In this document: positions 1-64,000 of the stretch, piece after piece | How positions within the stretch are numbered: position 1 is the stretch's first letter | Layout: every line of letters begins with the position of its first letter | Assembly (NCBI GenBank): GCA_028290665.1 | Contig: JAQGJK010000017.1 | Span: 1-64,000, forward strand | Source: Devosia sp. | Lineage (GTDB): Bacteria; Pseudomonadota; Alphaproteobacteria; Rhizobiales; Devosiaceae | Direction: 5' to 3' | Length of the DNA: 64,000 nucleotides | The notes under the pieces: generated by a model | Seen by the model: only the letters and a program-made list of their open reading frames with translations | Databases searched by the model: none | What the model was told of the DNA's origin: nothing | Translations under genes and position numbers: made by a program

Positions 1-919
1 AGATGTCACGCTCGTGCCAGAGCGCGACGTTCTCCAGCGCCGGCGTGACATAGGCGCGGACCATGCGCGCGAGGCCGGTGACGTTCTCGGTGAGCACCGG
101 GTTGCGCTTGTGCGGCATCGCCGACGAGCCCTTCTGGCCTTCAGAGAAGAACTCCTCGGCTTCCAGCACTTCCGTGCGCTGCAGGTGGCGGATTTCGACC
201 GCGAGCCGCTCCATCGAGGAGGCGACGACGCCCAGCGTGGCGAAGAACATCGCGTGGCGGTCGCGGGGAATCACCTGGGTCGAAATCGGCTCGACGCGCA
301 GGCCCATCGCCTCGGCGACATGCGCCTCCACGCGCGGATCGATCTGCGCGAAGGTGCCGACGGCGCCCGAGATGGCGCAGGTGGCGACCTCCTCACGCGC
401 CGCCACAAGGCGGGCGCGGTTCCGGGCGAATTCGGCGTAGGCGTAAGCAAGCTTGAGACCGAACGTCACCGGCTCGGCGGGAATGCCGTGCGAGCGGCCG
501 ATCGTCGGAGTCATCCTGTGCTCGAGCGCGCGCGCCTTGAGCGCGGCGAGCAGCTTGTCGGTGTCGGCGATTAGGATGTCGGCGGCGCGCGTCAGCTGCA
601 CGTTCAGGCAGGTGTCGAGCACGTCCGACGAGGTCATGCCCTGATGCACGAAACGCGCCTCGGGGCCGATGATTTCGCCAAGATGGGTCAGGAACGCGAT
701 GACGTCGTGCTTGGTGGTGCGCTCGATCTCGTCGATCCGCTCGATGTCGAAGGTCGCGACATTGCCCTTTTCCCAGATCACCCGCGCCGCTTCCTCGGGC
801 ACCACGCCGATGTCGGCAAGCGCCTGCGTGGCGTGGGCCTCGATTTCGAACCAGATGCGGAAGCGGGTCTCGGCTGACCAGATCGCCACCATTTGGGGGC
901 GAGAATAGCGGGGGATCAT
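1..919 (-). CDS. purB: adenylosuccinate lyase (3'-truncated by window edge)
   Basis: Catalyses two steps of purine synthesis in the cytoplasm: fumarate release from SAICAR and from adenylosuccinate. About 306 residues are visible from the ATG at 919 (MIPRYSRPQMVAIWS), and the C-terminus lies off the left edge. The fumarate-lyase signature GSSAMPHKRNP is encoded near 110-145, and TSSD and GRSHG motifs typical of PurB are upstream of it. The gene lies 24 bp downstream of rpe on the same strand, so the two are probably cotranscribed. The family assignment is firm. Confidence 0.95.
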   Translation of the reverse strand, partial: MIPRYSRPQMVAIWSAETRFRIWFEIEAHATQALADIGVVPEEAARVIWEKGNVATFDIERIDEIERTTKHDVIAFLTHLGEIIGPEARFVHQGMTSSDVLDTCLNVQLTRAADILIADTDKLLAALKARALEHRMTPTIGRSHGIPAEPVTFGLKLAYAYAEFARNRARLVAAREEVATCAISGAVGTFAQIDPRVEAHVAEAMGLRVEPISTQVIPRDRHAMFFATLGVVASSMERLAVEIRHLQRTEVLEAEEFFSEGQKGSSAMPHKRNPVLTENVTGLARMVRAYVTPALENVALWHERDI

Positions 920-943
920 CGGGCTTGGTCCGGTGGTTGGAGG

Positions 944-1636
944 TCAGGCACGCAGGTTCGTGGCGGCGCCGCGGATGGCGGCGATGCGCCCGGCATAGGT
1001 CGCGGCGTCGTTGCCGGCAAACACCGCGCTGCCGGCAACCATGACATTGGCCCCAGCCGCGGCGATTTCGCCGGCATTGTCGGGCGTCACCCCGCCATCG
1101 ACTTCGATCAGGATCGGCCGACCGCCGACGAGGTCACGGGCCTGCCGCAGCTTAACCAGCGATTCTCGGATAAAGCTCTGGCCGCCGAAGCCCGGGTTGA
1201 CGCTCATCACCAGCAGCAGGTCGATATCATCGAGCAGATGGGCGAGCGCCGACACCGGGGTCGCCGGGTTGATCGCCGCGCCGGCCTGCTTGCCCTCGGC
1301 GCGGATGGCCTGCAGCGAGCGATGGAGATGCGGCCCGGCCTCGGCATGCACGGTGATGATATCGGCGCCGGCCCGAGCGAAGGCGGCGATGAACGGGTCG
1401 GTCGGCGCTATCATCAGATGCACGTCGATCATCCGGCTGGTGAGCGGACGCAGCGCCGCGACCACCACCGGCCCCATGGTGATATTCGGCACGAAATGGC
1501 CGTCCATAACGTCGACATGGATGAAATCGGCGCCCCCGGAATCAATGTCGCGCACTTCCTCGCCGAGCCGCGCGAAATCGGCCGAGAGGATCGATGGCGC
1601 GATGTAAATCGCACCCGGCTGGTGAGCTTGAGGCAT
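944..1636 (-). CDS. rpe: ribulose-phosphate 3-epimerase
   Basis: Interconverts ribulose 5-phosphate and xylulose 5-phosphate in the pentose phosphate pathway. The 230-residue product has the usual family length. It begins MPQAHQPGAIYIAPSILSAD, with the strand-1 motif APSILSAD. Metal and catalytic motifs follow: HVDVMDGHFVPN, DVHLMI, SVNPGFGGQSF and EVDGGV. The gene is upstream of purB with a 24-bp gap, and it is divergent from ccdA. Confidence 0.96.
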   Translation of the reverse strand: MPQAHQPGAIYIAPSILSADFARLGEEVRDIDSGGADFIHVDVMDGHFVPNITMGPVVVAALRPLTSRMIDVHLMIAPTDPFIAAFARAGADIITVHAEAGPHLHRSLQAIRAEGKQAGAAINPATPVSALAHLLDDIDLLLVMSVNPGFGGQSFIRESLVKLRQARDLVGGRPILIEVDGGVTPDNAGEIAAAGANVMVAGSAVFAGNDAATYAGRIAAIRGAATNLRA

Positions 1637-1814
1637 CGGATAGTCTCGCTGACAGTGCCGGTCGCACTAACACGAAGCGGGGCGGTTTGCGAAGCGCCGC
1701 GTGTCCCACTGCATGCAACTGCAACCGGCATCACAACGGGGCGATGCGACGCTGGCCCACATTGCTTTGCGGCCTGAGGCGACTACACAGGGTCACAGGC
1801 TTTGGTGGGCGCAG

Positions 1815-2549
1815 ATGTTCGGTTTTTCGCTACCCCTCGTATTCGGCGCCGGTGTGCTGAGTTTTCTGTCGCCCTGCGTACTGCCGCTGGTACCGCCCTA
1901 CCTCACCTATATGAGCGGCGCGAGCTTCGAGCAGGTTCGCGGGGGGAAACCGCCTCTTGCGGTCTACCTCCGAATGATCTGGACGGCGCTATTTTTCATT
2001 CTCGGCTTTTCGGTGGTGTTCGTCACCTTCGGCGCCACTGCCACGGCGTTTGGTCAGACCTTCCGGCAGCTGCTGCCGATCCTGATGCCCGTGGCGGGAC
2101 TGTTTATCATTGCCATGGGGCTGCATTTCCTCGGTGTGTTCCGGATCGGCTTTCTCGATCGGCAAATGCGGCACAACGGACCGGCGCGGGCTAGTGGACC
2201 GCTCGGCGGGTTCCTGCTCGGGCTGGCCTTTGCCATCGGCTGGACGCCCTGTATCGGACCGGTGCTGGCGGCCGTGCTGTCGGTCGCGGCGAGCCGCGAG
2301 ACCGCCTATGAGGGCGCGGCGCTGCTCGGCGTGTATTCGCTTGGGCTCGGCGTGCCGTTTCTGCTGGCCGGCGTGGCGCTCGGGCCGTTCCTGACGTTTT
2401 TCGATAGCTTCCGGCGGCACCTCGGCACCGTGGAAAAACTGATGGGCGGGCTGCTCGTATTAACCGGTCTGCTGTTCGTTACCGGCCAGTTCACCCGGCT
2501 ATCCTACTGGTTTCTCGAGACCTTTCCAGTTCTTGCAAACTTCGGCTGA
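1815..2549 (+). CDS. ccdA: cytochrome c biogenesis protein CcdA (DsbD-like membrane domain)
   Basis: An integral membrane protein that passes reducing equivalents from cytoplasmic thioredoxin to periplasmic thiol proteins for cytochrome c maturation. The 244-residue product has about six hydrophobic segments. The two redox cysteines sit in the expected motifs LSFLSPCVLPLVPPYL (segment 1) and GWTPCIGPVL (segment 4). The frame is open 38 codons further upstream, but the ATG at 1815 follows a GGTGGG ribosome-binding sequence and gives the normal family N-terminus, so I chose it. It stands alone, divergent from rpe. Confidence 0.93.
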   Translation: MFGFSLPLVFGAGVLSFLSPCVLPLVPPYLTYMSGASFEQVRGGKPPLAVYLRMIWTALFFILGFSVVFVTFGATATAFGQTFRQLLPILMPVAGLFIIAMGLHFLGVFRIGFLDRQMRHNGPARASGPLGGFLLGLAFAIGWTPCIGPVLAAVLSVAASRETAYEGAALLGVYSLGLGVPFLLAGVALGPFLTFFDSFRRHLGTVEKLMGGLLVLTGLLFVTGQFTRLSYWFLETFPVLANFG

Positions 2550-2653
2550 CCGCGACGGCCATTAACCGTCAGCGCTGAATCTGCTATTCCACATCGCCGT
2601 TCACGCGCACGTCAACGCATCATTCATTTGCGCGCGGCAGTTTGCACATCGAT

Positions 2654-3880
2654 ATGAACATCAAGTCAGCCCTCGCCGAAAAATCCGTACTCGGAGCCGC
2701 GATCACCTCGCGGACCCCGGCCATTTCAAAGGCGTTCGAAGCCCGCCTGTCGATTTCACTCAGCAACGATATCGGCGAGGTCGAAGCGGCCTGGCGGACA
2801 CTGCAAAGCGCCGGCGTCGAGTCGCCCGGCCAGAGTTTCGATTTCATCCGGCTGTGGATCGCGGCAAAAAAAATTCAGCCGAAAAACCGCATGTTCGTCG
2901 TTGGTCGGCTCGACGGCGAGCCGATCGCGCTGCTGCCGCTGCATCGCAAGAACGTCCGCGGCATCCGACTCTACACCTGGTTCCCCGGAGCCCATGCCGG
3001 CTGCTACGCGCCGCTCATCGATATCGCCCGCTTCGCCGCGCTCGACAGCGCCCAGCGTTGCGATCTGTGGACCGCGATGATCTCGCGGCTCGGTGGCGCG
3101 GACATGTTGTATGTCCGCTCGATCCCGGAGATCGTCGATGGCCGCGGCGATCTCTTCGCGGAATTCGGTGCGTCGCTGCCAGTCGAGACCCTCTATCGCG
3201 CCGAGTTCGCCAGCTGGGACGAGTGCAACGCCGTGCAGCGGACGAAAAGTCGCCGCAAGCATGATCGCCAGCAAGGCGAAAAACTCGAAGCCATGGGGCA
3301 GGTGAGCTTCGCCGAAGTCCGCAATGGCTGTGACGCCGTGACGGTGCTCGACACCATGTTCCGGCAGCGGGCGATCCGATTCCTCGCCATGGGCGTCGAC
3401 GATCCGTTCGTCGCCCCCGGAGTTCGCGATTTCTACAACAGCACGGTCACCGAGAATTCTGGCGTCGCTGTGCGGCTGCATGTGCTGCGGCTCGATGGCG
3501 AGATCGTCGCGGTGCGCTACAACATCGTCGAAGGCCGACGGATGTTTTGCCTGATTTCCTCGATGAGCGTCGATCCCGACATCCAGCAGGGCTCGCCCGG
3601 CAAGCAGTGCCTGCTCAAAGTCATGGAAACCCTGTTCGACGGCGAACTGAAATCCTTCGACATGGGTGCCGGCTACACCGACGAGAAACGCCACTGGTGC
3701 AACGTCCAGGTGCCGCTGCGCCAGCATTACATCCCGCTCAACACCAAGGGCCGCATCGCCTCGAGCACGCACCGCGCCTATCAGCGAACGCGCGCAAAGC
3801 TCAAGGCCAACAAGTCGATCAAGACCGCCCTGATGAACGCCCGTTCGGTGTGGCTGCGGGTATGGGGCGTGAATACTTAG
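2654..3880 (+). CDS. CelD/BcsL-like GNAT acyltransferase
   Basis: A 408-residue protein of the GNAT type (Acetyltransf_6-like, often named CelD/BcsL, cellulose biosynthesis acetyltransferase). Recognisable stretches are SISLSNDIGEVEAAWRTL near the N-terminus and, in the C-terminal half, RLDGEIVAVRYNIVEGRRMF followed by SPGKQCLLKVMETLFD and FDMGAGYTDEK. These match the double-GNAT arrangement of the family. The substrate is unknown, and no cellulose or exopolysaccharide genes are adjacent. The ATG at 2654 was chosen over an in-frame TTG at 2642. Confidence 0.75.
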   Translation: MNIKSALAEKSVLGAAITSRTPAISKAFEARLSISLSNDIGEVEAAWRTLQSAGVESPGQSFDFIRLWIAAKKIQPKNRMFVVGRLDGEPIALLPLHRKNVRGIRLYTWFPGAHAGCYAPLIDIARFAALDSAQRCDLWTAMISRLGGADMLYVRSIPEIVDGRGDLFAEFGASLPVETLYRAEFASWDECNAVQRTKSRRKHDRQQGEKLEAMGQVSFAEVRNGCDAVTVLDTMFRQRAIRFLAMGVDDPFVAPGVRDFYNSTVTENSGVAVRLHVLRLDGEIVAVRYNIVEGRRMFCLISSMSVDPDIQQGSPGKQCLLKVMETLFDGELKSFDMGAGYTDEKRHWCNVQVPLRQHYIPLNTKGRIASSTHRAYQRTRAKLKANKSIKTALMNARSVWLRVWGVNT

Positions 3881-4412
3881 CTGGCCTTGCCGGGACGATC
3901 AATGTCCAACGGATCGTGAACATCCATCGAAGAAGCGAGTGTGGGTGAACCCACATCCTGCATCTGCGGCTACCCCCACCCTCGATCCCTCCTCACAAGG
4001 GGGAGGGAGGCGCTAGGGTCGTCACATGCGCTCCAAACCACAGTCAGATCAACCTGTTAGATGGGGACCGGATGCCACAAACCCTCCCCTCCCCCTTGAG
4101 GGGAGGGCTAGGGAGGGGGTAGCTCCACATGCGGGAGTGGTGGTTAAGGGCGCGGACTTTCCAGTGCGTGTTGCGCTTGCTTAGGGCTGAAATTCAGCAG
4201 GGCTGTCGGCCGAAATCATCCCCATGTGTCTTGCCTCTGTTGAAGACCCGTCGTGGATAAGCCGAATTCAGCTACCCTCGCCATGCATATGTGGCACTAC
4301 CCCCGCCCTAGCCCTCCCCTCAAAGGGGGAGGGGAGGGTATGTCGCCCCCAACTCATTATTTGCATCGCTTTGCCTGCGGTACGACCGCCGTACGGAATC
4401 CTCCTCAGACCC
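3881..4412. repeat. intergenic region with C/G-run palindromic repeats
   Basis: This 532-bp gap has no credible gene. It holds at least three copies of a C-run/G-run palindrome: about 3970-4020 (tccctcctcacaagggggag core), 4082-4122 (ctcccccttgaggggag core) and 4299-4339 (cccctcaaagggggagggga core). The unit at 4082-4140, including its flanking text, closely resembles that at 48349-48412, so this is a dispersed family and not simple sequence. Each could form a hairpin between the convergent flanking genes. Confidence 0.7.
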
Positions 4413-5132
4413 CTAAAACAATTTCCCCGCCTTCATCGACACATGCCCGTCGCGGCCGATAATGAGGTGATCGTGCACCGCGATGCCGAGCGGCTTGGCG
4501 ATGTCGGCGATGGCGCGGGTCATCTGGATGTCGGCGGTTGAGGGGTTGGGGTCGCCTGATGGGTGATTGTGGAGCAGGATCAGTGCCGTAGCCGAAAGCT
4601 CCAGCGCCCGCTTGATGACTTCGCGCGGGTAAACCGGGGTGTGGTCCACCGTTCCCCGCTGCTGCACTTCGTCGGCGATTAGCTTGTTCTTTTTATCGAG
4701 GAACAGGATGCGGAATTGTTCCTTGTCCTCGAACGCCATTTGCGCCCGGCAGTAGTCGAGCAGCGCCGTCCACGAGCCGAGCGCGATATCGGTCTTGGCG
4801 ACGCGATCACGGGCAAAACGCTGTGCTGCGGCCTGCAGGACCTTAAGGTGGCCGACGGTAATGGTGCCGAGTCCGCCGATTTCGCCGAGTCGCTCGGGCG
4901 GCGCTGCGATGGCGGCGGAAAAGCTGCCGAACCGCGCCATCATCGCCTTGGCGATGGATTTGGTGTCACGGCGCGGAATAACGATGTGGAGCACGGCTTC
5001 GAGCAGTTCAGTGTCGGTGAACGCCTCGCCGCCGACGGTTTCGAAACGCTGCCGGACGCGCTCGCGATGGCCGAGATAATCGGGTGGCGGCTCCGCGAGG
5101 CCGGCCTGAAATTCTGGTTTGCGCGGCGCCAC
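4413..5132 (-). CDS. radC: RadC family JAB-domain protein
   Basis: A 239-residue RadC-like protein. An N-terminal helix-hairpin-helix-like part (LGHRERVRQRF, then FTDTELLEAVLHIVIPRRDTK) precedes a C-terminal JAB/MPN metalloprotease-like domain with the motif HNHPSGDPNPSTAD. RadC was named for DNA repair, but its biochemical role is unsettled. The start lies 3 bp after the map stop on the same strand, so the two are likely one transcript. Length and motif order are complete. Confidence 0.92.
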   Translation of the reverse strand: MAPRKPEFQAGLAEPPPDYLGHRERVRQRFETVGGEAFTDTELLEAVLHIVIPRRDTKSIAKAMMARFGSFSAAIAAPPERLGEIGGLGTITVGHLKVLQAAAQRFARDRVAKTDIALGSWTALLDYCRAQMAFEDKEQFRILFLDKKNKLIADEVQQRGTVDHTPVYPREVIKRALELSATALILLHNHPSGDPNPSTADIQMTRAIADIAKPLGIAVHDHLIIGRDGHVSMKAGKLF

Positions 5133-5135
5133 GGC

Positions 5136-5972
5136 CTAAGGCCGAGCGGCCAGTGAATTGAAGATACCGCGCGGCGAAGCGGTGAAAATCTCGTGGCCGG
5201 TTTCGGTTATGCCAATCGAATGCTCGCACTGCGCCGACAGGGTGCGGTCGCGGGTGACCGCCGTCCAGCCATCCGATAGGATTTTGACGTGTGGGCGGCC
5301 CAGATTGATCATCGGTTCGATGGTAAAGATCATGCCCGGCTTCAGTTCCGGCCCGGTGCCGGGGGTGCCGAAATGCATGATGTTAGGCTCGTCGTGAAAC
5401 AATTGCCCAAGGCCATGGCCGACGAAGTCGCGCACCACGCTGGTGCGTTCAGCTTCCGCATGCTGCTGGATGGCGGCGCCGATATCGCCGGTCGTGTTGC
5501 CGGGCTTGGCGGCAGCAAGACCGGCTTCGAGCGATTCATAAGTGACCTCGATCAGCCGCTCGGCTTTACGCGAGATTTCCCCCACCGCGTACATCCGGCT
5601 CGAATCGCCATACCAGCCGTCGACGATCAGCGTCAGGTCGATGTTGACGATATCGCCCTCGCGCAGTGGTCGCTCGTCGGGAATGCCATGGCAGACGACG
5701 TGATTGATCGACGTGCAGATCGAGTGGCGGTAACCTTTATAGAACAGCGTAGCCGGCACCGCGTCATGGGCGCGGGCAAAATCATAGGCCAGTTTGTCGA
5801 GCGCGGCGGTGGTGACGCCGGGGCGGACATGGTCGGTCAGCAGGTCGAGCGCCTCCGCCGTCAGTCGGCTTGCCTTGCGCATGCTGGCAAACCCGGCTTC
5901 GCCATGGAGCGGAATGATTCCGGCAGTGCGGCGAGCTTTGCCTTTGGCTTCGACGTAGTTGACCATCATCAT
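5136..5972 (-). CDS. map: type I methionine aminopeptidase
   Basis: Removes the initiator methionine from nascent proteins. The 278-residue product carries the five metal ligands of the family: D112 (NIDLT), D123 (YGDSS), H186 (GHGLG), E219 (TIEPM) and E250 (QCEHS), with the catalytic His at 95 (CHGIP). Three consecutive ATG codons begin the frame, so the exact start is uncertain by two residues. It is followed closely by radC. This map-radC order is common in alphaproteobacteria. Confidence 0.95.
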   Translation of the reverse strand: MMMVNYVEAKGKARRTAGIIPLHGEAGFASMRKASRLTAEALDLLTDHVRPGVTTAALDKLAYDFARAHDAVPATLFYKGYRHSICTSINHVVCHGIPDERPLREGDIVNIDLTLIVDGWYGDSSRMYAVGEISRKAERLIEVTYESLEAGLAAAKPGNTTGDIGAAIQQHAEAERTSVVRDFVGHGLGQLFHDEPNIMHFGTPGTGPELKPGMIFTIEPMINLGRPHVKILSDGWTAVTRDRTLSAQCEHSIGITETGHEIFTASPRGIFNSLAARP

Positions 5973-6123
5973 CTCATGCGTTCGGTACCTGTGACTTAAT
6001 CATGGCTGCGGGGCATGGAAAGGGCTTCCGGCGTAAACAAGGGCGGAAACGCCGCGGGATCGCTTGATTTTGACCGTTGGCGCGGGCATTGCAGGGGTTC
6101 GTTCGCGAGGAAGAGTTCCGGCC

Positions 6124-6894
6124 ATGTCGTCAACCGCCACCGTTACCGCCGGCATGCTGGTCATCGGCGATGAAATCCTGTCGGGGCGGACGAAAGACGT
6201 CAACATCGGTGCGGTCGCCGATTTCTGCACCGATCTCGGGATCGACCTGACTGAAGTCCGCGTCGTGTCCGATGTACACGAGGACATCGTCGCGGCGGTC
6301 AATGCGCTGCGGGCGCGCTACAGCTACGTGTTTACCACCGGCGGCATCGGGCCGACGCATGACGATATCACCGCCGATGCCATTGCCGCGGCATTCGGCG
6401 TGGCGCTGCCGATCAATGATGAAGCGAGGGCCATGCTTGAGTCGCGCTGGAAGCAGATGGGCACCGAGGTCAACGAGGCGCGGCTGCGCATGGCGCGGAT
6501 TCCGGAGGGCGGCACGCTGATCGTCAATTCGGTCAGCGCGGCGCCGGGTTTCCGTATCGGCAATGTCCACGTCATGGCCGGCGTCCCGGTGATCATGCGC
6601 GCCATGCTCGAGGCCATCGCCCCGACGCTGACCGGCGGCAAGAAAGTCAAATCCATCACCATCCGTTGCGGCGTCGGCGAGGGCACCATTGGCGGGCCGC
6701 TCGGCCGGCTGCAGGAGCAGTACCCCACCGTCAAAATGGGCAGCTATCCGCAGATGGGGCAGAATTTCGTGATGACCGAACTGGTGCTGCGTTCGTCCGA
6801 CGATGCGGCGCTGCAGGATGCGGCTGCCGCAGTCTATACTTTAGTGGCCGACGTGCATGCCAAGGCGGGCCTGCCCGCGCCCGACCCCTATTGA
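6124..6894 (+). CDS. molybdopterin-binding-fold protein (CinA N-terminal / MoaB-like)
   Basis: A 256-residue protein of the MoCF_biosynth fold, usually labelled competence/damage-inducible protein A. Visible motifs are [19 protein letters not shown] at the N-terminus and [17 protein letters not shown], the family nucleotide/molybdopterin-binding loop. It lacks the C-terminal nicotinamide-nucleotide amidase domain of full CinA, so a true competence role should not be assumed. The ATG at 6124 has a GAGGAAGAG ribosome site upstream. The gene is 23 bp before gpt and probably cotranscribed with it. Confidence 0.85.
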
Positions 6895-6917
6895 GCGCCC
6901 GTCCCGTGGAGATCAGC

Positions 6918-7415
6918 GTGAACAATCCGAACCAGAAATCCTTCCCCGTTACCTGGGACCAGTTTCACCGCGACAGCCGGGCGCTGGCGTGGCGCTTGCA
7001 GAGCCTCGGGCCGTTCGAGGCCTGCGTCGCCATTACTCGGGGCGGGCTGGTGCCGGCGGCGATCGTGGCCCGGGAACTTAACATCCGCGTGGTCGAGAGC
7101 GTCTCGGTGAAAAGCTACGACCACCAGAACAAGGGTGACGTCCGGATCCTGAAGGGCATCTCGGAGGATATCCTCGCCAAGGCTCGGGCCGGCGGCAAGG
7201 TGTTGATCGTCGACGACCTCGTCGATACTGGCGCCACGGCACGGGCGGTGCGCGACATGCTGCCGGGCGCGCATTTCGCCGCCGTCTACGCCAAGCCCAA
7301 GGGCCGCGAGATGGTCGACACCTTCATCACCGAGGTCAGCCAGGACACTTGGATCTTCTTCCCCTGGGATCTCGACGTCGCCTATGTCGCACCGATCTCG
7401 GGCGACACCGACTAA
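6918..7415 (+). CDS. gpt: xanthine phosphoribosyltransferase
   Basis: Purine salvage enzyme converting xanthine and guanine with PRPP to the nucleotides. The 165-residue product has the PRPP-binding loop [17 protein letters not shown], a family N-terminus ([16 protein letters not shown]), the [18 protein letters not shown] motif and the C-terminal PISG. I chose GTG at 6918 because GGAG lies six bases upstream and the length then matches Gpt. An in-frame GTG at 6906 is possible. It follows the molybdopterin-fold gene and precedes tRNA-Leu. Confidence 0.92.
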
Positions 7416-7423
7416 AACCCATC

Positions 7424-7509
7424 GCGGGCGTGGTGGAATGGTAGACACACAGGACTTAAAATCCTGAGAGCGTATGCTCGTGCGGGTTCGAGTCCCGCCG
7501 CCCGCACCA
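7424..7509 (+). tRNA. tRNA-Leu (anticodon UAA)
   Basis: An 86-nt class II tRNA. The acceptor GCGGGCG pairs with CGCCCGC, and the anticodon stem CAGGA/TCCTG encloses the loop CTTAAAA, so the anticodon is TAA. There is a long variable arm (GAGAGCGTATGCTCGT), a T arm GCGGGTTCGAGTCCCGC, and an encoded 3' CCA at 7507-7509. Confidence 0.97.
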
Positions 7510-7533
7510 CAACTTAGAGCCTCCTGCTTAGCC

Positions 7534-7581
7534 GCGTTTTCTTCACGCGAACCGATGGCCACTTCGCTTGAAAACGCTCTA
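7534..7581 (-). repeat. palindromic intergenic repeat at the iclR 3' end
   Basis: A 48-bp imperfect palindrome with outer arms gcgttttc and gaaaacgc and an inner part containing gcgaacc and ccacttcgc. A second copy is at 49716-49763 (about 90 percent identical by eye). Read on the minus strand, the element begins TAGAGCGTTTTC, and that TAG is the stop codon of the IclR gene. It could fold as a hairpin just after the stop. Confidence 0.8.
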
Positions 7582-8364
7582 GGCGAGCCAGTCGCCGGCG
7601 TAGCCGAGCTGGCGGCTAATGAGGCTGCACACTTCGTCGAGCTGGCGCTTCAGCGTCGCAACACTGCGGCCCGGCTGCTTTTTCGAGGGGCCGGTGACGC
7701 TGATTGCCCCCACCGCATTGCCGGCCCGATCGAGCATCGGTACGGCGACGCACCACACCCCAAGCACCACCTCCTGATCGTCGATCGAGTACCCCCGCTG
7801 CCGCGTGCGCTCCAACTCGGTGGCGAGCGCCTCGGGCGTCGTCAGCGTATGCTCCGTCAGCGCCGGCATCGGACCGGCGAGAATATCCGCCTGCAGCGCC
7901 TCCGGCGAAAACGCTAGGATGGCCTTGGCCGAGCCGCCGCAATGCAGCGGGCCGCGCGTGCCGACCCGCCAGTCGAGCTGCATCCCCGTGTCGCCGCGCA
8001 CCTTATCGACACACACGGCGTTGTGGCCGCTCAGCATGACGATGTTGACCGTCTCGCCGGTGGCCTCGGCGATACGTTCGCAGAACGGCCGGGCGAGTTT
8101 CGGGATTTCGATGTTGTCGAGCTGCAGCCCGCCGATTTCAAGCAACCGGTAGGACAGGCTCCAGTCACCCTCGTGCTGCTCGACCACGGCTTCGGCGGCG
8201 AGATCGGCGAGGATGCGCAGCGCCGAGGCCGCGGGCAGCCCGGCTTCCTTGGCAAGCGCCCGCACCCCGAGCGGCCCCTTGCGCGCAAGGATATCCATCA
8301 CCTGCACGGCGCGGCGAATACTCGAAGTCTTGCTGACAGGGTCGGGCAGGGTGCTCTCGGTCAT
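7579..8364 (-). CDS. IclR family transcriptional regulator
   Basis: A 261-residue regulator. An N-terminal winged helix-turn-helix (SIRRAVQVMDILARKG, then VRALAKEAGLPAASALRILADL) is followed by an IclR effector domain with LHCGGSAKAILAF, GYSIDDQE and a VAVPMLDRAGNAVGAISVTG strand. The start ATG overlaps the stop of the upstream enolase-superfamily gene by 4 bp (ATGA), which implies translational coupling. Two 16-bp palindromes in the divergent promoter region at 9563 and 9759 are its probable operators. I infer control of the adjacent transporter and sugar-acid enzymes by a sugar-acid effector. Confidence 0.92.
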   Translation of the reverse strand: MTESTLPDPVSKTSSIRRAVQVMDILARKGPLGVRALAKEAGLPAASALRILADLAAEAVVEQHEGDWSLSYRLLEIGGLQLDNIEIPKLARPFCERIAEATGETVNIVMLSGHNAVCVDKVRGDTGMQLDWRVGTRGPLHCGGSAKAILAFSPEALQADILAGPMPALTEHTLTTPEALATELERTRQRGYSIDDQEVVLGVWCVAVPMLDRAGNAVGAISVTGPSKKQPGRSVATLKRQLDEVCSLISRQLGYAGDWLA

Positions 8365-9524
8365 GGTATCCGGTTGTCGTCGATATAGTCCCAGATAATG
8401 TCGTACCCGAGCCCAGGCGTCTGCGGTACGGTCACGTAACCTTCGGCGTCGAGCTTGTCGCAGATCGCCCCGAGATAGGGATGCGGCGCGTCGAAATCGA
8501 CCCCGGGCGCCAACAGGCCCTTCTCGTAAAACTCCGAAGTGTCCTCGGAGGTCGCGCCCATCACCTGCAGATTGGCCCAGCCGCCGACGTGATACTCGCA
8601 GCGCACCCCGAATGCTTCGGCGACAACGGCGGTTTTCCGCGCTCCGGTAACGCCGCCGCGGATGGTGTCGATGCGGGTCATGTCCCCGGCGCCGCGCAAA
8701 ATCCACTCGGCCCGGGTGAACACCCCGCCGGCGGCGATCTCGGGGGAGAGGATCGGGATGGTCAGTTCGCGCGACAGCCGGACATAGCTCTCGACGCGAT
8801 ATTCGGGCATCGGGTGCTCGTACCAGTAATAATTCTGGCGCTCCAGTTCGCGGCCAACGAAGATCGCCTCCTCGAGCGACATGTAGGTGCCCCAGGGGTC
8901 ATACATCAGCACGTAATCCGGCCCCACCGCCTCGCGCACCAGCCGGATGGTTTCGATATCGGCCTTGATGTTGGACGGCCGGCCCGGAGTCGGCTGCCCC
9001 GTCTCGGGGTTCCAGAAATAGTGCGGATGAATCTTGTAGGCGCGGTAGCCCTCGGCGATGCACTGCAGCGCGTGGTCGGCGTAAACCTGCGGCTTGCCGA
9101 TATTGGGATAGGTCGAGGCATAGGCCTTCACCCGGTCGCGCGCCCCACCCATCAGCTTGTGCACCGGGGCGTTATGGGCGCGTCCCGCGAGGTCCCACAG
9201 GCAGTTGTCGATCACCGAGGCGACGTTTTCCTGGATGTTGGCGACCCACATCCATTTCCAGATCAATTCGCGATCGAACGGATCCTGGCCCAGCAGCAGC
9301 GCCCGGATGCGGCCATTGAGCATCTCGGCATCGCTGATCGTCAGCCCCTCGGTGTCGATGCCGTGGAAAGCTCCGCCGAGATAATGCCCGGTGATGCCCT
9401 CATCGGTTTCGATGGTGGTGATGGTCTGCCGGATTTCGGCCTTCGGCAGGGGCAGCGCGTGCCCGGTATCCCACCGGTCGGCACGGGTGCGAAAGGCTTT
9501 GACCGACACATCGGTGATCTTCAT
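8361..9524 (-). CDS. mandelate racemase / enolase superfamily enzyme (probable acid-sugar dehydratase)
   Basis: A 387-residue member of the mandelate-racemase subgroup, whose members abstract a proton alpha to a carboxylate and bind Mg2+. Predicted metal ligands are D209 (YDPWG), E236 (YEHPM) and E262 (LSPEI), and a catalytic dyad is D286 with H312 (CEYHVGG). The second-strand motif reads K164-I-H166 where classical racemases have KxK, so a dehydratase or a distinct specificity is more likely than racemisation. The ribosome site is AAAGGGGAGG. The gene precedes and overlaps the IclR gene. The substrate cannot be read from sequence. Confidence 0.85.
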   Translation of the reverse strand: MKITDVSVKAFRTRADRWDTGHALPLPKAEIRQTITTIETDEGITGHYLGGAFHGIDTEGLTISDAEMLNGRIRALLLGQDPFDRELIWKWMWVANIQENVASVIDNCLWDLAGRAHNAPVHKLMGGARDRVKAYASTYPNIGKPQVYADHALQCIAEGYRAYKIHPHYFWNPETGQPTPGRPSNIKADIETIRLVREAVGPDYVLMYDPWGTYMSLEEAIFVGRELERQNYYWYEHPMPEYRVESYVRLSRELTIPILSPEIAAGGVFTRAEWILRGAGDMTRIDTIRGGVTGARKTAVVAEAFGVRCEYHVGGWANLQVMGATSEDTSEFYEKGLLAPGVDFDAPHPYLGAICDKLDAEGYVTVPQTPGLGYDIIWDYIDDNRIP

Positions 9525-9562
9525 CGCAACCTCCCCTTTGTGACGAACTCAGCGCCGTCAAA

Positions 9563-9578
9563 GTTCCATTAATGGAAC
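9563..9578. promoter_or_regulatory. predicted IclR operator 1
   Basis: A perfect 16-bp palindrome, GTTCCATTAATGGAAC, 39 bp upstream of the leftward enolase-superfamily start. It shares both GTTCC/GGAAC arms with the second site at 9759. IclR-family proteins typically bind such short inverted repeats near their own operon. Assignment to the neighbouring IclR is inference. Confidence 0.75.
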
Positions 9579-9712
9579 GCATGTTTCACTTTAGGATGAA
9601 CTAGCGGTGTGGTTTCAGTCAAGTCAATCGCGACGAAATGCGGACTGCCCGGGGAACCGACAGTGTGCGACCAATCATCCTTAAGTGTGACGCCTGCTGC
9701 CGGAGCCGGCTA

Positions 9713-9741
9713 TTGACGTTCCAAGACCCCCGCAACATAAT
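9713..9741 (+). promoter_or_regulatory. sigma-70 promoter for the ABC transporter operon
   Basis: A -35 box TTGACG (9713-9718) and a -10 box CATAAT (9736-9741) are separated by exactly 17 bp, facing the transporter genes. The predicted start of transcription is near 9748. Operator 2 then covers about +12 to +27, a position suited to repression. Confidence 0.75.
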
Positions 9742-9758
9742 CCAAAACTGAAACAGCC

Positions 9759-9774
9759 GTTCCGAATATGGAAC
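9759..9774. promoter_or_regulatory. predicted IclR operator 2
   Basis: GTTCCGAATATGGAAC has the same arms as operator 1 around a different 6-bp centre. It lies directly downstream of the -10 box of the transporter promoter and upstream of the 9909 start, as expected for a repressor site. Confidence 0.75.
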
Positions 9775-9908
9775 ATTGAAGGCGAAAGTTCAGTTGCCCC
9801 GGATGGGCATCTGAACCGCCGTCAACAGGCTGCAGCCCTCCTACGCGGGGGCAAAGGACCAGGCTGGAGCGGCAATCCCGTCGCGGCTGGCCCAGTGGAG
9901 GAAAGACA

Positions 9909-11558
9909 ATGTCCATACCTTTGGGCCCGGTCACACGATCGGGACGCGGTCGATTCATGCGCTCGGCATTTGCCGCGGCGCTGCTGTCGCTGGCCGCAGT
10001 CGCACTGCCGGCAGCGGCGCAGGATAAGCCGCAGGGCGGCACCATGGTGTTCGCCCACGAGCAGGAGCCGGGCACGTTCAACGTGTATCACCCGAGCGGC
10101 CAGAGCGGCGCCGTGGCCGCAACTGGCGGGCTGATGCATTCGGGCACCTACAAATTCCCGCCGACAGGCGAGGCGGTTCCGTTCATCATCTCGAAGGAAG
10201 CCGAGGTCACCACTGACCCGTTCACAGTGACCTACACCATCCGCGACGACGCCAAGTGGAACGACGGCGTCGATATTACGGCCGAGGATTATGCGTTCAC
10301 CTATGAGACGCTGGTCAACCCGGAATGGACCATCGCCAACCGCAAGCCCTACGATCTGATCACCGGCTACGAGATCATCTCGCCCAAGGTGATCAAGTTC
10401 AGTTTCTCGGCCCCGGTGCCGACCTACAAACTGATGTTCTATGTGCTGCTGCCCAAGCATGACCTCGAAGGCAAGAACTGGGACACTGCCTGGCAGGACA
10501 CCGTGCCGGTATCCGCCGGCGCTTTCAAAATGGAAAGCTGGGAAAAAGGCCAGCAGATCACCTTCGTCAAGAACGAGTTCTATTTCGGTGGTGGCCCGAA
10601 CCTCGATCGCATCGTGATGCGCTTCGTGCCGGAAACCAACACGCTGCTGGAATTGCTGCGCTCGGGCGAAATCGACGCCTCCGATCCGCAGCCGCAGCCG
10701 GAGATCATCTCGACCGTCGCCAATATGGACGGCATCAAGGTGGACGCCCAGACCGGCCTGTTGAGCGAATTCCTGCGCTTCAACTTCAAGACCCCCGGCC
10801 TCGACAAGCTCTATGTCCGCCAGGCGATCCTGATGGGTATCGACCGCAATGCCATCGTCGAACAGCTGATGCATCCGGTCGATCCGACCGCCGTGCCGCC
10901 GCAGAGCTGGGTGTTCGGCCCCGCCAGCCCATATTTCGAGCCCAAGTACGAAAAGCTTGCCTATAACCCCGAAGCGGCCATCAAGCTGCTCGAGGACAAT
11001 GGCTGTACCCGTGGCGCCGATACGATCTTCGAGTGCCAGGGCGACCGGCTCGAATTCGGCTATGTCTCGACCGCCGGCAGCGAACGTCGCGAGCTGACCT
11101 TTGAGATCATCCAGGCCTACATGTCGCAAATCGGCATTCAGATGAACGCCGATTTCTCGCCGGCCGCCGTGCAGTTCGGGACGCGTGGTCCCGAGGGCGA
11201 TTACGACCTGTTCAATCAGGGCGGCCTCTATGAAGATCCGATCCCGCTCGGGCCCTATTATAAGTGCGAAGGCACGCTCAACGCCTCGGGCTATTGCAAC
11301 CCGGAACTGGACGCGCTGATGGACAAGATCACCGTCACCGCCGACCCGGTGGAGCGCGCCGCGCTGCTCAACGACATGGATACCATCCTCGCCACCGACC
11401 TGCCGCTGTTCCCGATCTTCGGGCTGCCGCGCATGGTGGTCTACAATTCAAACAAGATCGGTGGCATCAGCGTCAGCCAGTACACCGATAACGGTGTCGG
11501 CCCCGGCGGCTGGTACTGGAACTGGAATGCGAACGAGTTCTACCTCGTCTCGCCATAA
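9909..11558 (+). CDS. ABC transporter substrate-binding protein, family 5 (peptide/nickel type)
   Basis: A 549-residue periplasmic binding protein of the DppA/OppA family. The N-terminus has a signal peptide whose core is FAAALLSLAAVALPAAAQ, preceded by a basic stretch (SGRGRFMR). The mature part contains GGTMVFAHEQEPGTFNVY and FTVTYTIRDDAKWNDGVDITAEDYAFTYE-type motifs of SBP_bac_5. The start at 9909 follows GGAGGAAAG; an internal ATG at 9957 would also give a signal peptide. It is first in an operon with two permeases, two ATPases and a rhamnonate-dehydratase-like enzyme. Family-5 importers in this order also carry oligosaccharides, and the neighbours favour a sugar-acid ligand over peptides. 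Confidence 0.93.
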   Translation: MSIPLGPVTRSGRGRFMRSAFAAALLSLAAVALPAAAQDKPQGGTMVFAHEQEPGTFNVYHPSGQSGAVAATGGLMHSGTYKFPPTGEAVPFIISKEAEVTTDPFTVTYTIRDDAKWNDGVDITAEDYAFTYETLVNPEWTIANRKPYDLITGYEIISPKVIKFSFSAPVPTYKLMFYVLLPKHDLEGKNWDTAWQDTVPVSAGAFKMESWEKGQQITFVKNEFYFGGGPNLDRIVMRFVPETNTLLELLRSGEIDASDPQPQPEIISTVANMDGIKVDAQTGLLSEFLRFNFKTPGLDKLYVRQAILMGIDRNAIVEQLMHPVDPTAVPPQSWVFGPASPYFEPKYEKLAYNPEAAIKLLEDNGCTRGADTIFECQGDRLEFGYVSTAGSERRELTFEIIQAYMSQIGIQMNADFSPAAVQFGTRGPEGDYDLFNQGGLYEDPIPLGPYYKCEGTLNASGYCNPELDALMDKITVTADPVERAALLNDMDTILATDLPLFPIFGLPRMVVYNSNKIGGISVSQYTDNGVGPGGWYWNWNANEFYLVSP

Positions 11559-11571
11559 GTCTCCTCCCGCA

Positions 11572-11601
11572 CCGGGGGCCGCCTCAGGCGGTGGCCCCCG
11601 G
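11572..11601 (+). terminator. intra-operon stem-loop after the binding-protein gene
   Basis: CCGGGGGCC at 11572-11580 pairs with GGCCCCCGG at 11593-11601, with an inner GCC-TCA-GGC hairpin and a 3-nt bulge. It is followed by gtgtattta and not by a clean T-run. Its place between binding-protein and permease genes suggests partial termination or 3' mRNA protection, giving more binding protein than membrane components. Confidence 0.65.
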
Positions 11602-11650
11602 GTGTATTTAACTTGAGGCCGTCGAGGCCCATGCCCGAGGAACCGCCGCT

Positions 11651-12622
11651 GTGCTTCGGCTGATCGTCAACCGCGTATTCTTCAGCCTGTTCGTGCTGCT
11701 CGCGGCGACGGCGGTGATTTTCTTCGGCGTTTCCGCCATTGGCGATCCGCTCGGCGAATTGCGCAATGATTCCAACATTAGCGCCGAGTCGCTGCAACGG
11801 CTGATCGACCGCAAGCACCTCGATGATCCGCTGGTCGTCCAGTATGGTTACTGGCTCAAAGACATGGCCACCGCTCAGTTCGGCACCGACATGAAATTCG
11901 ATCGGCCGATCTGGCCCGAACTCAGCCGGGCATTGCTCAACACCGTGCAACTGGTGGTGCTGGCCGAACTGTTCGCCATCGCCATGGCGATCGGCATCGG
12001 CGTGCTGGCAGGCCGCTTCCAGTATTCAATCTTCGATTACGGCACGACCATCGGCAGCTTCATCGGCTATTCGATTCCGATTTTCTGGTTTGCACTCATC
12101 CTGCAGATCGTCGCCGTCAATTTCTACCAGGTGACGGGCATCCGCGCGGTCTATATCTCGGGCCTGTCATCGGTCGACGTCCCGCAGGGCTGGGGCTTCT
12201 ATGTCGATCGGGCCCAGCACTTGATCCTGCCGATCATCGCGCTGTCGGTCACCTCAATCGCCACGTATTCGCGCTATCTGCGGGCGTCGATGCTCGAAGT
12301 CATCAACTCCGACTACGTCCGCACCGCCCGCGCCAAGGGCCTCAGCGAGCGCGTGGTGACGCTGCGGCATGCGCTGCGAAACGCCGCGCTGCCGCTAGCC
12401 ACCGTTGTGGGCGTCAATCTCGGCACGGTGTTCGGCGGCACCATCATCATCGAGACGATCTTCTCCATGCCCGGCATGGGGCTGTATTTCTTCAACGCCC
12501 TGACGACGCGCGACATTTATCCGCTGATGGCGTGGCTGATGGTGACGGCGACTATGGCGCTGACCCTCAATCTCATCACCGACATCGTCTACGGCTTGCT
12601 CGATCCGAGGTTGCGCGCATGA
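11651..12622 (+). CDS. ABC transporter permease, DppB type
   Basis: A 323-residue inner-membrane permease with a GTG start. It has a first transmembrane segment at the N-terminus ([18 protein letters not shown]), then a BPD_transp_1 domain from about residue 90. The coupling motif around [12 protein letters not shown] contacts the ATPases. The C-terminus [13 protein letters not shown] is typical of DppB. The stop overlaps the next permease start (ATGA). Confidence 0.93.
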
Positions 12623-13536
12623 CCATCGAACCGACGGCCGCGACACTGATCGCCGAACGCGAAGGGCTCAACGTCAAGCCGCGCTCGCAATGGCAATTGT
12701 TCATCAAGCGCTTCCTCCGCCACCGCGTCGCCATGGTGAGCCTCGTCATTCTCATTGCCATCGTGCTGGCGGCGCTGAACGCCGAGCGGCTGACGCCATA
12801 CCCATTCGACGGCATGAATTTGAAGGACTCCAACCTCGCGCCGACGGTCGAGGGCGGGCATTTCTTTGGCACCGACAAGCTTGGGCGGGATTATTTCACC
12901 CGCGTCGTCTACGGCACACGCACCACCATTTTCGTCGCCATCGTCGTGGCGCTGATTTCGACGCTGTTCGGGACGCTTGTCGGTGCCGTCGCCGGTTATG
13001 CGGGCGGCTGGATCGACAATGCGTTAATGCGCTTCACCGACCTCGTCATCATCCTGCCGGGCCTCGCGCTGCTGATGATCATGATCGCCTTTCTCGGCGA
13101 AGGCTCGCCGCTGCAGGTGGCGCTGATCCTGTCGTCCCTGTTGTGGACGTTGATCGCACGTATCGTCAGGGCGCAATTCCTGTCGCTGCGGCGTCGGGAA
13201 TTCGTCGAGGCCGCCATCCTTGCCGGCGCCTCGCCGTGGCGGGTAATCTGGCGGCACATGCTGCCCAACGCACTTGGGCCAATCATCGTCAACGCGACGC
13301 TGACCATCTCGACGGCAATCCTGATCGAGTCGGCGCTGTCGTTTATCGGCTTCGGGGTCAAGCCGCCGACCCCGGCCCTCGGACAGTTGATCAGCGCCGG
13401 ACGCGGCTCGATGTCGACGCAGTGGTGGCTGGTGACGTTCCCGGGGCTGATGATCATCACCATCTGCCTCACCATCAATTTCATCGGCGACGGGCTGCGC
13501 GATGCGCTCGACGCTCGCCAGGCGCAGCGGAGTTGA
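12619..13536 (+). CDS. ABC transporter permease, DppC type
   Basis: A 305-residue permease. The N-terminal OppC_N-like segment has one membrane span ([20 protein letters not shown]), followed by [21 protein letters not shown], a hallmark of DppC. The BPD_transp_1 domain has the EAA-type loop [17 protein letters not shown]. The ATG overlaps the stop of the upstream permease by 4 bp, indicating translational coupling and supporting this start. Confidence 0.94.
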
Positions 13537-13541
13537 CCCCG

Positions 13542-14564
13542 ATGGCACCACATCGCGGCGCGCCGCTGCTTTCGGTCGAAGGCCTCGTCACCGAATTCCG
13601 GTCGGCTGACGGCATCGTCCATGCGGTCGATGAAGTCTCCTACCAGCTGTGGCCGGGCGAAACGCTGGCAGTGGTCGGCGAGTCGGGCTCGGGCAAGAGC
13701 GTCACCGCCATGTCGATCCTCGGGCTCATTCCGCAGCCGCCGGGCCGGATTGCCGCCGGCCGGGTGCTGTTCGAAGGGCGGGATCTGCTGACGCTGTCGC
13801 GGCGCGAGATGCGGGCGGTACGCGGCAAATCCATCGCCATGATTTTCCAGGACCCGATGACCTCGCTCAATCCGGTGCTGACCGTCGGCTTCCAGATCGC
13901 CGAGGCGATGCTGGCGCATGGTGGAGTCGGGCGGCGGGAAGCGCATGAGCGGGCGATCGCCCTGCTGCAAACCACTGGCGTGCCCAATGCTTCCGAGCGC
14001 TACCACCAGTTCCCGCATCAGTATTCCGGCGGCATGCGGCAGCGGGCGCTGATCGCCATGGCGATTGCCAACCGGCCGCGCCTTGTGATTGCCGATGAGC
14101 CGACCACGGCACTCGACGTAACCATCCAGGCCCAGGTGTTCGAGGCGCTGAAGCTCGCGCAGGCCGAAACCGAAGCGGCGATGATTCTCATCACCCACGA
14201 TCTGGGACTCGTCGCCGAACTCGCCGACCGCGTCGTCGTCATGTATGGCGGAAGGGTGGTCGAGACGGCGGATGTGCGCACGTTGTTCCACGCGCCGCGC
14301 CATCCCTACACCGTCGGCCTGCTCAAGAGCCTGCCGCGCATTCACGGCCGCGCCGGCCGGCTGACGCCCATTCCCGGCGCACCGCCGAGCCTGATCCGCC
14401 TGCCATCGGGCTGCGCGTTTCACCCGCGCTGTTTCCAGTCGCAGGGACGCGAGCCCTGCCGGATGACCCGGCCCGGGCTGCGCGAGATCGAGGTGCAGCA
14501 CAATTCGGCTTGCCATTTCGCCGAGGAACTCGCGGTCTCAAACCGGGAAGGCGCACCTGCATGA
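13542..14564 (+). CDS. ABC transporter ATP-binding protein, DppD type
   Basis: A 340-residue ATPase. Walker A is GESGSGKSV at about residues 45-53, the signature is YSGGMRQR and Walker B is LVIADEPT. The C-terminal oligopeptide/dipeptide transporter extension carries a cysteine-rich segment ([17 protein letters not shown]). A much longer open frame extends upstream through the permease gene, but the ATG at 13542 has a GGAG nine bases upstream and gives the family length. It overlaps the second ATPase by 4 bp. Confidence 0.94.
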
Positions 14565-15592
14565 CTGGGCCGCTTACAGCGCCCGCCGCCGCTGATGGCG
14601 CATTGCTGCGCGTCGAAGGTTTGGTCAAGCACTATGGCGGCGCCCGTCATGGCTTTGCGACGCCACCAGCGATCCAGGCCGTTGGCGGAGTCGATTTCAC
14701 TCTCAAGGCCGGCGAAACGCTGGGGCTGGTTGGCGAATCGGGCTGCGGCAAGTCGACCACCGGCCGCTGCATCATCGGCCTCGAGCGCCCAACTGCGGGC
14801 CGGGTGGTATTCGACGGGCAGGACGTGGCGACGGCCAGCCCACGGCAGCTCAAGGCAATCCGCCGCGACATGCAGTATGTGTTCCAGGACCCGTACTCGT
14901 CGCTCAACCCGTTGATGACGGTCTTTTCGACCTTGGCCGAACCGCTCTACCTCTCCGGCATGCGCCGCAATGACATACGCGACCGGGTCGCCGAGCTGAT
15001 GCGGCTCGTCGGGCTCGCTCCCGAGCATGGCAACCGGTTTCCGCATGAGTTTTCGGGCGGGCAGCGCCAGCGCATCGGCATCGCTCGTGCCCTCGCGCTC
15101 AACCCCAAGCTGCTGATTCTCGACGAACCGGTGTCGGCGCTCGACGTGTCGATCCAGGCGCAGGTGATCAACTTGCTCGAAGACCTGCAGGATCAGTTCG
15201 GGCTGGCCTATCTGTTCATCGCCCATGATTTGTCGGTCATCAGCCACATCTGCGATCGCGTCGCGGTGATGTATCTCGGGCGTATCGTCGAGGTCGGGAC
15301 GCGCGAGGAGATTTTCGAGCGGGCGCTGCACCCCTATACGCAGGCACTGCTTTCGGCGGTGCCGATCGACGACCCGGACCTGCGCGGGAAGACGCAGCGG
15401 ATCGTGCTGTCGGGCGACTTGCCGAGTCCCGCCCGTCCGCCATCCGGTTGCCGGTTTCATACGCGGTGCTGGAAAGCACAGGCAAACTGCAAGCAAACCC
15501 CACCTACGCTTGCAAGAATGCACAGCCAGAGCCAGCTTGTCGCCTGTCATTACCCCGAAGAGCGGCCGCTAGTCGCCACCATTCAAGCCTAA
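14561..15592 (+). CDS. ABC transporter ATP-binding protein, DppF type
   Basis: A 343-residue second ATPase. Walker A is GESGCGKST, the signature FSGGQRQR and Walker [13 protein letters not shown], followed by FIAHDLSVI with the switch histidine. It has the C-terminal oligopeptide-transporter extension ([15 protein letters not shown]). The start overlaps the stop of the first ATPase (ATGA). With that ATPase and two permeases it completes an importer. Confidence 0.94.
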
Positions 15593-15613
15593 ACCGACCC
15601 GAGGAGAATACCT

Positions 15614-16807
15614 ATGAAAATCAAAGAGATACGCGCCTTCGCCATCGAAAACCCGACCTCGGGCGGCACCTACAGCGTCCGCGAAGGCACCGAAGGCCTA
15701 CTCCGCCGCGACCCCTGGACCAAAGGCGCCGAAGTCGCCAATCCGATGTCCCGCTACCCCAAATACCGGGCGCTGCGGGCCAGCTGGATGGGCAATCTCC
15801 CCAACGTCGGCTGCATCGTCATCGCCGATGACGGCACCTGGGGCTTCGGCACCACCACCCAGGGCGGCGCGTCGATTTCCCTGATAAATGATGCACTTGG
15901 CCCCCGCCTGGTCGGCGAAAACCCGCTGGCGACCGACAAATGCTGGGACATGATGATGCGCATGGCCTCGCCTTATTCGTCCTCGGGCGTCGGCTCTTAC
16001 GCCATCAGCGCCATCGATCTGGCGCTATGGGACCTCAAGGGCAAAGTGCTGAACACCCCGGTCTACGAGCTCGCCGGCGGCCCGGTGCGCGACAAGCAAT
16101 ATTGCTACGCCACCGGCAACGACACCGACTGGCACATGGAACTGGGCTTCACCGCCACCAAACTGGCGTGCCCGTATGGTGTGGCGGATGGGCTAGAAGC
16201 CATTGATAAAAATGAGGAATTCGTTGCAAAGAACCGCGAGCTGATCGGCCCGAAAGTCGAACTCATGCTCGATTGCTGGATGGCGTTCGACGTCGAATTC
16301 GCCGTGCGGATGGCCGAGCGGCTGCGTCCCTACAACATGAAGTGGATCGAGGATTGCCTCGTTCCCGAGAACATGGGCGCCCACCGCGCCCTGCGCCAGC
16401 GCCTGCCGTGGCAGACGCTGACCACCGGCGAACATTGGTATACGCCATATACGTTTTTTGAAGCGGCGGCTGATCGGGTGGTCGATATTTTCCAGCCTGA
16501 CATCCACTGGGTCGGCGGTTTCACCGCCTGCCAGCGCATTTCCCACATCGCCGAGGCGGCGGGGATCGAAGTGATGCTGCACGCCGGAATGAACACGCCG
16601 TATGGCCAGCATTTCGTCTATTCGAGCCCCAATTCCACCTGGGGCGAGTATTTCGTCGGCGGCGGACCGGGCGTGCCACTGGCACAAACCACCGGATTTC
16701 CTGGCATGACGACGCCGGTTGACGGTTATTGCGTACCGAGCGATGCGCCCGGCTTCGGGCATGGCTTCACCCTCGACGACATCGAGGCAATGGCTATCAA
16801 GGCCTAA
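15614..16807 (+). CDS. L-rhamnonate dehydratase-like enolase superfamily enzyme
   Basis: A 397-residue protein closely resembling bacterial L-rhamnonate dehydratases in remembered motifs: ATPMSKY-like ANPMSRYPKYR, YATGNDTDWHMELGF, LMLDCWM, KWIEDCL and TGEHWYTPY. Predicted Mg2+ ligands are D220, E246 and E273. The acid-base dyad is D296 (QPDIHWVGG) with H323 (MLHAGMN). It dehydrates a sugar acid to a 2-keto-3-deoxy acid; L-rhamnonate is possible but related acids cannot be excluded. It is the last gene of the transporter operon, 21 bp after the second ATPase, with GAGGAG as ribosome site. Its stop overlaps that of the convergent pseudouridine synthase. Confidence 0.85.
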   Translation: MKIKEIRAFAIENPTSGGTYSVREGTEGLLRRDPWTKGAEVANPMSRYPKYRALRASWMGNLPNVGCIVIADDGTWGFGTTTQGGASISLINDALGPRLVGENPLATDKCWDMMMRMASPYSSSGVGSYAISAIDLALWDLKGKVLNTPVYELAGGPVRDKQYCYATGNDTDWHMELGFTATKLACPYGVADGLEAIDKNEEFVAKNRELIGPKVELMLDCWMAFDVEFAVRMAERLRPYNMKWIEDCLVPENMGAHRALRQRLPWQTLTTGEHWYTPYTFFEAAADRVVDIFQPDIHWVGGFTACQRISHIAEAAGIEVMLHAGMNTPYGQHFVYSSPNSTWGEYFVGGGPGVPLAQTTGFPGMTTPVDGYCVPSDAPGFGHGFTLDDIEAMAIKA

Positions 16808-17475
16808 AACGGCGCCGGAATGTGGAAATCAAGCACCTCACCGGTGGTGGGGTGCAAGAAACTGAGCCGCTCGGCGTGCAGCTGGAGGCGGGGCGCTGCC
16901 GCAAGTGGTTCGCCCTCGGCGTAGAATACGTCGCCGAGGATGACGTGGCCGATTTCCATCATGTGGACGCGAAGCTGGTGGGTGCGGCCGGTCAGCGGCT
17001 TCAGCGCGACGCGGGTGGCGGCGGCTTCGCGCTCGAGCACCAGCCACTCGGTTTGCGAGGCGCGGCCGCGTTCGTAGTCGACGCGCTGGCGCGGTTTGTT
17101 CTCCCAATCGGTCGCGAGAGGCAAGTCGACAAGCCCGGAATCGTTGAGGAAATTCCCCCAGACGCGGGCGATGTACTGCTTTTCCGTGGTGCGCTTTTCG
17201 AACTGCATCCCGGTCCGGGCGAGGGCCGGTTTGTTACGCGCCATGACCAGAATACCCGAGGTATCCATGTCGAGGCGGTGCACCATTTCGGCCTCGGGGA
17301 AGCGCTGCTGCACCCGGGTTTTCAGCGAATCCTGCAAATGCGGATGGTTGCCGGGGACGCTAAGCAGGCCGCTCGGCTTATCGAGGACGACGAGATCGGC
17401 GTCCTCATAGATGATGGTCAGGTGGGGCTCAAGCGGTGGGCGGTAGTCGAAACTGGCGGGCATGGGCTTTAGCAT
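16804..17475 (-). CDS. RluA family RNA pseudouridine synthase
   Basis: Isomerises uridine to pseudouridine in rRNA or tRNA. The 223-residue product has the catalytic motif HRLDMDTSGILVMAR (active Asp), the DKPSGLLSVPG motif and the GRTHQLRVHM motif. The short length without an S4 domain fits the RluA (23S U746 / tRNA U32) branch, but the site cannot be assigned with certainty. Its stop codon interleaves with that of the convergent dehydratase. Confidence 0.9.
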   Translation of the reverse strand: MLKPMPASFDYRPPLEPHLTIIYEDADLVVLDKPSGLLSVPGNHPHLQDSLKTRVQQRFPEAEMVHRLDMDTSGILVMARNKPALARTGMQFEKRTTEKQYIARVWGNFLNDSGLVDLPLATDWENKPRQRVDYERGRASQTEWLVLEREAAATRVALKPLTGRTHQLRVHMMEIGHVILGDVFYAEGEPLAAAPRLQLHAERLSFLHPTTGEVLDFHIPAPF

Positions 17476-17616
17476 GGGGCGTCATAACAGCTGAAAAAGC
17501 GCAGGCAAGTGCGTTGTCTTGCGGCGCTTTGCCGGCGTTTTGCCTGCGAGTTTGCCTGTGGCGGAACTTATGTCTGGGGAACGCATTATTTTATCAGCAA
17601 ACGGAGGGAGATCACC

Positions 17617-17799
17617 ATGCACAAAGATGAAGTCACCGGCGCTGGCAAGCAGGCACGCGGCTCGATCAAGGAAGCCGTCGGCAAGGTCACTGGCGATAGC
17701 AAGCTGCAGGTCGACGGCGCGGCAGACAAGGTTGAAGGCAAAGTTCAATCGAAAGTCGGCCAAGTCAAAGACGCGGCGCGCGACGCGCTCAAGAAATAA
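17617..17799 (+). CDS. CsbD family stress protein
   Basis: A 60-residue hydrophilic protein with the CsbD pattern: MHKDEVTGAGKQARGSIKEA, then GKVTGDSKLQVDGAADKVEGKVQ. Members are abundant general-stress proteins of unknown mechanism. The ATG at 17617 follows GGAGGGAG. Upstream in-frame codons lie in the promoter region and were not used. Two hairpins follow the gene. Confidence 0.9.
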   Translation: MHKDEVTGAGKQARGSIKEAVGKVTGDSKLQVDGAADKVEGKVQSKVGQVKDAARDALKK

Positions 17800-17818
17800 G
17801 CTTCACCCCGGCACGGCC

Positions 17819-17849
17819 GGTCGCGAAAGTGGGAACCGGTTTCGCGACC
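17819..17849 (+). repeat. perfect hairpin related to the palindromic repeat
   Basis: A perfect 10-bp inverted repeat (GGTCGCGAAA / TTTCGCGACC) encloses an 11-nt loop containing GTGGGAACCGG. The loop resembles the inner part of the 7534 and 49716 palindromes. It starts 20 bp after the csbD stop. Confidence 0.7.
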
Positions 17850-17923
17850 CGACGATTTAACAGTCGTCTGGCATTGCAACGGAACCCACTGCATCGACCC
17901 GGCTGTTGCGGGTGAAGTTTTAG

Positions 17924-17961
17924 AAGGCCGCTCCGCGCCCCCGGAGCGGCCTTTCTCTTTT
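17924..17961 (+). terminator. rho-independent terminator after csbD
   Basis: AAGGCCGCTCC at 17924-17934 pairs with GGAGCGGCCTT at 17943-17953 across an 8-nt loop, followed by TCTCTTTT. The 11-bp GC-rich stem with a T-rich tail is a clear intrinsic terminator. Confidence 0.85.
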
Positions 17962-18052
17962 GGGGCAGGGCGGGCGCTAGCTCGGCGTTGAGGAGAATCG
18001 TATACTGCATGCAGCGCAAAGCGGCGCTGCGAGCCTGTTATGGTATTCGACA

Positions 18053-18766
18053 ATGACCAACGCGATCACCACCATCGGCTTCGATGCCGACGATACGCTG
18101 TGGCAGAACGAGCAGTTCTTCAAGCTGACGGAGGCGCGGTTCGTCGCCATGTTGGCCGAGCATCGTGAAATCGACCAGATCACCACGCGGCTGCTCGACG
18201 CCGAACGCCGGAATTTGCAGCATTACGGCTTTGGCATCAAAGGCTTCACGCTTTCGATGATCGAGACGGCGATCGAGGTCACTGATGGCCGGGTCGAAGC
18301 GGCGGTGATCGGGGAGATTCTCGCCATCGGTCGCGAGATGCTGAGCCATCCGGTCGAAACGCTGCCGGGAGCGCGGGAGACGCTCGAAGCGCTGACGTCC
18401 GATTACCGGCTGGTGCTGATCACCAAGGGCGATCTGTTCGACCAGGAGCGCAAGCTGGCGCAATCGGGGCTGGGCGAACTGTTTACCGGGGTAGAAATTG
18501 TCTCGGACAAATCCGCAGCCACCTATGATCGCGTGTTCCGGCGGTATGGCGACGGGCCGGAGCGGGCCTTGATGGTCGGCAATTCGCTGAAATCCGATGT
18601 GCTGCCCGCTATCGCTGCGGGGAGTTTCGGGGTGCATGTGCCGCACGCGCTGATGTGGGCGCTGGAACATGCCGAGCCTCCGACCGACCGGGAGCGCTTC
18701 CGGCAGATTGACCAGCTTGGCGAACTTCCAGCGCTGCTGGACACCCTCTCACCGCCGGCGGCTTGA
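18053..18766 (+). CDS. HAD family hydrolase
   Basis: A 237-residue haloacid-dehalogenase-type phosphatase. Motif I is FDADDTLW (nucleophile and acid Asp), motif II lies around LITKGD and motif III/IV is MVGNSLKSDVLPAI. The substrate is unknown. It lies 49 bp upstream of the 2-oxoglutarate oxygenase gene and is probably cotranscribed with it. Confidence 0.88.
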   Translation: MTNAITTIGFDADDTLWQNEQFFKLTEARFVAMLAEHREIDQITTRLLDAERRNLQHYGFGIKGFTLSMIETAIEVTDGRVEAAVIGEILAIGREMLSHPVETLPGARETLEALTSDYRLVLITKGDLFDQERKLAQSGLGELFTGVEIVSDKSAATYDRVFRRYGDGPERALMVGNSLKSDVLPAIAAGSFGVHVPHALMWALEHAEPPTDRERFRQIDQLGELPALLDTLSPPAA

Positions 18767-18815
18767 CGAGGACGTGAGGAGCGATGACGGTCGTTTGGCA
18801 ACTTCGAGGTTCCGC

Positions 18816-19799
18816 GTGTCCGATTCAAATTTCCCCATCGTCAGTCTCAGTGCCTTTGAAGCCGCTAGCGGCGAGGAGCGGGCGCGGTTGGCAGCCGAGG
18901 TCGATCGCATCTGCCGCGACACCGGCTTCCTCGCCGTCGCCGATCATGGCGTGCCGGAAGCGGTGATCGCTGCGGCGTGGAGCCGGGCGCAGGGGTTCTT
19001 CGATCAGCCGGTCGAGACCAAGCAGGCGGCGCGGGCGCCCTATGCCGGGTATCCCTATGGCTATCTCGGGCCCAATTCCGAAGCGCTGGCGGCTTCCCGC
19101 GGGGTCGCGACGCCGCCCGACCTTAAGGAGAGCTTCAACGGTGGGCCGTTGCGGACGCCGCCGGGCCTGACCGACACCGAGGCATTGTCGTTCTGCTACG
19201 CCGAGACCATCTGGCCGGCGGCACCCGAGGGGTTCAGGACAGCGTGGCAGGAGTATTACCAGGCGATGGAGGAACTCGCGGCGCGGATCATGACGCTGTT
19301 TGCCGCGGCGTTGGAATTGCCCGACGACTATTTTGCCGACGTCATCGACTATCCCGTCAGTGCGCTCCGGGCGCTGAATTACCCCGAACTTGCGGCGACG
19401 CCGGCGCCGGGGCAACTCCGGGCGGGGGCGCATTCCGACTATGGCAGCCTTACCATCCTGCTACCGCAGGCGGGCTCGAAAGGCCTGCAGATCGAACGGC
19501 GCGACGGCAGCTTCATCGACGTGCCGCCGATCCCGGGGGCGTTCGTCATCAACCTCGGGGATTTGATGGCGCGCTGGACCAATGACCGCTGGGTTTCGAC
19601 GGTGCACCGCGTGGTCAACCCGACCAGCGCCGATGACGCCAAGGCGCGGCGGCAGTCGTTCGCGTTCTTCCACCAGCCGAACTGGTTTGCGGAAATCGCC
19701 TGTATTCCGGCTTGTCTCGAACCGGGCGAAACGCCGAAATATTCGCCGGTGCTATCGGGGCCGTATTTGATGGGCAAGTTCCGCTCGACGGTGAAGTAG
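18816..19799 (+). CDS. isopenicillin-N-synthase-like 2-oxoglutarate/Fe(II) oxygenase
   Basis: A 327-residue non-haem iron dioxygenase. The N-terminal DIOX_N part includes DRICRDTGFLAVADHGVP. The iron triad is H and D in GAHSDYGSLT and H in STVHRVVNP, and the 2-oxoglutarate arginine lies in RRQSFAFF. I chose GTG at 18816, which has GAGG upstream; the frame is open further left but overlaps the HAD gene. The substrate is not predictable. Confidence 0.85.
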   Translation: MSDSNFPIVSLSAFEAASGEERARLAAEVDRICRDTGFLAVADHGVPEAVIAAAWSRAQGFFDQPVETKQAARAPYAGYPYGYLGPNSEALAASRGVATPPDLKESFNGGPLRTPPGLTDTEALSFCYAETIWPAAPEGFRTAWQEYYQAMEELAARIMTLFAAALELPDDYFADVIDYPVSALRALNYPELAATPAPGQLRAGAHSDYGSLTILLPQAGSKGLQIERRDGSFIDVPPIPGAFVINLGDLMARWTNDRWVSTVHRVVNPTSADDAKARRQSFAFFHQPNWFAEIACIPACLEPGETPKYSPVLSGPYLMGKFRSTVK

Positions 19800-19861
19800 C
19801 GCTTGACCCTTACGTGGCGTGAGCCCGTATCAGTCGGGCAGGGTGTAAACGCGGGTCGCAA

Positions 19862-20638
19862 ATGAGCACAGTATATACAGTCAAGCAGCTAGCGACGCTT
19901 GCAGGAATTACTGTGCGCACGCTGCATCATTATGATGAAATTGGACTGCTCGAACCGGCCTTCAGTGGCGAAAATGGCTATCGGTATTACGAAGAAGAAG
20001 AATTGCTGCGACTTCAGCAAATCCTGATCTTTCGTGAGCTGGATATTCCCTTGGCGGAAATAGCGGCCTTGCTCGATGCTCCAGACTTCAATCGGCTGGA
20101 GGTGCTGCACGTGCAACGCTCAAGGCTGAAAAAGCAAGCTCGCCACTATGTCCGACTCGTCAGGACGATTGACCGAACGATCGCTCGTTTGAAAGGAACA
20201 TATTCTATGCCGAACGCGGATCTATACTCGGGCGTGGTATCGCCCGAAAAGCAGGCTGAATACGAAGCCTGGCTCATCCAACGCTTTGGCGACAGTGTCG
20301 CTAGTGAAATCGGTGACGGTCATGTGATAGTAGCAGCACCTGGCACCGAGCCGATGCAGCGGCGGATGGCCGAACTCGAGGTGATCGAACTGGGGCTTGC
20401 CGAAGGGTTGCGCCTCGGAATACCGCCACAGGCGGCGTCCCTGGCACCGCTGCTTGAGCGGCACTGCCTTTGGGTAGAAACCGCATGGGCCCGGAAGCCA
20501 ACGCCGGAAGAGTATGCCGGACTGGCAGAGACCTACCGCGCCCATCCCGATTTCATAAAGCGCTATGAAGGTATAGCGCCAGGGTTCACTGCTTATCTCG
20601 CTACAGCGATGCAAAACTGGGCGCAAAGGCAAGCATAG
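19862..20638 (+). CDS. MerR family regulator with TipAS-like C-terminal domain
   Basis: A 258-residue regulator. The N-terminal MerR helix-turn-helix reads YTVKQLATLAGITVRTLHHYDEIGLL, with a wing at GYRYYEEEELLRLQQI. The C-terminal half (SPEKQAEYEAWLIQRFG, AETYRAHPDFIKRYEGIAPGFTAYLATAM) resembles TipAS, which binds thiopeptides and other small drugs. Its base composition looks lower in GC than the neighbours, hinting at recent acquisition. No obvious target gene adjoins it. Confidence 0.88.
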   Translation: MSTVYTVKQLATLAGITVRTLHHYDEIGLLEPAFSGENGYRYYEEEELLRLQQILIFRELDIPLAEIAALLDAPDFNRLEVLHVQRSRLKKQARHYVRLVRTIDRTIARLKGTYSMPNADLYSGVVSPEKQAEYEAWLIQRFGDSVASEIGDGHVIVAAPGTEPMQRRMAELEVIELGLAEGLRLGIPPQAASLAPLLERHCLWVETAWARKPTPEEYAGLAETYRAHPDFIKRYEGIAPGFTAYLATAMQNWAQRQA

Positions 20639-21157
20639 CTCACCGCCTCGACGGGCTACGGCGAAATTTGTGCATACGCACTTTGCCAAGGCGGTGTGGC
20701 AGCCAGAGTGTCAGGATTCGTCGCATCTTCGATGGCCGGTTATCTGGTCAGGAGGGGGTGAAGAATCGGCCGGCAGCCAGAAAACGGCTCCAGCGATGCC
20801 TTGGGAGAAGTGGATGTCCGCAGTCAGGGCCGGATAGGCTTTCGCCTTACTATCGGCACAGGGGATCGTACCTCGCTCACGCCGACAACTGTCGTGAGAT
20901 ATCACCCAGGTCAAACCAGCTTCTGGGAGTTTCAGGAGCCCGACGACGAATTTGCGCGCATTGGCGTCCAAGTCGACGCCGTTGATGTGCCGGGCTGCCA
21001 GTTCAGTAGCGGTAGAATCCGGAGATCATTGTCGTGGCGTTTCGCCGAAGCCTCTGTCAACGGGATTGTATGAAATCGTACGCAACAGGAACCGGTCTGC
21101 GGCCGCTGAAGTTATTTTCACGCCCGACGCAGGGCGCCATCAAAGAGGAGTTCTAAA
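20639..21157. other. 519-bp region with no recognisable gene
   Basis: No open frame here resembles a known family. Short frames exist on both strands (for instance minus strand 20711-20971), but they lack ribosome sites and compositional support. The segment follows the lower-GC MerR gene and could be a decayed remnant. The last 100 bp should contain the promoter of the KGG gene. Confidence 0.5.
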
Positions 21158-21382
21158 ATGGCCAATCAAGGAAACCAGGGCGGTAATCAGGGTGGTAACA
21201 CCTCGAACCGTGGTTTTGCGTCCATGGATGAAGACAAGCAGCGCGAGATTGCCAAGAAGGGCGGCGAGAGCGTGCCTGATGAAAAGCGCAGCTTTTCCAA
21301 GGACCCGGACCTCGCTTCGGAAGCGGGCCGTAAGGGCGGGGAAAACTCGCGCGGTGGCGGCAACCAGGGCGGAAACCGCTAA
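21158..21382 (+). CDS. KGG-motif stress protein (YciG/con-10 like)
   Basis: A 74-residue very hydrophilic protein with Gly-Asn-Gln repeats at both ends. Two KGG motifs are visible: REIAKKGGESVP and EAGRKGGENSRG. Such proteins accumulate in stress or stationary phase; their mechanism is unknown. The ribosome site AGAGGAG lies upstream. A strong hairpin at 21410 follows. Confidence 0.88.
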   Translation: MANQGNQGGNQGGNTSNRGFASMDEDKQREIAKKGGESVPDEKRSFSKDPDLASEAGRKGGENSRGGGNQGGNR

Positions 21383-21409
21383 CACGACCGGTCATATCTG
21401 ATCAGCAAG

Positions 21410-21447
21410 AACGGCCCCGGACGACAATCCGGGGCCGTTGCTATTTC
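21410..21447 (+). terminator. intrinsic terminator after the KGG gene
   Basis: AACGGCCCCGG (21410-21420) pairs perfectly with CCGGGGCCGTT (21429-21439) around an 8-nt loop. The tail GCTATTTC is only moderately T-rich. Confidence 0.75.
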
Positions 21448-21507
21448 TGCTGTGGCCGGAAAACGGCTCGCAGGATACTGCAGTACGGTTCAACTTCTGG
21501 ATTAACG

Positions 21508-21798
21508 ATGCTGCTGAAAGCCGACCTGCTGGACGAGATCAAGGCCGGGGCCATCGATACGGTGTTCCGCCGCTGGAAGCGAGCATCGGTGCGGGCAGGT
21601 GGCACGCTCAAGACGCGGGTCGGGATTCTGGCGATCGACTCGATCGAACCGATCCGGCTCGAAGACGTGCAGCTGGCCGATGTGCAGCGGGCTGGGTTTC
21701 CATCACTCGCGGCGTTCTGGGCGTGGCTCGACACGATGAAAGACGGCGATTTGTGCATCATCCGCCTGCACTATGCGGGCGAGACGCTTCCGGTATAG
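21508..21798 (+). CDS. ASCH-like small protein
   Basis: A 96-residue protein beginning MLLKADLLDEIKAGAIDTVF and containing RRWKRASVRAGGTLKTRVGI, a pattern I associate with ASCH/PUA-like folds that may bind RNA. The C-terminus FWAWLDTMKDGDLCIIRLHY fits the same fold. It is a single gene with no operon partner. The fold call is tentative and no activity is claimed. Confidence 0.6.
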   Translation: MLLKADLLDEIKAGAIDTVFRRWKRASVRAGGTLKTRVGILAIDSIEPIRLEDVQLADVQRAGFPSLAAFWAWLDTMKDGDLCIIRLHYAGETLPV

Positions 21799-21859
21799 CC
21801 GCGGATTATTGGCACCAACCGATGGCCTCCGCTGCCGCCGCTGCTCGGCAGGCAGGGTC

Positions 21860-22063
21860 CTAAAAGTGGTAAACCCAGGCCTTGTCGCCCGATTCCTCGG
21901 CCGCGAGTTCATCCTCGTAGCGCGGGGCTCGGGGCCGTTCGGCGTAGAGCGGGATTTGCTGCTGGGGCTGCGGTCGAGCGCGGCTGATGGCATCGGCCAT
22001 CCAGGCGGGCACGGCTTCGAAATCGGCTTCGGGAAGGCGCGGTTGGCGCGACTTGACCGTCAT
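21860..22063 (-). CDS. small hypothetical protein
   Basis: A 67-residue protein starting MTVKSRQPRLPEADFEAVPAW, preceded by GGAGGA, the reason for this start over an upstream one. It is proline- and charge-rich and ends KAWVYHF, with no recognised domain. It is convergent with the ASCH-like gene. Confidence 0.55.
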   Translation of the reverse strand: MTVKSRQPRLPEADFEAVPAWMADAISRARPQPQQQIPLYAERPRAPRYEDELAAEESGDKAWVYHF

Positions 22064-22239
22064 GGCGAAGTCCTCCGGTTCTGCCGGCCACAGGCGCGGC
22101 TTACCCGAGTATTGAGCGCCGCGAGCCTTAACGAGTGATGAACGGCGGCTTAATCGCATCGATGGCATTTGCGGGTGGCGTGGGCAGGGCAGGAAGGGTG
22201 GCGAGGCGGAGTTTAATTTTGGATTCGGTGCTTACTGGG

Positions 22240-22257
22240 TTCCCGCCTTCGCGGGAA
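22240..22257. repeat. partial copy of the TTCCCGC/GCGGGAA repeat
   Basis: A hairpin ttcccgc-cttc-gcgggaa followed by tgacggcggtggg. It matches one half of the longer repeats at 23717, 39108 and 43466. Confidence 0.75.
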
Positions 22258-22432
22258 TGACGGCGGTGGGGGGTGGGGGCGGTGGGAATGACGGCGGCCG
22301 GGTAGTGGAGGCAGTGAGGGTACGGGAGCAAAACAGCACAGGCGAGAGGCGGGAAGGCTAGAAGGCGAGAAGGGGTGACGCCATTGGGGAGGATTTGCAG
22401 GGCGTATCAGCTAGACATCCGTAGTACAGTTA

Positions 22433-22454
22433 TATAAACGAACGTTCGTTTATA
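22433..22454. promoter_or_regulatory. predicted TetR operator
   Basis: A perfect 22-bp palindrome whose half-site is TATAAACGAAC (mirror GTTCGTTTATA). It ends inside the TATAAT box and lies 12 bp before the regulator start, so binding would block transcription of the regulator itself. Confidence 0.85.
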
Positions 22455-22466
22455 ATGGGGAATGTG

Positions 22467-23042
22467 ATGGCGCGACCGCGGACGGTGAGCGAGGAGGCTG
22501 TGCTCGATGCGGCTGGTGTGCTGGTCGGGCGGGGTGGCTCGGCGGCGTTGACGTTTGCCGCGGTGGGGGCGGCGGCGGGGTTGGCGGCGGCGACGCTGGT
22601 GCAGCGGTATGGCGGCCGGGAGGCGTTGCTCCGAGCGACGCTGTTGCGGTTGTGGGATGGGCTCGATGAGCGCACGGCAGCGGCCGATGCGGGGCAGGCC
22701 ATTGACCCGGCTGGGGCGATTGCGTTGCTGGTGGCGCTATCGGCAGGCAGCGAGCCCGATATGGAGCCGGTGGGCTTGCTGCTGATGCGCGAGGGGGTTC
22801 GCGATCCGGTGCTGCGGGCGCGCGGTGTTGCGTGGGGCGAGGTGCTGGCGGTGGCGCTAGGGCGTCGGCTGACGCCGGTGCGGGCGGCGCAAACGACGCT
22901 CGGGCGATTGATGGCGAGCCAGTGGCTGGGCGCGCTGCTGTGGCCAGGGGATGCACAGAGCGCCAGCGTCGCCTCGAAGCTGACGCGCGAGTTGCGCGAG
23001 TGGTGCGCGGTGGTGCTGCCGGATGGTCAATTGCCGAGATAG
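22467..23042 (+). CDS. TetR family transcriptional regulator
   Basis: A 191-residue regulator. The N-terminal helix-turn-helix spans VSEEAVLDAAGVLVGRGG to AAGLAAATLVQRYGGREALL. The C-terminal ligand domain is Ala/Leu-rich and diverged. The ATG at 22467 (MARPRTV) is preceded by GGGGA; an in-frame ATG at 22455 overlaps the palindrome. Autoregulation through the 22433 palindrome is inferred. The next gene on the same strand is an Ogt-type repair protein 60 bp away, a possible co-target. Confidence 0.88.
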   Translation: MARPRTVSEEAVLDAAGVLVGRGGSAALTFAAVGAAAGLAAATLVQRYGGREALLRATLLRLWDGLDERTAAADAGQAIDPAGAIALLVALSAGSEPDMEPVGLLLMREGVRDPVLRARGVAWGEVLAVALGRRLTPVRAAQTTLGRLMASQWLGALLWPGDAQSASVASKLTRELREWCAVVLPDGQLPR

Positions 23043-23101
23043 TGCTGTCCTCGTGCTGATGTGTGTGGACCGAACGGCGTTCCTGTTTTATTCCTCGGCG
23101 C

Positions 23102-23626
23102 ATGCGCTACCGGATCATTGAAACTCGGCTTGGCTTTGTTGCCATTGGTTGGTCCGGAGTAGGGCTGGCGCGAGTGCTGCTGCCCGGCGATCCGGTCGAG
23201 ACGATGCGGGCAAAGCTCGACGCGGTGGACGGCGTCGAGGAGCCGTGCGGTTCGGCCGATCTCGCGGCGCGCATCGTCTTGTATGCCGAGGGCGTGGCGG
23301 ACAATTTCGCCGATGTGGTGGTCGACCTCAGCGGCGTGTCGACATTCAACCGGCGAATTTACCGGCATATCCGAGGCCTCGGCTGGGGGGAGACGACGAC
23401 CTATGGGACGATCGCGCGCTGGCTCGGCGATGCCGGCAAGGCGCGGGCCGTGGGGGCGGCGATGGGAGCCAACCCGATTCCGCTGGTGGTTCCCTGCCAT
23501 CGGGTGCTCGCTGCCGATGGACGGATCGGCGGGTTTTCGGCGCCGCGCGGGGCCGTCGGTAAAATGGAGATGCTGGTGCTGGAACGGGCGATGACGCCGA
23601 ACGGGCAGCTGTCGTTCGGGTTTTGA
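23102..23626 (+). CDS. ogt: methylated-DNA-protein cysteine methyltransferase
   Basis: Repairs O6-alkylguanine by transferring the alkyl group to its own cysteine. The 174-residue product has the active site IPLVVPCHRVLAADGRIGGFSA and the helix-turn-helix-like part GETTTYGTIARWLGDAGKARAVGAAMGANP. No Ada regulatory domain is present. The ATG at 23102 gives the normal length. It may be read from the tetR-like promoter. Confidence 0.93.
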   Translation: MRYRIIETRLGFVAIGWSGVGLARVLLPGDPVETMRAKLDAVDGVEEPCGSADLAARIVLYAEGVADNFADVVVDLSGVSTFNRRIYRHIRGLGWGETTTYGTIARWLGDAGKARAVGAAMGANPIPLVVPCHRVLAADGRIGGFSAPRGAVGKMEMLVLERAMTPNGQLSFGF

Positions 23627-23716
23627 GGCATGGGGGAGTTTGACAGTGGGCGTTCTCTGGCCTCCACCATTGTCAATTTGCGAGTGCGGTAAGACGCGCG
23701 CTGAAGAGCGAACACT

Positions 23717-23807
23717 GTCATCCTCGCGAACGCGGGGATCTCTGTTTGGGGGCGAGCAAGCGAAACGGAGATTCCCGCTTTCGCGGGAATGACGGCGGTG
23801 GGTGTGG
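23717..23807. repeat. long intergenic repeat, copy 1
   Basis: A two-hairpin unit. A first hairpin with loop tcgcgaacgcg is followed by atctctgtttg, a variable middle, and gaaacggagattcccgcttt...gcgggaatgac. The copy at 43466-43556 has the same orientation and near-identical flanks; the copy at 39108-39183 is inverted. It lies between the convergent ogt and gntK genes. Confidence 0.85.
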
Positions 23808-23892
23808 TGCCGCAGCGGGTGGTGCCGCGGCGGGGTGTGGTGCCGCGGCGGGTGTGAGATTGACACCGTGAGGCGCAGACAGTGAGCCGGAT

Positions 23893-24441
23893 TTATTGCT
23901 TGCGCACGAAGGCTTTGAGGTGCGGCGTGGCTTTGGTCACGGCGGCGGTGATGCTGCGGACCGGGTCGGTGACCGGGACGACGATGACGTTTTCGGTTTC
24001 CGGATCGGGGATTTCGAGGGTGGCGAACTGGCTGTCGAGAAGCGTGGCGGGCATGAATTCATGGGCGCGCTTGGCGATGCGGGCGGCGATGACGTCTTTG
24101 GTCCCCTCAAGGTAGACGAACAGGATCGGCTCGCCGGCCTGTTCGACGAGGAAATCGCGATAGGCGCGCTTGAGGGCCGAGCAGGCGCCGACAGCGACGC
24201 CTTTTTTTTCGGCCGCATCGTGCAGCGCCCGTGCGAGGGTTTCGAGCCAGGGCCAGCGATCGGTGTCGGTCAGCGGCGTGCCGGAGCGCATTTTTTCGAC
24301 GTTGGCGGGCGGATGATAGCCGTCGCCGTCAAGGAACGGAGCGTGGAGGGCGCGGGCGAGATCGGCGCCGACGGTCGATTTACCGGACGAGGACACGCCC
24401 ATCACGATGATGACGCGGGCCGGGACGAGCGCGCGCGGCAC
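23893..24441 (-). CDS. gntK: gluconokinase
   Basis: Phosphorylates D-gluconate to 6-phosphogluconate. The 182-residue product has the P-loop MGVSSSGKSTVG at about residues 14-25, then FLDGDGYHPPANVEKM and CSALKRAYRDFL, all typical of GntK. It lies 2 bp downstream of the idnO-like gene on the same strand, forming an operon that feeds the divergently encoded 6-phosphogluconate dehydrogenase. Confidence 0.95.
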   Translation of the reverse strand: MPRALVPARVIIVMGVSSSGKSTVGADLARALHAPFLDGDGYHPPANVEKMRSGTPLTDTDRWPWLETLARALHDAAEKKGVAVGACSALKRAYRDFLVEQAGEPILFVYLEGTKDVIAARIAKRAHEFMPATLLDSQFATLEIPDPETENVIVVPVTDPVRSITAAVTKATPHLKAFVRKQ

Positions 24442-24443
24442 GG

Positions 24444-25217
24444 TCAGACTGTCGCCGTGAAGGCGCCGTCGACGTAAAGGATGTGGCCGTTGACGAAGCT
24501 GGCGGCCTCCGAGGCGAGGAAGATCGCAGCGCCGCCGAGTTCGGCAGGCTCGGCCCAGCGGCCCATCGGCGTCCGCCTTTCGACCCAGCTATTGAACTCG
24601 GCATTCTGCAGCAGTGCTTCGTTAAGTTCGGTCCGGATGTAGCCGGGCGCGATACCGTTGATGTTGAGGCCGTGCTTGGCCCAATCGGTCGCCATGCCGC
24701 GGGTGAGATTGGCGACGGCCGCCTTGCTCGCGGCGTAAGGCGCAATCGATGGGCGGGCGACGTTGCTCATCACCGAGCAGATATTGATGATCTTCCCGGT
24801 GCAGCGCGGAATCATGCGCCGGGCCACGGCCTGGCCGACCATGAATACCGAGGTAACATTGGTCGACATCACCTGCTCGAAGCGGTCGAGCGGGAAATCC
24901 TCGAGCGGGACGCGGTGCTGCATGCCGGCATTGTTGACAAGGATATCGATGGGGCCGAGTTCGGTTTCCGCCCAGTCGACGGCTTCGCCGATGCTGTCCG
25001 CGCTGGTGACATCGAAGGCGAGGGCGCGGACGGTGGCGCCGGTGTCGGCGAGTTTTGCCGCGGCGGCGCCGAGGGCTTCCTGATCGCGTCCGTTAATGAT
25101 CACCGAGGCACCGGCGCTGGCGAGGGCGGCGGCGATGGCATAGCCGATGCCGCGGCTCGAACCGGTGACCAGCGCACGCTTGCCGGCCAGACTGAAAAGT
25201 GAAAGCGAATCCAACAC
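24444..25217 (-). CDS. SDR oxidoreductase, gluconate 5-dehydrogenase / IdnO-like
   Basis: A 257-residue short-chain dehydrogenase. The NAD(P) motif is TGSSRGIG, NNAGMQ follows, and the catalytic Ser-Tyr-Lys are in CSVMSN and YAASKAA. Overall it resembles gluconate 5-dehydrogenase (5-keto-D-gluconate reductase). I chose GTG at 25217, which follows GGGAGGGG with a 5-base gap; an in-frame TTG lies 15 bases upstream. Context with gntK and gnd supports a gluconate or ketogluconate substrate. Confidence 0.85.
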   Translation of the reverse strand: MLDSLSLFSLAGKRALVTGSSRGIGYAIAAALASAGASVIINGRDQEALGAAAAKLADTGATVRALAFDVTSADSIGEAVDWAETELGPIDILVNNAGMQHRVPLEDFPLDRFEQVMSTNVTSVFMVGQAVARRMIPRCTGKIINICSVMSNVARPSIAPYAASKAAVANLTRGMATDWAKHGLNINGIAPGYIRTELNEALLQNAEFNSWVERRTPMGRWAEPAELGGAAIFLASEAASFVNGHILYVDGAFTATV

Positions 25218-25338
25218 CGATGCCCCTCCCAAGGCCAGATTGAGGGCACCTTATGGCAATGCGGTCGTCGCGGTAAACCCGTCATCGGTGTCGGCTCAGT
25301 GCGCGTTGGGAACACGCGTATTTGGATGGCATTCGCCC

Positions 25339-25352
25339 TTGGCGCGTGCCAA
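25339..25352. promoter_or_regulatory. possible operator between idnO-like and gnd genes
   Basis: An inverted repeat TTGGC-GCGT-GCCAA in the 177-bp divergent gap. It could be a site for a gluconate-responsive repressor, but no regulator gene adjoins it and the repeat is short. Confidence 0.3.
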
Positions 25353-25394
25353 AACGCCGCACGATTGTGATTATGACGGCAAGTGGAGATTACG

Positions 25395-26813
25395 ATGACG
25401 ACTGCCGATATCGGCCTGATCGGTCTGGCGGTGATGGGCTCCAACCTCGCGCTGAATATCGCCGAAAAGGGCTATACGGTTGCCGTGCATAATCGCACCG
25501 CCGCACGCATCGACGATTTCATGGTGATGGCGAAGGCGCAGGGGCTCGACGGCAAAGTGGTGCCGGAGGCCGACCTCGCGGCGTTCATCGCAACGATCAA
25601 GCAGCCGCGTTCGGTGATCATCATGGTCAAGGCCGGCGCGCCGGTCGACGAGATGATTGAGCACCTGCTGCCGCATCTCGACGCGGGCGATGCGATCCTC
25701 GAATGCGGCAATTCGCTCTACACCGACACGCAGCGGCGCTTCGATTACCTGACGCCCAAGGGCATCGGTTATCTCGGTATCGGGGTGTCGGGTGGCGAAG
25801 AGGGAGCGCGGCATGGGCCGTCGATCATGGTCGGCGGGGCCGAGCAGCAGTGGAAGAACGCCCAGCCGATCCTCGAGGCGATTTCGGCAAAGTTCAACGG
25901 CGAGCCGTGCTGCGCCTATCTCGGCGTCGGCGGGGCCGGGCACTTCGTCAAGACCATCCATAACGGTATCGAATATGGCGACATGCAGATGATCGCCGAA
26001 GTCTATGGCGTGATGCGCGACGGGCTCGGGATGAACCCGACGGCGGCGTCGGAGGTGTTCAAAGAGTGGAACAAGGGGCCGCTCAACTCGTACCTGATCG
26101 AGATTGCCGGGCACGTGCTGGCGGCGGTCGATCCGCAGACCGGCAAGCCGCTGGTGGATCTGATCATCGACAAGGCCGGGCAAAAGGGCACCGGGGTGTG
26201 GTCGGCGATCGCGGCGCAACTGCTGGGCGTGCCGGCGACTGCCATCGAGGGCGCGGTGGCGGCGAGGGCGATCTCGGCGCGCAAGGACGAGCGGTTGGCA
26301 GCGGAGGCGGTGTACGGTAAGCGGACCGGGATTTCCGGGCAGCTCGATCTCGGCGACCTCGAAAAGGCGCTGCTGGCGGGCAAGATCGTGTCGTATGCGC
26401 AGGGCTTCGACGTGATGGCGCGAGCCAGCGCCGAGAATGGCTGGAACCTGCCGCTGGCGACTATCGCCAAGATCTGGCGGGCCGGCTGCATCATCCGGTC
26501 GCGGTTCCTCGACCAGATGTCGGCCGCCTACGTCAAGGGCGGGGCGACCAATTTGCTGATGGTGCCCGACTTCATCGGCATCATGAAGGACGCGCACCCG
26601 TCGCTCCGCAAGATTGTCGCCGCCGGGGCGCTGGGCGAATTCCCGCTGGTGTGCCTCTCGGCGTCACTGGCGTATTTCGACAGCTACCGGCAGGGCCGCG
26701 GCACGGCGAACCTGATCCAGGGACTGCGCGATTTCTTTGGGGCGCATGGGTTCGAGATCGAGGGCCGCGGGGCGGACCAGCACGGGAAATGGCCTAGCAC
26801 GCTGGGGTTTTGA
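25395..26813 (+). CDS. gnd: NADP-dependent 6-phosphogluconate dehydrogenase, decarboxylating
   Basis: Converts 6-phosphogluconate to ribulose 5-phosphate plus CO2. The 472-residue product has the full length of the decarboxylating family. The Rossmann motif is GLAVMGSNLALNIAEKGY, the signature GVSGGEEGARHGPSIM, and the catalytic part includes HFVKTIHNGIEYGDMQ with the active Lys. ATG at 25395 follows GGAG; a GTG at 25383 is less likely. It is divergent from the gluconate operon, with which it forms a pathway. Confidence 0.96.
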   Translation: MTTADIGLIGLAVMGSNLALNIAEKGYTVAVHNRTAARIDDFMVMAKAQGLDGKVVPEADLAAFIATIKQPRSVIIMVKAGAPVDEMIEHLLPHLDAGDAILECGNSLYTDTQRRFDYLTPKGIGYLGIGVSGGEEGARHGPSIMVGGAEQQWKNAQPILEAISAKFNGEPCCAYLGVGGAGHFVKTIHNGIEYGDMQMIAEVYGVMRDGLGMNPTAASEVFKEWNKGPLNSYLIEIAGHVLAAVDPQTGKPLVDLIIDKAGQKGTGVWSAIAAQLLGVPATAIEGAVAARAISARKDERLAAEAVYGKRTGISGQLDLGDLEKALLAGKIVSYAQGFDVMARASAENGWNLPLATIAKIWRAGCIIRSRFLDQMSAAYVKGGATNLLMVPDFIGIMKDAHPSLRKIVAAGALGEFPLVCLSASLAYFDSYRQGRGTANLIQGLRDFFGAHGFEIEGRGADQHGKWPSTLGF

Positions 26814-26842
26814 GCCTCCCGGACTTAGCCCAGCGCAGCGAC

Positions 26843-28216
26843 TTAGCGGCTGCCCTTCGGCGGCGGTCCGGCGGGCGGTTGAATTCCCGCTTCGGCTTCG
26901 GCTTCATCGGCATCGTCGGGGTTGGGGACTTTGATCTGGCCGGGCGGAGCCATGTCGGGAACGATGGGGTTGACGGCGAGGCTCTGGCGGTGGGTCAGGT
27001 CGAAGCGGATGGCGGCGAAGAAGAAGACGCCGATGGCGGCGATGACGACGATTCCGGCGGCGAGGAACGGGGCGCCGGGGTAGTAGCCCGACGTGTCAGG
27101 GGCGCGGGTGAAGGCGCTGAAGATCTGCGTCGCCGCGAGCGGCCCGATGATGGTGGCGAGGGAATTGGCGGCGTTGACGGCGCCCTGCAATTCGCCCTGC
27201 TGATTATCCGGCACGGTACGCGATAACAGGCCATTGATGGCGGGAACGCCGAGGCCGCTGAGCGCGCCGACCAGCAGGAACAGCCAGAGATAGCCCTCCT
27301 GCGTGATGAACGACGTGCCGATAAAGGCGACTGCGGCGGCGGCAAAGCCGAACAGCACCACCGGGACTTCGCCGAAGCGCTTGACAATCGGGCCAACCAG
27401 TACGGCCTGGCAGATGGCGAAGCCCAGGCCGAAGGCGCCTAGCGCACGGCCGATCTGGCTAGAGGAATAGTTGAACACCTCGATGGTGAAATAGTTGAAC
27501 ACCGAGGGATAGGCCTGCGCCGCGAGCGAGAACAGGAATAGCGCGCCAAGCAGCCACATCAGCGCCGGGTAGCGGCTGAGATGGAGGACGGCGCCAAACG
27601 GATTGGCCCGCCGGAGATCGAATTTGCGACGATTGGCCTTGGGCAGGCTCTCGGGCAACACGAAGACGCCGAACAGGAAATTGGCGAAGGCGAGACCGGC
27701 GGCGGCATAGAACGGCGCGCGGGGGCCGAACGCCCCGAGTTCGCCACCGACCACCGGGCCGATGATAAAGCCGAGGCCAAAGGCGGCACCAATCAAGCCA
27801 AAGCGGCGGGTGCGTTTTTCCGGCGGGGTGATATCGGCCATGAACGCCGTCGCGGTGCCGACGGCGGCGCCGGAGATACCGGAGATGATGCGGCCAATGA
27901 ACAGGTACCAAACGAACGGCGCAAAGGCCATCATCAGGTTATCAAAGGTCAGGCCGAGCAATGACGCGAGCAGCACGGGACGGCGGCCGTAGCGGTCGGA
28001 CAGATTGCCGAGCACCGGGGCGAAAACGAACTGCATCAGCGCATAGACGAACACCAGATAACCGCCGATGACGGCTGCGTCGGCAACGCTGCCGCCGGTC
28101 AATTCCTCGAGCAGTCTGGGCAGCACCGGGATGATGATGCCCAGGCCGATCATGTCGAGCAGGATGGTGATGAGGATACAGGCGAGGGTCAGGCGGCTGC
28201 GCGTTACCGAAGGCAT
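26843..28216 (-). CDS. MFS transporter, TCR/Tet efflux family
   Basis: A 457-residue transporter with about 12 membrane spans and a long charged C-terminal tail (DDADEAEAEAGIQPPAGPPPKGSR). Motif A is GNLSDRYGRRPVLL in the first cytoplasmic loop. The N-terminus TLACILITILLDMIGLGIIIPVLPRLL is characteristic of TetA-like proteins. Such genes are common in environmental bacteria, so tetracycline resistance should not be assumed. The ATG at 28216 was chosen because upstream residues are not family-like. Confidence 0.85.
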   Translation of the reverse strand: MPSVTRSRLTLACILITILLDMIGLGIIIPVLPRLLEELTGGSVADAAVIGGYLVFVYALMQFVFAPVLGNLSDRYGRRPVLLASLLGLTFDNLMMAFAPFVWYLFIGRIISGISGAAVGTATAFMADITPPEKRTRRFGLIGAAFGLGFIIGPVVGGELGAFGPRAPFYAAAGLAFANFLFGVFVLPESLPKANRRKFDLRRANPFGAVLHLSRYPALMWLLGALFLFSLAAQAYPSVFNYFTIEVFNYSSSQIGRALGAFGLGFAICQAVLVGPIVKRFGEVPVVLFGFAAAAVAFIGTSFITQEGYLWLFLLVGALSGLGVPAINGLLSRTVPDNQQGELQGAVNAANSLATIIGPLAATQIFSAFTRAPDTSGYYPGAPFLAAGIVVIAAIGVFFFAAIRFDLTHRQSLAVNPIVPDMAPPGQIKVPNPDDADEAEAEAGIQPPAGPPPKGSR

Positions 28217-28265
28217 GCTCGAACGATGTCCTTGAAATCGGCGGCAGTTGACACACGGTTTGTGG

Positions 28266-29474
28266 TCAAGGCAAGCGCTGAGTGGCGTGCAGCGGGTCCT
28301 GCAGCGGATCGTGATCATAGAGCCACGCGAGGCGCCGGAAGTGGCCGCGAGGGCCCTGGACGCGGATAACGGCATTACGGGCGACGGTCAGCGGCCATTC
28401 CATATGGAAGACACGCCCATTGGCGGCGGAAGTTTGAGTGACGCGGCGCACCCGCTTGCGGCGCTGCACTTCGTAAGCCGAAAAGGCGGCTTCGGCGGTG
28501 GACTCCGACATCAACAGAGGTGCCAGCGCGGCGGCATCTTCGATCGCCATGGCGGCACCCTGCGCCTGGAATGGCGGCATGGCGTGGGCGGCGTCACCGA
28601 TGATGCCGACAGCGCCTTCGTGCCAGCGTGGGGTATCGACGAGGCCGAGCGGCCAGGCGCCCCAGCTGCCTTTCGCCGCGGCAAGGATGGCGTCGATGCG
28701 CGGACTGCGCAGCGCGGCCCAGGGGAGTTTGGGTTCATCCCGTTCAACCGTGCCGGATTTCGCGGGAGACTTCGCGAACAGGACGACGTTGAGGCGGTTG
28801 CGATAGGCCAGCGGGTAGCAGACGGCGTGAAAGCCGGGGGCCATAATGACGCTGACGCGATCGTCGGCGATGTGACCCTTGAGGGCATCGAGATCAACCA
28901 GGGCGCGCCAGGCCACGGTGCCATCGAACCGGGCGGGCGGGCCGGCGAGGATGTTGGTGCGGGTAGGCGAGTTGACACCATCGGCGCCGACGAAGGCGAA
29001 GGGGCGGCCGGTGCGGGTGCGCCCGTCGGCTTCCTCGATTTCGACCGACAGGCCGCGGGCGTGCTGGATGGTATCATAGGCACGAATGCCGAAACTGATG
29101 TCGATATTGGCAAAGCGCCGGCAGGCGAGGCGGAGGATTTCGGCGAGATCGGCGCGGTGCATTACCGCATAGGGGGCGCCGAAGCGATCGGCGATGGTGG
29201 TGCCGAGTTGTAAGGTCTGGATCGGCGCCTTCGAGCGGAAACCGTAGATGTCGATGCCGGTGGGGACGAAGCTGCGCTCGGCGATCTGGCGGTCAAGACC
29301 GAGATGGTTGAGGACGCGGCGGGCGTTGGGACCGAGCTGCAGCCCGGCGCCGGCCTCGGCAATGCCGGCATGGCGTTCGAGCACGATGGCGGTAGCGCCG
29401 AACTTGGCGAGCGCCAGGGCCTGGGTCATCCCGGCGATGCCGGCGCCGGCGATGAAGATGGTGCGGGTGGCCAT
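28266..29474 (-). CDS. FAD-dependent monooxygenase (salicylate hydroxylase-like)
   Basis: A 402-residue group A flavoprotein hydroxylase. FAD motifs are GAGIAGMTQALALAKFG at the N-terminus, GADGVNSPTR (the DG motif) and GDAAHAMPPFQAQGAAMAIEDA (the GD motif). Substrates of relatives include salicylate and 3-hydroxybenzoate, but no ring-cleavage genes lie nearby. It is 12 bp downstream of the zinc-finger gene. Confidence 0.88.
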   Translation of the reverse strand: MATRTIFIAGAGIAGMTQALALAKFGATAIVLERHAGIAEAGAGLQLGPNARRVLNHLGLDRQIAERSFVPTGIDIYGFRSKAPIQTLQLGTTIADRFGAPYAVMHRADLAEILRLACRRFANIDISFGIRAYDTIQHARGLSVEIEEADGRTRTGRPFAFVGADGVNSPTRTNILAGPPARFDGTVAWRALVDLDALKGHIADDRVSVIMAPGFHAVCYPLAYRNRLNVVLFAKSPAKSGTVERDEPKLPWAALRSPRIDAILAAAKGSWGAWPLGLVDTPRWHEGAVGIIGDAAHAMPPFQAQGAAMAIEDAAALAPLLMSESTAEAAFSAYEVQRRKRVRRVTQTSAANGRVFHMEWPLTVARNAVIRVQGPRGHFRRLAWLYDHDPLQDPLHATQRLP

Positions 29475-29486
29475 GGTGGCCGGCGG

Positions 29487-29732
29487 TCAGACGGCTTCGG
29501 CGTTGTAGGTAGCGGAAAGTGGTGCCGAGGTGCCCGGCTGCAGCCGCGAGGAATAAACGTAGTGGGTCGAGCAATACGGGCAGACGATTTCGCTGTCGCT
29601 GCCCATGTCGAGGTAAACATGCGGGTGGTCGAACGGGGGCAGGGCGCCGATGCACTGGAACTCACGCGCCCCGATTTCGATCTGGCGCAAGCCATCGGTG
29701 TTGTGAAAGTGCGGGGTGCTGGTGTGGGCCAT
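29487..29732 (-). CDS. zf-CHCC zinc-finger protein (NDUFS6-like)
   Basis: An 81-residue protein with a CHCC-type zinc site: Cys in REFQCIG, His in DHPHVYLD and the pair CPYC in EIVCPYCSTHY. This matches the family related to the NDUFS6 accessory subunit of complex I. The ATG at 29732 has AAGG upstream. It precedes the monooxygenase gene. Confidence 0.85.
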   Translation of the reverse strand: MAHTSTPHFHNTDGLRQIEIGAREFQCIGALPPFDHPHVYLDMGSDSEIVCPYCSTHYVYSSRLQPGTSAPLSATYNAEAV

Positions 29733-29821
29733 GCGAGAGGAACCTTGCAAATCGGCGGCGAGTGGACGGGGGCGAGTTTATCGAAGCGCTGGGCGGAAAG
29801 GAAGGCTGGGGGTGGCGGTCT

Positions 29822-29995
29822 TCTTTCCTCTCCTGTGCACAGCACGGGGGAGGGAGACCGGCGGAAGCCGGCGGAGGGGGCTGCCACAGACACGGCGACG
29901 AAAGTCGAGGCGGAGTTCGCGCCGCCCCCTCCACCATCCTGCGGATGGCCCCCTCCCCCGTCTATGACAGGGGAGGAAAGTGCGCTGCGCTGTTT
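29822..29995. repeat. long imperfect inverted repeat
   Basis: The left arm (about 29822-29885, ttcctctcctgtgc then acgggggaggga then gcggagggggc) is matched by the reverse complement of the right arm (about 29925-29995). The two 60-70-bp arms are separated by about 40 bp of unrelated sequence. It lies between two minus-strand genes and could form a large hairpin. No transposase is inside. Confidence 0.7.
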
Positions 29996-30017
29996 GGCTT
30001 TTGTCAGCCTTGAGGGT

Positions 30018-30455
30018 TTAGCCGAGTTCCTGGGCGAGGCCGATGAGGAGGCCTTCGGGGCCGCGGATGTAGCAGAGACTATAGACGCCCTTGTAGTCGA
30101 CGACTTCGCCGACGAGCTGTGTCCCGTGTTTGCGGAGCCGTTCGAGGGTGTCGGTGAGGTCATCGACGGCGAACATGACGCGGAGGTAACCGAGGGCGTT
30201 GACCGGGGCGTTGCGGTGATCGGCGATGACCGGCGGTGCGAGGAAGCGGGAGAGTTCGAGCCGGCTGTGGCCGTCGGGCGTGCGCATCATGGCAATCTCG
30301 ACACGCTGGTCGGTGAGGCCGGTGACGCGCCCGGACCATTCGCCTTCGACAGTTGCCCGCCCTTCGAGCTCGAGGCCGAGTTCGAGAAAGAACGCGATCG
30401 TCGCTTCGAGATCCTCGACGACGATTCCGACATTGTCCATCCGCTTGATCGTCAT
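30018..30455 (-). CDS. VOC family (glyoxalase/bleomycin-resistance fold) protein
   Basis: A 145-residue protein with two beta-alpha-beta-beta-beta units. The first begins RMDNVGIVVEDLEATIAFFLELGLELEG, and the second contains LRVMFAVDDLTDTLERLRKHG and YIRGPEGLLIGLAQEL. Candidate metal ligands are a His (GHSRLELSRF) and late Glu residues. Substrate unknown. Confidence 0.85.
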   Translation of the reverse strand: MTIKRMDNVGIVVEDLEATIAFFLELGLELEGRATVEGEWSGRVTGLTDQRVEIAMMRTPDGHSRLELSRFLAPPVIADHRNAPVNALGYLRVMFAVDDLTDTLERLRKHGTQLVGEVVDYKGVYSLCYIRGPEGLLIGLAQELG

Positions 30456-30627
30456 GCCTACAGTCTCCTGAGTGTGGTCTCACTCTATCAGCGGGCTGCT
30501 TCGAACTGCCATTGGTTTTCAGACGGTCGGTTTCTCGCATCGCAGGGTGGTGCGCTGATTCTGGGGATGTCGACTTGATTTTGTGAGGCGAACTGGGCGT
30601 TAAGCTGAGCCGTCGCGGAGGTTACTC

Positions 30628-31398
30628 GTGCCCAGTTTTGATTCAGATGGCCTGTCGCTGGCCTATGAAGTTTTTGGCGAGGGACCGCCGGTCCTGGCAA
30701 TCCATGGGTTCGGTTCGTCGCTCGAGATCAACTGGGTGGCGACGGGGTGGGTCGAGACACTGATCGGTGCCGGGTACCGGGTGGTGGCGATCGACAACCG
30801 GGGGCATGGAAGGTCGGACAAGCCGCACGATTCCGAGCGCTATTGGGCACATCTGATGGCGGACGATGCGGCGCGGCTGCTCGACCATCTCGGGATTTCC
30901 CGGGCGGCGGTGCTTGGCTATTCGATGGGGGCGCGGATCACGGCGTTCCTCGCATCACGGCATCCCGGACGGGTCGGCGCCGCGGTGCTCGGGGGCATGG
31001 GGCATAACCTCATTACCGGGCTCAGCGATTCGGACGCGATCATCGATGGGTTGAACGCGCTGACGCTGGCCGAAATCACCCATCCGACGGCGCGGATGTT
31101 TCGGATTTTCGCTGACCACTCGAAAGCCGACCGCCGGGCACTGGCGGCGTGCATGGTGACCTCGCGCGAACCGATGAGCGAAACCGAAGTGCGCGGCATC
31201 GGAGTGCCGGTGCTGGTGGCAGTGGGCGAGGCCGACGAGATGGCTGGCGACCCGGTGGCGCTGGCAGCACTGATGCCAGATGCCGAGGCCTTCGTGATCC
31301 CCAAGCGCACGCACATGCTGGCCACCGGCGACCGGGCGTTCAAGGCGGCGACCTTGGCGTTTCTAGGAACGCAATGGCCGCTTGCAAAGCCGGCGTGA
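30628..31398 (+). CDS. alpha/beta hydrolase
   Basis: A 256-residue alpha/beta-hydrolase-fold enzyme. The oxyanion motif is IHGFGSS, the nucleophile elbow GYSMGA and the likely catalytic His lies in KRTHMLATGD. A conserved NRGHGRSDKP stretch follows strand 4. GTG start with GGAGG upstream. Substrate unknown; it is divergent from the VOC gene. Confidence 0.88.
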   Translation: MPSFDSDGLSLAYEVFGEGPPVLAIHGFGSSLEINWVATGWVETLIGAGYRVVAIDNRGHGRSDKPHDSERYWAHLMADDAARLLDHLGISRAAVLGYSMGARITAFLASRHPGRVGAAVLGGMGHNLITGLSDSDAIIDGLNALTLAEITHPTARMFRIFADHSKADRRALAACMVTSREPMSETEVRGIGVPVLVAVGEADEMAGDPVALAALMPDAEAFVIPKRTHMLATGDRAFKAATLAFLGTQWPLAKPA

Positions 31399-31418
31399 AC
31401 CTTTTCTACAACTGGGCT

Positions 31419-31447
31419 TTGTTTTGGAAGACGGTTTGCACTATATC
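31419..31447 (+). promoter_or_regulatory. putative sigma-70 promoter of cysE
   Basis: TTGTTT and TATATC are separated by 17 bp. The predicted start of transcription (about 31453) leaves the GGAG at 31462-31465 and the ATG at 31472 as the translation signals. Confidence 0.5.
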
Positions 31448-31471
31448 GACCGTCCCAGAATGGAGATCTCC

Positions 31472-32299
31472 ATGAGCGGCGCGACGAGCAAATCCCACCA
31501 CGTCCAGAGTATCGATCCCGTCTGGGATGCGATCGTCGCCGGGGCGCGCGATGTCTGCAGCAAGGAGCCGTCGCTTACCAATCTGGTGATGGCGAGCATT
31601 CTCAACCATGACGGCTTCGAATCGGCGCTGGCGCATCGGGTCGCCGAGCGACTGCATCATTCCGATGTGTCGGCCGATCTGATCCGGCAGGCGTTTGGCG
31701 AGGCCTTGGTGTTCCGGCCGGACATTGCCCAGGAAGCGCGCGCCGATCTGGCAGCGACGCTCGAGCGCGATCCGGCCTGCCACCGGGCAATCGAGCCGTT
31801 CCTGTTTTTCAAAGGCTATCACGCCATCCAGACCCACCGGTTCGCTAACGCGCTGCTGCGGATGGGACGGCGGGACTTTGCGCTGTATCTGCAGAGCCGG
31901 TCGAGCCAAGTGTTCCAAGTGGATATCAACCCGGCGGTGCGGATGGGACGGGGGATTTTCCTCGACCATGCGACGGGGTTCGTCGTCGGCGAGACGGCGC
32001 GGATCGGCGATAATGTTTCGATCCTGCAGGGTGTCACCCTTGGCGGCACCGGCAAATCCGAGCAGGACCGGCACCCGAAAATCGGCAATGGCGTGCTGAT
32101 CGGGGCAGGCGCGAAAGTGCTGGGTAACATCATCGTCGGCGATTGCTCGCGGATTGGCGCTGGGTCGGTGGTGCTGAAGGAAGTGCCGCCCGGCGTGACC
32201 GTGGCCGGTGTTCCGGCGAAGATCATCGGGCGGGCCGGATGCGACCAGCCGGCGTCGGTGATGGACCAGATCGTCTCGGTCGACGATCTCGACGGTTGA
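31472..32299 (+). CDS. cysE: serine O-acetyltransferase
   Basis: Makes O-acetylserine for cysteine synthesis. The 275-residue product has the N-terminal helical SATase domain (PVWDAIVAGARDVCSKEPSL) and a C-terminal left-handed beta-helix with hexapeptide repeats. Catalytic motifs are FLDHATGFVVGETARIGDNV and GVTLGGTGK. The ATG at 31472 has GGAG six bases before it; an in-frame ATG at 31460 is the alternative. DUF3126 follows, as I recall from related genomes. Confidence 0.95.
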   Translation: MSGATSKSHHVQSIDPVWDAIVAGARDVCSKEPSLTNLVMASILNHDGFESALAHRVAERLHHSDVSADLIRQAFGEALVFRPDIAQEARADLAATLERDPACHRAIEPFLFFKGYHAIQTHRFANALLRMGRRDFALYLQSRSSQVFQVDINPAVRMGRGIFLDHATGFVVGETARIGDNVSILQGVTLGGTGKSEQDRHPKIGNGVLIGAGAKVLGNIIVGDCSRIGAGSVVLKEVPPGVTVAGVPAKIIGRAGCDQPASVMDQIVSVDDLDG

Positions 32300-32390
32300 C
32301 CGGCGAGCCTGCTAGGGACCGGTGCAACGGGGTTGCCCCGTGCACCGTTCTCCCTATTGTGGCGGCGAATCTTGAAAGGCCTGTACGACC

Positions 32391-32609
32391 GTGAACCATC
32401 CGGAAATCATCAAGCTGCAGAAGTTCCTGCAGCTGAAATTCAACAACCGGCACATCGACGTGCGGCCGCGCGCCAAGCTCAACGATTCCGTCGAAGTGTT
32501 TGTCGGCGACGAGTCGGTGGGGCTGATCCATCTCGATGACGAAGACGGCGACCGGTCCTACATGTTCTCGATGTCGATTCTCGATATCGACCTCGACGAG
32601 GTCAAATAA
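32391..32609 (+). CDS. DUF3126 family protein
   Basis: A 72-residue protein, MNHPEIIKLQKFLQLKFNN and then DVRPRAKLNDSVEVFVGDE, matching the small conserved alphaproteobacterial family DUF3126 of unknown function. GTG start. It is 91 bp after cysE and probably cotranscribed. Confidence 0.85.
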   Translation: MNHPEIIKLQKFLQLKFNNRHIDVRPRAKLNDSVEVFVGDESVGLIHLDDEDGDRSYMFSMSILDIDLDEVK

Positions 32610-32621
32610 GCCGGCCGTGGC

Positions 32622-33305
32622 TTAGAGCGCGCCGATGCGTTCGAGCCACGGGCCGACGCTGTCGTCAAAGCTTGGCCACTGATCGAGCAGTGCGGCATCA
32701 AATGAAAACACCGCGGCGAGTTCCGCGCTGATCAGCACGGTGCGCAGGCAACGGGGCGGCGCGTCAGCGATGACCGGGGCGCTGCATTTGGCGACGAACG
32801 GGCGCGGCGAGACAGCGTCGTACCAGACGGTCTCCCCCTGGAAGCCGCCTAAGCCCTTCAGGCGCTTGCCGACAAGGCCAGGTGGGCCGCTGAGCAGACC
32901 ATCCTCGAATTGATGCAGGTAGACCCCGTCGAGCAGGGCAGCGCTCGGCTGCGCCTTGGTGCGCGGCAGCAACGTCACCTGCACCGAGGCGAGCGCCCCG
33001 TCCTTGCCCACCGGCAGCGACAGATCGAGATCGATGCGGGTGGTGAAGCCCGGCGAGCCGGTCTCGCCATCGCGGAACCATGGCTCGGGGATCGTGAGTT
33101 CGCGGCCGGCGATGGTGCGGACGATGAGCTGGCTGCCGGTGTCAGCGAGGGTGACCGGCGGCGGGCCGTCGCTGAACACATCATCGAGCCAGTAGCCGAC
33201 GCCGATGCCGATGGCGACGAGGAAAATAGCGATGATCGCAGCCGGGTAAAAGACCGGCGCGAACCGGGTCTGCGAGCCGGATAAGGTGGCGCTCGATGTG
33301 GACAT
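32622..33305 (-). CDS. membrane-anchored hypothetical protein
   Basis: A 227-residue protein with a single N-terminal membrane span (YPAAIIAIFLVAIGIGVGYWL) and an exported C-terminal region with strand-like segments and several cysteines (AKCSAPVIADAPPRCLR). I do not recognise the family. The ATG at 33305 was chosen because it places the span normally. It is convergent with DUF3126 and divergent from the next small membrane protein. Confidence 0.65.
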   Translation of the reverse strand: MSTSSATLSGSQTRFAPVFYPAAIIAIFLVAIGIGVGYWLDDVFSDGPPPVTLADTGSQLIVRTIAGRELTIPEPWFRDGETGSPGFTTRIDLDLSLPVGKDGALASVQVTLLPRTKAQPSAALLDGVYLHQFEDGLLSGPPGLVGKRLKGLGGFQGETVWYDAVSPRPFVAKCSAPVIADAPPRCLRTVLISAELAAVFSFDAALLDQWPSFDDSVGPWLERIGAL

Positions 33306-33407
33306 TAACCAGTCGGCAGGTTGGTGGATGACAGCCGATAGGACGCCCCATATGGCTAATGAACAGTTAACGAGCTCCGCACCGCGTAGCTGGAATGGGG
33401 ACGCGAA

Positions 33408-33728
33408 ATGCAGAACGAGTTGGTGCTCGTGGCGTTCATCATGGCGGTCGGCCTCAGCGTTTCGGCAGCGCTGACGCACCTCTATCAGGGGGTGGCCAAG
33501 CAACAGGCGATGCTGCGCTATGATGGCAAGACCTATGTCGGGATGCTCGGCAATCTGTCGCTGAGTTTCCTCTGCGGGCCGTACATCATGCTGCAGATGG
33601 GCTGGAAGCAGGAAGAAAACGGCACCATCGCGCTGACCTCGGTGCTGATCGCCGCGCTGGTCGCGTTCGGGTGGGCCTTCATCACCGGCATTCTGGTGCT
33701 CGGCGTTTATATTGCGATTTTCCCGTAG
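33408..33728 (+). CDS. small conserved-looking membrane protein
   Basis: A 106-residue protein with three hydrophobic segments: VLVAFIMAVGLSVSAALTHL, LGNLSLSFLCGPYIMLQM, and TSVLIAALVAFGWAFITGIL with a further tail. No catalytic motif is visible and the function is unknown. A bidirectional hairpin at 33801 follows. Confidence 0.65.
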   Translation: MQNELVLVAFIMAVGLSVSAALTHLYQGVAKQQAMLRYDGKTYVGMLGNLSLSFLCGPYIMLQMGWKQEENGTIALTSVLIAALVAFGWAFITGILVLGVYIAIFP

Positions 33729-33800
33729 AAGCGGTTTTCACGCGGTGCGGCGAGCATCGCTCGAAATTTCTCCAGCACACGTCACATGTGCAAAATGCAG

Positions 33801-33834
33801 AGGCCGGCGTCCCCACGGATGCCGGCCTTTCGTC
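33801..33834. terminator. intrinsic terminator between convergent genes
   Basis: AGGCCGGC (33801-33808) pairs with GCCGGCCT (33821-33828), followed by TTCGTCT. It sits between the plus-strand membrane protein and the minus-strand protease gene. Confidence 0.7.
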
Positions 33835-33844
33835 TGTCGGGGTA

Positions 33845-34465
33845 TTAGTTGATGGCGGCGACGATGGTCGGGCGTTCGTCCACGATGTCGACCCACTGGC
33901 CGGCATCGGCCTGTGACTGGCGCTTGAGGAAATGGTAAGGCGTGGTGTTCCACAGATCGATGCTGCCGCGCTGGTTGTCGAGCACGAGGTCGCCGCGATC
34001 GGTGCGGACCATCAGCACTGCGTGGCCTTCACCGTTGGACTGGCGCACTACGGTGATCAGCAGCGCGCTGGCCGGCCAGCCGCGATCGATCAGGGCGCGG
34101 CGCTTGGCGAGGACGAAATCCTCGCAATCGCCATAGCCGTTCGGGTAGGTCCAGAACTCGGCGACCTGGTAAAGGTCGTTGTCGGTGATCGGAGTGATCT
34201 GGGCATTGGCGGCGGTGTTGACGGCCAGCAGCTGGTTCCACAGCGTCTCGGTCAGCGGGATGACCGCGACCGGGTTGGCGTTGACGGTGCATTCGCCGCG
34301 ATGGGTCTTGCAGAACTCCATATGCCCGACCGGGACCGAGGTCGCACCGGCGACGGTGGCGAAGGCGACGTTGGTGGTATCGATCTGATCGGCGAGCGCT
34401 GTGGTGGTGAGTACGGCGAAAGCGAGCATTGCCGCGATCCAGCCGATTGAATGTTTGCCCTGCAT
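33845..34465 (-). CDS. LapG-like transglutaminase-fold cysteine peptidase (DUF920)
   Basis: A 206-residue exported protein. A signal peptide (WIAAMLAFAVLTTTALA) is followed by a bacterial transglutaminase-like cysteine protease domain. The predicted triad is Cys in GYGDCEDFVLAKR, His in NGEGHAVLMV and Asp in LVLDNQRG. The family includes LapG, which cleaves surface adhesins when periplasmic c-di-GMP signalling releases it. It adjoins a PilZ gene, which makes a c-di-GMP link worth testing, but no LapD-like gene is in the window. Confidence 0.88.
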   Translation of the reverse strand: MQGKHSIGWIAAMLAFAVLTTTALADQIDTTNVAFATVAGATSVPVGHMEFCKTHRGECTVNANPVAVIPLTETLWNQLLAVNTAANAQITPITDNDLYQVAEFWTYPNGYGDCEDFVLAKRRALIDRGWPASALLITVVRQSNGEGHAVLMVRTDRGDLVLDNQRGSIDLWNTTPYHFLKRQSQADAGQWVDIVDERPTIVAAIN

Positions 34466-34602
34466 GACGTGTCCCCCGTGACGGAGACGACGCTAGGCTT
34501 AGGGATTTAGGTCGATGCGAAAACTGCGATGCAGTTTTTATGTGTGTTTTAGGGGATCGATTCAGCGCCCGTTAGGCATAGGAACCCGCGTGGGCGCTTG
34601 AC

Positions 34603-35235
34603 CTAGTTTATCCGCAGGTTCTGCTGGACCACGCTCAGCATTTCCTGGGACGCGGCGAACTCCACGGCGACACCGTCCTGGAAGTGCCGCACCACTCGCG
34701 CCCGCATGCGGCCAAGGGTTACCGGGGTGCCCATGGCGGGGCGGACGGCCAGTTCAATGGCGGCGCCCGAGAGCGAGATATCGATGATCTTGCAATTGTA
34801 GCGGCGGCCGTCGTCGAGCACGACTGTCGAGTGGCGGTTGTCGGGAACGACGCGCTCGTGGCGGCGATCCTCGGGGAGGTTGAGGATCTCCTTGTTGGCG
34901 AGCCAGGTCAGCTGCGCGCTCATCTTGTCGCGCTTGCGCGGGCTGGCGGAGACTTCCATCAGGAAGCCGCCTTCGACGCCTTCGAGGATGACGCCTTCGA
35001 TGCGGCCGATGTGATCGAGATAGGCGATGATCTTTTCACCGACATTGCCGGCGACGGGCGCGACGACGACGGCGTCACCGGGCGACATTTCGAGGACCTG
35101 GCAGGGGAATTCGCGGCGGTCGGCGAGCATGTAGCGGCCGAGCACGGAAATTTTCACGCGCTGGAAGCGCGGCATGTCGGCCTGGCTGCGCTTGCGCGCC
35201 ACAACGGGGCGAGTGGGGAGATCGTCGCTGAGCAT
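34603..35235 (-). CDS. tandem PilZ-domain protein
   Basis: About 210 residues. The C-terminal PilZ domain carries both c-di-GMP motifs, RRHER and DISLSGA. The N-terminal half (RFQRVKISVLGRYML, then EMSPGDAVVVAP) looks like a second PilZ domain with a degenerate second motif. The start is uncertain: ATG at 35235 was taken, but an in-frame GTG at 35277 is possible, and neither has a strong ribosome site. It likely senses c-di-GMP in the cytoplasm. Confidence 0.8.
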   Translation of the reverse strand: MLSDDLPTRPVVARKRSQADMPRFQRVKISVLGRYMLADRREFPCQVLEMSPGDAVVVAPVAGNVGEKIIAYLDHIGRIEGVILEGVEGGFLMEVSASPRKRDKMSAQLTWLANKEILNLPEDRRHERVVPDNRHSTVVLDDGRRYNCKIIDISLSGAAIELAVRPAMGTPVTLGRMRARVVRHFQDGVAVEFAASQEMLSVVQQNLRIN

Positions 35236-35299
35236 GGTGGGAACCGTAGTTGTGGTACCGGAGGCGGACACAAGCACGGTAACCAGTCTTGGTTAACCC

Positions 35300-35962
35300 T
35301 TAGTAAGATTCCGACCGGCCGCCGTCGATTACCGCGAGGTGCGCGTAGCGGCGCGCGGAGCGGCCATAAACCGTCGCGGCGGTCGGGGCAGGCGGGATGC
35401 CGGAGGCGAACACCACCTCGTTGGCGACCGAGGACGAAATGTCGCGGGCCATTTCCTCGAGCGAGACATCGTCGGGCCAGATCAGCCGGAGGCCGGTGAT
35501 GCGCTGTTCGAGGATTGGCTGGGTGCCGAACCAGTATGGTTCGTCGAACGCCGTCAGGGCGCCGAGCAGGCGGGTTTGGGTGGTGCCATTGTGACGGAGC
35601 GGCAGCAGCACGGTTTCGAAGTTAACCTTGGTGCCGAGAGCGGTGGTGCCCTGGAAACTGACCAGCGCCACGGCATGATCCTCGGTAACGGCGCGGATCA
35701 GGGTTTCGACGGCATCGCGATCGCGGACGTGCCAGAGCTTGGAGAACGAGCGGCCCTTCAGTTCGCGGCAATAGGCGGTGCAGAGGTGGGAGCCGGCGAG
35801 GCGGAAGGTGAATTCATTGTCGTCGTCGAGTTCGAGGATGAACGTGTTGCCAAGAGCCTCGCGGATGCGGGCGGGGTCGATGTCGCGACGGTCGGGCGCA
35901 CTGCGGGCGCCCCGTAGCCTATTCCAGTAGTCATAAAGCGCTTTGGTGCTGGCTTTTTGCAT
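35300..35962 (-). CDS. PAS_5 family protein
   Basis: A 220-residue alphaproteobacterial protein of the PAS_5 type, with LYDYWNRLRGARSAPDRRDIDP at the N-terminus and a PAS-like core (FRLAGSHLCTAYCRELKGRSF). The ligand and partner are unknown. It lies just upstream of the PilZ gene on the same strand and could be coregulated. Confidence 0.85.
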   Translation of the reverse strand: MQKASTKALYDYWNRLRGARSAPDRRDIDPARIREALGNTFILELDDDNEFTFRLAGSHLCTAYCRELKGRSFSKLWHVRDRDAVETLIRAVTEDHAVALVSFQGTTALGTKVNFETVLLPLRHNGTTQTRLLGALTAFDEPYWFGTQPILEQRITGLRLIWPDDVSLEEMARDISSSVANEVVFASGIPPAPTAATVYGRSARRYAHLAVIDGGRSESY

Positions 35963-36146
35963 AGTTTTCGACCCGTTCCCGCCAGCCGCAAATTCTCAAC
36001 GAATCCGCTGCGCATTTGCCCAACGCCAAACTGCCAAAAGCGTGCGGTAAAAGCGCTCTTAAACATTGGTTAAGGTTAATGCCGGCGCGCCATGTTGATA
36101 AACCCGGGGAACAGTGCGAATTGCCGCCTTCGGTCAAGGAGTTGCC

Positions 36147-36908
36147 ATGAGCGACGCGAACGAAGGCGACTCGCAGGAATCGCCGGTGGAAAAATCGCCC
36201 GGTCGCGAGCCGGTGTTTTTGCTGCCAAATGCGGTGACGGCGGGGATCGGGCTGCTGGTCGCGGTGCATCTGGCGCGGCAGTTCGTGTTGACGCCGGATG
36301 GCGACGAGAACCTGTTGGTGTGGTTTGCCTTCGTGCCGACGCGGCTGTTCCTGCCGGCGGGGGTGCTGCCGGGCGACTGGCTGCCGCTGCTGTGGACGCC
36401 GGTGACGCACGGGTTGCTGCATGCGGACTGGATGCATCTGATCTTCAACACCGCGTGGTTTGCGATCTTCGGGACGCCGGTGGCGCGGCGCTATGGCTGG
36501 GCGGGGTTTCTCGTGATCCTGCTGGCCTCGGCGATCGCCGGCGCGCTGGCCTTCCTGCTGGCGGCGATCGGCGCAACGAGCCTGCAAATCCTGATCGGTG
36601 CATCGGGCGCGGTGGCGGGACTGACGGGGGCAGCGGTGCGGTTCATTTTCCAGGCGCCAGTGATCGTCACGGAGCCCGAAACCGGGCGACGTTACCTCGT
36701 GGCGCGACGGGCGGCGACCATCCGGGAAATGCTGGCGCATAAGCAGGCGCGGGCGTTTACCGTGCTGTGGCTGGTGCTGAACGCCGCGGTGCCGCTGTTA
36801 CCGCTGCTTGGTGGCGGCACGGTGGAGATCGCCTGGCAGGCGCATCTCGGGGGATTTTTTGCCGGGTTTTTCCTCGTGCCATGGCTCGAACGACGGAGTG
36901 CCGGATGA
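36147..36908 (+). CDS. rhomboid family intramembrane serine protease
   Basis: A 253-residue membrane protein with about six spans. The catalytic Ser is in IGASGAVAGL and the His in WQAHLGGFFAG; the WTPVTHGLLHADWMHLIFN loop holds the conserved His-Asn pattern. ATG at 36147 follows AAGGAG. Its stop overlaps the slyX start (ATGA). Confidence 0.92.
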   Translation: MSDANEGDSQESPVEKSPGREPVFLLPNAVTAGIGLLVAVHLARQFVLTPDGDENLLVWFAFVPTRLFLPAGVLPGDWLPLLWTPVTHGLLHADWMHLIFNTAWFAIFGTPVARRYGWAGFLVILLASAIAGALAFLLAAIGATSLQILIGASGAVAGLTGAAVRFIFQAPVIVTEPETGRRYLVARRAATIREMLAHKQARAFTVLWLVLNAAVPLLPLLGGGTVEIAWQAHLGGFFAGFFLVPWLERRSAG

Positions 36909-37117
36909 CCGACGTTAGCGAACGGCTCGAAAAACTCGAAATGCTCGCCGCCTATCAGGAGCAGGCGATCGAGGAACTCAACGGCATCGTCACCGAACAG
37001 TGGAAAGAGATTTCGGCGCTGCGCCGCCTCGCGGGTAATCTCGGCGAGCGACTGCGGGAACTCGGCGACAATCCGGTGTTTGCCGGGGCCGCGGAGCCGC
37101 CGCCGCCGCATTACTGA
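36905..37117 (+). CDS. slyX: SlyX family protein
   Basis: A 70-residue coiled-coil protein: [20 protein letters not shown], then [14 protein letters not shown], ending PPPPHY as in other SlyX proteins. Function unknown. Its start overlaps the rhomboid stop by 4 bp, and its end overlaps the convergent hisI end by 7 bp. Confidence 0.9.
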
Positions 37118-37554
37118 GTGCGGTAGACGGTTTTGGGGTCGAAGAGGCGCGGCTCGCCGGTGTCGATGAGCGCGCTGCCTTCGACGCGGCGATAGAAACA
37201 CGTGCGACGGCCGGTGTGGCAGGCGGCGCCACGGCCTGTTTGATGGACGGTAACGAGCAGCGCGTCCTGATCGCAATCGGTGCGGATCTCGACGAGACGC
37301 TGGATTTCGCCGGAGGTTTCGCCCTTTTTCCAGAGGGAGTTCCGCGAGCGCGACCAATAGTGGACCTCGCCGGTTTCGAGCGTCAGCGACAGGGCCTCGG
37401 CGTTCATGTGGGCGACCATCAGCACGGCGTTATCGGTGGCGTCGATGGCAATGGCAGTGATCAGGCCGGTGGCGTCGAAGCGCGGGGCAAACAGCCTGCC
37501 CTCCTCGAGCGCGTCGTGATCAAGAGTCGCGGGGTCGGTAAAGGCAAGCGGCAT
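37111..37554 (-). CDS. hisI: phosphoribosyl-AMP cyclohydrolase
   Basis: Third step of histidine synthesis, opening the purine ring of PR-AMP. The 147-residue product has [30 protein letters not shown], the zinc/magnesium motif DCDQDALL and the zinc cysteines in [12 protein letters not shown]. It is a stand-alone HisI without the HisE pyrophosphohydrolase domain, as usual in alphaproteobacteria. Confidence 0.95.
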
Positions 37555-37651
37555 GGCGGGTATCCTTGGCGGATCGCTTGATACGCCTGCGCGCGGAGAG
37601 GTGAAAGCCCGTGACCTTGTTGATCGGGCCGCATGGGACCATATTTGCGGC

Positions 37652-38374
37652 GTGGGGGACCAGAACGTGGCCGGAGCCGACAGATCGAAGCCGCTGACGC
37701 CGACGGGTGGGTCACCATCGGGCAGCGTTGCCGACTTCATATCCAAGGTCAAAGCGCTCGGCGATGTGGCGCCCGGCGAGGGCCGTGGCCGGTTGCTGTT
37801 TGCACTCGATGCGACGATGAGCCGGCAGCCGACCTGGGATCTGGCGTGTTCGCTGCAGGGTGAGATGTTCAAGGCGGTGGGCGGCGTCGGGCTCGATGTG
37901 CAGTTGCTGTATTTCCGCGGCATCGGCGAATGCCGGGCCTCGAAATGGGTCGGCGATGCGAGCAAGTTGCAGCAATTGATGACCGCGATCGCGGTGCGCG
38001 GCGGGCAGACGCAAATTTCCAAGGTGTTTTCGCACGCCCGGGCCGAGCATTCGAAGCGGAAGATCAACGCCGTGGTTTATGTCGGCGACGCCATGGAAGA
38101 AGAGGTCGACCGGCTGGTGCAGAAGGCCGGTGAGCTGGGGCTGCTAGGGTGTCCGGTGTTCGTGTTCCAAGAGGGGCGCGATGCTTCGGCTGAGCGGGCG
38201 TTCAAGGAGTTTGCGCGGGTGAGCAAGGGCGCCTATGCGCGGTTCGACACCAATGCACCCAAAGAATTAGCGGCGCTGCTGCGGGCGGTGGCCGCTTATG
38301 CCGCGGGCGGGCGGAAATCGCTGCAGCTTGAGGGCACGGCGACGGCCAAACTGCTGCTGGAGCAGCTCAAATGA
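37652..38374 (+). CDS. VWA-domain protein coupled to a J-domain protein
   Basis: About 240 residues with a von Willebrand factor A-like fold. The metal site appears as [10 protein letters not shown] (a DxTxS variant of DxSxS), and a further Asp is in [15 protein letters not shown]. The last part, [13 protein letters not shown], is compact. The start is uncertain: I took GTG at 37652, since the frame further left overlaps hisI antisense. The stop overlaps the J-domain gene start by 4 bp. No secretion signal is seen, so it is probably cytoplasmic. Function unknown. Confidence 0.7.
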
Positions 38375-39075
38375 TCTACGCAATTGCCGGCGGTGTGCTG
38401 CTGCTCGGCGCCTGGTATTTATGGCGGCTGTATCTCACGGCGGATATCCGGAAGATCGTCAAGGCAATGCGCTGGTTTGCCGGTGCGGCGGTGGCGGCGT
38501 TGACGCTGTTCCTGCTGTTTCGCGGGCAGATTTTCATTGCCACGATTACCGGGCCGATTGCCTACGGGATTTTCACCAACGGGCGGATCGGGCGGTTCAG
38601 CTTTGGGTCGGATGCGCCCAGTGGCGATACGGCTTCGACGGTCAAGAGTCGGTTTTTCGCGATGACGCTCGACCATGACAGCGGCGAGGTCGTCGGGCGG
38701 GTGATCGGTGGGCGGTTCAAGGGGCGCGACTTGTTCGATCTTGGCGAGGACGAGACGCGGCTGTTGCTAGCGGAGATCGGCGGCGACGCCGACAGCCTGT
38801 CGCTCCTGGAGACGTGGCTCGACCGCAATAGGGCGGGTTGGCGCGAGTATTTCGGAGAAAGCGAAGCCGGGCCGGCGGCGGCAGGGGTAGCGGCCGATCC
38901 GGATGCGGAAGCGTTCGAGGTGCTGGGGCTTGAGCCGGGAGCGGGTCCCGAGGAGATTCGCGCGGCGCATCGCGGCTTGATGATGAAGCTGCATCCGGAC
39001 CAGGGTGGGTCGAATTATTTGGCCACGAAGATCAATGCTGCCAAGGATCAGTTGTTGAGGAAGAGGCGGGTTTAG
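38371..39075 (+). CDS. membrane-anchored protein with C-terminal J domain
   Basis: A 234-residue protein. Two hydrophobic segments lie within the first 65 residues (AIAGGVLLLGAWYLWRLYL and WFAGAAVAALTLFLLF). A linker follows, and a C-terminal J domain starts about residue 185 (AFEVLGLEPGAGPEEIRAAHRG) with the HPD motif in KLHPDQGGS. The J domain would recruit DnaK to a membrane site. This N-anchored, C-terminal-J arrangement recalls Pam18/DjlA-like proteins. It is translationally coupled to the VWA gene (ATGA). Confidence 0.85.
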   Translation: MIYAIAGGVLLLGAWYLWRLYLTADIRKIVKAMRWFAGAAVAALTLFLLFRGQIFIATITGPIAYGIFTNGRIGRFSFGSDAPSGDTASTVKSRFFAMTLDHDSGEVVGRVIGGRFKGRDLFDLGEDETRLLLAEIGGDADSLSLLETWLDRNRAGWREYFGESEAGPAAAGVAADPDAEAFEVLGLEPGAGPEEIRAAHRGLMMKLHPDQGGSNYLATKINAAKDQLLRKRRV

Positions 39076-39107
39076 GGGGCTACCGGAGCCTCGCCGCGTG
39101 CACTTTC

Positions 39108-39183
39108 GTCTTTCCCGCGAAAGCGGGAATCTCGGTTTGCTTTACCATCCGTAAACAGAGATCCCCGCGTTCGCGAGGATGAC
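39108..39183. repeat. long intergenic repeat, copy 2 (inverted)
   Basis: The reverse complement of the units at 23717 and 43466: tttcccgcgaaagcgggaat, a variable middle, then agagatccccgcgttcgcga. A further half copy (gggtccccgcttccgcaggg) lies near 39268-39290. The region 39076-39343 holds no gene. Confidence 0.85.
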
Positions 39184-39343
39184 TGGGGGTGGGGGAGTGG
39201 CTGCGTATACAGCTGCCTTGGTATCGAGTGCTTTGGTGGAGCGAACTGTGCTTTTGGTTCTAGCTGGGTCCCCGCTTCCGCAGGGATAGCGAAGTAGTAG
39301 TGGTAGATTCGGGGTACGCCGCGAAGCTAAAATAAGTGCTGCT

Positions 39344-39964
39344 TCAGCGGCGAGACATCAGGGCGAAGAAGCGGTCTTGTTCATGGCGATCTTCAGCGAA
39401 GACGCCGGTGAAGCGCTGGGTGGTGGTAATGGCGCCATGGGCCCGGACGCCGCGCATGGTCATGCACATGTGCTCGGCCTCGATCATCACCGCTGCGCCG
39501 CGCGGATTGAGGTGCTCGTTGACGGCATCGATAATCTGGGCGGTGAGGTTCTCCTGCACCTGCAGGCGGCGGGCAAAGATTTCGACCAGCCGGGCGAGCT
39601 TTGACAACCCGACGACGCCATCATGCGGCAGGTAGGCGATGTGGACCTTGCCGATGAACGGCACCATGTGGTGCTCGCAGTGGGACGCGAACGGGATGTC
39701 CCTGACCAGCACGATGTCATCGTAGCCGCCGACGTCCTTGAAGGTGCGCTTCAGCGTTTCGCCGGCATCCTGTTGGTACCCGGAAAAGAATTCGCCGTAG
39801 GCCCGGGCAACGCGGGCGGGGGTTTCGAGCAGGCCTTCACGGGTTGGATCGTCGCCAGCCCAGGCGATCAGCGTGCGCACGGCGGCTTCGGCCTCGGCCT
39901 GGGTGGGGCGGGGCGCTGGACGCTTCGGCGTGCCGATGACGTCACGCTTGATCTTGACATCCAT
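39344..39964 (-). CDS. folE: GTP cyclohydrolase I
   Basis: Converts GTP to dihydroneopterin triphosphate for folate and pterin cofactors. The 206-residue product has [19 protein letters not shown], zinc and catalytic motifs [20 protein letters not shown], and [14 protein letters not shown] with the second zinc Cys. ATG at 39964 follows GAGGAA. It is divergent from the NifU-like gene. Confidence 0.96.
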
Positions 39965-40106
39965 GCTGGTTCCTCGCGGTGACGCTGCTGCGTGGAGATA
40001 CGGTGGCGCTGCGGGCACGGACCATGGGGCCCGGCACTTTCCGCGCCGCCTCCGTCACCTTATATAGTGTCCGCTGCCAACCCCCAAGAGCCGGTTAGTG
40101 AGTGCG

Positions 40107-40547
40107 ATGGACCTGAGCGATCTCTACTCGGACAAGATCCTCGAAATTGCCATGCACCTGCCGGCAGCGGCGCGGTTAGCCGATGCGGATGGCTCGGCGC
40201 GGAAAGTCAGCCGGGTCTGCGGCTCGGTGATCGAGGTCGATGTCAAACTGCGGGATGGCGTCGTGGCCGAGTATGGCGCCGATGTCAGCGCCTGCGCGCT
40301 GGGGCAGACTTCGGCGGCGGTGATGGCGCAACATGTAGTCGGGTCGACGCCCGATGAACTGCGGGCGCTCCGTACGCAAATGCACACCATGCTCAAGGAC
40401 AATGGCACGCCGCCGACCGGTAAATGGGCTGACCTGCGGTATCTCGAAGCGGTGCGGGAGTATCGGCCGCGGCATATGTCGACGCTGCTAGTGTTCGACG
40501 CCGTGGTCGACGCCGTCGAAGCGGCCGAACGGGCTGTGGTGCCGTGA
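40107..40547 (+). CDS. NifU/IscU-like iron-sulfur scaffold protein lacking the third cysteine
   Basis: About 146 residues resembling IscU/SufU scaffolds. Cysteines are found in VCGSVIEVD and SACALGQTS, but the third scaffold cysteine position (RxxCxxL in IscU) reads RPRHMSTLL. This two-Cys form is what I recall from other alphaproteobacteria; whether it builds clusters is uncertain. ATG at 40107 was chosen; GTG at 40098 is possible. Its stop overlaps the yidD start (GTGA). Confidence 0.8.
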   Translation: MDLSDLYSDKILEIAMHLPAAARLADADGSARKVSRVCGSVIEVDVKLRDGVVAEYGADVSACALGQTSAAVMAQHVVGSTPDELRALRTQMHTMLKDNGTPPTGKWADLRYLEAVREYRPRHMSTLLVFDAVVDAVEAAERAVVP

Positions 40548-40843
40548 GCGGGTTCTGGCGGGCGGTGGACTATCCGTTTAAGCTGACGGCGTTCGGGCTG
40601 ATCCAGGTGTATCGGCACTCGCTGTCGATGTTCACGGGCCGCAATTGCCGGCATGCCCCGAGCTGTTCGGAATTCACCCGCGATGCGATCTGGCAACACG
40701 GCTTCTGGCCGGGAGGCTGGATGGGGCTGGCACGGATCGTCCGCTGCCGTCCGGGGGGGACGCACGGGTACGATCCGGTGCCGGAGTCGGTGCCGGCCAC
40801 GGCGCAGTGGTATCAGCCGTGGCGGTATGGGCGGTGGCAGTAG
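40544..40843 (+). CDS. yidD: membrane protein insertion efficiency factor
   Basis: A 99-residue small protein that aids YidC-dependent membrane insertion. The family motifs are complete: FGLIQVYRHSLSMFTGRNCRHAPSCSEFTRDAI, then GGWMGLARIVRCRPGGTHGYDPVP. GTG start overlapping the previous stop. Unlike E. coli yidD, it is not beside rpmH/yidC but in the thrS neighbourhood. Confidence 0.93.
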   Translation: MSGFWRAVDYPFKLTAFGLIQVYRHSLSMFTGRNCRHAPSCSEFTRDAIWQHGFWPGGWMGLARIVRCRPGGTHGYDPVPESVPATAQWYQPWRYGRWQ

Positions 40844-40857
40844 GGCAGGAGGTAGCT

Positions 40858-41322
40858 GTGGCCGACAAGCGGGTCGATAGTGCAGAGCGCGTGATCGATG
40901 CACCGGCGGGCAAAATCTATGCGGCGCTGACCGAGGCCGAGGCACGGAAACAATGGTTGCCGCTGACCGGAATGACCGGGCGCTTCGAGCGGTTCGACGC
41001 CTCGGTCGGTGGCGGCTATCGAATGGTGCTGATGTATGGGGACGCGGCAAATGCGCCGGGCAAGAGTTCGGCGGCTGAGGACATCGTTGAAGCGCGTTTC
41101 GTCGCGCTGAATCCGGGGCGCCTGGTGGCGGAGGCCGTTGATTTCGTGTCCGATGACCCGGCTTTCACCGGCACCATGACGATGATCTGGGAACTGGTCG
41201 GCACCGCTGATGGCACGCGGGTGACGATCACCGCGCGTGACGTGCCCCCGGGGATCAGCAAGGCCGACCATGATGCGGGACTGAACTCGTCGCTGGATAA
41301 TCTGGCGGCGTATGTCGCGTAG
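40858..41322 (+). CDS. SRPBCC family protein (AHSA1-like)
   Basis: A 154-residue START/Bet v1-fold protein. It opens with ERVIDAPAGKIYAALTEAEARKQWLP and ends GISKADHDAGLNSSLDNLAAYV, both typical of AHSA1-type polyketide-cyclase-like proteins. GTG at 40858 follows AGGAGG. Ligand unknown. It sits 14 bp after yidD, probably in the same operon. Confidence 0.87.
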   Translation: MADKRVDSAERVIDAPAGKIYAALTEAEARKQWLPLTGMTGRFERFDASVGGGYRMVLMYGDAANAPGKSSAAEDIVEARFVALNPGRLVAEAVDFVSDDPAFTGTMTMIWELVGTADGTRVTITARDVPPGISKADHDAGLNSSLDNLAAYVA

Positions 41323-41421
41323 CACGACCGCGCCGGTCTGGATGACAGTGCGCCTCGCACCATGCTAGAGACCCGCCCGGCTTCGCGACCCTAGCAGGCT
41401 ACAAACTCATTGGAGCAGACC

Positions 41422-43395
41422 ATGACGATCAAGGTGACGTTTCCCGACGGTGCGGTTCACGATTATGCGCGTGGCACCACCGGGACCGCCGTGGTCGAGG
41501 GCATCTCGACGAGCCTCGCGAAGAAGACCGTGGCGATGAAATGGAACGGCGTGCTGGCCGATCTCGCCGATCCGCTGCAGGCCGATGGGCGGATCGAATT
41601 CGTCATGCGCGACAGTGCCGATGGGCTCGGGCTGATCCGGCATGATGCGGCGCATGTGCTGGCGGAGGCCGTACAGGAGCTATGGCCGACGACGCAGGTG
41701 ACCATCGGGCCGGTGATCGAAAACGGGTTCTATTACGATTTCAAGCGCGAGACGCCGTTCGGCGAGGATGATTTCCCGGTCATCGAAAAGAAGATGAGCG
41801 AAATCATCCAGCGCGGCGCGGCGTTCACCAAGGAGGTGTGGACGCGCGACGAGACCAAGCGGGTGTTTGCCGCCAAGGGCGAGGACTTCAAGGTCGAACT
41901 GGTGGATGCGATTCCGGCAGACCAGATGATCAAGATCTACAAGCAGGGGCAGTGGTTCGATCTGTGTCGCGGGCCGCATATGCGGTCGACGAAGGATGTC
42001 GGGCAGGCGTTCAAGCTGACCAAGGTGGCGGGCGCCTATTGGCGGGGCGATAGCCGCAACCCGGTGCTGAGCCGGATTTATGGCACGGCCTTCGCCAATC
42101 AGAAGGAACTCGATGACTATCTGCACATGATGGAGGAGGCGGAGAAGCGCGACCATCGCAAGATCGGCCGCGACCTCGACCTGTTCCATATGCAGGAGGA
42201 GGCGCAGGGCAGCGTGTTCTGGCATCCCAAGGGCTTCGTCATCTACAACCAGATGGAAGAGTATATCCGCCGCCGGGTGAATGGCGCGGGGTATCAGGAA
42301 GTCAAGACGCCGCAGCTGATGAGCTCGAAGTTCTGGGAGGCGTCGGGGCACTGGGGCAAGTATCGCGAGAACATGTTCGTCGTGCCCGACGAAGTACCGG
42401 GGACCGAGGAAGAAGGTCCGGTGCTGTCGGGCAAGGGCGATCTGATGGCGCTGAAGCCGATGAACTGTCCGGCCCACATCCAGATTTTCAATCAGGGCAC
42501 CAAGAGCTATCGCGACCTGCCGCTGCGGATGGCCGAGTTCGGCTGCTGTCATCGCAACGAGGCGCATGGCGCGCTGCACGGGCTGATGCGGGTGCGGCAG
42601 ATGACGCAGGACGACGCGCATATCTTCTGCCGCGAAGACCAGATCCAGGGCGAGACCGAGCACTTCGTGCACCTGCTGTATTCGGTGTACCAGGACATGG
42701 GCTTCGATGACGTGGTCATCAAGCTGGCGACGCGGCCGGAAAAGTTCGGCGGCACCATCGAGCGCTGGGACGCGGCCGAGAAGGCGCTGGGCGATGCGCT
42801 GCGGGCCACCGGCTATGATTTCGAAATCGCCGAAGGCGAGGGGGCGTTTTATGCGCCCAAACTCGAATTCCACTTGAAGGACGCCATCGGGCGATCGTGG
42901 CAGGTCGGGACGCTGCAGCTCGATTATGTGCTGCCGGAACGGCTCGACGCGGCTTACGTCGCCGAAGACGGCTCGCGCCAATATGCGGTGATGCTGCACC
43001 GGGCGATCCTCGGGTCGCTGGAGCGGTTCATCGGCATGATGATCGAGAGCTATGCCGGCCGGATGCCGATGTGGCTGGCGCCGGTGCAGGTGGTGGTGGC
43101 GACCATCGTTTCGGATGCCGACGATTATGCCGAGGGGCTGGTACGGCAGTTGAAGGCGGCGGGGATTCGGGCCGAACTCGACGTGCGCAACGAGAAGATC
43201 AACTACAAGGTGCGCGAGCACTCGGTGCAGAAAGTGCCGCTGCTGTTCGTCGTCGGCAAGCGCGAGGCCGAGGAGGGCGCGGTGTCGGTCCGCCGGCTCG
43301 GGACCGAAGGGCAGCGGGTGATGGCGGCGGATGTGGCAATTGCCGAGCTGACCGCCGAGGTCGTGCCGCCGGATTTGAGGGCGCGGGCTGCCTGA
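41422..43395 (+). CDS. thrS: threonyl-tRNA synthetase
   Basis: Charges tRNA-Thr. The 657-residue product has an N-terminal TGS domain ([17 protein letters not shown]), an editing domain with [16 protein letters not shown] and HIGPV-type [14 protein letters not shown], and a class II catalytic core with zinc ligands in [10 protein letters not shown] and the motif-2 region [20 protein letters not shown]. The anticodon-binding domain starts about [16 protein letters not shown] at 41422 has GGAG upstream; a TTG at 41410 was rejected. Confidence 0.97.
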
Positions 43396-43465
43396 GGGGT
43401 GTGGCACATGGGCGTTCCCACACACTCAGTCGGCCGCTTTTCCCACTCGGCCATCCCTCCACACA

Positions 43466-43556
43466 GTCATCCTCGCGAACGCGGGGATCTCTGTTTGACG
43501 GCGGACAACTGAAACGGAGATTCCCGCTTTCGCGGGAATGACAGGGGTGGGTGTGG
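43466..43556. repeat. long intergenic repeat, copy 3
   Basis: Same orientation as the 23717 unit: gtcatcctcgcgaacgcggg, a variable middle (tttgacggcggacaact), then gaaacggagattcccgcttt and gcgggaatgac, and ggtgggtgtgg. It lies between the convergent thrS and cyclase genes. Confidence 0.85.
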
Positions 43557-43604
43557 CAGGGTTGCATTACATCACTGCCCCTTGGTCGCCGCCTGCGGAT
43601 CGAC

Positions 43605-45377
43605 CTATTCCAGCCCGGCCATCTTGAGGCCCTGCAGGTAGCGCGACAGCAGCGACGGGCTCATGAAGCGGAGGGTGTCGGCGGCGGAGTGCAGGGTCAT
43701 CGGCGGCCGCTGGTAGCGGAACTTGTCGAGCGCATCGCGGGCGGCGGCGGGATCGCCGTGGTGGGCGAAATACACGGCCAAGTCGCGGTAGGGCCAGGTG
43801 AGGCCGGGGCGTTCCGCAAGGGCACGGCGTGCGAACTGGATCGCCTGCTGCGGTCGGCCGGCCGTGAAATGGGCCAGACCCATGCCGACATGGATGTTGA
43901 AGGTGAACGGATCGAGCGGCGACAGCCTGGTGGCGTTCTCGAAGGCCGTGAGCGCTTCCTCGGCGCGGTTCATATAGGTCAGGCCGAAGCCGAGGCGCAT
44001 CCAGGCCCAGCTGAGATTGGGATCGAGCGACAGGGCGCGGTCGCAGAAGGCGATGGCCTGCTCGACGTTGCCGCCAAGCTGCATCATGGCGGTGGCGAGA
44101 GCGGTCAGTGCAGTAGGGTCGTCCTCGACGGTCTGGCTGGCGATTTCCAGCAGTCGCTCGCCCTTCCGACGCTCGCCGGCGACGTCGTCGGACCAGCTGT
44201 AGACCACCTGCTGGCCGTGCGCCCACGCGCCGAGCGCCGCGGCCAGTACATAGTTGGGCTCGAGCTCTAGGGCTTTTTCCAGCAGCGAGATGGCGTGCGG
44301 ATTTTCGGCCATGCGATGGGCCCACAGATGGGGCAGGGCGCGCATCACCAGATCATAGGCGGCAAGGGTTTCGGGGCGCTTGGCCCGGGCGCGCTCGACC
44401 TCGACGCGGCGAATCGACGGGGATACGGCGCTGGCGACTTCGGCGGCGACGCGGTCCTGCAGGTCGAACAGATCGGCGACCTGGCCATCGACCTTGGTCG
44501 ACCAGACATGGTTGCCGCTATCGGTTTCAACCAATTGGGCGGTGATGCGAACGCGTTCGCCGACCCGACGGACCGAGCCTTCGACGGCATAGCGGACGCC
44601 GAGTTCGCGGCCGACCTGGCGCACATCGACCGAGCGGCCTTTGTAGGCGAAGGCAGAATTGCGGGCGATGACGAAGAAATCGCGAACCCGCGACAGGGTG
44701 GAGGTAATTTCCTCGACGACCGCGTCGGCGAAATAGGCCTGGTCGGCTTCGCCCGACAGGTTGTCGAAGGGCAGCACGACGAGCGAAGGCCGGCTCGATA
44801 CCTTGAGGGCCGGGACCGGTGCGACAGCTGCGATGTTCGAGGGCTCGTTGAGTCCACCCGGATGCCAGACGAACAGCCGCACGGTTTTCGGAATGTTTTT
44901 CAGCTGCTGGGGGCCGACATCGTGGAAATCGAGTTCGACGCGGCCGCCGAGATATTCATGCATCCACTTGGTGATGGCCATGCCGCCGGGCGGCGCTATG
45001 CTCTGGACGCGAACGGCGAGATTGACGCCGTTGCCGAACAGATCGTCGCCATTGACCAGCACATCGGCCAGCACGATGCCGGCGCGAACCTGGAAGAAGC
45101 CACCGCCGGGGGCGGGTATCTGGCGCTCGTGCAGGCTTTTCTGCAGCTTGGTGGTCCACTCGACGGCGTCCATGACGCTCTGGAATTCGGCCAGCAGGCC
45201 GTCCCCCATAGTCTTGAAGACCTTGCCGTTGGAATTGCCGATGGTGGCGGCGACGAGTTGCTCATAGCCGCGCTGGACGAGGCGCAGCGTTTGGCGCTCG
45301 TTAACTTCGACGAGGCGCGAATACCCGACAACATCGAGGGATACGATCGGTACGAGCCGACGATCCGGTTTCGGCAT
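43605..45377 (-). CDS. class III nucleotidyl cyclase domain - TolB-like - TPR protein
   Basis: A 590-residue fusion. Residues about 1-170 form a class III adenylate/guanylate cyclase domain with metal Asp residues in VSLDVVGYSRL and KTMGDGLLAEF, and GNGVNLAVRVQ. Residues about 200-320 are a TolB-N-like domain (SLVVLPFDNLSGEADQAYFAD, YAVEGSVRRVGERVRITAQLV). The rest is tetratricopeptide repeats. No membrane span is seen. This architecture is common in rhizobia, but the signal and product (cAMP or cGMP) are unknown. The ATG at 45377 was chosen as the typical N-terminus. Confidence 0.88.
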   Translation of the reverse strand: MPKPDRRLVPIVSLDVVGYSRLVEVNERQTLRLVQRGYEQLVAATIGNSNGKVFKTMGDGLLAEFQSVMDAVEWTTKLQKSLHERQIPAPGGGFFQVRAGIVLADVLVNGDDLFGNGVNLAVRVQSIAPPGGMAITKWMHEYLGGRVELDFHDVGPQQLKNIPKTVRLFVWHPGGLNEPSNIAAVAPVPALKVSSRPSLVVLPFDNLSGEADQAYFADAVVEEITSTLSRVRDFFVIARNSAFAYKGRSVDVRQVGRELGVRYAVEGSVRRVGERVRITAQLVETDSGNHVWSTKVDGQVADLFDLQDRVAAEVASAVSPSIRRVEVERARAKRPETLAAYDLVMRALPHLWAHRMAENPHAISLLEKALELEPNYVLAAALGAWAHGQQVVYSWSDDVAGERRKGERLLEIASQTVEDDPTALTALATAMMQLGGNVEQAIAFCDRALSLDPNLSWAWMRLGFGLTYMNRAEEALTAFENATRLSPLDPFTFNIHVGMGLAHFTAGRPQQAIQFARRALAERPGLTWPYRDLAVYFAHHGDPAAARDALDKFRYQRPPMTLHSAADTLRFMSPSLLSRYLQGLKMAGLE

Positions 45378-45506
45378 TGCAGTCGCGCGCTCCCCGTGGT
45401 GCGCCTGACTGCGCACCGGTCATCGTCATTATATGCGAAGTTTGCAGAACAATGCCAGAAACGTGATGCAACTAATGGGCATCACGTCAGCGCGCCGGAG
45501 CGAATT

Positions 45507-46502
45507 TCAGCCGGGAGCAGTTGGCGCCGCGTAGACGTCGGTCAACACATCGATATCGCGCGCGGCGCCCGGCAAAACTTCGAATTCGCGGTTGAAAACC
45601 TGGTCACCGCGTTTGGCGAGGACGAGGTAGGTACCCTCGGCGAGGACCGTGGTAGGGAAGGCGCCGAGTTCGGAAAACACCGTCTCGCCATCGGAGGTTT
45701 TGACGGTCCATTCGACGTCGGCAATGGCTTCGCCCCCGGCTTCGGACGCGAGCTTGAAATTGACCACGGCGGCGTGGTGGTAGAGCGTCGCGTCGGTCAA
45801 CTGGCCGGGTTCGACGCGCAGATCGGCCCGTACCATGGCGTTGACGTCGCCGAAATAAGCGACGACGTGATAGGTGCCAGCGTTGAGCGTTACCATGTCA
45901 TTGGGCGCCAGATTCTCAGCGACCAGCCTGCGGTCGCTTTCGCTTACGCCGCCGGTGAAGATGTCAAAATGCATCAGTTCAGGCGGGATCGGGATATCGC
46001 CGGCGATGGCTGCGGTCAGCCGCATGGCGCCCGCATCGAGCACCAGGGTCTTGTCGTTGTCGCCAACGGCGACGGTCAGGCTGTCGCTTGCCTGCGCGCT
46101 GCCATAGGCCACGTGGACGACGTATTCGCCGGGCGGCAGGGTGAGCTGTGCATCCGCCTCATCGGATTTCGCCACGAGGGCGAGTTCACCGGTGTTGTCG
46201 GTGCGGGTATCGAAGATGCGCCAGACGAGGCCGGCGGCGATATTGGTGCCACCTTCGGTGACCTGGGCGGTGAGGTGCACGGGCTGAGGGACCGAGGTCA
46301 GCGCGGTAATTGCGTCGGTGGCAGGGGTGGGCTGACCATCGGGACCGAGTGCCGAAGTCGCCGCCTGATCGCCCTCGCGGTCGGGGCGGGGGCGCGGCAG
46401 CGGCGGCATTCCGTCGCTCTCCTGCGCGATGGCGAGGCTGGTGAACAGCATCGCCAACAGCGCGAAAGCCACGGCGGCCAGCCGCATTACCCGTAACTGC
46501 AA
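45507..46502 (-). CDS. exported hypothetical protein with repeated beta domains
   Basis: About 331 residues with a signal peptide (LAAVAFALLAMLFTSLAIAQ). After a proline-rich linker come repeated units ending in patterns such as LPPGEYVVHVAYG, LNAGTYHVVAYFG and LAEGTYLVLAKRG, suggestive of PEGA or carboxypeptidase-regulatory-like beta sandwiches. The TTG at 46502 has AAGGA seven bases upstream; an ATG at 46487 is the alternative. Function unknown. Confidence 0.7.
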   Translation of the reverse strand: MQLRVMRLAAVAFALLAMLFTSLAIAQESDGMPPLPRPRPDREGDQAATSALGPDGQPTPATDAITALTSVPQPVHLTAQVTEGGTNIAAGLVWRIFDTRTDNTGELALVAKSDEADAQLTLPPGEYVVHVAYGSAQASDSLTVAVGDNDKTLVLDAGAMRLTAAIAGDIPIPPELMHFDIFTGGVSESDRRLVAENLAPNDMVTLNAGTYHVVAYFGDVNAMVRADLRVEPGQLTDATLYHHAAVVNFKLASEAGGEAIADVEWTVKTSDGETVFSELGAFPTTVLAEGTYLVLAKRGDQVFNREFEVLPGAARDIDVLTDVYAAPTAPG

Positions 46503-46626
46503 TCCGAAATCCTTCTTGCCAAATGCCGATGAGCCGCGATGCCCGGACCGGACGCCAGCTTCCTGCGCTTGGATTGGGGAAAAGCTGTGTCATAAGGGTG
46601 CCGCACTCGCAAGGGACCGAAAACCG

Positions 46627-47205
46627 ATGCCGACCAATGACGCACTGCGCGACTATCTCAAGACGCGGCGGTCCGTCGGTACCGGGTTCCTGCACGAGCC
46701 CGGCCCCAATGCTGCCGAACTCGACGAACTGCTCACCATTGCAACGCGCGTGCCCGACCACACCAAGATCGTGCCGTGGCGGCTGGTGTTGTTTGAGGGC
46801 GCGGCGCGCGAGCGGGTTGGGGATTTGCTCGCGGCAATCGCTAGCCAGCGCAATCCGGCCCTCGATGCGGCGAGTCTCGAAATCGAACGGCGAGGGTTCA
46901 TGCCGGCGCCGCTAATCGTCGGCGTGATCTTTTCGCCCAGGCCATCGCCCAAGGCGCCCGAACTGGAACAGCTGCTCTCCGCTGGCAATGTGTGTTTCAA
47001 CCTCGTTAACGCGGCGTTCGCGCTGGGCTTTGCGGCGAGTTGGGTGACGCGGTGGTATGCCTTCGACCCAGAGGCTCAACAGATGCTGGGAGCCCGGGCC
47101 GGCGAGCGATTTGTCGGTTTCGTCCATATCGGGTCGACCGATGTCAAACCCGAGGATCGGCCGCGGCCGTTGTTGGAAAGCGTAGTAACGCGGTGGAACG
47201 GTTAA
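46627..47205 (+). CDS. nitroreductase family protein
   Basis: A 192-residue FMN-dependent nitroreductase-like protein, similar to the short YdjA type: LKTRRSVGTGFLHEPGP at the N-terminus, RVPDHTKIVPWRLVLFEG, and NVCFNLVNAAFALGFAASWVTRWY. Physiological substrate unknown. The stop codon lies within the first half of the CtrA-like site. Confidence 0.88.
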   Translation: MPTNDALRDYLKTRRSVGTGFLHEPGPNAAELDELLTIATRVPDHTKIVPWRLVLFEGAARERVGDLLAAIASQRNPALDAASLEIERRGFMPAPLIVGVIFSPRPSPKAPELEQLLSAGNVCFNLVNAAFALGFAASWVTRWYAFDPEAQQMLGARAGERFVGFVHIGSTDVKPEDRPRPLLESVVTRWNG

Positions 47206-47216
47206 CCGGCTGTTAA
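47202..47216 (+). promoter_or_regulatory. predicted CtrA-binding site
   Basis: TTAA-CCGGCTG-TTAA matches the CtrA consensus TTAA-N7-TTAA exactly, with a further TTAACC near 47234. It lies 51 bp before the lytic-transglycosylase start, a promoter position. Function is inferred from the consensus. Confidence 0.65.
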
Positions 47217-47266
47217 CCGGCGCAACGGTTTATTAACCATCGAAGTCAACCTCGGAATGCTCAGCC

Positions 47267-48124
47267 GTGGGCGTCACTCCCATCACCGTACCGACTGCGC
47301 TGGCGCAGATCCTCAATACCGCGGGCGAGCGTAGCGGCGTTGATTTCGATTACCTGCTGCAGACCGCCATCCGGGAAAGCAGCCTCAATCCGACGGCCAA
47401 GGCCGCAACCTCCTCGGCGACGGGGCTGTTCCAGTTTCTCGACAGCACCTGGCTGCAGGTGATGAAGGATGAGGGACCGCGGCTCGGCTATCAGAGTTAT
47501 GCCGACGCGATCACCCAGAATGGCGATGGCGATTATGTCATCAAGGACCCGAAGTTAAGGGCGGAAGTTCTGAAGCTACGCGAGGATCCCGCGATCGCTG
47601 CCGACATGGCTGCGGCGTTCACGCGGAACAACGGCGCGTACCTCTATGAGAAGTTCGGCCGGATGCCGAGCGCCGGGGAGCTCTACATCGCGCACTTCCT
47701 TGGAGCGGGCGGAGCGGGGAAACTGTTCAGCGCCGGGCTCGAAAATCCGGACCAGATTGCGGCCAAGCTGTTTCCGCGACAGGCGGCAGCTAATCCGTCG
47801 ATTTTTTACGATCATGGGACGGCGCGCACGATCCGAGAGGTCTATAAATCCCTGGTTGCCAAGCATGACGGGCAGCCCGCGGCGGCGTTCTCCACCCAGC
47901 AATTGCAGGGGGGAGCGACCTTGCCGGCACTTGCGGCCCCAGTTACACCGCTGCAGCCCCTAGAGGGGATGGCCCGATCGGCGCCGCAGTCGCGGTTTGG
48001 GCCAAAGGACATGTCCTTCACTGCCCTGTTTTCAACCGGGCTCGAAGGCGCCATCGCTTCACCGGTAGAGCCGATACCAGCCGGGCAGGGCGCGGCGTTT
48101 TTCACGCAACTCTACGGCCAGTAA
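47267..48124 (+). CDS. lytic transglycosylase (SLT-like)
   Basis: A 285-residue protein with GTG start. The catalytic Glu is in LQTAIRESSLNPTAKA, followed by SATGLFQFLDSTW, the hallmark of SLT-type peptidoglycan lytic enzymes. Later motifs are YLYEKFGRMPSAGELYIAHFLG. There is no obvious signal peptide, as in some flagellar or cell-cycle transglycosylases. A CtrA-like box upstream suggests cell-cycle control of wall remodelling. Confidence 0.88.
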   Translation: MGVTPITVPTALAQILNTAGERSGVDFDYLLQTAIRESSLNPTAKAATSSATGLFQFLDSTWLQVMKDEGPRLGYQSYADAITQNGDGDYVIKDPKLRAEVLKLREDPAIAADMAAAFTRNNGAYLYEKFGRMPSAGELYIAHFLGAGGAGKLFSAGLENPDQIAAKLFPRQAAANPSIFYDHGTARTIREVYKSLVAKHDGQPAAAFSTQQLQGGATLPALAAPVTPLQPLEGMARSAPQSRFGPKDMSFTALFSTGLEGAIASPVEPIPAGQGAAFFTQLYGQ

Positions 48125-48497
48125 TTCTTGCAGCCGAGTCCTGCACCCGCGGCTACGCGCACCCTCGATCCCCTGCCATTCGGGCATAGCCCTCATGGCC
48201 TTTCTCGCTCAAAGCGCGCCACTGGCGCCCTTTGCCCCTGCGGGTCGCTCCAAAGCCCGCTCAAGGGGGAGGGAGGCGATGGGGTTGGCGCATGCGTTAT
48301 ATTACTACAGCCGTATCAGACAGTTATGTGGGGGGGCGGGTGTAGCGAACCCTGCCCTCCCCCCTGAGGGGAGGGCTTGGGTGGGGATGGCCACACACAC
48401 GTATGGGTAGTGGTTGAAAACTTGGTCAACCCGCATGGTGAACCGTTCCTTAAAACTTGGCCGGTAGGCTCGAAGACATAGCGTGTCGGAGAGTATC
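48125..48497. repeat. intergenic region with C/G-run palindromic repeats
   Basis: A 373-bp gap without a gene. A first unit runs about 48150-48285 (accctcgatcccctgc to ctcaagggggagggaggcga). A second, 48349-48412, contains cctcccccctgaggggaggg followed by text very like that at 4082-4140, ending tagtggtt in both. Confidence 0.7.
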
Positions 48498-49703
48498 ATG
48501 GTTGCGTATCATCAGTTCCTGTCACTCTGCCAATCTGACGATAGCGAGGCCCGGGGGCAGGCGGCGCATCTGGCGGCGATGGCTTATCTCGGGCACACCG
48601 GACCGCTCGACGAACAGGCGGCGCTCTATGCGGCGCTGATCAGTTTTCTCGACGACCCGTCGGTCAAAGTGCGGGCAGCGCTGGCGTACGGGCTGCTGCA
48701 TGCGCCCGAAGCGCCGCGCCCGATTCTCCATGCGCTGCTGCAGGACAGCGAAGTCATTTCCAAAGCCGTGGCGCAGTACTCGCCAGCGCTGATCGATGCC
48801 GATCTGATTTCGCTGTCGCGCACGGCGGAACTCGGATTGCTGGTGGCGCTGTCGATGCGGGCGACGGTGTCGTCGCGGCTGGCCGAGGCGCTGATCGTAC
48901 GGGACCAGAAGCCGGTGACGCAGAAGCTGCTGTCACGCAGCGATGTGGTGGTGCCGCAGGCGGTGCTGTCGCGACTGGCGGAAACGCATGGCGATGATGC
49001 GCAATTGCGGGGCGCCATGCTAGCGCGGAACGATCTGCCGGCAGTAGCGCGGTTGCGGCTGGTTGAAGCGGTGCGAACGGCCCTGCTTGGCGCGCGAATC
49101 GTCAAGGGCGCCATTGCGCCGGCGCGGCTGCAGCGGCTGCTGCGCGATGCGACGGACATGGCGGTGACGGTGATCGGCGAAAGCGAGGCGGCGCAGGCCG
49201 ACCCGAGCTATGCCAACCAGCTGATCGAGAGCGACCGGGTGTCGACACGGCTGATGCTGCACGCGATCATCCACGGGCATGTGCTGTTTTTCGCCGATTG
49301 CGTCGCCGAGTTGAGCAATACGCCGCGCGACAAGGTGTTCACCCTGCTCGAAATCGGTAGCCGCGCGGCGCTCAACGCCATGCTGGCCCGCTGCGGGTTG
49401 GGCGAGGCGGTGCGCAATCTCATCGCCCGGCTGGTGTTTTATGCCCGTTCGGCCGACCTCGCCGATGATGTCGCGGCGCGGCATTACGTGGTGACGGCCT
49501 TGACCGAGGAACTGATCGCGGAGACCGCCGGACTCATTCCGCCCGAGCTCGAGGATGCGTTCAGTTACCTCTCGGAGCAGAACGTGTCGCTCGCTCGCCG
49601 GGCGGCGCGCGGCGTCATGCTGGGGTTCGTCGACGGGGATGCCGAGGAGCGCAGCCTGCCGGGACTGCAGTATCAGGAACTGCTGGCGCTGCCGGCGGCG
49701 TAA
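48498..49703 (+). CDS. DUF2336 family protein (HEAT-like helical repeats)
   Basis: A 401-residue all-helical protein of the alphaproteobacterial DUF2336 family. HEAT-like units are visible, such as FLDDPSVKVRAALAYGLLHA and LLSRSDVVVPQAVLSRLA. Function unknown. ATG at 48498 follows GGAGAG; an in-frame GTG at 48483 is the alternative. It is convergent with nadK, and the palindromic repeat lies between them. Confidence 0.85.
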   Translation: MVAYHQFLSLCQSDDSEARGQAAHLAAMAYLGHTGPLDEQAALYAALISFLDDPSVKVRAALAYGLLHAPEAPRPILHALLQDSEVISKAVAQYSPALIDADLISLSRTAELGLLVALSMRATVSSRLAEALIVRDQKPVTQKLLSRSDVVVPQAVLSRLAETHGDDAQLRGAMLARNDLPAVARLRLVEAVRTALLGARIVKGAIAPARLQRLLRDATDMAVTVIGESEAAQADPSYANQLIESDRVSTRLMLHAIIHGHVLFFADCVAELSNTPRDKVFTLLEIGSRAALNAMLARCGLGEAVRNLIARLVFYARSADLADDVAARHYVVTALTEELIAETAGLIPPELEDAFSYLSEQNVSLARRAARGVMLGFVDGDAEERSLPGLQYQELLALPAA

Positions 49704-49715
49704 GCTCACCCAGCC

Positions 49716-49763
49716 GCGTTTTCTTGACGCGAACCGGTAACCACTTCGCTTGAAAACGCTCTA
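49716..49763 (-). repeat. palindromic intergenic repeat at the nadK 3' end
   Basis: The second copy of the 7534 element: outer arms gcgttttc and gaaaacgc with gcgaaccgg and ccacttcgc inside. On the minus strand it begins TAGAGCGTTTTC, and its TAG is the nadK stop codon, the same arrangement as at iclR. Confidence 0.8.
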
Positions 49764-50534
49764 ATAGCGAAACTGTTCGCTCAGCACCCGTTCTTCGAGA
49801 TCGGTGCCAGGATCGAACAGCAGCGTGACGCCGTGCGAACGGTCTTCGCGGATGATGACATCGAGCACTTGCTGGAACTCGATATTGTCGGCGACGGCGG
49901 ATACCGGGCGCTTTTCGGCTTCGCGGGTTTCGACGCGGACTTCGGCGGTGTTGGGCAGGATGGCGCCGCGCCAGCGCCGGGGTCGGAACGGGGAAATCGG
50001 CGTCAGCGCCAGCAATGGAGATTCAATCGGCAGGATCGGACCGTGCGCGGACAAATTGTACGCGGTCGAGCCGGCCGGGGTGGCGATGATCACGCCATCG
50101 CAGATCAGTTCGCCGAGGCGGCTTTTGCCATCGATGGAAATTTCGAGCTTCACTGCCTGATAAGAGGCACGAAATAGCGAGACTTCATTGAAGGCCAGCG
50201 CGTGATGGGTATCGCCGGCTGCGTCGCGTACCACCATCGACAGGGGATAGATCATCGTCGGCTTGGCGGCGGAGAGGCGCGCGACGAGGTTTTCCGGGGC
50301 GTAATCGTTCATCAGGAAGCCGATGGAGCCGAAATTCATGCCGAACACCGGCAGGTCGCGGCTCATGACGTTGTGCAGCGTTTCGAGCATCAGGCCATCG
50401 CCGCCGAGCGCCACGACCATTGTCGCCTCGCTGATCGGCAGATTGCCATGCATGGCGACGAGTTCAGCTTTGGCCGCCTCGGCCACCGGCGTGCCGTTCG
50501 AGACGAAGTGAACGCCGATGGTGGGGACAGGCAC
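49761..50534 (-). CDS. nadK: NAD kinase
   Basis: Phosphorylates NAD to NADP. The 257-residue product has the catalytic GGDG motif in VVALGGDGLMLETLH, then NFGSIGFLMN and the diacylglycerol-kinase-like motif DGVIIATPAGSTAYNLSAHGP. I chose the GTG at 50534 (VPVPTIGVHFVSNG) because GGAG lies nine bases upstream and the length matches rhizobial NadK. Confidence 0.94.
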   Translation of the reverse strand: MPVPTIGVHFVSNGTPVAEAAKAELVAMHGNLPISEATMVVALGGDGLMLETLHNVMSRDLPVFGMNFGSIGFLMNDYAPENLVARLSAAKPTMIYPLSMVVRDAAGDTHHALAFNEVSLFRASYQAVKLEISIDGKSRLGELICDGVIIATPAGSTAYNLSAHGPILPIESPLLALTPISPFRPRRWRGAILPNTAEVRVETREAEKRPVSAVADNIEFQQVLDVIIREDRSHGVTLLFDPGTDLEERVLSEQFRY

Positions 50535-50723
50535 GGGCGGCGCTCCAGCTTCTCGCGAGCGCTGGCCTAACACAGGCGCTGCCGGCCTGACCAGTTTGCC
50601 CGAATAACTAGGCGCAATTGTCTATATCGCGGGTGGTTTTGCTAACCGTGCGGGAATGCGGAGCGAGATGTTTGGGGCGTTGCGGCGTTAGCCTGCCAAC
50701 TGCAATGTTGGATCGGATGCCAG

Positions 50724-51758
50724 ATGACAGACAGCCGGCTCACGGATGAAGATGGGCGCCTGGCGGCGCTGCAACGGTATGAAATCCTCGATACCGCCGA
50801 GGACGAGGCGTTCAACCGGATCACCGCGCTGGCGCAGTTGATTGTCGATGTGCCGATCGCGGCGCTGTCGCTGATCGATCGCGACCGGCAGCATTTCAAA
50901 TCCATCCTCGGGCTGGCGCGGCACGATCTGCCGCGCTCGGTCGCCTTCTGTGCCTACACGATCCGGCAATCGGAGCCGTTGATGGTGGCTGATGCAGCGG
51001 CGGACGAGCGGTTTCGGGACAATCCGCTGGTGACCGGCGTGCCCTATGTACGCGCCTATCTCGGGGTGCCGATGACGACGCCCGATGGCTACAATATCGG
51101 CTCGCTGTGTGCGGTCGACACCATGCCGCGAAGCTTCGACAGCCGGCAGGCGGCGATGCTGGAGCATTTGGCGGGGCTCGCCGTCGAGCTGATGGAACTG
51201 CGACAGACGGCGAAAACCGACGTGCTGACGGGGGCGCTGACCCGGCGCGGCTTCCTGACCGGGGTCGAGCGCGAGTTCGCGCGGGCCAGGCGCTACGGGC
51301 GGCCGGCGGTGCTGATCATTTTCGACATCGATCGCTTCAAGGCGATAAATGACAGCTTCGGACACCCGGCGGGCGATGCGGCGCTGACCGCGATCGGGCA
51401 ATGCGTCAGCGAAACGATGCGCAAGAGCGACCTGTTCGGGCGGCTCGGGGGCGAGGAGTTCGGGCTGCTGCTGGCGGAGACCGAACTCGAGGACGGGTTG
51501 CTGGTCGCCGAACGGCTGCGGCAGTTGATCGCCGATCTGGTGGTGCGCACGGGGCGGGGGTCGCTGACGCTGACCGCGAGCTTCGGGCTGGCGCCGCTTG
51601 GACGCGATATTGCGGCGGTCGATCAATGGCTGGTCGAGGCCGATGTGGCGCTATATGAGGCCAAGCGTGATGGCCGTAACCGGGCGGTGGTCGCCCGTCC
51701 GCGGCACGGCCTGATCCAGCGGCGGAGCGACGTCGCGAATTTGGTCCGGTTGCACTGA
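50724..51758 (+). CDS. GAF-GGDEF diguanylate cyclase
   Basis: A 344-residue cytoplasmic protein that makes c-di-GMP. The N-terminal GAF domain (DEAFNRITALAQLIVDVPIA, then ARAYLGVPMTT-type VRAYLGVPMTTPDG) is followed by a GGDEF domain from about residue 175. The active site is RLGGEEFGLLL, and RKSD placed five residues before it is an inhibitory I-site (RxxD), so product feedback is expected. The GAF ligand is unknown. It precedes tRNA-Thr. Confidence 0.93.
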   Translation: MTDSRLTDEDGRLAALQRYEILDTAEDEAFNRITALAQLIVDVPIAALSLIDRDRQHFKSILGLARHDLPRSVAFCAYTIRQSEPLMVADAAADERFRDNPLVTGVPYVRAYLGVPMTTPDGYNIGSLCAVDTMPRSFDSRQAAMLEHLAGLAVELMELRQTAKTDVLTGALTRRGFLTGVEREFARARRYGRPAVLIIFDIDRFKAINDSFGHPAGDAALTAIGQCVSETMRKSDLFGRLGGEEFGLLLAETELEDGLLVAERLRQLIADLVVRTGRGSLTLTASFGLAPLGRDIAAVDQWLVEADVALYEAKRDGRNRAVVARPRHGLIQRRSDVANLVRLH

Positions 51759-51809
51759 CGGCGGGCTGTGCTTGCATCGCCGCCACCCCAATGCTAGCCA
51801 GCCGGAAAG

Positions 51810-51885
<76 letters not shown>

Positions 51886-52179
51886 TGAAAAACTCAATAG
51901 TCTCAACGAGTTTAGTCGCTGGCGCGCGGTGTTCGCTCCGAATTCGTGCGCCGTGGATTGCCTGGCTTTACCAGCAATGCCAACGTTTCGTAGGTTGGAG
52001 CCGGCACTATGTGGGCATAAGTGGCGCATGGTGCTCCCACAGGAGCACCCCTCCGCTGTGTGGCGCCAGCAGAGAGGCCGTCGGGGCCCAAGCGATCCGG
52101 TCCCAAGCGTAGGTTAGTCCGCCCTCCCGTGTCGCCCGTAGCGGCTGCATCGTATTCAGTTCCCAAGCAAAAAGAGGGC
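51886..52179. other. non-coding left part of the tRNA-Thr element
   Basis: About 294 bp between tRNA-Thr and the RTX gene. Short frames on both strands resemble nothing I know. It probably consists of element remnants. Confidence 0.45.
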
Positions 52180-53103
52180 TTAGCTGATATAAATGTCAAG
52201 GTTCGTCAGCGTCGGAATATCGCCGGAAAAATTATCGAGCGCCACGATTGCCTGGCGTACAATACTTCCGCTGCCATCAGGATCATAATAGAGGACGCCA
52301 TTGTTGAAATTGTAAATAATACGATCAGTGCCATCTACCGAGTCACCTGTCCCCAATACCTTGAAGGCCGAGGACGAGAGCGTGCCAGTCGCCAGGCCCA
52401 GCGCGGTGAAGATGGCGTTGTCAAGCTTGATAGTGTCGTCGACTCCACGGAAGTCACCGATGTGGTCGAAGTTTCCGGGAAGAGCGGTATCGAACGCAAA
52501 ATAATCCAACCCGTCATCACCGTACAGATAGTCGTTGCCAAGGCCGCCATTGAGGGTGTCGTTGCCGGCGCCGCCTCGAACTTCATCGGCACCTTTAAAA
52601 CCGTTCAACTGATCATTGAAATCCGATCCGAATAGATCGTCCGCATATGTACTCCCAATAATCTTTACGCCGGACGTTGTCATTGCGGCATCGACGACCA
52701 GATGGTTTGGTTCAAAGTATTTGTTAGAAAAATCGAGAGTACCGCCCGCGCCCTGCAGGAAAAAATGAAATTCTTCACTATTATTATTTATACTAAATTT
52801 CGAAAATCCGCTCAACTGCGTTACAGTCGTAAAAAGATTTTGCGCATCCATGACAAGCTCCTCAATATTACTGATAGACAGTAAACTGTGGAACTCATTA
52901 TTAAATCCAGGTCCGGTCAGGTGAAGCCGGTCATAATTCGCGCCGCCGTCGATGCTGCCGTATTGCCCGACCTGAATATCGAAGGTGTCATTTCCGGCCC
53001 CGCCCTTGAGGGTATCGCTCTCCCCGGCAGCGCCCGAAAAAAAATCGGCGCCGCTGAGGCCGGTCAAGGTATTCGCCGTATTTGTCAGAGTGTAATAAGA
53101 CAT
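52180..53103 (-). CDS. RTX-type calcium-binding protein
   Basis: A 307-residue acidic, Gly/Asp/Asn-rich protein. Nonapeptide Ca2+-binding repeats of GGxGxDxxx type are seen near residue 35 (LKGGAGNDTFD) and residues 165-200 (GADEVRGGAGNDTLNGGLGNDYLYGDDGLD). The C-terminal part resembles a type I secretion signal module (GVLYYDPDGSG). It has no N-terminal signal peptide and no catalytic domain. AAGGAG precedes the ATG. Composition is lower in GC than the flanks. No type I exporter genes are in the window. Confidence 0.85.
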   Translation of the reverse strand: MSYYTLTNTANTLTGLSGADFFSGAAGESDTLKGGAGNDTFDIQVGQYGSIDGGANYDRLHLTGPGFNNEFHSLLSISNIEELVMDAQNLFTTVTQLSGFSKFSINNNSEEFHFFLQGAGGTLDFSNKYFEPNHLVVDAAMTTSGVKIIGSTYADDLFGSDFNDQLNGFKGADEVRGGAGNDTLNGGLGNDYLYGDDGLDYFAFDTALPGNFDHIGDFRGVDDTIKLDNAIFTALGLATGTLSSSAFKVLGTGDSVDGTDRIIYNFNNGVLYYDPDGSGSIVRQAIVALDNFSGDIPTLTNLDIYIS

Positions 53104-53339
53104 GGCTCAGCTCCTTTATTTTGTTGTCAGAATTGACATGGGCCGAACCTAGCACCGGCTGCTGCCAGTGCAAGTGACTTCGGAATTGCAGCGTGAGCCG
53201 CCGGACGTCAAATGCCGTCCGCCGCAAGACCGGTTCAAAGCTCTGCAAGTCTGTCGAGGCGCCTCACGCTAAATGCCTGCGACCATTTGGATCCACAGTT
53301 CATGGGGTCAGTTTGCCAAAGGGTCACGCGATCGATGCC

Positions 53340-53747
53340 AATGGCGGTGTCTCAGGGAACGGTGTGTTCAGTTTTATCGCCGGCGAAGGTGTTTTGTTTG
53401 TCAGCGGGGTCCGTGGCCAACTGCGCTGGGACCAGGTCGATGCCGCAGGGACGGTAAACGATCACACCTATATTTACGGCGACATCGACGGGGAAGGCAC
53501 GGCCGACTTTGCCCTTGATCTGTTGGGGCTGAAGACCCTCACCGCGACGGATTTCGTGCTGCCGGACGGACTGGACCAAGACACCTGCGCTCCCGGTACT
53601 CGTCGCGTTGGCATGCCTCCGACACTTCGCTTGTCGATGTGGATTGAGGCTGGAATGGCCCGAAAGTCGATCCAAAGCTTCGCGGGGCATTCGAACTTGT
53701 CGGTCACGATCGACCGAAAGGGTCACTTGTTCCAACGGCGATCATCG
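53340..53747 (+). pseudogene. chimeric remnant: RTX C-terminal module joined to tyrosine recombinase tail
   Basis: One open frame (53193-53858) joins two unrelated remnants. About 53340-53561 encodes an RTX/serralysin-like C-terminal module (GQLRWDQVDAAGTVNDHTYI, then YGDIDGEGTADFALDLLG). About 53631-53747 encodes the end of a phage-type integrase (IEAGMARKSIQSFAGHSNLS, then VTIDRKGHLFQRR). In active integrases the last motif reads DxYGHLF; here the catalytic Tyr is Lys, so it cannot be active. The parts were probably fused by deletions. Confidence 0.75.
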
Positions 53748-53867
53748 ATCGGCCATGGACAAGATTGCCAACGACCTTTTTGCGTGAGAACTCTAGGAAC
53801 TGTCTGTCGGACATGGCGCACAAATCGCGCACGCCCGAAGGAAGACCGCTGTTATTAAGGGTGCTTT

Positions 53868-53916
53868 ACCTGTTTGTGATCAGGGGGGCGGGGTCGTGTC
53901 CCTCTGCCGGCACCAT
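53868..53916 (+). pseudogene. tRNA-Thr 3'-half remnant (attR)
   Basis: Aligns with the second half of tRNA-Thr from acctg(a)tttgt through the encoded CCA, with a few substitutions and gaps in the anticodon and T arms. The last 19 bases are identical to the intact tRNA. It lacks the 5' half and cannot be functional. Confidence 0.85.
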
Positions 53917-53931
53917 TGGGGATTTCGTGCC

Positions 53932-55185
53932 ATGCGTTCGTTGAGCCGCCTGATCATCGTCGTGGCCGTATTTGCAGCCGTTACGCCAGCTTGGGCGCAG
54001 CAGGCGCCGCGCAGCAACCCCGAGACCGGAGCAGCGAGCGAGGTCGGCCCGTCGACGGCGGAGGGCGGCAGCGCTCCGGTCGGCTACGCTGCGATCAGCG
54101 CCGAGGCTTTCGAGCGTATGACCGTGCTGGCGAATGCCGGCGATCCGGTCGCCGCCATGGTGCTGGCGCGTGAACTGGTCGAGCCGGGCCGGCCGATGGA
54201 CGACATGGTCAAGGCGGTGGCGTATCTTGAAACCGCTGCCGCGGCGGGTAATCTTGCGGCGCACACCATGCTTGGGGTGATCTACGTCACAGGCGTTGGA
54301 CCGATCGCGGCGGATGAAACCAAGGCGGTCACCCATTTGGACCTCGCGGCGCAAGCGGGCGACAATGGCGCCCGGCGGAATTTTGCCGACCTGCTGCTGC
54401 GCCGGGGCGAAGCGGGGGATGCGGACCGCGCAATCGTGCTGCTGACCGACGCGCTGATGACCGGAGATCTCGATGCGGCGATTGATCTCGCCGAGATTTA
54501 TGCCATCGGCAACATCGTCCCGGGCGATGGGCTGAAGGCGCGCGACCTTTATGAACTGGCGATCGTCGGTGACTATACGGTGGCGCTGAGGGGGTTGGGC
54601 GATCTCTATCGATATGGAGCGCCGGGGCTGGATATGGACCCGGCGCGGGCTGTGTCGCTCTATCAGCAGGGGTCTGAAAATGGGGATGTCGGCGCCAAGC
54701 AGGCGCTGGCGGAGATGTATTTCTGGGGCGAGGGGGCGGCTGCCAATGTCGAGGCAGGGGTGGCCCTGCTCGAGGAACTGGCGGCGACCGGGCAAACCGG
54801 GGCGCTGGTGCAACTGGGTGATGTGTTCGCCACTGGCGAAGTGACCGAGGCGGACGGCGCGCGCGCGGTGGAATATTACGAGCAGGCAGTTGAGGCCGGT
54901 GAGTTTTCGAGCCTGGTCCGGATCGCCGATCTTTACCGGACTGGAGCGCCGGGGCTGGCGGCGAGTGTTGCCGAGGCGGTGCCGTACTATGCCGAGGCGG
55001 CCGGGGATGGCGACACCTACGCGATGCGTCAGCTGGCGGAAATCCTGATCGATGGTGCCGAGGCGGTGCCGGCCGATCGGGCTCGGGCCGCGGATCTGCT
55101 GCGCAGTGCGGCCGATGCCGGCGATGCGGAGGCGGAAGTGCTGCTGGCCAAGCTGCTGAGTGAGGGCGAGCGGCCGGCGCCGTAA
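53932..55185 (+). CDS. exported Sel1-repeat protein
   Basis: A 417-residue protein with a signal peptide (SLIIVVAVFAAVTPAWAQ region) and then about nine Sel1-like helical repeats, with patterns such as AAAAGNLAAHTMLGVIYVTGVG, DLYRYGAPGLDMDPARAVSLY and EYYEQAVEAGEFSSLVRIAD. Such solenoids mediate protein contacts in the periplasm. It begins 15 bp after attR, so its original promoter may have been displaced by the element. The epimerase gene follows by 11 bp. Confidence 0.88.
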   Translation: MRSLSRLIIVVAVFAAVTPAWAQQAPRSNPETGAASEVGPSTAEGGSAPVGYAAISAEAFERMTVLANAGDPVAAMVLARELVEPGRPMDDMVKAVAYLETAAAAGNLAAHTMLGVIYVTGVGPIAADETKAVTHLDLAAQAGDNGARRNFADLLLRRGEAGDADRAIVLLTDALMTGDLDAAIDLAEIYAIGNIVPGDGLKARDLYELAIVGDYTVALRGLGDLYRYGAPGLDMDPARAVSLYQQGSENGDVGAKQALAEMYFWGEGAAANVEAGVALLEELAATGQTGALVQLGDVFATGEVTEADGARAVEYYEQAVEAGEFSSLVRIADLYRTGAPGLAASVAEAVPYYAEAAGDGDTYAMRQLAEILIDGAEAVPADRARAADLLRSAADAGDAEAEVLLAKLLSEGERPAP

Positions 55186-55196
55186 GGGAAACGGCG

Positions 55197-56213
55197 ATGC
55201 GGATTGCCGTCACTGGCGTTGCCGGCTTCATCGGGTACCATCTGGCGAGACGCCTGCTGGCGGATGGGCATCAGATCCTGGGCTATGACGGGGTAACCCC
55301 TTATTACGATGTCGGGTTGAAGCGGGCGCGACTGGCACGGCTGCTGGCGGCGTCGGACTTTGGTTTCGTCGAAGCGATGCTGGAGGATCGCGGTCGGCTG
55401 GCAGCGGAATTCTCGGCGTTCAAGCCAAAGATCATCATCCATCTCGCGGCACAGGCGGGGGTTCGGTACAGCATCGAGCATCCAGAAGCCTATCTGTCGA
55501 GCAATCTCGATGGGCTGTTCGCGGTGCTTGAAGCCGCGCGGATGGCAAGGCCTGAACATCTGTTATTGGCGTCAAGCAGTTCGATCTATGGCGCCAATGC
55601 GTCACTGCCATTCCGGGAAACCGACCGCACCGACTTCCCCGTGTCACTCTATGCCGCGACGAAAAAGGCTGGCGAGGCGATGGCGCACTCGCACAGCCAA
55701 CTGTGGGGCGTGCCGACGACCTGCTTCCGGTTTTTCACCGTCTACGGACCGTGGGGACGCCCGGACATGGCGCTGTTCAAGTTCACCGCGGCGATGCTCG
55801 GCGGCCAGCCGATCGATATTTATGGCCGCGGTCGGATGCGCCGGGATTTCACCTATGTCGATGATTTGATTGAGGCGATCGTCCGGCTGGTGCCGGTGCG
55901 GCCGGAGGTTGGAAAGCCGGAAAATGCGGGGGATTCGCTGTCGCCGGTAGCGGCGTGGCGGACGGTCAATATCGCCGGCGGGGCGCCAGTAGGATTGCTG
56001 GAGTTCGTCGAAGCAATCGAGGCCGCAACTGGACGGACGGCGCAGAAGGTGATGCTGCCGATGCAGCCGGGTGACGTGGCGGAAACTTGGGCCGATGCGT
56101 CACTGCTGCAGGCGCTGACCGGGTATCTCCCGGCCACGCCGGTGGCGGTGGGAGTCGAGGCGTTCGTCGCGTGGTATCGTCAGTGGATCGCGGAGCAAGG
56201 GTCGAATGGCTAG
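55197..56213 (+). CDS. NAD-dependent epimerase, UDP-glucuronate 4-epimerase-like
   Basis: A 338-residue extended SDR. The NAD motif is GVAGFIGYHLARRLL, then HLAAQAGVRYSIEHP and the catalytic SSSIYG / YAATKKAGE (YxxxK). DFTYVDDLIEAIVRL is typical of nucleotide-sugar epimerases, and overall motifs fit UDP-glucuronate 4-epimerase (LspL/GAE type), which supplies galacturonic acid to surface polysaccharides. Overlaps the DUF1345 gene by 8 bp. Confidence 0.87.
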   Translation: MRIAVTGVAGFIGYHLARRLLADGHQILGYDGVTPYYDVGLKRARLARLLAASDFGFVEAMLEDRGRLAAEFSAFKPKIIIHLAAQAGVRYSIEHPEAYLSSNLDGLFAVLEAARMARPEHLLLASSSSIYGANASLPFRETDRTDFPVSLYAATKKAGEAMAHSHSQLWGVPTTCFRFFTVYGPWGRPDMALFKFTAAMLGGQPIDIYGRGRMRRDFTYVDDLIEAIVRLVPVRPEVGKPENAGDSLSPVAAWRTVNIAGGAPVGLLEFVEAIEAATGRTAQKVMLPMQPGDVAETWADASLLQALTGYLPATPVAVGVEAFVAWYRQWIAEQGSNG

Positions 56214-56928
56214 GCAGCCGACAAAACGCGCGACAGCGAAGGCAACATCGAAATCGGCGCCGGCGAGGAAGCCGAAAGGCGGAATTCTGCATCGGCGGCA
56301 TGGACCGTTTGTCATGGCGTCGGCGCTCGGGGCAATCGCGACGGCGATCGCTGCGCTGTTCTTTCCGGCCTATGCTATCGGCATTGGCGCGGATGTGATG
56401 TTTGCTACTTATCTGGCGGTGATGGCATTCAATCTGCCGCGGCTGACTCCGGCGTTCCTCCGGGAACACGCCCAGGACGAGGACACGCCTCCGCTCGCGA
56501 TTTTCCTCGTGGTGCTCGGCGTGGTGGCGGTGTCGACGGTGTTCCTGTTCCTCGTGCTCAACGATGCGAGCCATGCCGATATGGGCAAGGTGCTGATCAG
56601 CGTGACCTCGGTGGTGCTTGGGTGGTTCACCGTCCACACCATGGCGGCGATGCATTATGCGTTCGAGTTCTACGAGGACCCGAGCGCCAGCGGCGATGGG
56701 CCGGGCGAGGCGGTCGGGGGACTTAATTTCCCCGGCACCGACGATCCAGATGGAGTGGCGTTCCTCTATTTTTCCTACGTCATTGGCATGACGGCGCAAG
56801 TTTCAGACGTCAGTATTACCAGCCGCAAGATGCGCGCCATCGCGACAATGCACAGCATATTTGCGTTCTTTTTCAACACCGTGATCGTGGCGGCGACGAT
56901 CAACATCGTGGTTTCGCTCGGCAGCTGA
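56206..56928 (+). CDS. DUF1345 family membrane protein
   Basis: A 240-residue protein with a basic N-terminal tail and about five membrane spans, such as [40 protein letters not shown] and [20 protein letters not shown]. The motif [20 protein letters not shown] is characteristic of DUF1345. Function unknown. It overlaps the epimerase stop by 8 bp. Confidence 0.87.
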
Positions 56929-56989
56929 ACTTGCGTACTGGCGGTTCGCGTGGCACCCGTTGGGCAGTTATTTGCGGAGACCAGATGCC

Positions 56990-58117
56990 ATGAAAACTCG
57001 CGCCGCAGTGGCCGTGCAGGCCGGCAGGCCGCTTGAAATCCTTGATGTCGACCTCGAAGGCCCGAAGGCCGGTGAGGTGATGGTCGAGATCAAGGCGACG
57101 GGGATTTGCCATACCGACGATTTCACGTTGTCCGGCGCCGATCCCGAGGGGTTGTTTCCGGCGATTCTCGGCCATGAGGGCGCGGGGATCGTCGTCGAGG
57201 TCGGGGCGGGGGTGACGAGCGTCCGGCCGGGGGACCACGTCATTCCGCTGTATACGCCGGAGTGCCGGGAGTGTGCGGCGTGCCTCAGCCGCAAGACCAA
57301 CCTCTGTACGGCGATCCGGTCGACGCAGGGGCAGGGGCTGATGCCGGACGGGACGTCGCGGTTTTCGCTCGATGGGCAGAAACTGCACCACTACATGGGC
57401 TGTTCGACGTTCTCGAACTTCACCGTGCTGCCGGAGATTGCAGTCGCAAAGATCAACCCCGACGCAGCGTTCGACAAGGTCTGCTACATCGGCTGCGGCG
57501 TGACCACGGGTGTCGGCGCGGTGATCAACACCGCCAAGGTCGAAATCGGCGCGACTGCAATCGTGTTCGGGCTCGGCGGTATCGGCCTCAATGTGATCCA
57601 GGGGCTGCGGCTGGCCGGGGCCGACATGATCATCGGCGTCGACCTCAATCCGGCAAAGCAGGCCTGGGGCGAGCGCTTCGGGATGACGCATTTCGTCAAT
57701 CCGAGCGAAGTCGGCGGCGAGCTGGTGCCGTACCTGGTCAATTTGACGAAGCGCGGCAACGACACTTTCGGGGGTGCCGACTACACCTTCGACTGCACCG
57801 GCAACACCAATGTGATGCGGCAGGCGCTGGAAGCCAGCCATCGCGGCTGGGGCAAATCGGTGGTGATCGGCGTCGCCGGCGCGGGTCAGGAAATTTCGAC
57901 GCGGCCGTTCCAACTGGTAACCGGCCGGACTTGGATGGGTACGGCGTTCGGCGGGGCGCGGGGGCGCACCGACGTGCCGAAAATCGTCGATTGGTACATG
58001 TCGGGCAAGATCGAGATCGATCCGATGATCACTCATCTGCTGCGACTCGAAGACATCAATCGCGGTTTCGAGCTGATGCGTTCGGGCGAAAGCATCCGGA
58101 GCGTGGTGGTTTATTGA
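56990..58117 (+). CDS. frmA: S-(hydroxymethyl)glutathione dehydrogenase / class III alcohol dehydrogenase
   Basis: Oxidises the glutathione adduct of formaldehyde and acts on S-nitrosoglutathione. The 375-residue product has the catalytic zinc ligands in GICHTDD and GHEGAGIV, the structural zinc cysteines in [15 protein letters not shown], the class III segment [16 protein letters not shown], and [13 protein letters not shown]. The NAD motif is GLGGIGLN. No S-formylglutathione hydrolase gene lies nearby. ATG at 56990 was chosen. Confidence 0.95.
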
Positions 58118-58196
58118 GCAGCGACGGCCAGCATGAGCCGCGCCGCAACCCGAGACTTGAGCAGGACTAAACAACGAAAACTGAGGAGATTTCGGA

Positions 58197-59414
58197 ATGA
58201 AGTCATTGAGATGTGCCGGGTTGGCTGCGGCGATGGGGCTTGGCTTGTCGTTGGCTGCATGCCAGCAACCCGCACCACCTCCACCGCCGCCCCAGGAGGT
58301 TATGCAGCCGCCGGTTGAAGCGCCTGCGGTGACGCCGGCAGTCGAGGCGCCCGCACCGGTGGTCGAGCCGGTGCCGGCTCCGGCGGCTGAGGCGGAAGTG
58401 GCGCCCGCACCTGAAGCTCAGGCCGTAGTGGCGCCGGCTCCTGCGGACGCACCCGCGATGACGGCGGAGGCCCCGGCTCCCGCAGTTCCGGCTGTCGAGG
58501 TCCCGGTGGCCGATTCGCCGGCGACGACGGCGGAGGCTTCGGCTCCGGCAGTCGAGGCGCCTGCTGCAGATGCCCCGGCGACGACGGCCCAAGCTCCTGC
58601 GCCTGGAGTCGAAGCCCCTGTAGCAGATGCGCCCGCGATGACGGCGGAAGCGGTTGTGCCGGCGATCGAAGCGCCGGTCGGCGACGCCCCGGGAGTGACG
58701 GTGGAAGCTCCGACTGCCGAATCGCCGCCGATTTCGGCCGAGACGCCGCCGGTTGAACCGATAACTGCGCCGACAACGGCCGAGGCGCCCGCGCCGGATG
58801 CTCCTGCTATGACGGCAGAGACCCCGGCTGCAGAGCCTGAGGCACCGGCGATGAGTGCCGAATCGCCTGCGGCTGAAGCAGCCGCTCCGGCAATGACGGC
58901 TGACGCTCCCTCCGAGACACCCGCAACGAGTGCCGAGGTTCCAGCAATGAGCGCTGAGGCTCCGGCGGCAGAGCCAGAAGCTCCTGCGATGACTGTCGAA
59001 GCTCCAGCCGTCGAGGCGCCGGCGATGGAGGCAGCCGCTCCGGCCGGCCCCGGGACGCTGGCGTCGAGCGGGCTAAAGCCCGCAACCAGCGCTGCCGCGC
59101 TTGCGGCAAGTGCTGAAGGGGCGGCGGGCTATGTCGGCGTGTGGGCCACTAGTGCGGCTGGCTGCGCCTTGATCGACCAGGGGGATTACGCCGACTTCGC
59201 GGTGATCCTCGATTCGGCGATCGTCGCCGACGGCAAGATCTGCACGTCGACGCCGACCACCACCGGGACGACGACTTCGATCGCCGCGGTTTGCGGCGTC
59301 GGTGAAGCCGCTACGGCCGAAACGTTCAGCATCGAGACTACGAGTGCCAACGCCATTTCGCTGACGCCAGCGAGTGGCGAGCCCAAGGCGCTGGTTCGCT
59401 GCACGCAGCCGTAA
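58197..59414 (+). CDS. repetitive Ala/Pro/Glu-rich lipoprotein
   Basis: A 405-residue lipoprotein. The lipobox LSLAAC ends the signal peptide. Residues about 24-290 are a low-complexity array of degenerate units such as APAMTAEAPA. The folded C-terminal domain (AAGYVGVWATSAAGCALIDQ, then ICTSTPTTTGT) has three cysteines and resembles small beta-barrel inhibitor or META-like domains, but I cannot name it. The Pro-rich stalk could span the periplasm or cell wall. A terminator follows. Confidence 0.8.
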   Translation: MKSLRCAGLAAAMGLGLSLAACQQPAPPPPPPQEVMQPPVEAPAVTPAVEAPAPVVEPVPAPAAEAEVAPAPEAQAVVAPAPADAPAMTAEAPAPAVPAVEVPVADSPATTAEASAPAVEAPAADAPATTAQAPAPGVEAPVADAPAMTAEAVVPAIEAPVGDAPGVTVEAPTAESPPISAETPPVEPITAPTTAEAPAPDAPAMTAETPAAEPEAPAMSAESPAAEAAAPAMTADAPSETPATSAEVPAMSAEAPAAEPEAPAMTVEAPAVEAPAMEAAAPAGPGTLASSGLKPATSAAALAASAEGAAGYVGVWATSAAGCALIDQGDYADFAVILDSAIVADGKICTSTPTTTGTTTSIAAVCGVGEAATAETFSIETTSANAISLTPASGEPKALVRCTQP

Positions 59415-59433
59415 CGGCCTGGGAAGAAAAGTG

Positions 59434-59463
59434 GCCGGCGTCCTGCGAGGCGCCGGCTTTTTT
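59434..59463 (+). terminator. intrinsic terminator after the lipoprotein gene
   Basis: GCCGGCG (59434-59440) pairs with CGCCGGC (59451-59457), followed directly by six T residues. Confidence 0.88.
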
Positions 59464-59543
59464 GTGCGCAGGCGTACGTGGGAGAGCCGCCGGCAAGCGA
59501 ATATTAACCATACTGGGCAATTCTCTAGCCGTCGTCGGACAGA

Positions 59544-60434
59544 GTGTTGGTCGTGGTCGTATTGCGTCTCCTGGTGTGCATGCTGGTGTTGGGAATGGGC
59601 GTTGCGGGCTGCGCCAAGGCACCTGAGCGGCACGAGCTTCGCCTGACAACGAGCGAGTCCCGGTTGATGGACGCAGGGACGACCGGAGCCATCGGTGCTG
59701 TGGGGCCATTCGAGGCGGACCAGCCGATGCCGCCGGTGATCGCACCGCTGGCCGGGCGCACGCTGGCGGTCGGCAAAAGCACAGACCTGATGCTGCGGCC
59801 TGGCGAAGTGGTGCTGAGCTTTGACGATGGTCCGCGCGTCGGCAAGACCCGCGCCATCCTCGATGCGCTCGATGCCTATGGCGTCAAGGGCGTGTTCTTC
59901 ATGGTGGGACAATCGGCGCTGGCGAACCCGAAAATCGTGCAGGAAGTGGCGCTGCGCGGCCATGCCATTGGCACCCACACGCACGATCATGGCGATCTAT
60001 CGGAATTGACACGGCCGGAAGCGCTGGCGGCAATTGCCAAGGGCGAGCAGGAAGTTGCGGCGGCACTGGCGCCGATCGGCCTGCATCCGGACCCATTTTT
60101 CCGGTTTCCGTATTTGTCGAGCACCAGCTTCCTACGGGCCAGCCTCGCGCTCGAAGACCGGGTGATCTTCGGGGTGCAGATCGATTCGAGCGATTACTGG
60201 GATTCGACGCCCGCCGAGGTGCTGAACCGCACGCTGGCGCGGCTCGATGCGGCGGGTGGGGGCATCATCCTGTTCCACGACACGCATGAGCGCACCGTGG
60301 CGATGCTGCCGGATTTCCTCAAGGCGCTGGCGGAGCGCGGCTATGAAGTGGTGTCGGTGGTGCCGACCTCCGACGCGCTCTTCGACCGGCCGCTGCAGGT
60401 CGCAGATTCGGGCTTCCTGCGCGGCGGTTATTAA
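59544..60434 (+). CDS. polysaccharide deacetylase family lipoprotein
   Basis: A 296-residue NodB-homology protein. The N-terminus has a lipobox (LGMGVAGC). Motif 1 is VLSFDDGPR (catalytic and metal Asp), motif 2 THTHDHGD (metal His) and motif 3 RFPYLSS. These enzymes remove N-acetyl groups from peptidoglycan or other polysaccharides in the envelope. GTG at 59544 was taken as start, and nearby in-frame GTG codons are alternatives. It ends 4 bp over the convergent rlmB. Confidence 0.87.
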   Translation: MLVVVVLRLLVCMLVLGMGVAGCAKAPERHELRLTTSESRLMDAGTTGAIGAVGPFEADQPMPPVIAPLAGRTLAVGKSTDLMLRPGEVVLSFDDGPRVGKTRAILDALDAYGVKGVFFMVGQSALANPKIVQEVALRGHAIGTHTHDHGDLSELTRPEALAAIAKGEQEVAAALAPIGLHPDPFFRFPYLSSTSFLRASLALEDRVIFGVQIDSSDYWDSTPAEVLNRTLARLDAAGGGIILFHDTHERTVAMLPDFLKALAERGYEVVSVVPTSDALFDRPLQVADSGFLRGGY

Positions 60435-61186
60435 GACGAACCGGCCGCGGTAACGGCGAACAGGGCGATAGCGGCGGCGTTCGAGACGTTGAGCGACTTG
60501 ATCGGCCCCGGCATGTCGAGCCGGACCATTTCATCGCAGAGTTCACGGGTGCGCTGGCGGAGACCCTTGCCTTCGGCGCCCATCACCACAGCCACCGGGC
60601 CGGTTGCCGTGCGCGGCTTCAACGGCTCGGCTGCCTCTGAGTCGAAGCCGATAACGGTAATGCCACGCTCTTTCAGCTTTTCTAGGGTATCGGCCAGATT
60701 GCGGACCTCGATCAGCGGCACCAGATCGAGCGCGCCGGACGCGGATTTGGCCATCACCCCGGTTTCGCGCGGGGCATGACGCGCCGTGGTGATGACGGCA
60801 TCGGCGCCGAAGGCACAGGCGGTGCGGAGGATGGCGCCGACATTGTGCGGATCGGTGATCTGGTCGAGCACGACGACGAGCCGCAATTGCTTGATGTCGC
60901 TGAGGCCGAAACGCGATACCGGATCGACTTCGAGCGCAGCGCCCTGGTGCACGGCATCATCGCCCAGCAGCTTGTCGAGATCCCGCGGCGTCGTTTCCTG
61001 CATCGGCACGCGACCGATCTCGCCAGTCTCGCGCAGGCGGGACAACGCGTTGGGCGTCACCAGCAGGACGCGCTTTTCGCGCAGTGGATTATCGAGCGCG
61101 GCGCGCACGGTGTGCAGGCCATAAAGATAGACCGGACCCTCGTCGGGATCGTGGCGCGGCCTCGGGGGAAATTTGTTGCGGCTCAT
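60431..61186 (-). CDS. rlmB: 23S rRNA 2'-O-methyltransferase RlmB (TrmH/SpoU family)
   Basis: Methylates a guanosine of 23S rRNA in the peptidyl-transferase region. The 252-residue product has an N-terminal substrate-binding domain (YLYGLHTVRAALDNP) and a SPOUT domain with motif 1 LDQITDPHNVGAILRTA, motif 2 VMGAEGKGLR and motif 3 IKSLNVSNAAAIALF. The ATG at 61186 was chosen; the frame is open upstream into tRNA-Tyr. Confidence 0.93.
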   Translation of the reverse strand: MSRNKFPPRPRHDPDEGPVYLYGLHTVRAALDNPLREKRVLLVTPNALSRLRETGEIGRVPMQETTPRDLDKLLGDDAVHQGAALEVDPVSRFGLSDIKQLRLVVVLDQITDPHNVGAILRTACAFGADAVITTARHAPRETGVMAKSASGALDLVPLIEVRNLADTLEKLKERGITVIGFDSEAAEPLKPRTATGPVAVVMGAEGKGLRQRTRELCDEMVRLDMPGPIKSLNVSNAAAIALFAVTAAGSS

Positions 61187-61331
61187 TTGGTGCGGCTCAT
61201 GGGCTTGGCGTAGCGACTTTGCCGATGGGGAGCAAGGCGTTGTCTGCCATGGGATAAACGGTTGACAGGCTTGGCGACGATCACCATAAAGCCGCGCGAC
61301 GGTGCCAAAACGCCGTCGCTCTCGTCTCGAT

Positions 61332-61416
61332 GGAGGGGTGGGAGAGTGGTTAAATCCGGCAGACTGTAAATCTGCTCGCTTAGCGTACACTGGTTCGAAT
61401 CCAGTCCCCTCCACCA
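61332..61416 (+). tRNA. tRNA-Tyr (anticodon GUA)
   Basis: An 85-nt class II tRNA. Acceptor GGAGGGG pairs with CCCCTCC, the anticodon stem CAGA/TCTG encloses CTGTAAA with GTA, there is a long variable arm, the T arm is CTGGTTCGAATCCAG, and CCA is encoded. Confidence 0.97.
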
Positions 61417-61460
61417 CGACGCTGATGATCGACTCAGATCAGGCCGTTCAGTTGCGGCGG

Positions 61461-63494
61461 TCACGGCGCGGTCGCTGCAGGCGGGTCGCCGAACGCCCAG
61501 TTGAAATCGGACTGCAAACCCTCGTAGAGGCGCTCGACGCCGGCGGCGCTGAGGTGATCGTCGTCCGAAAACAGCGTTGCACCGTCGGCGTACGGGCGGC
61601 ACCAGGTGCCGTCGCAAAACAGCGACAGAGGATCGACAAAGCGAACCATCGGCTGGTCGGCGGTGGCCTTGGCCAGCCAGTCGATCGCCAACCTCCGTCG
61701 GGCGTCGACTGCGGTTCTTTTAATCGAACACGTCGAGTCCAGATCGAGCCCATATCGAGTAGCGCGAAGCACGCAGTCCGCTGCCTGTCGCTTCAGTTCG
61801 GGGGTGGGTCCGACTACCAGGATTCGCTCGACGCCCTGCTGCCGAAGTCGTTCGAACGTCAGCTGCAGCCCAGCCACGAAGGCTGCTTCTCCGGAAGCGT
61901 CGCCGGGACCAGAGATTACCACGCGTTCGCTCCCACCGGCCGAAGGCCCGGTCCAGGGCGTGTAGATGTTCCAGCGTGCATAAAGGATCGCAAACTGGAG
62001 GTCGGCCGCCTTCGACACCAGGAGACTCTCGGTATTCTTCAGGGCGGCCGTGCAGGTGGCGGCAACCGTCTCGTTGATCGTGATCGTCGCGCCCAGGATT
62101 GCCGGGCAGGAAGAGGCGGTGCTGACATAGAGGTGGGCATCGTGCCGCACGCCTTGTGAACGGAGCGTGGCAAAAGCTTCGCGAGCGTGTGAATCACCCC
62201 AGATCAATCCGTTGTTTAGGCCGGCAACGGCGCCGCAAACGCCGTCATCAGGGTTGCCGAGGCTACACTCTACTTTCCGGACTGTCGGCGGAGGCAAGGT
62301 TGCGGCAGTGAGGGTCCGCGCGACGGATGGGGAAATTACGCCAGTAAACAATGAACCGAGAACTGCTGCGTGCAGCAGCGCTACGATGCCGATCCCAACG
62401 AGGCCCCAGCTCAGCTCGATCCGCGCGCGCTTCCGCCAGGCCTTGATCGGTCGTTCGATCCACAAATAGGTGTGTACGGCGAGGACGAGCGACACGCCGC
62501 CCATCGCAAGGTCCATCGGCAGGCTGGACTCGCCGAAGTTGTAAATTCGGCCGAACACCAACAGCGGCCAGTGCCAAAGATACCAGGCGTAAGAGATGAG
62601 CCCGATGCCGACCAGCGGGGGCAGGGCGAGGACTTTTGCAACGACTGTATTCGGGTGGGTGCTCGCAAAAAGGATCAGCATTGCGGTACCGACCACGGGT
62701 ATCGCGGCCCAGAATGAAGGAAACGGTGTTTTGGCCGTGAAGAAGACTATGGCGCCGAGGACGAGCGCCAGCCCGACAATGGCACCGAGTTCGGAAACCA
62801 GGCGCGGCAGGCGGGGAAGGCGTGCCAGCAGCATCGCCACCAGGCCGCCGGCAACGAATTCCCAGCAGCGAAGCGGCGTCAGGTAGAAGCTGTAATTGAT
62901 TTCGACCGTGGCGTTGGGGCCGGTGAACAACACGCAGAGCGCGAACGAGACGAGGAGAAGCACGGTGAGGACAGCCGGCGCGAGACCGTGGCCGAAGCGC
63001 CGATGGACCGGCCACAGGGTGAACAGCACCAGCGGCGCGACCAGGTAGAACTGCTCCTCGACGGCCAGCGACCAGAGATGCAGCAGCGGTTTAATTTCCG
63101 CCGCGCCGTTGAAGTATCCCTCCTGCGACAGGAACAGATGGTTGGCGGCCATCGCTGCCGAATACAGGATCTCGTTGCCGAAGCTCTCGAGCTCGCGGGG
63201 AAAGACCAGGATAAACGGTGCGATTAGCGCTGACGCGGCGATGACCAGCAGGTAGGCCGGCAGGATACGGATGGCGCGACGAGCCCAGAACGCCGCGAAG
63301 CTGAAAGTGCCGGCCTGCCGATCCTGCCAGATCTGGCCCATGATCAGGAAGCCGGAGATGACAAAGAAGATGTCCACGCCCACATAGCCGCCGCCGACGA
63401 ATGGCAGCCCGACGTGAAATGCAACTACCGCAGTCACGGCAATGGCCCGGATGCCATCGATAAACGGGCGCCGCGCGTGGATGTCGAAGGTCAT
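61461..63494 (-). CDS. OafA-type membrane acyltransferase with C-terminal SGNH domain
   Basis: A 677-residue protein. The N-terminal acyltransferase-3 domain (about 1-360) has some ten spans, with RPFIDGIRAIAVTAVVAFHVG, GGGYVGVDIFFVISGFLI and the family Arg/His motifs. The C-terminal periplasmic SGNH domain has GLIWGDSHAREAF and the Asp-His pair in SDDDHLSAAGVERLY. Such proteins O-acetylate lipopolysaccharide or exopolysaccharide sugars. ATG at 63494 was chosen. It stands alone between two tRNA genes. Confidence 0.92.
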   Translation of the reverse strand: MTFDIHARRPFIDGIRAIAVTAVVAFHVGLPFVGGGYVGVDIFFVISGFLIMGQIWQDRQAGTFSFAAFWARRAIRILPAYLLVIAASALIAPFILVFPRELESFGNEILYSAAMAANHLFLSQEGYFNGAAEIKPLLHLWSLAVEEQFYLVAPLVLFTLWPVHRRFGHGLAPAVLTVLLLVSFALCVLFTGPNATVEINYSFYLTPLRCWEFVAGGLVAMLLARLPRLPRLVSELGAIVGLALVLGAIVFFTAKTPFPSFWAAIPVVGTAMLILFASTHPNTVVAKVLALPPLVGIGLISYAWYLWHWPLLVFGRIYNFGESSLPMDLAMGGVSLVLAVHTYLWIERPIKAWRKRARIELSWGLVGIGIVALLHAAVLGSLFTGVISPSVARTLTAATLPPPTVRKVECSLGNPDDGVCGAVAGLNNGLIWGDSHAREAFATLRSQGVRHDAHLYVSTASSCPAILGATITINETVAATCTAALKNTESLLVSKAADLQFAILYARWNIYTPWTGPSAGGSERVVISGPGDASGEAAFVAGLQLTFERLRQQGVERILVVGPTPELKRQAADCVLRATRYGLDLDSTCSIKRTAVDARRRLAIDWLAKATADQPMVRFVDPLSLFCDGTWCRPYADGATLFSDDDHLSAAGVERLYEGLQSDFNWAFGDPPAATAP

Positions 63495-63702
63495 GTGCTT
63501 TTCCGAGTGACGGAGATCACTATGAAAGGCGGGGCGGTCTGGCAACCGGTCGCGGCAGCGGCAGATGCCGTTTGACTTCAATTCCGGGGGCAGGGTAGGA
63601 AATCGAGCGTGGTGTGGTCATGGCGTCAGCAGGTTCCCCCATCGCACCTGACAACGGGTGTGAACGGCGGCGTTCGAGGCAGGAACGGACGACTGCGCAC
63701 AA

Positions 63703-63776
63703 GCGGGTGTAGCTCAATGGTAGAGCAGCAGCCTTCCAAGCTGAATACGAGGGTTCGATTCCCTCCACCCGCTCCA
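63703..63776 (+). tRNA. tRNA-Gly (anticodon UCC)
   Basis: A 74-nt tRNA. Acceptor GCGGGTG pairs with CACCCGC, the anticodon loop CTTCCAA holds TCC, T arm GAGGGTTCGATTCCCTC, discriminator T, and CCA is encoded. Confidence 0.96.
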
Positions 63777-63822
63777 GCTCTTGCCCGCTCCAGCTGCTTC
63801 GTTATTCAGACAGCTGTAATCG

Positions 63823-64000
63823 TCAGTTTCGATTGTCGAGCGCCATTTGCGCGAGCATCCAGTCACGGAAGACCTTTACCTTCGGAGTATTGCGACGGGT
63901 TTCCGGGTAAACCAGAAAATAGCCAAGGCCGTCGCTGGCCGTAATCGGGAACGGCTGGACCAGACGGCCGCTGGCGAGTTCGGTTTCGAACAGGCTGACG
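63823..64000 (-). CDS. LysR family regulator, C-terminal end (truncated by window edge)
   Basis: Only the last 59 residues are visible: LFETELASGRLVQPFPITAS, then GYFLVYPETRRNTPKVKVFR and DWMLAQMALDNRN. This is the C-terminus of the LysR effector-binding domain, closest in style to GcvA-type regulators. The DNA-binding part lies off the right edge. Confidence 0.85.
   Translation of the reverse strand, partial: VSLFETELASGRLVQPFPITASDGLGYFLVYPETRRNTPKVKVFRDWMLAQMALDNRN

Follow-up and report, generated by a model that had tools for sequence, protein, structure and literature searches.

The IclR-family regulator and the genes it is predicted to control are arranged in two divergent units in the window (the whole 64-kb stretch of DNA that was analysed). 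On the minus strand, the regulator (7579–8364) lies next to MR1 (8361–9524), a mandelate-racemase/enolase-superfamily enzyme. The plus-strand operon consists of six genes, which encode an ABC transporter of the Opp/Dpp type and MR2, the second dehydratase of the locus. These are a substrate-binding protein (SBP) of the SBP_bac_5 type (9909–11558), permeases of the Opp/Dpp B type (11651–12622) and C type (12607–13536), ATPases of the D type (13542–14564) and F type (14510–15592), both without an exactly fixed start, and MR2 itself (15614–16807), an enolase-superfamily sugar-acid dehydratase. The regulator scores above the cut-offs of PF09339 (35.9 bits, cut-off 22) and PF01614 (129.5 bits, cut-off 24). 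It falls short of the NCBIfam cut-offs for the named IclR equivalogs BhcR, PcaR/PcaU, IclR, KdgR and AllR, with BhcR the best at 165.6 against 350 bits. The nearest solved relatives of MR1 are the Agrobacterium isomerase/lactonizing enzyme structures 1rvk and 4hcd, and those of MR2 are the L-rhamnonate dehydratases 2p0i and 3fxg. As MR2 is below the L-rhamnonate dehydratase equivalog cut-off (NCBIfam PRK15440, 263.6 vs 393 bits) and MR1 matches no equivalog, substrates are not assigned to either enzyme. Elsewhere in the window, the 3′ end of a tRNA-Thr gene (51810–51885) is partly repeated 2030 bp downstream (53883–53916, with 19 bp exact at the end). Between the gene and the repeat are located a minus-strand ORF (52180–53103) with haemolysin-type repeat-like sequence and an ORF (53193–53858) with a stretch resembling a tyrosine recombinase C-terminus; the segment 51810–53916 resembles what is left of an integrated element.

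The two halves of the locus, MR1/iclR on the minus strand and the ABC transporter/MR2 operon on the plus strand, are separated by a gap of 384 bp (9525–9908). The sequence-only reading had placed two matching 16-bp palindromes in this gap and called them an IclR operator pair. Both palindromes are there, with identical 5-bp arms and 6-bp spacers: GTTCCATTAATGGAAC at 9563–9578 (the strong dyad of operator O1, a perfect 16-bp palindrome) and GTTCCGAATATGGAAC at 9759–9774 (the strong dyad of O2); no strand is assigned to either, and both are kept in orthologous loci. They are the only exact matches to GTTCC-N6-GGAAC in the window and two of the three in the 2.24-Mb assembly (61% complete), the third being on another contig within open frames. 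In 20,000 simulated gaps with the same dinucleotide make-up, two exact matches never occur and a single one occurs in about 0.1%; any 5-N(0–10)-5 dyad is repeated with the same arms and spacer in about 0.1%. The dyad pair does not share a single gap by chance. When one or two mismatches are allowed, the pattern is not enriched in the window (27 vs 28.5 in shuffles).

The IclR protein was searched against 136 genomes from the bacterial family to which the window belongs and 397 from its order. The relatives came from these whole-genome searches; a scan of contigs with the IclR protein confirmed none. Including the window's own, 30 IclR loci at 55–61% identity are found in 22 genomes, and these form 15 IclR groups at 80% identity, 14 of which have an assembled operon head. 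The recognition helix of the window IclR (HTH, 8200–8320) reads PAASALRIL and that of all 29 relatives P(L/V)GS(V/I or T)HR(L/M)L, a difference that speaks against a shared operator, although the arms of the operator are the same. The proposed operators withstood the conservation test, as the dyad is located at the operon head in 26/26 orthologous loci where this head is assembled, with at most one arm mismatch (14 IclR groups, two families of one order). In the four loci that lack the dyad (L036, L045, L051 and L052), the contig ends before the operon head, and in the genome of L036 another contig (L103) carries the site together with the missing transporter genes. The arm positions of the strong dyad are identical in 24–31 of 31 sites, while the bases outside the tandem dyads are mixed; nearly invariant arms amid varying surroundings mean that the match is not merely inherited similar DNA. 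A count of dyads with 6-mer arms within 8 kb of the IclR gene ranks GTTCCA-N4-TGGAAC first, in 8 of 15 groups. The motif-blind count with 5-mer arms over the same range does not single out GTTCC-N6-GGAAC, G+C-rich arms being equal, as its signal is lost among 16 kb of G+C-rich coding DNA. The motif is absent from ten distant-IclR loci, a weak control that covers 1.5 kb per side. Taken from sequence comparison, the assignment of the palindromes as conserved binding sites of the neighbouring IclR is strongly supported.

Each operator had been regarded as a single palindrome. The palindromes are real, but each is the strong half of a tandem dyad pair. When the 31 sites were aligned in the orientation of the gene that they regulate, a weaker upstream dyad emerged. 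It scores a mean of 7.8/10, and the mirrored flank downstream scores 5.0 (Wilcoxon p 2e-5; this value, like the locus counts, comes from related loci, so the samples are not independent). At O1, the weak dyad GTTTCACTTTAGGATG (9583–9598; CATCCTAAAGTGAAAC when read on the minus strand, 9598–9583) is located on the side away from MR1. At O2, the weak dyad AATCCAAAACTGAAAC (9739–9754) overlaps the predicted −10 box. Both, again without an assigned strand, flank their strong partner distally from the regulated gene, at exactly 20 bp centre to centre, about two helical turns. Taken one by one, the window's own weak dyads, which score 7/10, are marginal (p 0.08 and 0.04). The arms of the proposed consensus GTTCC-N6-GGAAC hold, but the site is better described as GTTCCA-N4-TGGAAC plus the upstream dyad. 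Tandem sites 18–22 nt apart are described for 94 IclR orthologous groups and attributed to tetramer binding (PMC8222616). The dyad centres of both window operators, 20 bp apart, fall in this range, and the geometry suits a dimer of dimers. A simpler arrangement, in which single strong dyads are used, or three-box sites as for PcaU/PobR/HmgR, and the fourth arm is incidental, seems unlikely to us. The inner box (GAAAC/GGAAC) is indeed better preserved than the outer box in the 31 sites, with column −9 a G in 30/31, and 32 IclR groups have three-box sites according to PMC8222616. The outer arm is, however, also preserved (column −17 is C in 27/31 sites, and GTT occupies −20 to −18 in about two thirds), and in one related locus (L050) a spacing of 21 bp separates two near-perfect dyads.

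A TTGACG-N17-CATAAT promoter had been proposed ahead of the second dyad. The string is present at 9713–9741 on the plus strand and precedes the SBP gene; it predicts a start at about 9748, and the 9759–9774 dyad begins at about +12. As a match, however, it is at chance level (1 found, 1.1 expected). With its weak dyad included, O2 extends from the predicted −10 box as far as about +26, which suits repression. The centre of the O1 strong dyad is about 46 bp ahead of the MR1 start codon.

The sites, their conservation and tandem spacing in the relatives, and the genes present were observed directly; from these we infer with a probability of roughly 0.88 that IclR binds the tandem-dyad operators O1 (9563–9598) and O2 (9739–9774) as tetramers and represses both operons. 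One IclR dimer would occupy each dyad, and a pair of dimers, spaced by 20 bp along one face of the DNA, would form the usual IclR tetramer at each divergent promoter. Bound to O2, the protein would lie over the −10 box and the start; through O1, it would govern MR1 together with iclR itself. A sugar acid or a related intermediate would be predicted to lift repression. The same sites could instead be bound by this IclR as an activator or a dual activator/repressor, which we regard as improbable. The family includes activators and dual regulators (PMC8222616). The SBP start codon lies 142 bp downstream of O2, and the promoter match is at chance level, so the true start could be elsewhere. Repression is favoured by the position of the dyads in relatives, frequently 20–50 bp ahead of the start codon, where a repressor blocks transcription, and by the nearest functional precedent, Campylobacter jejuni FucR, which is a repressor (PMC12566272). 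DNA looping between O1 and O2, with 196 bp between the centres, was also considered.

In the 20 family genomes with an IclR ortholog, GTTCCAN4TGGAAC has 15 matches and its reversed control 1; in the remaining 116, the numbers are 23 and 32. Among the 136 family genomes, the motif is enriched solely in those with this IclR. That the dyads belong to a different regulator, with IclR a bystander, is very improbable: a GntR-type gene adjoins two related loci (L059 and L061), but IclR is present at every site-bearing locus, apart from unlinked targets whose genomes encode it at another place, the motif has the shape of IclR group 1, and the enrichment follows this IclR. The motif had also been offered as a means of finding the whole regulon. 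In relatives it does reach unlinked targets. In one genome (G098), the only IclR of this kind adjoins MR1, and the operator is also located before an unlinked mutarotase–MR2–aldo/keto reductase operon. This corresponds to the window, split over separate loci; in the window, one IclR sits between both dehydratase operons. In the window's own incomplete assembly, there is no further convincing site, and the whole regulon is the window locus alone. With three mismatches, the pattern is rarer in this assembly than the reversed control (40+48 vs 73+64). Near-matches at C8:231951 and C22:12578 were set aside as operators; both are inside open frames with no known link to a regulator. In the same genome, a two-mismatch relative of the operator (C12:24231–24255) is located about 90 bp before another IclR gene (C12:24342–25070); this paralog is 29% identical, and the dyad is possibly its own operator. 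In another genome (G103), contig C87 carries an exact operator-type dyad (1004–1019) before a sugar ABC ATPase-like gene (45% identical). This contig is without this IclR, and the dyad possibly marks a further unlinked regulon member. The connection of unlinked operons in relatives can help to place transporters and dehydratases of unknown substrate in one pathway.

Two types of locus are seen in the relatives, one with MR1 and a CUT2-like sugar ABC importer and one with MR2 and an SBP_bac_5 importer. Several genomes contain MR1-type and MR2-type loci, each with its own IclR. A rhaM-type mutarotase gene is located beside IclR, or before MR2, in all 29 related loci (6237–6542 in L096, the G098 locus). 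Most related loci also have genes for an aldo/keto reductase, an Amidohydro_2 lactonase-like protein, a DHDPS-type aldolase and/or a short-chain dehydrogenase. The series mutarotase, dehydrogenase, lactonase and dehydratase is that of the non-phosphorylative L-fucose and L-rhamnose routes. The genes of the relatives thus point to non-phosphorylative oxidation of an L-fucose/L-rhamnose-like sugar, and the predicted substrate is most likely the acid of such a sugar. None of the relatives' genes for mutarotase, reductase, lactonase and aldolase is present at the window locus, which makes the pathway reading less sure here. Orthologs of the mutarotase, the DHDPS-type aldolase and the lactonase are not found in the window's genome, although, as this genome is 39% incomplete, their absence is not thereby shown, and its aldo/keto reductases are merely 39–41% identical. 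We suggest tentatively, at a little under even odds, that the regulators form an IclR clade not yet described, whose tandem-dyad operator is of a 16-bp GTT-10-AAC type. It would contain paralogous MR1-type and MR2-type regulators that keep nearly the same operator in genomes with both, so that their operons may be cross-regulated, and the window would be a merged, slimmed-down version in which one IclR serves both dehydratases.

The operator system of the window is ordinary bacterial gene regulation of the known IclR kind. It leaves the general understanding of IclR regulation unchanged. For an IclR clade predicted to control sugar-acid dehydratases and importers in one bacterial order, it supplies an operator consensus that is well supported, together with a tandem geometry. 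The literature search for a known IclR regulator of this operon type yielded two papers, PMC8222616 and PMC12566272. The nearest functional precedent is C. jejuni FucR (Cj0480c), an IclR-type repressor of the non-phosphorylative L-fucose operon for which direct promoter binding was shown (PMC12566272). The two systems are alike in having an IclR-type regulator beside an oxidative deoxysugar operon. FucR differs in belonging to another phylum and in its dehydratase type; for FucR, no palindrome was reported, and L-fucose failed to release the protein from DNA (PMC12566272). The three-box operators of PcaU/PobR/HmgR also have alternating boxes beside a central dyad, but these regulators control aromatic-compound pathways (PMC8222616), and the window-type operator has a fourth arm that is conserved in relatives. 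Closest in form are the IclR group-1 operators (Suvorova & Gelfand 2021, PMC8222616), whose palindrome arms of the GKTYC...GRAMC type upstream of regulated genes are found here. The core has 10 bases in 31/31 sites, which were gathered with this spacing fixed, and lies outside the four main published group-1 subgroups with their 11- or 12-base core. Motifs of 16 bp occur in the IclR family for HutR and NpdR (PMC8222616). As compared to the GTT-11-AAC subgroup, with the consensus GTTYCRYW3RYGRAAC, the operator here has GTTCC arms and, at 16 bp (GTT-10-AAC), is one base shorter. It shares with that subgroup (PMC8222616) the GTT...AAC arms, sugar or sugar-acid targets, small local regulons and tandems at 18–22 nt.

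Follow-up and report, generated by a model that had tools for sequence, protein, structure and literature searches.

The 22-bp palindrome at positions 22433–22454 of the window, the 64,000-nt stretch of Devosia DNA analysed here, almost certainly serves as operator for the adjoining TetR-family regulator, a prediction that combines its sequence with its conservation in orthologous loci and its co-occurrence with the TetR. The operator appears to be of an ordinary kind and, on our best reading, has lost its divergent target in this genome. The site is probably a TetR autorepressor operator that was orphaned when a neighboring reductase gene was deleted, with the downstream alkyltransferase gene, ogt, transcribed mainly from a promoter of its own and possibly also by read-through. 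At the level of sequence, comparison of the loci shows the identity of the operator, its co-occurrence with the TetR, the absence of a divergent gene in the window only and a promoter signature ahead of ogt throughout the family. The window's genome is a metagenome-derived Devosiaceae genome (2,236,027 bases, 60.95% complete), which is the sole genome of its genus in the comparison and has Devosia as its relatives.

The two arms of the palindrome, TATAAACGAAC (22433–22443) and GTTCGTTTATA (22444–22454), are 100% complementary with no spacer, so that the description of the site as perfect in an earlier note on this DNA is confirmed. Symmetry by itself could be chance and is no proof of function, because dinucleotide shuffles of the window also yielded a perfect palindrome with arms of at least 11 in 12 of 200 cases (mean, 0.06 per shuffle). 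It is conservation in relatives that marks the palindrome as a true site and settles the question; a chance palindrome is ruled out on that ground and not by the shuffle test on its own. The site is present in single copy: allowing up to three mismatches, no second copy is present in the 64,000-nt window or in the whole genome (2.24 Mb, 61% complete), and a wider regulon in this genome was therefore dropped from consideration. Other sequence features of the window include a second perfect palindrome, GTTCCATTAATGGAAC, at 9563–9578, located 39 nt ahead of a minus-strand 387-aa ORF (8361–9524) that presumably encodes an enolase-superfamily protein, and a REP-like intergenic repeat, TTCGCGGGAATGACGGCGG, with three copies at 22248–22266, 23780–23798, and 43529–43547 (up to two mismatches).

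We compared 40 loci that contain a full TetR ortholog, 24 of them from 121 Devosiaceae genomes (E of 2.3e-29 or lower) and 16 from elsewhere: two Devosia MAGs, an alphaproteobacterial MAG, six Pseudomonas, Kaistia terrae, a Chloroflexota MAG, and five more found by searching 385 genomes of the class. The site is present in all 40, with at most four mismatches to the window's site, although these loci are related by descent and the counts are not independent. Columns 2–6, 9, 18, and 20 of the site are invariant and position 1 is T in 38 of the 40. Only the window and G282 have perfect palindromes, and 19 other sites pair at 10 of 11 positions. In 36 loci the site ends 7–14 nt ahead of the aligned tetR start, the exceptions being G037 (0 nt) and G282, G380, and G153 (33 nt). 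Among the 121 Devosiaceae genomes, a site with up to two mismatches to the degenerate pattern was found in 21 of the 24 that harbor the TetR and in 1 of the 97 that do not (Fisher p 2.5e-19, computed without correction for kinship and with a pattern derived from the same sites). The search missed the site in G045, G058, and G064, all of which have SDR-type loci (see below) with more diverged sites. Extra near-sites in G037 and G072 were rejected as regulon members, as none adjoins a TetR ortholog and, of the three, two fall within unrelated genes of one kind. In both of these genomes (L073 and L074) a near-identical operator-like sequence, CATAAGTGAACGTTCATTTACA, is located within a gene; it is probably a chance sequence shared by descent.

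The regulator gene, tetR (22467–23042, plus strand), encodes a 191-aa MphR(A)-like TetR-family protein, as assigned from Pfam, profile matching, and the predicted fold. TetR_N (PF00440) is its only Pfam match, at 24.4 bits against a cut-off of 24. The profile match to MphR(A) has an E of 3.3e-25 over positions 1–181, and a single-sequence search against the same protein gives a weak match (E 2.4e-6). The predicted structure contains nine helices with a mean pLDDT of 87.5 and the all-helical two-domain architecture of TetR proteins, and the top PDB fold matches are TetR-family regulators. No plasmid relatives of the protein were found at E 1e-15.

The start codon of tetR that fits the family alignment is the ATG at 22467, 12 nt past the end of the palindrome, while the ATG at 22455 taken by the ORF finder is not conserved. 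Between the palindrome and the start lies GGGGA (22457–22461, plus strand), a Shine-Dalgarno–like sequence with a duplex energy of −5.5 kcal/mol. Two candidate −10 boxes for tetR, both on the plus strand, overlap the palindrome. One is TATAAT (22451–22456), which covers the last four palindrome bases and is not conserved in relatives. The other is TATAAA (22433–22438), positions 2–6 of which are invariant in 40 of 40 loci; it would keep GGGGA on the transcript and is a candidate as good as TATAAT. A simple scan of 21500–24500 returned no promoter, and no −35-like or extended −10 sequence was seen suitably placed for TATAAT. The earlier proposal that the palindrome overlaps the −10 box stands as to the overlap with TATAAT, inside which the site does end 12 nt ahead of tetR; TATAAT itself is a candidate −10 only, and either candidate would place the −10 across the palindrome. 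The suggestion that the regulator may control itself is supported by the conserved site at tetR and by the co-occurrence, and on this comparison TetR should control itself through the palindrome.

Across the site from tetR, 39 of the 40 loci contain a divergent reductase gene and the window alone is without one. These genes encode RibD_C/DHFR-like proteins in 30 loci and short-chain dehydrogenases (SDRs) in nine. The RibD_C-type protein is ~175 aa long, with nearest solved relatives named dihydrofolate reductase or riboflavin-biosynthesis-like. The aligned reductase start is 16–96 nt from the site (31–38 nt in most RibD_C loci), and in every locus a good Shine-Dalgarno sequence precedes the RibD_C gene. 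In the window, the corresponding spot on the minus strand (22064–22432) is empty. Because relatives in genus g11 share the window's gene order with the reductase included (MerR ... tetR, ogt, gluconokinase, gluconate dehydrogenase, 6PGD), the window's state is read as a loss. No reductase remnants were detected in 21700–22470 (lowest E 0.15 over many queries), and the genome (61% complete) has only distant reductase paralogues, the best at 37% over part of the protein. The nearest leftward minus-strand ORF with a ribosome-binding site is an orphan of 67 aa (21860–22063) that starts at 22063, 370 nt off; it was rejected as a replacement divergent target, with a match in only 1 of 120 other genomes, and that a weak one (E 0.009). 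The statement in the earlier note that no gene diverges from the site thus holds in practice here, yet the arrangement is derived, the exception rather than the rule.

These comparisons are consistent with a mechanism in which TetR, when bound, would obstruct RNA polymerase at the promoter of its own gene, as in the established TetR mechanism, and a ligand would presumably release it from the operator. In the ancestral layout, bound TetR would also have blocked the overlapping divergent promoter of the RibD_C/DHFR-like reductase gene. Deletion of that gene in the window's lineage would then have left tetR to repress itself through an operator that is still intact. The ogt gene would have been inherited with a conserved Devosiaceae neighborhood and would most likely be expressed from a weak leaderless promoter just ahead of its ATG; read-through from tetR may add a share, such that any control of ogt by the operator would be partial at most.

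The window's ogt (23102–23626, plus strand) encodes a 174-aa methylated-DNA–protein-cysteine methyltransferase (PF01035, 87.7 bits; NCBIfam TIGR00589, 73.9 bits) with a PCHRV motif. The protein has the C-terminal DNA-binding domain and, within the sequence VVPCHRV, the PCHR active-site motif of the alkyltransferase family as given in PMC10779285. The N-terminal Methyltransf_1N domain, which is common and not required, has no match in the window's Ogt at E 0.001. A competing explanation for the locus is that tetR and ogt form one operon with a sole promoter under the palindrome, and that a TetR ligand induces alkyl-DNA repair; we regard this as possible, though the less probable account. The two genes lie on the same strand with a 59-nt gap and no terminator-like site was found between them in the window; the terminator-like hairpin past ogt (23720–23739, plus strand) is weak, one having been found against 2.2 expected. 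Among the 40 loci, ogt is located downstream of tetR on the same strand in 24, that is, in 23 of 30 RibD_C-type loci, in the window, and in none of nine SDR-type loci, although a more distant ogt would be missed in loci available with just 1.5 kb of flank. The two genes lie within ~100 nt of each other in 20 of these 24 loci. A 422-aa ORF separates them in two Devosia MAGs, and the gaps are longer in G006 and G089. That tetR and its operator are intact after the loss of the other target also favors an operon.

Against an operon stands the signature of an ogt promoter in its own right. We surveyed 75 ogt loci, counting G074, whose slice begins inside tetR, as without TetR and leaving out G068, whose slice ends at the start codon, and nine genomes with only weaker ogt matches. 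A TANNNT ending 5–7 nt ahead of the ogt start was found in 55 of the 75 (45 of them at 6 nt), compared with 1.3 on average and at most 7 over 300 shuffles. The pattern is present in 44 of 51 loci without TetR versus 11 of 24 with it, and the window fails its strict form. Across the family, this −10 is preceded at a constant distance by a −35-like element that contains TGG, and the combination TGG ... TANNNT is probably a leaderless promoter of ogt that is family-wide. Leaderless transcripts are reported from other Alphaproteobacteria (PMC9320726, PMC7566282), about half of the leaderless units of Zymomonas also have an upstream promoter (PMC7566282), and in several Alphaproteobacteria the −10 lacks a conserved final T (PMC9320726). 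The window contains a candidate of this kind with leaderless geometry, namely GTGGAC, 18 nt, and TATTCC ending 7 nt ahead of the ATG (23065–23094, plus strand). Its TGG is at the right spacing and its score is reached by 1.15% of random window positions. Since the promoter model was trained on TetR-less genomes, low scores in TetR-containing genomes are biased and were not used as evidence of promoter loss. The −10 of the candidate is degenerate, a point in favor of the operon, while the window's ogt is without a Shine-Dalgarno sequence (−1.1 kcal/mol), so that a leaderless start fits it better than does the position of an inner operon gene. Ogt relatives are found in 77 of the 121 Devosiaceae genomes, and in 19 of 20 TetR-less genomes examined ogt keeps at least one of the same neighbors, which likewise argues against dependence on tetR. 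A separate promoter, the feature that the earlier note had named as telling against control of ogt by TetR, is therefore the rule in the family and takes only a weak form in the window, where it is likely by descent. Control of ogt by the operator is possible in the window: the strand, the gap, and the recurrence of the order fit the earlier suggestion, and the promoter signature and the neighborhood kept without TetR weigh against it.

An operon-like form of the locus, which lends the same alternative some support, is found in Pseudomonas. A tree built from 40 TetR proteins places the six sequences from Pseudomonas inside Devosia, as neighbors of D. geojensis (G089), with support of 99/97. 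In these Pseudomonas the TetR is accompanied by the reductase and ogt genes, and another ogt of the ordinary type is found alongside. The reductase–TetR–ogt cassette was probably transferred between classes. In these genomes the −10 ahead of ogt is absent, a Shine-Dalgarno sequence precedes the gene, and the gap after tetR is 24 nt; tetR and ogt are thus likely to form an operon there, with ogt under TetR control. In the P. nitroreducens-group genomes that have the Devosia-like cassette (L040, L042, L043, L044, L048, and L049), the second ogt is convergent and of the usual two-domain type; that of P. nitroreducens has a Methyltransf_1N domain.

It is also conceivable, though unlikely, that after the loss of the reductase tetR and its operator became functionless and are decaying. 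Of 30 sequences, the window's TetR departs most often from conserved columns, seven times in all and five times in the ligand domain (L107M, D110G, Q154L, W160P, and F162D), and in the tree of 40 TetR proteins it sits on a long branch (0.69) with an unsure position. However, the tetR reading frame is intact, the operator is one of just two perfect palindromes among the 40, and the ratio of TetR to Ogt divergence, 0.94, is ordinary (range 0.63–1.11 in 24 genomes). The ligand-domain departures fit a changed or relaxed ligand pocket after reductase loss. Finally, an assembly fault that hides an ordinary divergent locus is very improbable: the genome is incomplete and the repeat copy at 22248 adjoins the gap, but repeat DNA of a related kind is also found to the left of the reductase gene in G056, G065, and G070 (blastn), so that the window's copy sits where expected, and the best reductase match elsewhere in the genome, 39% of which is missing, is the partial 37% paralogue. 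Our preferred reading therefore stays that of an operator through which TetR represses its own gene and whose divergent target has been lost.

The reductase and ogt also occur together without the TetR. Among the 51 ogt loci that lack it, 22 have a reductase gene back to back with ogt. A dyad, GACAG-N3-YTGTC, is present in 15 of these 22 pairs versus none of the 29 ogt loci in which reductase and TetR are both absent. It lies 47–80 nt ahead of ogt (in Devosiaceae, for example, L093, L094, L097, L099, and L100) and is probably the operator of another regulator. We offer, as a speculation that we would not expect to hold in full, that the RibD_C-type reductase and Ogt are a conserved Devosiaceae pair forming a detoxify-and-repair module with an exchangeable regulator. 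Where the TetR is present, the pair would share the operator of this MphR-like protein, which would sense an alkylating or nitroso-type electrophile; the window's sensor would be left with itself and ogt, and the whole cassette would have moved to Pseudomonas. Among open-licence papers we found none on a TetR–Ogt or TetR–RibD_C pair, none on the pairing of such a reductase with alkyl-DNA repair, and none containing the string ACGAACGTTCGT. The idea of the palindrome as a stand-alone tetR–ogt switch is corrected by these findings, which instead point to a RibD_C-type reductase paired with alkyl-DNA repair, with control of the pair being interchangeable, and the operator, regulator, and target set can be tested together. 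If one ligand induces both reductase and ogt, this would connect chemical sensing with direct repair of DNA outside the Ada system.

Comparison with known systems places the window's locus among them and also sets it apart. The Ada adaptive response likewise has an alkyltransferase gene near a transcription regulator. Ada senses alkylation by methylating itself. In contrast, the window's regulator is of the TetR type, is a protein distinct from the alkyltransferase, and contains no alkyltransferase domain (TetR_N only in Pfam), and because of this it cannot sense alkylation in the Ada manner. MphR(A), a macrolide-responsive TetR-family repressor (PDB 3frq, 3g56, and 6u18), is the nearest solved relative of the window's TetR by profile and is among its top fold matches (TM 0.70–0.73, 21–24% identity). 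However, the macrolide 2′-phosphotransferase gene linked to MphR(A)-type regulators is absent among the Pfam-named neighbors of the TetR, which are RibD_C or SDR reductases and ogt instead. In the general TetR layout, a divergent operator controls a reductase and the regulator itself. The same arrangement is seen in 39 of the 40 loci, where the palindrome lies between back-to-back genes and overlaps both promoters, whereas the window has lost the divergent gene and is left with tetR and possibly ogt.
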